From contig CAMLHQ010000120.1 of assembly GCA_946479785.1 (NCBI GenBank), positions 1 to 7,663 on the forward strand: 7,663 nucleotides of DNA. The letters are read 5' to 3'. The DNA comes from an uncultured Nitrospira sp. (GTDB lineage Bacteria; Nitrospirota; Nitrospiria; Nitrospirales; Nitrospiraceae). This document shows, piece after piece, positions 1 through 7,663 of this stretch. The translations under genes were made by a program, and so were the position numbers. Numbering within the stretch: position 1 is the stretch's first letter; each line of letters begins with the position of its first letter. The notes beneath the pieces were generated by a model, which saw only the letters and a program-made list of their open reading frames with translations, ran no database searches and was not told where the DNA came from.

Positions 1-380
1 GAGAGGACGGGCGGCCGGAAGGAACCATCGGATAATCCGCCGCGGCTGTCGCCGGACGATTGAGGCTGGACTTTCATAGTTTGACCTAGCAGCCTAGGCC
101 TTCCTGCGCGGAGCGGTTTCGAGCGCCTCGGGAAGGGACCTTGATTCAACGATTCCAATTCATTCAGTGACGCGCGGACGGCTCGCGCAATCATCCAAGC
201 CAGTGTGAGCCCCGGAGTCCAATACACGGCATCCCGCATTTGCTCGGCAAGATGAGAGGGCAGATTGACTGTCAGGCGAACCATGCGGGGTTTGACTTCC
301 GTCTCTCGCAGAATCTGCTTCCCGTTGACGTGGAGGTGGAGCGTATTCTCCCCGGTGGTACGGCGTGTCGTTATCGACAT
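1..380 (-). CDS. Ribbon-helix-helix (CopG/ParD-like) DNA-binding protein, 3' end outside window
   Basis: Reading leftwards from ATG at 380-378, the frame stays open for 126 codons to the window edge, so the stop is not seen. Residues about 34-76 have a ribbon-helix-helix layout: a beta strand (VRLTVNLP) followed by two helices. The second helix region contains the AVYWTPGLTLA motif (residues 51-61), followed by a basic GPFPRR...RAGRPR segment (81-96). From memory, this combination marks a family of small RHH proteins often found in accessory DNA; the family name is not certain. A strong Shine-Dalgarno AGGAG lies 7 nt upstream of this ATG. In-frame ATGs at 398 and 395 are less likely because the Shine-Dalgarno would lie inside the gene. 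Related proteins, as I recall them, end soon after GRP; here about 30 low-complexity residues follow. RHH proteins bind DNA as dimers and often autoregulate, as antitoxins or plasmid-copy regulators. No toxin is visible in the window; any partner would lie off the left edge. Confidence 0.72.
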   Translation of the reverse strand, partial: MSITTRRTTGENTLHLHVNGKQILRETEVKPRMVRLTVNLPSHLAEQMRDAVYWTPGLTLAWMIARAVRASLNELESLNQGPFPRRSKPLRAGRPRLLGQTMKVQPQSSGDSRGGLSDGSFRPPVL

Positions 381-384
381 AGGT

Positions 385-392
385 TTTCTCCT
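385..392 (-). promoter_or_regulatory. Ribosome binding site of the RHH gene
   Basis: On the minus strand the sequence GATGAGGAGAAAACCT precedes the ATG at 380. AGGAG is followed by a 7-nt spacer, which is near ideal. It selects this ATG over the two in-frame ATGs immediately upstream. Confidence 0.6.
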
Positions 393-467
393 CATCATGT
401 TGGAGTTGCTTCGATGGGCAGGGCAGCTGGCGATAACGAGAACGATCGATTCGTCCATGTCGGTTGA

Positions 468-504
468 AAGGTCGCGTGCCCACTGAAGACAAGCACGCGA
501 CCTT
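468..504. repeat. Perfect 12-bp inverted repeat
   Basis: AAGGTCGCGTGC at 468-479 is the exact reverse complement of GCACGCGACCTT at 493-504, with a 13-nt loop. It lies about 90 nt upstream of the RHH gene on that gene's strand. It could be a terminator-like hairpin (only a short T run follows on the minus strand), a protein-binding dyad, or a remnant of a mobile-element end. Confidence 0.8.
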
Positions 505-533
505 GATGGCAGAGATGCGGGGCGACGGCATCG

Positions 534-556
534 CTCCGGATGGGCACGATCCGGAG
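534..556. repeat. Perfect 8-bp inverted repeat
   Basis: CTCCGGAT at 534-541 pairs with ATCCGGAG at 549-556 around a 7-nt loop. It lies 29 nt from the 12-bp inverted repeat. No function can be assigned. Confidence 0.7.
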
Positions 557-575
557 GTCACTCCACGCTGGGGAC

Positions 576-587
576 AGGCATATGCCT
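576..587. repeat. 12-bp perfect palindrome AGGCATATGCCT
   Basis: The 12 bases are self-complementary with no spacer, as expected for a small dimeric-regulator site. A chance occurrence cannot be excluded. It is one of several dyads clustered in this gene-poor stretch. Confidence 0.6.
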
Positions 588-905
588 TTTATCGTGGGCT
601 TCCATCGGCGCCGCCTCTCGCCAATCGATTTCAAGCTGACGGTCATCATCGCTGTCACGGGTTGAACCTCACATTGCCACACCTCAGCAACCTCCATACC
701 AGGCGCCTGCGCATCAGCGTTACAGCGAGGAAGAATGCAAAGTGATGGATCTGTTGAGGATTGAGAGATTCGAAGACAATCGGCTTCTACGGAAGGCAGC
801 TCGATGATCGGCAGAGCAGTATCAGAAGTAATACCGAGGTTATCCGCTGAGATACATTGGAGAAAGGACTAAAGAGGCAAGGCAACCAAAAAAGGACAGA
901 GCAGG

Positions 906-1415
906 CTATTGGTGCAAGTGCTTCATCGCTGCTGCGCAGAGGATGATGAAGAATCCCATCCACAATGCAGCGCGTTGAAAGGGGATGACTTCGTACGACT
1001 CGCCCTCTTCTGCTTCATCGTCGGATTTGAAGATTACGGTATAAAGGAAGAGGGTGACGAGGCAGAGAACAAGGAACAACTTGATGAAAAAGACGGTGAG
1101 GTATTTCGCGTGGTGCTGAACCCCGGAACCGGTTTGTGACGTCAGGACTTGGTTGACATAATGAAGGTTGATTCCCCCTGTAAACAACAGCACGACGAGT
1201 AGAATGCCGGCCACCTTCTTGTAGTGCTGATAAAAGACATCAGTGATCGGCTTAATCTGTTCCTTTGCCACGGCCTTCTGTAGCCCCGGCGTGACAGCCA
1301 TGACCAAAAACGCAAGGCCGCCGATCCAAATGACCGCGGACAGCAGATGAAACCAATGGTTTATGATCGGGATGAGTGTATTGAGATCGGTAACAATGCT
1401 TTGAAGAGCGTCCAT
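906..1415 (-). CDS. CopD-like four-helix membrane protein, probable heme or metal binding
   Basis: This 169-residue integral membrane protein has four predicted transmembrane helices at about residues 13-41, 66-88, 104-129 and 147-164. The first helix carries the HWFHLLSAVIWIGGLAF signature (from H20) seen in CopD-domain proteins. That fold is shared with copper-resistance CopD and resembles, at a distance, the heme-binding HemJ family. Possible axial or metal ligands are H20, H23, H64, H85, H101, H102, H166 and H168. The acidic loop at about 131-141 (SDDEAEEGES) is soluble. The protein is far shorter than full-length CopD, so copper import is not established. ATG at 1415 has a modest site (CAGGA, 9 nt spacing). 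The gene lies 52 nt downstream of the NirJ/AhbD-like radical SAM gene on the same strand and is probably the last gene of that cluster. A role in heme handling or membrane electron transfer is inferred from context; a generic uncharacterised membrane protein is the alternative. Confidence 0.8.
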   Translation of the reverse strand: MDALQSIVTDLNTLIPIINHWFHLLSAVIWIGGLAFLVMAVTPGLQKAVAKEQIKPITDVFYQHYKKVAGILLVVLLFTGGINLHYVNQVLTSQTGSGVQHHAKYLTVFFIKLFLVLCLVTLFLYTVIFKSDDEAEEGESYEVIPFQRAALWMGFFIILCAAAMKHLHQ

Positions 1416-1432
1416 CGTGACTAGTCCTGCAG

Positions 1433-1453
1433 GCTGAGGGCCGAGTGCTGAGT
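1433..1453. repeat. Degenerate heptamer array (GCYGAGK x3)
   Basis: Three consecutive 7-bp units, GCTGAGG, GCCGAGT and GCTGAGT, fill part of the 52-nt gap between the radical SAM gene and the CopD-like gene. A similar 7-bp periodic array occurs at 5139-5166. It looks like slippage-derived spacer DNA. Confidence 0.55.
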
Positions 1454-1467
1454 GACGCTCATCGCCG

Positions 1468-2853
1468 CTAAGTTTTGAAGACCGGCGCGTCGTTGCCGAA
1501 TCGCTTCTTGCGCAATTCTTCCATCAGCTCGATCGTGACCGTCGAAATGCCGTTCTCGCGGGCATGCTTTTCGACACCCTTCTTCACCATCGCGCGGAGA
1601 AAATAGGGGATGCGGCTCAGTCGCAAGGACGAAGCTTCATCCCACTCGACTTCAGATTCTTCCTGAACGTTGAAGGCGACTTTGATCCTGGCGCCGCCTT
1701 TCGGGGTATAGAGGCACCACTGATCTTCATCCAGCCAATCGCCGTGGTCCACATAGGGACGGGCGCGACAGCCGCCGCAGATGTCGGTATATTCACAGTC
1801 TCCGCACTTGCCCTTGAGTTGGGGGTAGCGGAAGGAATTGAAGATGTCCGATTTTTCCCAGAGGTCTACAAAACTGTTTTCGCGAATGTTGCCGGCTGAG
1901 AGCGGCATGTAGGGACAGGGCGTCAGTTCACCGTTCGGCGTCACCCGGGCGTAATTCGTACCGGCGAGGCAACCGCCGCCCATATAGCCTGTCGCTTTCG
2001 TAATCGGCGAATTCGGGTCTTTCTCATAGGCCAGTCGCTTGAAGTGCGGCGCGCAGCGGGCGCGGACCAGCATGCCTTTGTAATTGTCCTGGCAGTTGAC
2101 GAGGTAACCGAGCACTTCTTCGTACTGCGCCGGTGTGATGTCGGTCAGTTCTTCGCCGCGGCCTGTGCAGACCATGAAGAAGACGTTCAAGACGCGCGCG
2201 CCGAGGCCATGAGACCATTCCACGACGGCGGGAAGCTCCTGATAATTCATCGGCTGGGCGCTGAAATGCACTTGGAACTGCAGTCCGTTGCGTTTGCTGG
2301 CTTCGATACCGGCCACGGCTGCTTCCCAGGCTCCAGGTACACCGCGGAAGGAGTTATGCTTGGCCGGATCAAGTGAGTCGATGCTGATGCCGACGCCCAT
2401 GACACCGATCTCGACCAGGGTCCTGGCCATCTGATCATCGATCAACATGCCGTTTGTCCCGAAGACGACCATGAAACCGAGCGTCACGGCATGGCGGGCC
2501 ACGTCGAGGATGTCCGGTCGTACCAGCGGTTCACCGCCGGTAATGACAAGAAGGCAGCCCTTGTTGACTTCGGCGATCTGATCAATGAGACGGAAACATT
2601 CTTCGGTCGAAAGTTCATCATCGCCGCCCGCTGCTTTGGTAGTCGCATCGAGGTAGCAATGGTCGCACTTGAGATTACAGCGCTTGGTCAGGTTAAGCGC
2701 GACAAGGTAGGGCTTGAAGTCGTCGACCGTCCGTCCGTCGTACGGACCTTCGCCCTGCGGAGCAGGCGTAAAGAACTGCGTGATCTGCTGTTGAAACGAT
2801 CCGAGCGCTCCCGGTAAAGACGGGATGTTCAGGATCGGCAGCGATTTTCCCAT
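1468..2853 (-). CDS. NirJ/AhbD-like radical SAM/SPASM protein with C-terminal PCP_red-type domain
   Basis: This 461-residue cytoplasmic radical SAM enzyme contains the [4Fe-4S] motif C59-x3-C63-x2-C66 within NLTKRCNLKCDHCYLDA, and the SAM-binding GGEP at 106-109. ISIDS (157-161), HNSFRG (166-171) and GRGEEL (231-236) match the NirJ/AhbD pattern. Auxiliary-cluster cysteines of the SPASM region include C267, C295, C313, C350, C353, C359, C362 and C380, with CGGCRAR at 359-365. Known relatives remove or modify propionate side chains of tetrapyrroles (heme d1 synthesis, or Fe-coproporphyrin III to heme b). Residues about 402-450 (WDEASSLRLSRIPYFLR onward) form a PCP_red-type helical module, named after a protochlorophyllide reductase subunit. 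ATG at 2853 was chosen because it overlaps the previous gene's stop as TGATG and gives the usual family N-terminus. An in-frame extension to 3390 is only the shifted reading of that gene. The exact substrate cannot be decided from sequence; a peptide-modifying SPASM enzyme is less likely. Confidence 0.9.
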   Translation of the reverse strand: MGKSLPILNIPSLPGALGSFQQQITQFFTPAPQGEGPYDGRTVDDFKPYLVALNLTKRCNLKCDHCYLDATTKAAGGDDELSTEECFRLIDQIAEVNKGCLLVITGGEPLVRPDILDVARHAVTLGFMVVFGTNGMLIDDQMARTLVEIGVMGVGISIDSLDPAKHNSFRGVPGAWEAAVAGIEASKRNGLQFQVHFSAQPMNYQELPAVVEWSHGLGARVLNVFFMVCTGRGEELTDITPAQYEEVLGYLVNCQDNYKGMLVRARCAPHFKRLAYEKDPNSPITKATGYMGGGCLAGTNYARVTPNGELTPCPYMPLSAGNIRENSFVDLWEKSDIFNSFRYPQLKGKCGDCEYTDICGGCRARPYVDHGDWLDEDQWCLYTPKGGARIKVAFNVQEESEVEWDEASSLRLSRIPYFLRAMVKKGVEKHARENGISTVTIELMEELRKKRFGNDAPVFKT

Positions 2854-4949
2854 CAGTGACTGGCCCCGGACTTGGCTTTGCCGGTGAGGTTGGCGATCAT
2901 GTCTTTGAGGTTGCCGGTCTTCATGGCCTCTTCCATGTAGCCCTTGGCCTGCTCGATCCCTTCGTTGGCCACTTCCAACGTGATGAGGGTGGTGCCGATC
3001 TTGTCTGCATGCTTGATGATCAGCGCCTTCGTGCAGTCCCGCATGAATCCTTCCGGTGCACGATCCAGCCTCGCTTGGGCATCGGTGGTCCAGGTATAGG
3101 GGGGGGCTTCGGCCTGGTCGTTGCCATTTCCATTGCCGTTCTCGTGGGTGCCGTTGCCGTTGGCGGCTGCCAACTTCACTTCGGCTTCTGCGGATGTTCC
3201 GGCTCCCTTGTTCGCGAAAATCGGCTGATAGTCTTCTGAAGCGGCCTCTTTGATCATGGGGGCGGCATATTCCAGCGTGATCGTGGTCATTCCGAGTTTG
3301 CGCGCGGTCTTTTCGATCTTGGCTTTGGCGCGGCGGCGCTGGAATCCGGCCGGCACGGCACGGATCGCTTCCTTCGCGTCCTTCGTCCACTGCATCGGCA
3401 CATCGTCGTAGGCCAGATCGGTTTCAACCCCGCCTTCCGCCTTCGCGGCTGCTTCAAAGATGCTCTTGTCGACCTGTTTGAACCGGGCCCCTTCCGCACC
3501 GCACACCGGGCACTTCACCGGCGTGTCGCCCTTGCCGATGTACCCGCAGCCGTCGCAGACGAAGTAATTCTGGGTCATCCGATCCAGGTAGGCCTGAGTG
3601 CCTGCACTGACGGTCGGTTTTTCTTCCACGATTTCGGTCATCATGCCGCTGAGCGTCGAGCCCATGAGGTCCTTCGCCACGGAGTCGTCCGCTTGCATCT
3701 TGTCCCGATTGATGCCGGCGGCCTCCAAGCTGCCTCCCAGTGCGCGCATCGCGTCCATCGCGCCCTTAGGGAGAATGTGGCCAACGGCCGCATCCACGAC
3801 CGTGTTGCTGATGATCGTATGGCCCTTTTCGATCGCATACCGGTGGATCGCCGTTTTCGCGACGCCGCGCGCGAAGACGGGAATCTTCTCCATCCGGCGA
3901 AGCGCCTCTTCCGTCCAGGCGATAGTGTATTCGGCTTGTGTATCAATGGGCGGCACGTACTTGCGATTGGAAACGAGCACATTGCATGGCGCACTGCGCA
4001 GCAGGTTTTCGGTGTTGCTGCCGATGTCCATGTCCTCGTCGCTATGCACACCGATGCGGCCGACAATCAGGAGGGCCGGGACATCCTTGCGGACGTATTG
4101 AATAATCTTTTCGAAGGCCTTGCCATCCAATAACGTCGTTTTGACGTCCGTTTGCTCGGCCTGGGCGATTTCGCGGGAGATATCCAAGTGCGACTGATAG
4201 ATCTTGGCCAAGCCGCTGTCGATGATTTCTTCGTGGAGTTTTTCCTGCTCCTTAAAGCGGAAGACCTTGCCCGCTTCTTCATTCAAGACGCCGGAAATGC
4301 TGTGGAATGCGGCGTAGTGGAAGTAGGGATCAAAGGCTGAGATCGCCTCGACCGGCATGTTCAATGCCTTGCCGAGCTGGAGCCCGGTCATCAATCCGCC
4401 GAACGAGTAGGGGCTGCCGTCCACCGCCACGACGATCTTGCCACCATTGAAGGGCTGAGTGTTCTTGATGATCAGCATGTCGGAGTTGCGGACGCGGCGT
4501 ACAACGCGCTCGGTGTTGCTGCCGATCACACTGTCCTTGACCGCCCCGACGCCCAAGGCACCCATGATGACTAAGTCATACGCATTGGTATTGATGTCTT
4601 CGGCCAGAACTTTCCAATTGCGTCCTTCGAGCGAACGCCGTTCAATCGGTAAGTTGGCCTCATTGCACTTTTTATCGACGTAATCGAGGTAGGAGTCCGT
4701 GATGATCTGAAGTCCGCGGGTAATCAGCGAATCGTGGATCTGACGTTGCCGGTCGAGTTCCTTCTCGTCGTGGTATTCCTCGGGTAGGCCCGCCTCCATC
4801 TGCTTGAAACGTTTATCGTGCATTTTGGCCGCATAGACATGGCTGCCCACGATCTTGGAGCCGAACAGTTTGGCCATATGGACGCCGACGTCCACCGCGG
4901 TGTTCGAATGGTCGGAATTGTCGACCGGAATATAGATAGTCTTATACAT
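2853..4949 (-). CDS. Tandem universal stress protein fused to rubredoxin-like and three PCP_red-type domains
   Basis: This is a 698-residue multidomain protein, whereas ordinary UspA proteins have about 140-300 residues. UspA domain 1 spans about 1-163 and domain 2 about 170-328. Both keep the ATP-binding pattern G-x2-G-x9-G-S (G130/G133/G143-S144 and G297/G300/G310-S311), so nucleotide binding is likely. A PCP_red-type module follows at about 343-390 (WTEEALRRMEKIPVFAR), then a rubredoxin-like metal knuckle at 463-492 (C465-x2-C468, C480-x2-C483). Two further PCP_red-type modules lie at about 520-570 and 618-670, separated by an Asn-Gly-rich linker (596-611). No signal peptide or membrane helix is evident, so it should be cytoplasmic. 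ATG at 4949 has a strong GGAGGAGG site 7 nt upstream. The stop overlaps the next gene's start as TGATG, implying translational coupling. A role as an ATP-sensing redox or cofactor-carrier partner of the radical SAM enzyme is inference. The C-terminal half is the unusual part; the USP calls are firm. Confidence 0.9.
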   Translation of the reverse strand: MYKTIYIPVDNSDHSNTAVDVGVHMAKLFGSKIVGSHVYAAKMHDKRFKQMEAGLPEEYHDEKELDRQRQIHDSLITRGLQIITDSYLDYVDKKCNEANLPIERRSLEGRNWKVLAEDINTNAYDLVIMGALGVGAVKDSVIGSNTERVVRRVRNSDMLIIKNTQPFNGGKIVVAVDGSPYSFGGLMTGLQLGKALNMPVEAISAFDPYFHYAAFHSISGVLNEEAGKVFRFKEQEKLHEEIIDSGLAKIYQSHLDISREIAQAEQTDVKTTLLDGKAFEKIIQYVRKDVPALLIVGRIGVHSDEDMDIGSNTENLLRSAPCNVLVSNRKYVPPIDTQAEYTIAWTEEALRRMEKIPVFARGVAKTAIHRYAIEKGHTIISNTVVDAAVGHILPKGAMDAMRALGGSLEAAGINRDKMQADDSVAKDLMGSTLSGMMTEIVEEKPTVSAGTQAYLDRMTQNYFVCDGCGYIGKGDTPVKCPVCGAEGARFKQVDKSIFEAAAKAEGGVETDLAYDDVPMQWTKDAKEAIRAVPAGFQRRRAKAKIEKTARKLGMTTITLEYAAPMIKEAASEDYQPIFANKGAGTSAEAEVKLAAANGNGTHENGNGNGNDQAEAPPYTWTTDAQARLDRAPEGFMRDCTKALIIKHADKIGTTLITLEVANEGIEQAKGYMEEAMKTGNLKDMIANLTGKAKSGASH
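3099..3106 (-). other. Run of eight C in the USP-fusion gene
   Basis: On the coding strand eight consecutive C (codons GCC CCC CCC) lie just before the last PCP_red-type module (AEAPPYTW). The tract is a candidate slippage site. A -1 frame shift here would enter the frame that is open all the way into the radical SAM gene. Confidence 0.7.
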
Positions 4950-4956
4950 CGAGATG

Positions 4957-4964
4957 CCTCCTCC
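4957..4964 (-). promoter_or_regulatory. Strong ribosome binding site of the USP-fusion gene
   Basis: GGAGGAGG lies on the minus strand with 7 nt to the ATG at 4949. It is the strongest ribosome site in the window and suggests that the cluster is efficiently translated. Confidence 0.7.
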
Positions 4965-4998
4965 AGGCGCTCTCCGGACCAGGGCAAACTGGTGTAAT

Positions 4999-5023
4999 TG
5001 TCAAAAAATCCAACCGGTTGACA
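4999..5023. promoter_or_regulatory. Dyad symmetry in the USP-fusion leader
   Basis: TGTCAA (4999-5004) and TTGACA (5018-5023) form an inverted repeat, and the right half overlaps the perfect palindrome CAACCGGTTG (5011-5020). A further small hairpin AGACT/AGTCT follows at 5023-5037. It lies 50-75 nt upstream of the start codon, where an operator or leader structure would be expected. The function is inferred from position only. Confidence 0.4.
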
Positions 5024-5049
5024 GACTAACCCAGTCTCAAAGAGGGCGC

Positions 5050-5079
5050 ATGATAGCACTGGCCAGAAGTCGAATGCAA
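5050..5079 (-). promoter_or_regulatory. Possible sigma-70 promoter for the USP / radical SAM / CopD cluster
   Basis: On the minus strand TATCAT (5055-5050, five of six bases of TATAAT) is preceded after 18 nt by TTGCAT (5079-5074, a poor -35). Transcription would start near 5043, giving a leader of about 95 nt that includes the dyad at 4999-5023. The weak -35 leaves this uncertain, and an activator or another sigma factor could be used instead. Confidence 0.25.
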
Positions 5080-5109
5080 GGAGTTGAGCGGCAGTGGTCA
5101 AGGGGTACT

Positions 5110-5149
5110 GGTCATGGCGGAAAACAGAGCGAAGCACCAGCCAATGACC
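5110..5149. repeat. Imperfect inverted repeat after the B12 radical SAM gene
   Basis: GGTCATGGC (5110-5118) pairs with GCCAATGACC (5140-5149) with one bulged base and a 21-nt loop. It lies 25-64 nt past the stop codon of the B12 radical SAM gene. No T run follows on the minus strand, so it is not a standard factor-independent terminator, though it may stabilise the 3' end of the transcript. Confidence 0.4.
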
Positions 5150-5166
5150 GACGACCGATGGTCAAT
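5139..5166. repeat. Degenerate heptamer array in the spacer
   Basis: Four consecutive 7-bp units on the plus strand read AGCCAAT, GACCGAC, GACCGAT and GGTCAAT. They begin 8 nt past the stop of the B12 radical SAM gene. The same 7-bp period occurs at 1433-1453. Confidence 0.55.
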
Positions 5167-5173
5167 GAGTCGG

Positions 5174-6805
5174 CTAACCAGCTGAAGTGGCGTGAGATTC
5201 AGGCCGATGTCGTGGTGATGCTGACGTAGAAGGCCGTCGCGATCTAAGAATTTCTTCGAGCGAAAGGAGCGCATCCCGTCCTGAGTTACCTTCAATCCCT
5301 CGGCTCAGGCTCTTGTCGGCATAGGAATCTTGGGGCTTAGTCGTTTGAGAGAGGGATCCTGTCCATTTTCTGGGGTCTCGGCTGCCTTCTTTTCGTTCCC
5401 ACGCTCGGAGACAAGCCTTCGCAATGAACTTGTTGAGGGGTGCGGGGTTGTAGAGGAGTTTCCGAATGCTGGAGGGGGTCAACATTAGCGGGTTGTAGCC
5501 GGCTGAAAGGTAACCTTCTTCAAGAAGGCGTTGTTCGAGATCGGTGTTGGGCTGGATGCCGAGAAAAAACATCAACGGAAAGACACGCTCTTCGCCGAGG
5601 ATGGACGCGACTTTTTTATATGATTCCACGCTTTGCAGCAGAGACTCTTCCGTCTCTTTCGGACTATTGAGTGAGTAGTTCAAGATGACCTTGCCCTTGA
5701 AGCCAGCCTCGGCCAGGTAGCGACAGCCATCATAGAGCCGCTCCAGCTTGAACCCCATATGGAGATTATTGAGGATCTCCTGCGAGCCGGAGGTGATGGC
5801 CACTTCAAGATCGCCGACACCGGACCGAACCATCAGCTTCGCCAACTCAGGTGTAATCAAGGAGGTCCTGATGTAGCCGGACCACTCGATCTCCATCTTT
5901 TCGCTGACGATCCGTTCCAGGATTTCCGTGCATTGAGGATAGGCCTCCTTGCCGGTAATGAACTGCGCGTCGGTAAACCAGAAGCGCCGGGCACCCCACT
6001 GATGGTAATGCTGGGCGATATCTTTGACGACCATTTCGGCCGGCCGATAGCGCACACGTTTGCCTTCAATATAGGGATAGAGACAAAAGGCGCAGTCATA
6101 GGGGCAGCCGCGCTTCGACTGCACGCCGATCGATTCACTTATGTATTCGCGATATTGCGGGAAAATCGAGGTGAGATAGGGCAGATCCACCGTCAGCGCG
6201 TCAAGCAGCGCCGGGGAACCCTGACGGCCTTTCCTGATCTGTTGCCCTTCTTTCATGATGTAGCGCTCGTCTTCAATCGACCGGCCCTCGATCACTTTTA
6301 AGATCGCATCTTCACCTTCTCCCAAGAGACCAATGGTCCCTTCCGGTAGTTTCTCGATGAGTTGGTCCGCGAAGGCTGTGAAGGCCCCGCCTCCGATCAT
6401 GATCTGCGCCTTGGGAAATTCCTTTCGGATCAACCAGGGGTAGGACAGGATCGTATAGATGTGGCTGTAGTAGCGGTAGAGCTGCTTCAGTCCCGCGAAT
6501 GAAGCAGCGATCCGCTTGATGGGATTGCTCGCGAAATAAAAATTGAACGCATGCTCCAGAGAGGAATCGCCCTCGTGGGGCGAAAAGATTTGAATATCGC
6601 GCCACGAGAAGCAGACCAGGTCCGGTTTGAAGTCGGTCGCGACATCTCGTATCGCCTGGCTCCGTTGCGAAACTGGATACAACGACAGATCGAGAATACG
6701 CTGGCGCACGTCCGGCTTGCGCCGATGGATGAAGTCCGCCAAGTAGGTCACCCCGATGGGATAGACGGTCTTGCAGGGGAGGAAGATGTAGAGAATGGAG
6801 TTCAT
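5174..6805 (-). CDS. B12-binding-domain radical SAM protein
   Basis: This 543-residue protein has a class B (cobalamin-dependent) radical SAM layout. The N-terminal Rossmann-like B12-type domain (about 1-175) shows PIGVTYLADF (16-25), PDLVCFSWRD (61-70) and MIGGGAFTAF (136-145). The usual DxHxxG motif is missing; the equivalent place reads DLSLYP (39-44), so cobalamin, if bound, would lack the lower-axial histidine. The radical SAM core starts at C234-x3-C238-x2-C241 (KRGCPYDCAFC), followed by WFTDAQF (276-282) and a family-type end near LRAWERKEG (466-474). An insertion of about 40 residues rich in aromatic and basic residues (77-117) sits inside the B12 domain. The last 70 residues are Ser/Arg-rich and look unconserved. 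ATG at 6805 follows the ubiE stop by 7 nt, with only a weak GAAG-type site, so coupling is likely. Known relatives methylate or rearrange lipids, pigments and natural products. A quinone or lipid substrate is suggested by the neighbour but not shown. Confidence 0.87.
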   Translation of the reverse strand: MNSILYIFLPCKTVYPIGVTYLADFIHRRKPDVRQRILDLSLYPVSQRSQAIRDVATDFKPDLVCFSWRDIQIFSPHEGDSSLEHAFNFYFASNPIKRIAASFAGLKQLYRYYSHIYTILSYPWLIRKEFPKAQIMIGGGAFTAFADQLIEKLPEGTIGLLGEGEDAILKVIEGRSIEDERYIMKEGQQIRKGRQGSPALLDALTVDLPYLTSIFPQYREYISESIGVQSKRGCPYDCAFCLYPYIEGKRVRYRPAEMVVKDIAQHYHQWGARRFWFTDAQFITGKEAYPQCTEILERIVSEKMEIEWSGYIRTSLITPELAKLMVRSGVGDLEVAITSGSQEILNNLHMGFKLERLYDGCRYLAEAGFKGKVILNYSLNSPKETEESLLQSVESYKKVASILGEERVFPLMFFLGIQPNTDLEQRLLEEGYLSAGYNPLMLTPSSIRKLLYNPAPLNKFIAKACLRAWERKEGSRDPRKWTGSLSQTTKPQDSYADKSLSRGIEGNSGRDALLSLEEILRSRRPSTSASPRHRPESHATSAG

Positions 6806-6812
6806 CGTACGT

Positions 6813-7610
6813 TCACTTCACTGCGACGTGGATGGCGACAATGCCGCCGGTGAGATTCTTATACCTGACGTCGCGGAAGCCGGCCTCGCGGAGGACTTGG
6901 CAGAGCCGTTCCTGATCAGGAAACGTGCGGATCGAGGCAGGCAAATATTCGTACACGCCCGTGGTGTCGTGGGCGACTTTCGTGCCGATCCAGGGCAGCA
7001 GCCTGAACGAATACCAGTCATAGAGCGCGCGGAGCCAGCCAAAGACAGGACGGGAAAATTCCAGGCAGACGAACGTGCCGCCCGGCTTCATCACGCGGCG
7101 GATCTCGCCGATGGCCTGAGCGAGGTTCCCGACATTGCGCATGCAGAAGCCGGTCGTGACGGCATCGAACGTATTGTCGTCGAATCCGAGATGCTCCGCG
7201 TTGGCTTGCAGGCAGGTGATCTTACCGGTCAGACCCTTGCTATCGACCTTCTTCAACCCTTCGGCCAGCATCGCGTGATTCAGATCTGAAGCGATTACCC
7301 GTCCCTTGGCCCCCATATGAGGCTCCACTAACAGCGCAAGGTCCGCGGTGCCAGCTCCGACATCGAGCGCCATGCCCTGTTCAACCACCGGAACCAATGC
7401 AGCGGTGATGTTCTTCCAACGGTAGTGAAGACCAAAGCTCAACAGGGTATTGTTCAGATCATACACGCCGGCGATGGCAGTGAACATCCGCTGCACCGCC
7501 TGTTCACGTGCGGAGCCCGACCACGTCGAAATTGCGCGGGCTTGGGCATCCTGCGTTCGCTGCTCAGTCACAGATTCCCTCATTAAGAGCATGGGCATGG
7601 GTGGTAGCAC
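6813..7610 (-). CDS. ubiE: UbiE/MenG-type demethylmenaquinone (or quinone-ring) C-methyltransferase
   Basis: SAM-dependent class I methyltransferase that adds the ring C-methyl group in menaquinone synthesis and, in some bacteria, ubiquinone synthesis. It acts at the inner face of the membrane. Family signature one is nearly complete: Y50-D51...N54...S58-x3-H62-x2-W65 (YDLNNTLLSFGLHYRW), with N in place of the common M. SAM motif I is LDVGAGTAD (82-90), the acidic ribose contact is SDLNHAML (108-115), and NAEHLGF (137-143), CMRNV (156-160) and RVMKPGG (172-178) complete the fold. Length (265) is close to the usual 230-255 residues. The start is uncertain: the first codon used is GTG at 7610 with a weak GAG-type site; ATGs at 7598, 7592 and 7583 lack one. 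The frame is open to the window edge. If the organism is Nitrospira, which relies on menaquinone, menG would be the more apt name. It appears to be first in a pair with the B12 radical SAM gene. Confidence 0.93.
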   Translation of the reverse strand: MLPPMPMLLMRESVTEQRTQDAQARAISTWSGSAREQAVQRMFTAIAGVYDLNNTLLSFGLHYRWKNITAALVPVVEQGMALDVGAGTADLALLVEPHMGAKGRVIASDLNHAMLAEGLKKVDSKGLTGKITCLQANAEHLGFDDNTFDAVTTGFCMRNVGNLAQAIGEIRRVMKPGGTFVCLEFSRPVFGWLRALYDWYSFRLLPWIGTKVAHDTTGVYEYLPASIRTFPDQERLCQVLREAGFRDVRYKNLTGGIVAIHVAVK

Positions 7611-7646
7611 CCGCTTTCTCGCTTTGTCAAGGCAACGAGGCCTGAT

Positions 7647-7652
7647 GTTATA
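7647..7652 (-). promoter_or_regulatory. Possible -10 element upstream of ubiE
   Basis: TATAAC on the minus strand matches five of six bases of the sigma-70 -10 box and lies about 37 nt before the GTG start of ubiE. Its -35 would fall outside the window. The preceding AAGGAGA (7660-7654) resembles a ribosome site, but no standard start codon follows it in frame within range. Confidence 0.3.
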
Positions 7653-7663
7653 ATCTCCTTTCT

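Follow-up and report, generated by a model that had tools for sequence, protein, structure and literature searches.

The window, by which we mean the whole stretch of 7,663 nucleotides analysed from an uncultured Nitrospira sp. (contig CAMLHQ010000120.1), carries five larger genes, all on the minus strand. In the order of transcription, they encode the methyl-plastoquinone methyltransferase MpqE (407.8 bits in the profile search, cut-off 335), an slr0320-like B12 radical SAM protein, a fusion protein with USP domains, a radical SAM/SPASM enzyme, and a small CopD/DUF4149-like membrane protein. The last three genes and their parts are the following.

2853..4949, minus strand: USP - USP - PCP_red - rubredoxin-like - PCP_red - PCP_red fusion protein, 698 aa
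4485..4949, minus strand: USP domain 1 of the fusion, residues 1-155, glycine motif G130 to S144 (Pfam and alignment)
3969..4448, minus strand: USP domain 2 of the fusion, about residues 168-327, glycine motif G297 to S311 (second PF00582 stretch, limits from the alignment)
3786..3917, minus strand: PCP_red copy 1 of the fusion, residues 345-388 (Pfam)
3477..3563, minus strand: rubredoxin-like site of the fusion, residues 463-491, with C465, C468, C480 and C483 (Pfam and alignment)
3240..3392, minus strand: PCP_red copy 2 of the fusion, about residues 520-570 (Pfam stretch, homologous copies; limits from the preliminary description)
2940..3098, minus strand: PCP_red copy 3 of the fusion, about residues 618-670 (evidence and source of limits as for copy 2)
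1468..2853, minus strand: radical SAM/SPASM enzyme with C-terminal PCP_red, 461 aa, placed as a sister of AhbD (Pfam, NCBIfam, tree)
2656..2679, minus strand: radical SAM cluster motif CX3CX2C of the enzyme, C59, C63 and C66 (motif match)
2167..2169, minus strand: Cys229 of the enzyme, conserved in its clade vs Pro in the AhbD clade (alignment)
1714..2055, minus strand: eight-cysteine SPASM motif of the enzyme, C267 to C380, starting with CAPHxxR (267-273) (motif and alignment)
1510..1644, minus strand: PCP_red copy of the enzyme, residues 404-448 (Pfam)
906..1415, minus strand: small CopD/DUF4149-like membrane protein, 169 aa (Pfam, profile comparison)

The preliminary description, made from the letters of the window, had recognized four copies of one short module in the fusion and the enzyme and proposed that they were PCP_red domains. 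Pfam bears this out. PF08369 exceeded its cut-off of 32.5 bits in both proteins, with 109.6 bits (E = 7.2e-32) for the fusion, where each of the three stretches passes alone and copy 1 is the best, and 51.3 bits (E = 1.2e-13) for the enzyme. The enzyme copy is predicted to form three helices (406-414, 417-433 and 441-452). In NCBIfam, the PCP_red regions of both proteins aligned with the C-terminal end of the models for DPOR subunit B; the match to TIGR01278 reached 61 bits against an equivalog cut-off of 490 and covered the tail domain only. Residues 395-445 of the enzyme also matched a solved DPOR chain (2xdq_B, E = 1.1e-5), and a single copy from the fusion, used as query, had the PCP_red NMR entry 2kru as its sole match, at a non-significant E of 1.4.

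In the remainder of the fusion, the two USP stretches scored 110.6 bits with PF00582 (cut-off 24) and the rubredoxin-like site 25.9 bits with PF21349, slightly below the cut-off of 26.5. Among 24 sequences, all close relatives with 87-94% identity, the four cysteines of the latter site (CX2CX11CX2C) and the glycine motif residues of both USP domains were invariant. The motif, G2xG9xGS, is of the ATP type, and the fusion protein may be controlled by ATP or by redox state.

We examined gene neighbourhoods in the best 80 of 485 loci that encode a relative of the enzyme. The titles of these loci name Nitrospira, Nitrospiraceae or Nitrospirae/Nitrospirota, with one uncultured Nitrosospira, and named Nitrospira have enzymes with up to 93% identity to the one in the window. 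The gene unit is real and strongly conserved in Nitrospira: the USP fusion gene lies directly upstream of the enzyme gene in 76/76 Nitrospira-type loci with room for it, the CopD-like gene follows in 75/76 (exception L075), and all five genes of the window keep their order in 57 of the 61 loci long enough to show it, L034, L058, L066 and L075 being the exceptions. The neighbourhood of three genes described earlier thus stands throughout the Nitrospira-type loci but not in distant Nitrospirota. There, the USP protein adjoins the enzyme in 16 of 17 loci, the exception (L137) ending about 590 bases past the gene, whereas the CopD-like gene is present in only 3 of 17 (L163, L164 and L190); the conserved core is the pair of USP protein and radical SAM enzyme and not the trio. 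The TGATG overlap, which the preliminary description had taken as coupling, is real in the window; a stop/start overlap by one base is conserved in only 27 of the 76 related loci, the other 49 having gaps of 35-114 bases.

The distribution of PCP_red copies within the unit varies among the distant loci. The enzyme itself carries four copies in L131-L133, where the next gene is HemY; HemY follows in all three array-bearing loci (G011, G052 and G057), with 290-305 bits against a cut-off of 97.85. In L190 a separate protein with four copies lies between the enzyme gene and the membrane gene, and in L141-L144 the profile search found no PCP_red match in the USP partner. In the open-licence PMC literature, including the accessible parts of PMC8587615 and PMC12815261, we found no description of this unit.

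The third gene product resembles CopD and DUF4149 weakly and lies below both cut-offs (CopD, PF05425, 18.7 vs 32.1 bits). The preliminary description had raised membrane heme handling or oxidation for this protein; a HemJ-like role found no direct support. In profile comparisons, it was linked to generic CopD-like proteins at 98.3% and these to HemJ at 89.7%, but the direct comparison with the HemJ profile by hhalign gave a probability of 2.8%, and the match to HemJ TIGR00701 amounted to 11.7 bits (cut-off 138). The identification as HemJ, which a resemblance in motif had suggested, was therefore rejected, also because the PF03653 matches in G001 and G002 fall on other genes, and we claim only a distant superfamily link. 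Since the direct comparison fails, a porphyrinogen-oxidase role for the membrane protein is suggested solely by the presence of HemY in the slot behind the enzyme in three loci.

The enzyme scored 79.2 bits for Radical_SAM and 40.4 bits for SPASM in Pfam. Its earlier designation as NirJ/AhbD-like holds for the family, as NCBIfam places it with AhbD and NirJ, but not for any named member, as the cut-offs of AhbD, NirJ2 and NirJ are all missed. The best NCBIfam match was NirJ2 (TIGR04055, 320 bits, cut-off 500); AhbD (TIGR04545) reached 307 bits with an equivalog cut-off of 500, and TIGR04053 reached 263 bits, below cut-off. NirJ, NirJ1 and AhbC scored about 170 bits, far under NirJ2 and AhbD. 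With NirJ (TIGR04051) at 171 bits against 515, the d1-like product considered in the preliminary description is not favoured. Because the enzyme belongs to the AhbD/NirJ family, a tetrapyrrole is the natural candidate ligand.

A maximum-likelihood tree of 39 rows (Nitrospirota sequences and the window; fragments L166 and L196 left out) placed the enzyme in a clade of 17 rows (support 97/96), here called the PCP clade, beside an AhbD side of 18 rows (97/92), with AhbC outside by midpoint root. With this root, the PCP clade is the sister group of AhbD and the window enzyme lies outside the AhbD clade. The deep joins are tentative, since long branches meet there. We place the enzyme in a radical SAM clade that is sister to AhbD and has its own partner protein. 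PCP_red also tails a separate enzyme on the AhbD side (L186).

The cysteine pattern of AhbD, which accommodates three clusters, is retained in the PCP clade. The accessible part of PMC10452713 gives the AhbD motif as CX3CX2C plus, in some AhbDs, a full SPASM motif CX20-33CX17CX36-37CX2CX5CX2CX17-35C. The window enzyme fits the latter with C267-X27-C295-X17-C313-X36-C350-X2-C353-X5-C359-X2-C362-X17-C380; these spacings were read by eye because the greedy match of the script started at C254. By script, the full motif also fits 16/16 other full-length rows of the PCP clade. We then compared conservation at a threshold of 95% in 42 PCP-clade sequences (16 loci, the window and 25 chosen protein-search matches), 16 AhbD-side rows (all 18 except L185 and L188) and four AhbC rows. 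Altogether 47 core positions were identical and at least 95% conserved across the PCP clade and the AhbD side. CAPHxxR is among them, and in the four AhbC rows I and Y replace its C and H. Five positions were conserved but switched between the PCP clade and the AhbD side, namely N54/E, Y67/R, G132/A, C229/P and D377/E.

For the heme pathway context, 148 Nitrospirota genomes were mapped for HemN, HemH, HemY, PF06778 (ChdC and relatives), HemF, AhbC, HemE and AhbD. HemN was counted only over its cut-off, PF06778 matches of at least 188 bits were counted as ChdC class, and AhbD-like genes were TIGR04545 matches with E up to 1e-65 minus PCP-clade enzymes and AhbC, some of the resulting 69 being placed in the tree. 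Fragment G024 was left out, as was G141, although the enzyme is present there. The PCP-clade enzyme was counted in 52 genomes, in part of which the PCP tail was checked individually. The tally is a limited first look at genomes of unstated completeness (the enzyme of G141 was initially missed), so that absences are soft.

HemN occurs in 32 and AhbD-like genes in 69 of the 148 genomes, and the two never occur together, which fits a terminal decarboxylase role for the AhbD-like genes. A published account already has AhbD completing the coproporphyrin pathway in certain organisms (PMC7242693, accessible part). The PCP-clade enzyme does not follow this pattern of replacement: it coexists with HemN in G011, G052 and G133, and with AhbD-side genes in 11 genomes. 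In 48 of its 52 genomes, it stands beside another candidate for the terminal decarboxylase (ChdC class, HemF, HemN or AhbD-like), the others being G015, G041, G057 and G107 (in G107 the PF06778 matches are fragments). The enzyme therefore fills no gap, and the alternative heme envisaged earlier is not required as a route to heme b, because predicted standard routes coexist with it. Two related ideas were dropped. The absence of HemN had suggested that the enzyme might generally be the missing heme b decarboxylase; the ChdC-class and AhbD-like matches and the coexistence counts speak against this. That it might be the sole AhbD of siroheme-route genomes (AhbC present; HemE, HemH and HemY absent) was true for only G015 and G041 of seven, the others (G005, G009, G010, G019 and G028) having another AhbD-like gene.

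We favour a reading, at a probability of roughly 45%, in which the unit is an accessory, oxygen-independent system for tetrapyrrole modification that acts on a coproporphyrin-type substrate and works beside normal heme synthesis. Judged by family and motifs, tetrapyrrole chemistry is likely for the enzyme. It would use AhbD-like chemistry, in which a 5'-deoxyadenosyl radical abstracts a hydrogen from one of the propionate side chains on a coproporphyrin-type macrocycle, while the auxiliary clusters of the enzyme carry the electron away. The clade-specific changes, chiefly Cys229, may move substrate or product off the plain conversion of coproheme to heme b. The PCP_red modules would hold the porphyrin or hand it on, or else serve as docking sites for proteins with that task. 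The USP protein would add regulation by ATP or redox state and might supply electrons, and the membrane protein, or HemY in another lineage, would provide a linked oxidation or membrane step.

Alternatively, the Nitrospira enzyme might be a backup heme b synthase: where ChdC depends on oxygen, it would make heme b from coproheme without it when oxygen is low. The accessible text of PMC10965808 calls such an oxygen-independent counterpart of ChdC unknown in the bacteria with a coproporphyrin pathway that it covers, and Haloferax volcanii, in which AhbD and PitA (ChdC) divide the work (PMC5746218, accessible part), could serve as a model. All 38 Nitrospira-type genomes have HemE and HemY, 32 have HemH and 35 a ChdC-class PF06778 protein (fragments in G107); HemF is found in the remaining two (G121 and G133) and HemN in G133 only. 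The ChdC class tracks the PCP-clade enzyme, occurring in 35 of 52 genomes with it and 2 of 96 without it (shared ancestry uncorrected), and the SPASM and CAPHxxR motifs of AhbD are retained. However, a backup would be redundant where the enzyme stands beside the oxygen-independent HemN or AhbD-side genes, the five switched positions set it apart from AhbD, and HemY, oxygen-dependent too in known cases, would still be required. Moreover, ChdC is here a score class only, since PF06778 includes chlorite dismutase. We consider a backup role doubtful.

It is quite unlikely that the enzyme is a SPASM maturase whose substrate is a peptide, a protein or something else that is not a tetrapyrrole, with PCP_red as a mere docking helix module common to it and its USP partner: the solved enzymes nearest to its model in Foldseek (BlsE, PqqE, SuiB, SkfB and anSME) are mostly peptide or small-molecule enzymes, PCP_red occurs on very different proteins and USP proteins are mostly regulatory, but the curated models put tetrapyrrole enzymes at the top, the AhbD-specific motifs are retained, PCP_red tails an AhbD-side enzyme too, HemY is the next gene in three loci, and no gene for a small precursor stood out in the window. 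The structure models (pLDDT 67.3, mediocre, for the enzyme and 60.8 for the USP fusion) were too weak for placing PCP_red relative to the active site.

PCP_red is not confined to this unit. N. moscoviensis, N. defluvii and isolate UBC2 each have 12 copies per genome, 11 of them over the cut-off. Further carriers in these three genomes are a cysteine-pair protein adjoining an NUBPL-type Fe-S carrier ATPase, an array protein with four passing stretches, and a small protein that has DUF420 and an O-methyltransferase as neighbours and whose gene run also includes a bd-oxidase-like gene. The positions near the Fe-S carrier ATPase and in the bd-oxidase-like run suggest that PCP_red may serve assembly more broadly. 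The module is best read as one that handles porphyrin or docks proteins. Until now linked to chlorophyll synthesis, PCP_red gains a likely wider role through this clade, and PF08369 by itself is no marker of phototrophy.

Relatives of the enzyme with a PCP_red tail were also found by profile search (best 120 of 7868 matches) in anammox bacteria, namely Candidatus Brocadia, Loosdrechtia, Scalindua, Brocadiaceae and Brocadiales; among these best 120, the named anammox relatives have 569-679 aa and are longer than the window enzyme. Two radical SAM and two SPASM stretches occur in each of five proteins with a length of about 800 aa (P0241-P0245), and the second half of P0241 is TIGR04053 (476.5 bits, cut-off 395). 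A tetrapyrrole-methylase domain in P0242 and relatives was discarded as spurious, as it overlaps the second radical SAM domain and is below cut-off. A bolder extension of the preferred reading, which we regard as improbable, is that PCP_red is a general porphyrin carrier and that the PCP-tagged sisters of AhbD, which have USP/rubredoxin partners in Nitrospirota and relatives in anammox bacteria, make a hitherto unknown modified heme or tetrapyrrole through new radical SAM side-chain chemistry at Cys229, for unusual respiratory enzymes of nitrogen-cycle bacteria. Either the PCP clade supplies a candidate for the oxygen-independent counterpart of ChdC in Nitrospira, or it points to an unrecognized tetrapyrrole made by nitrite oxidisers and anammox bacteria.

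Among known systems, AhbD (TIGR04545) shares with the window enzyme the radical SAM domain, the full eight-cysteine SPASM motif with fitting spacings, CAPHxxR and the 47 core positions. The window enzyme differs from it by the C-terminal PCP_red, by Y67, C229 and the three other switches, by its place in a sister clade, and by the coexistence of PCP-clade enzymes with AhbD-like and HemN genes. From NirJ2 (TIGR04055), its closest NCBIfam model, it differs by the PCP_red tail, and with NirJ of heme d1 synthesis (TIGR04051) it has the enzyme superfamily in common. HemJ (PF03653) is linked to the membrane protein only distantly, through generic CopD-like proteins, and HemY (TIGR00562), encoded right after the enzyme in G011, G052 and G057, is unrelated to the membrane protein. 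With DPOR subunit B, the window proteins have the C-terminal domain in common (PF08369; PDB 2kru and 2xdq); in the window, this tail domain appears alone, repeated and grafted onto other proteins.

A C-terminal PCP_red match was also carried by a second radical SAM enzyme, placed on the AhbD side of the tree, in the sister group of the PCP clade that contains the radical SAM enzyme of the window. It was found in two loci:

L186, 3583-4971: AhbD-side enzyme with C-terminal PCP_red match
L187, 990-2378: AhbD-side enzyme with C-terminal PCP_red match

The L186 enzyme scored 489 bits against the AhbD model (cut-off 500). Because an AhbD-side enzyme bears PCP_red too, the domain and the AhbD-family enzyme were joined more than once, or PCP_red was lost in between. 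In five protein-search matches of about 800 residues (P0241-P0245), a PCP_red-tailed radical SAM enzyme is fused to another radical SAM enzyme, which in P0241 belongs to TIGR04053. This fusion hints that the two catalyse consecutive steps.

In the N. moscoviensis loci L145/L147, one further PCP_red protein adjoins a NUBPL-type Fe-S carrier ATPase, and another adjoins DUF420 and an O-methyltransferase in a gene run that includes a bd-oxidase-like gene. A trait study names PF08369, the PCP_red family, as one of the most prevalent Pfam families related to phototrophy (PMC12815261). Used by itself as a phototrophy marker, the family would wrongly flag the proteins of Nitrospira and of anammox bacteria.

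Further genes in the window were:

3-458, minus strand: ORF, open-ended at the window edge
5174-6805: slr0320-like B12 radical SAM protein
6813-7610: methyl-plastoquinone methyltransferase MpqE

The edge ORF may encode a small DNA-binding-type protein. The B12 radical SAM protein scored 450.9 bits (cut-off 775) against the slr0320-like model, which is named after photosystem II high-light acclimation. Its adjacency to MpqE is conserved, with the same gene order in 57 of 61 loci, and suggests that it has a role connected with quinones in an organism that is not phototrophic.

In four loci (L151, L152, L153, and L192), hemE directly follows an AhbD-like radical SAM gene without PCP_red; hemH lies behind hemE in all four, and hemY in three. 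HemN and AhbD-like genes were mutually exclusive across 148 Nitrospirota genomes. This exclusion points to a widespread hybrid of the coproporphyrin route and AhbD. Use of AhbD in the coproporphyrin route has already been published (PMC7242693).
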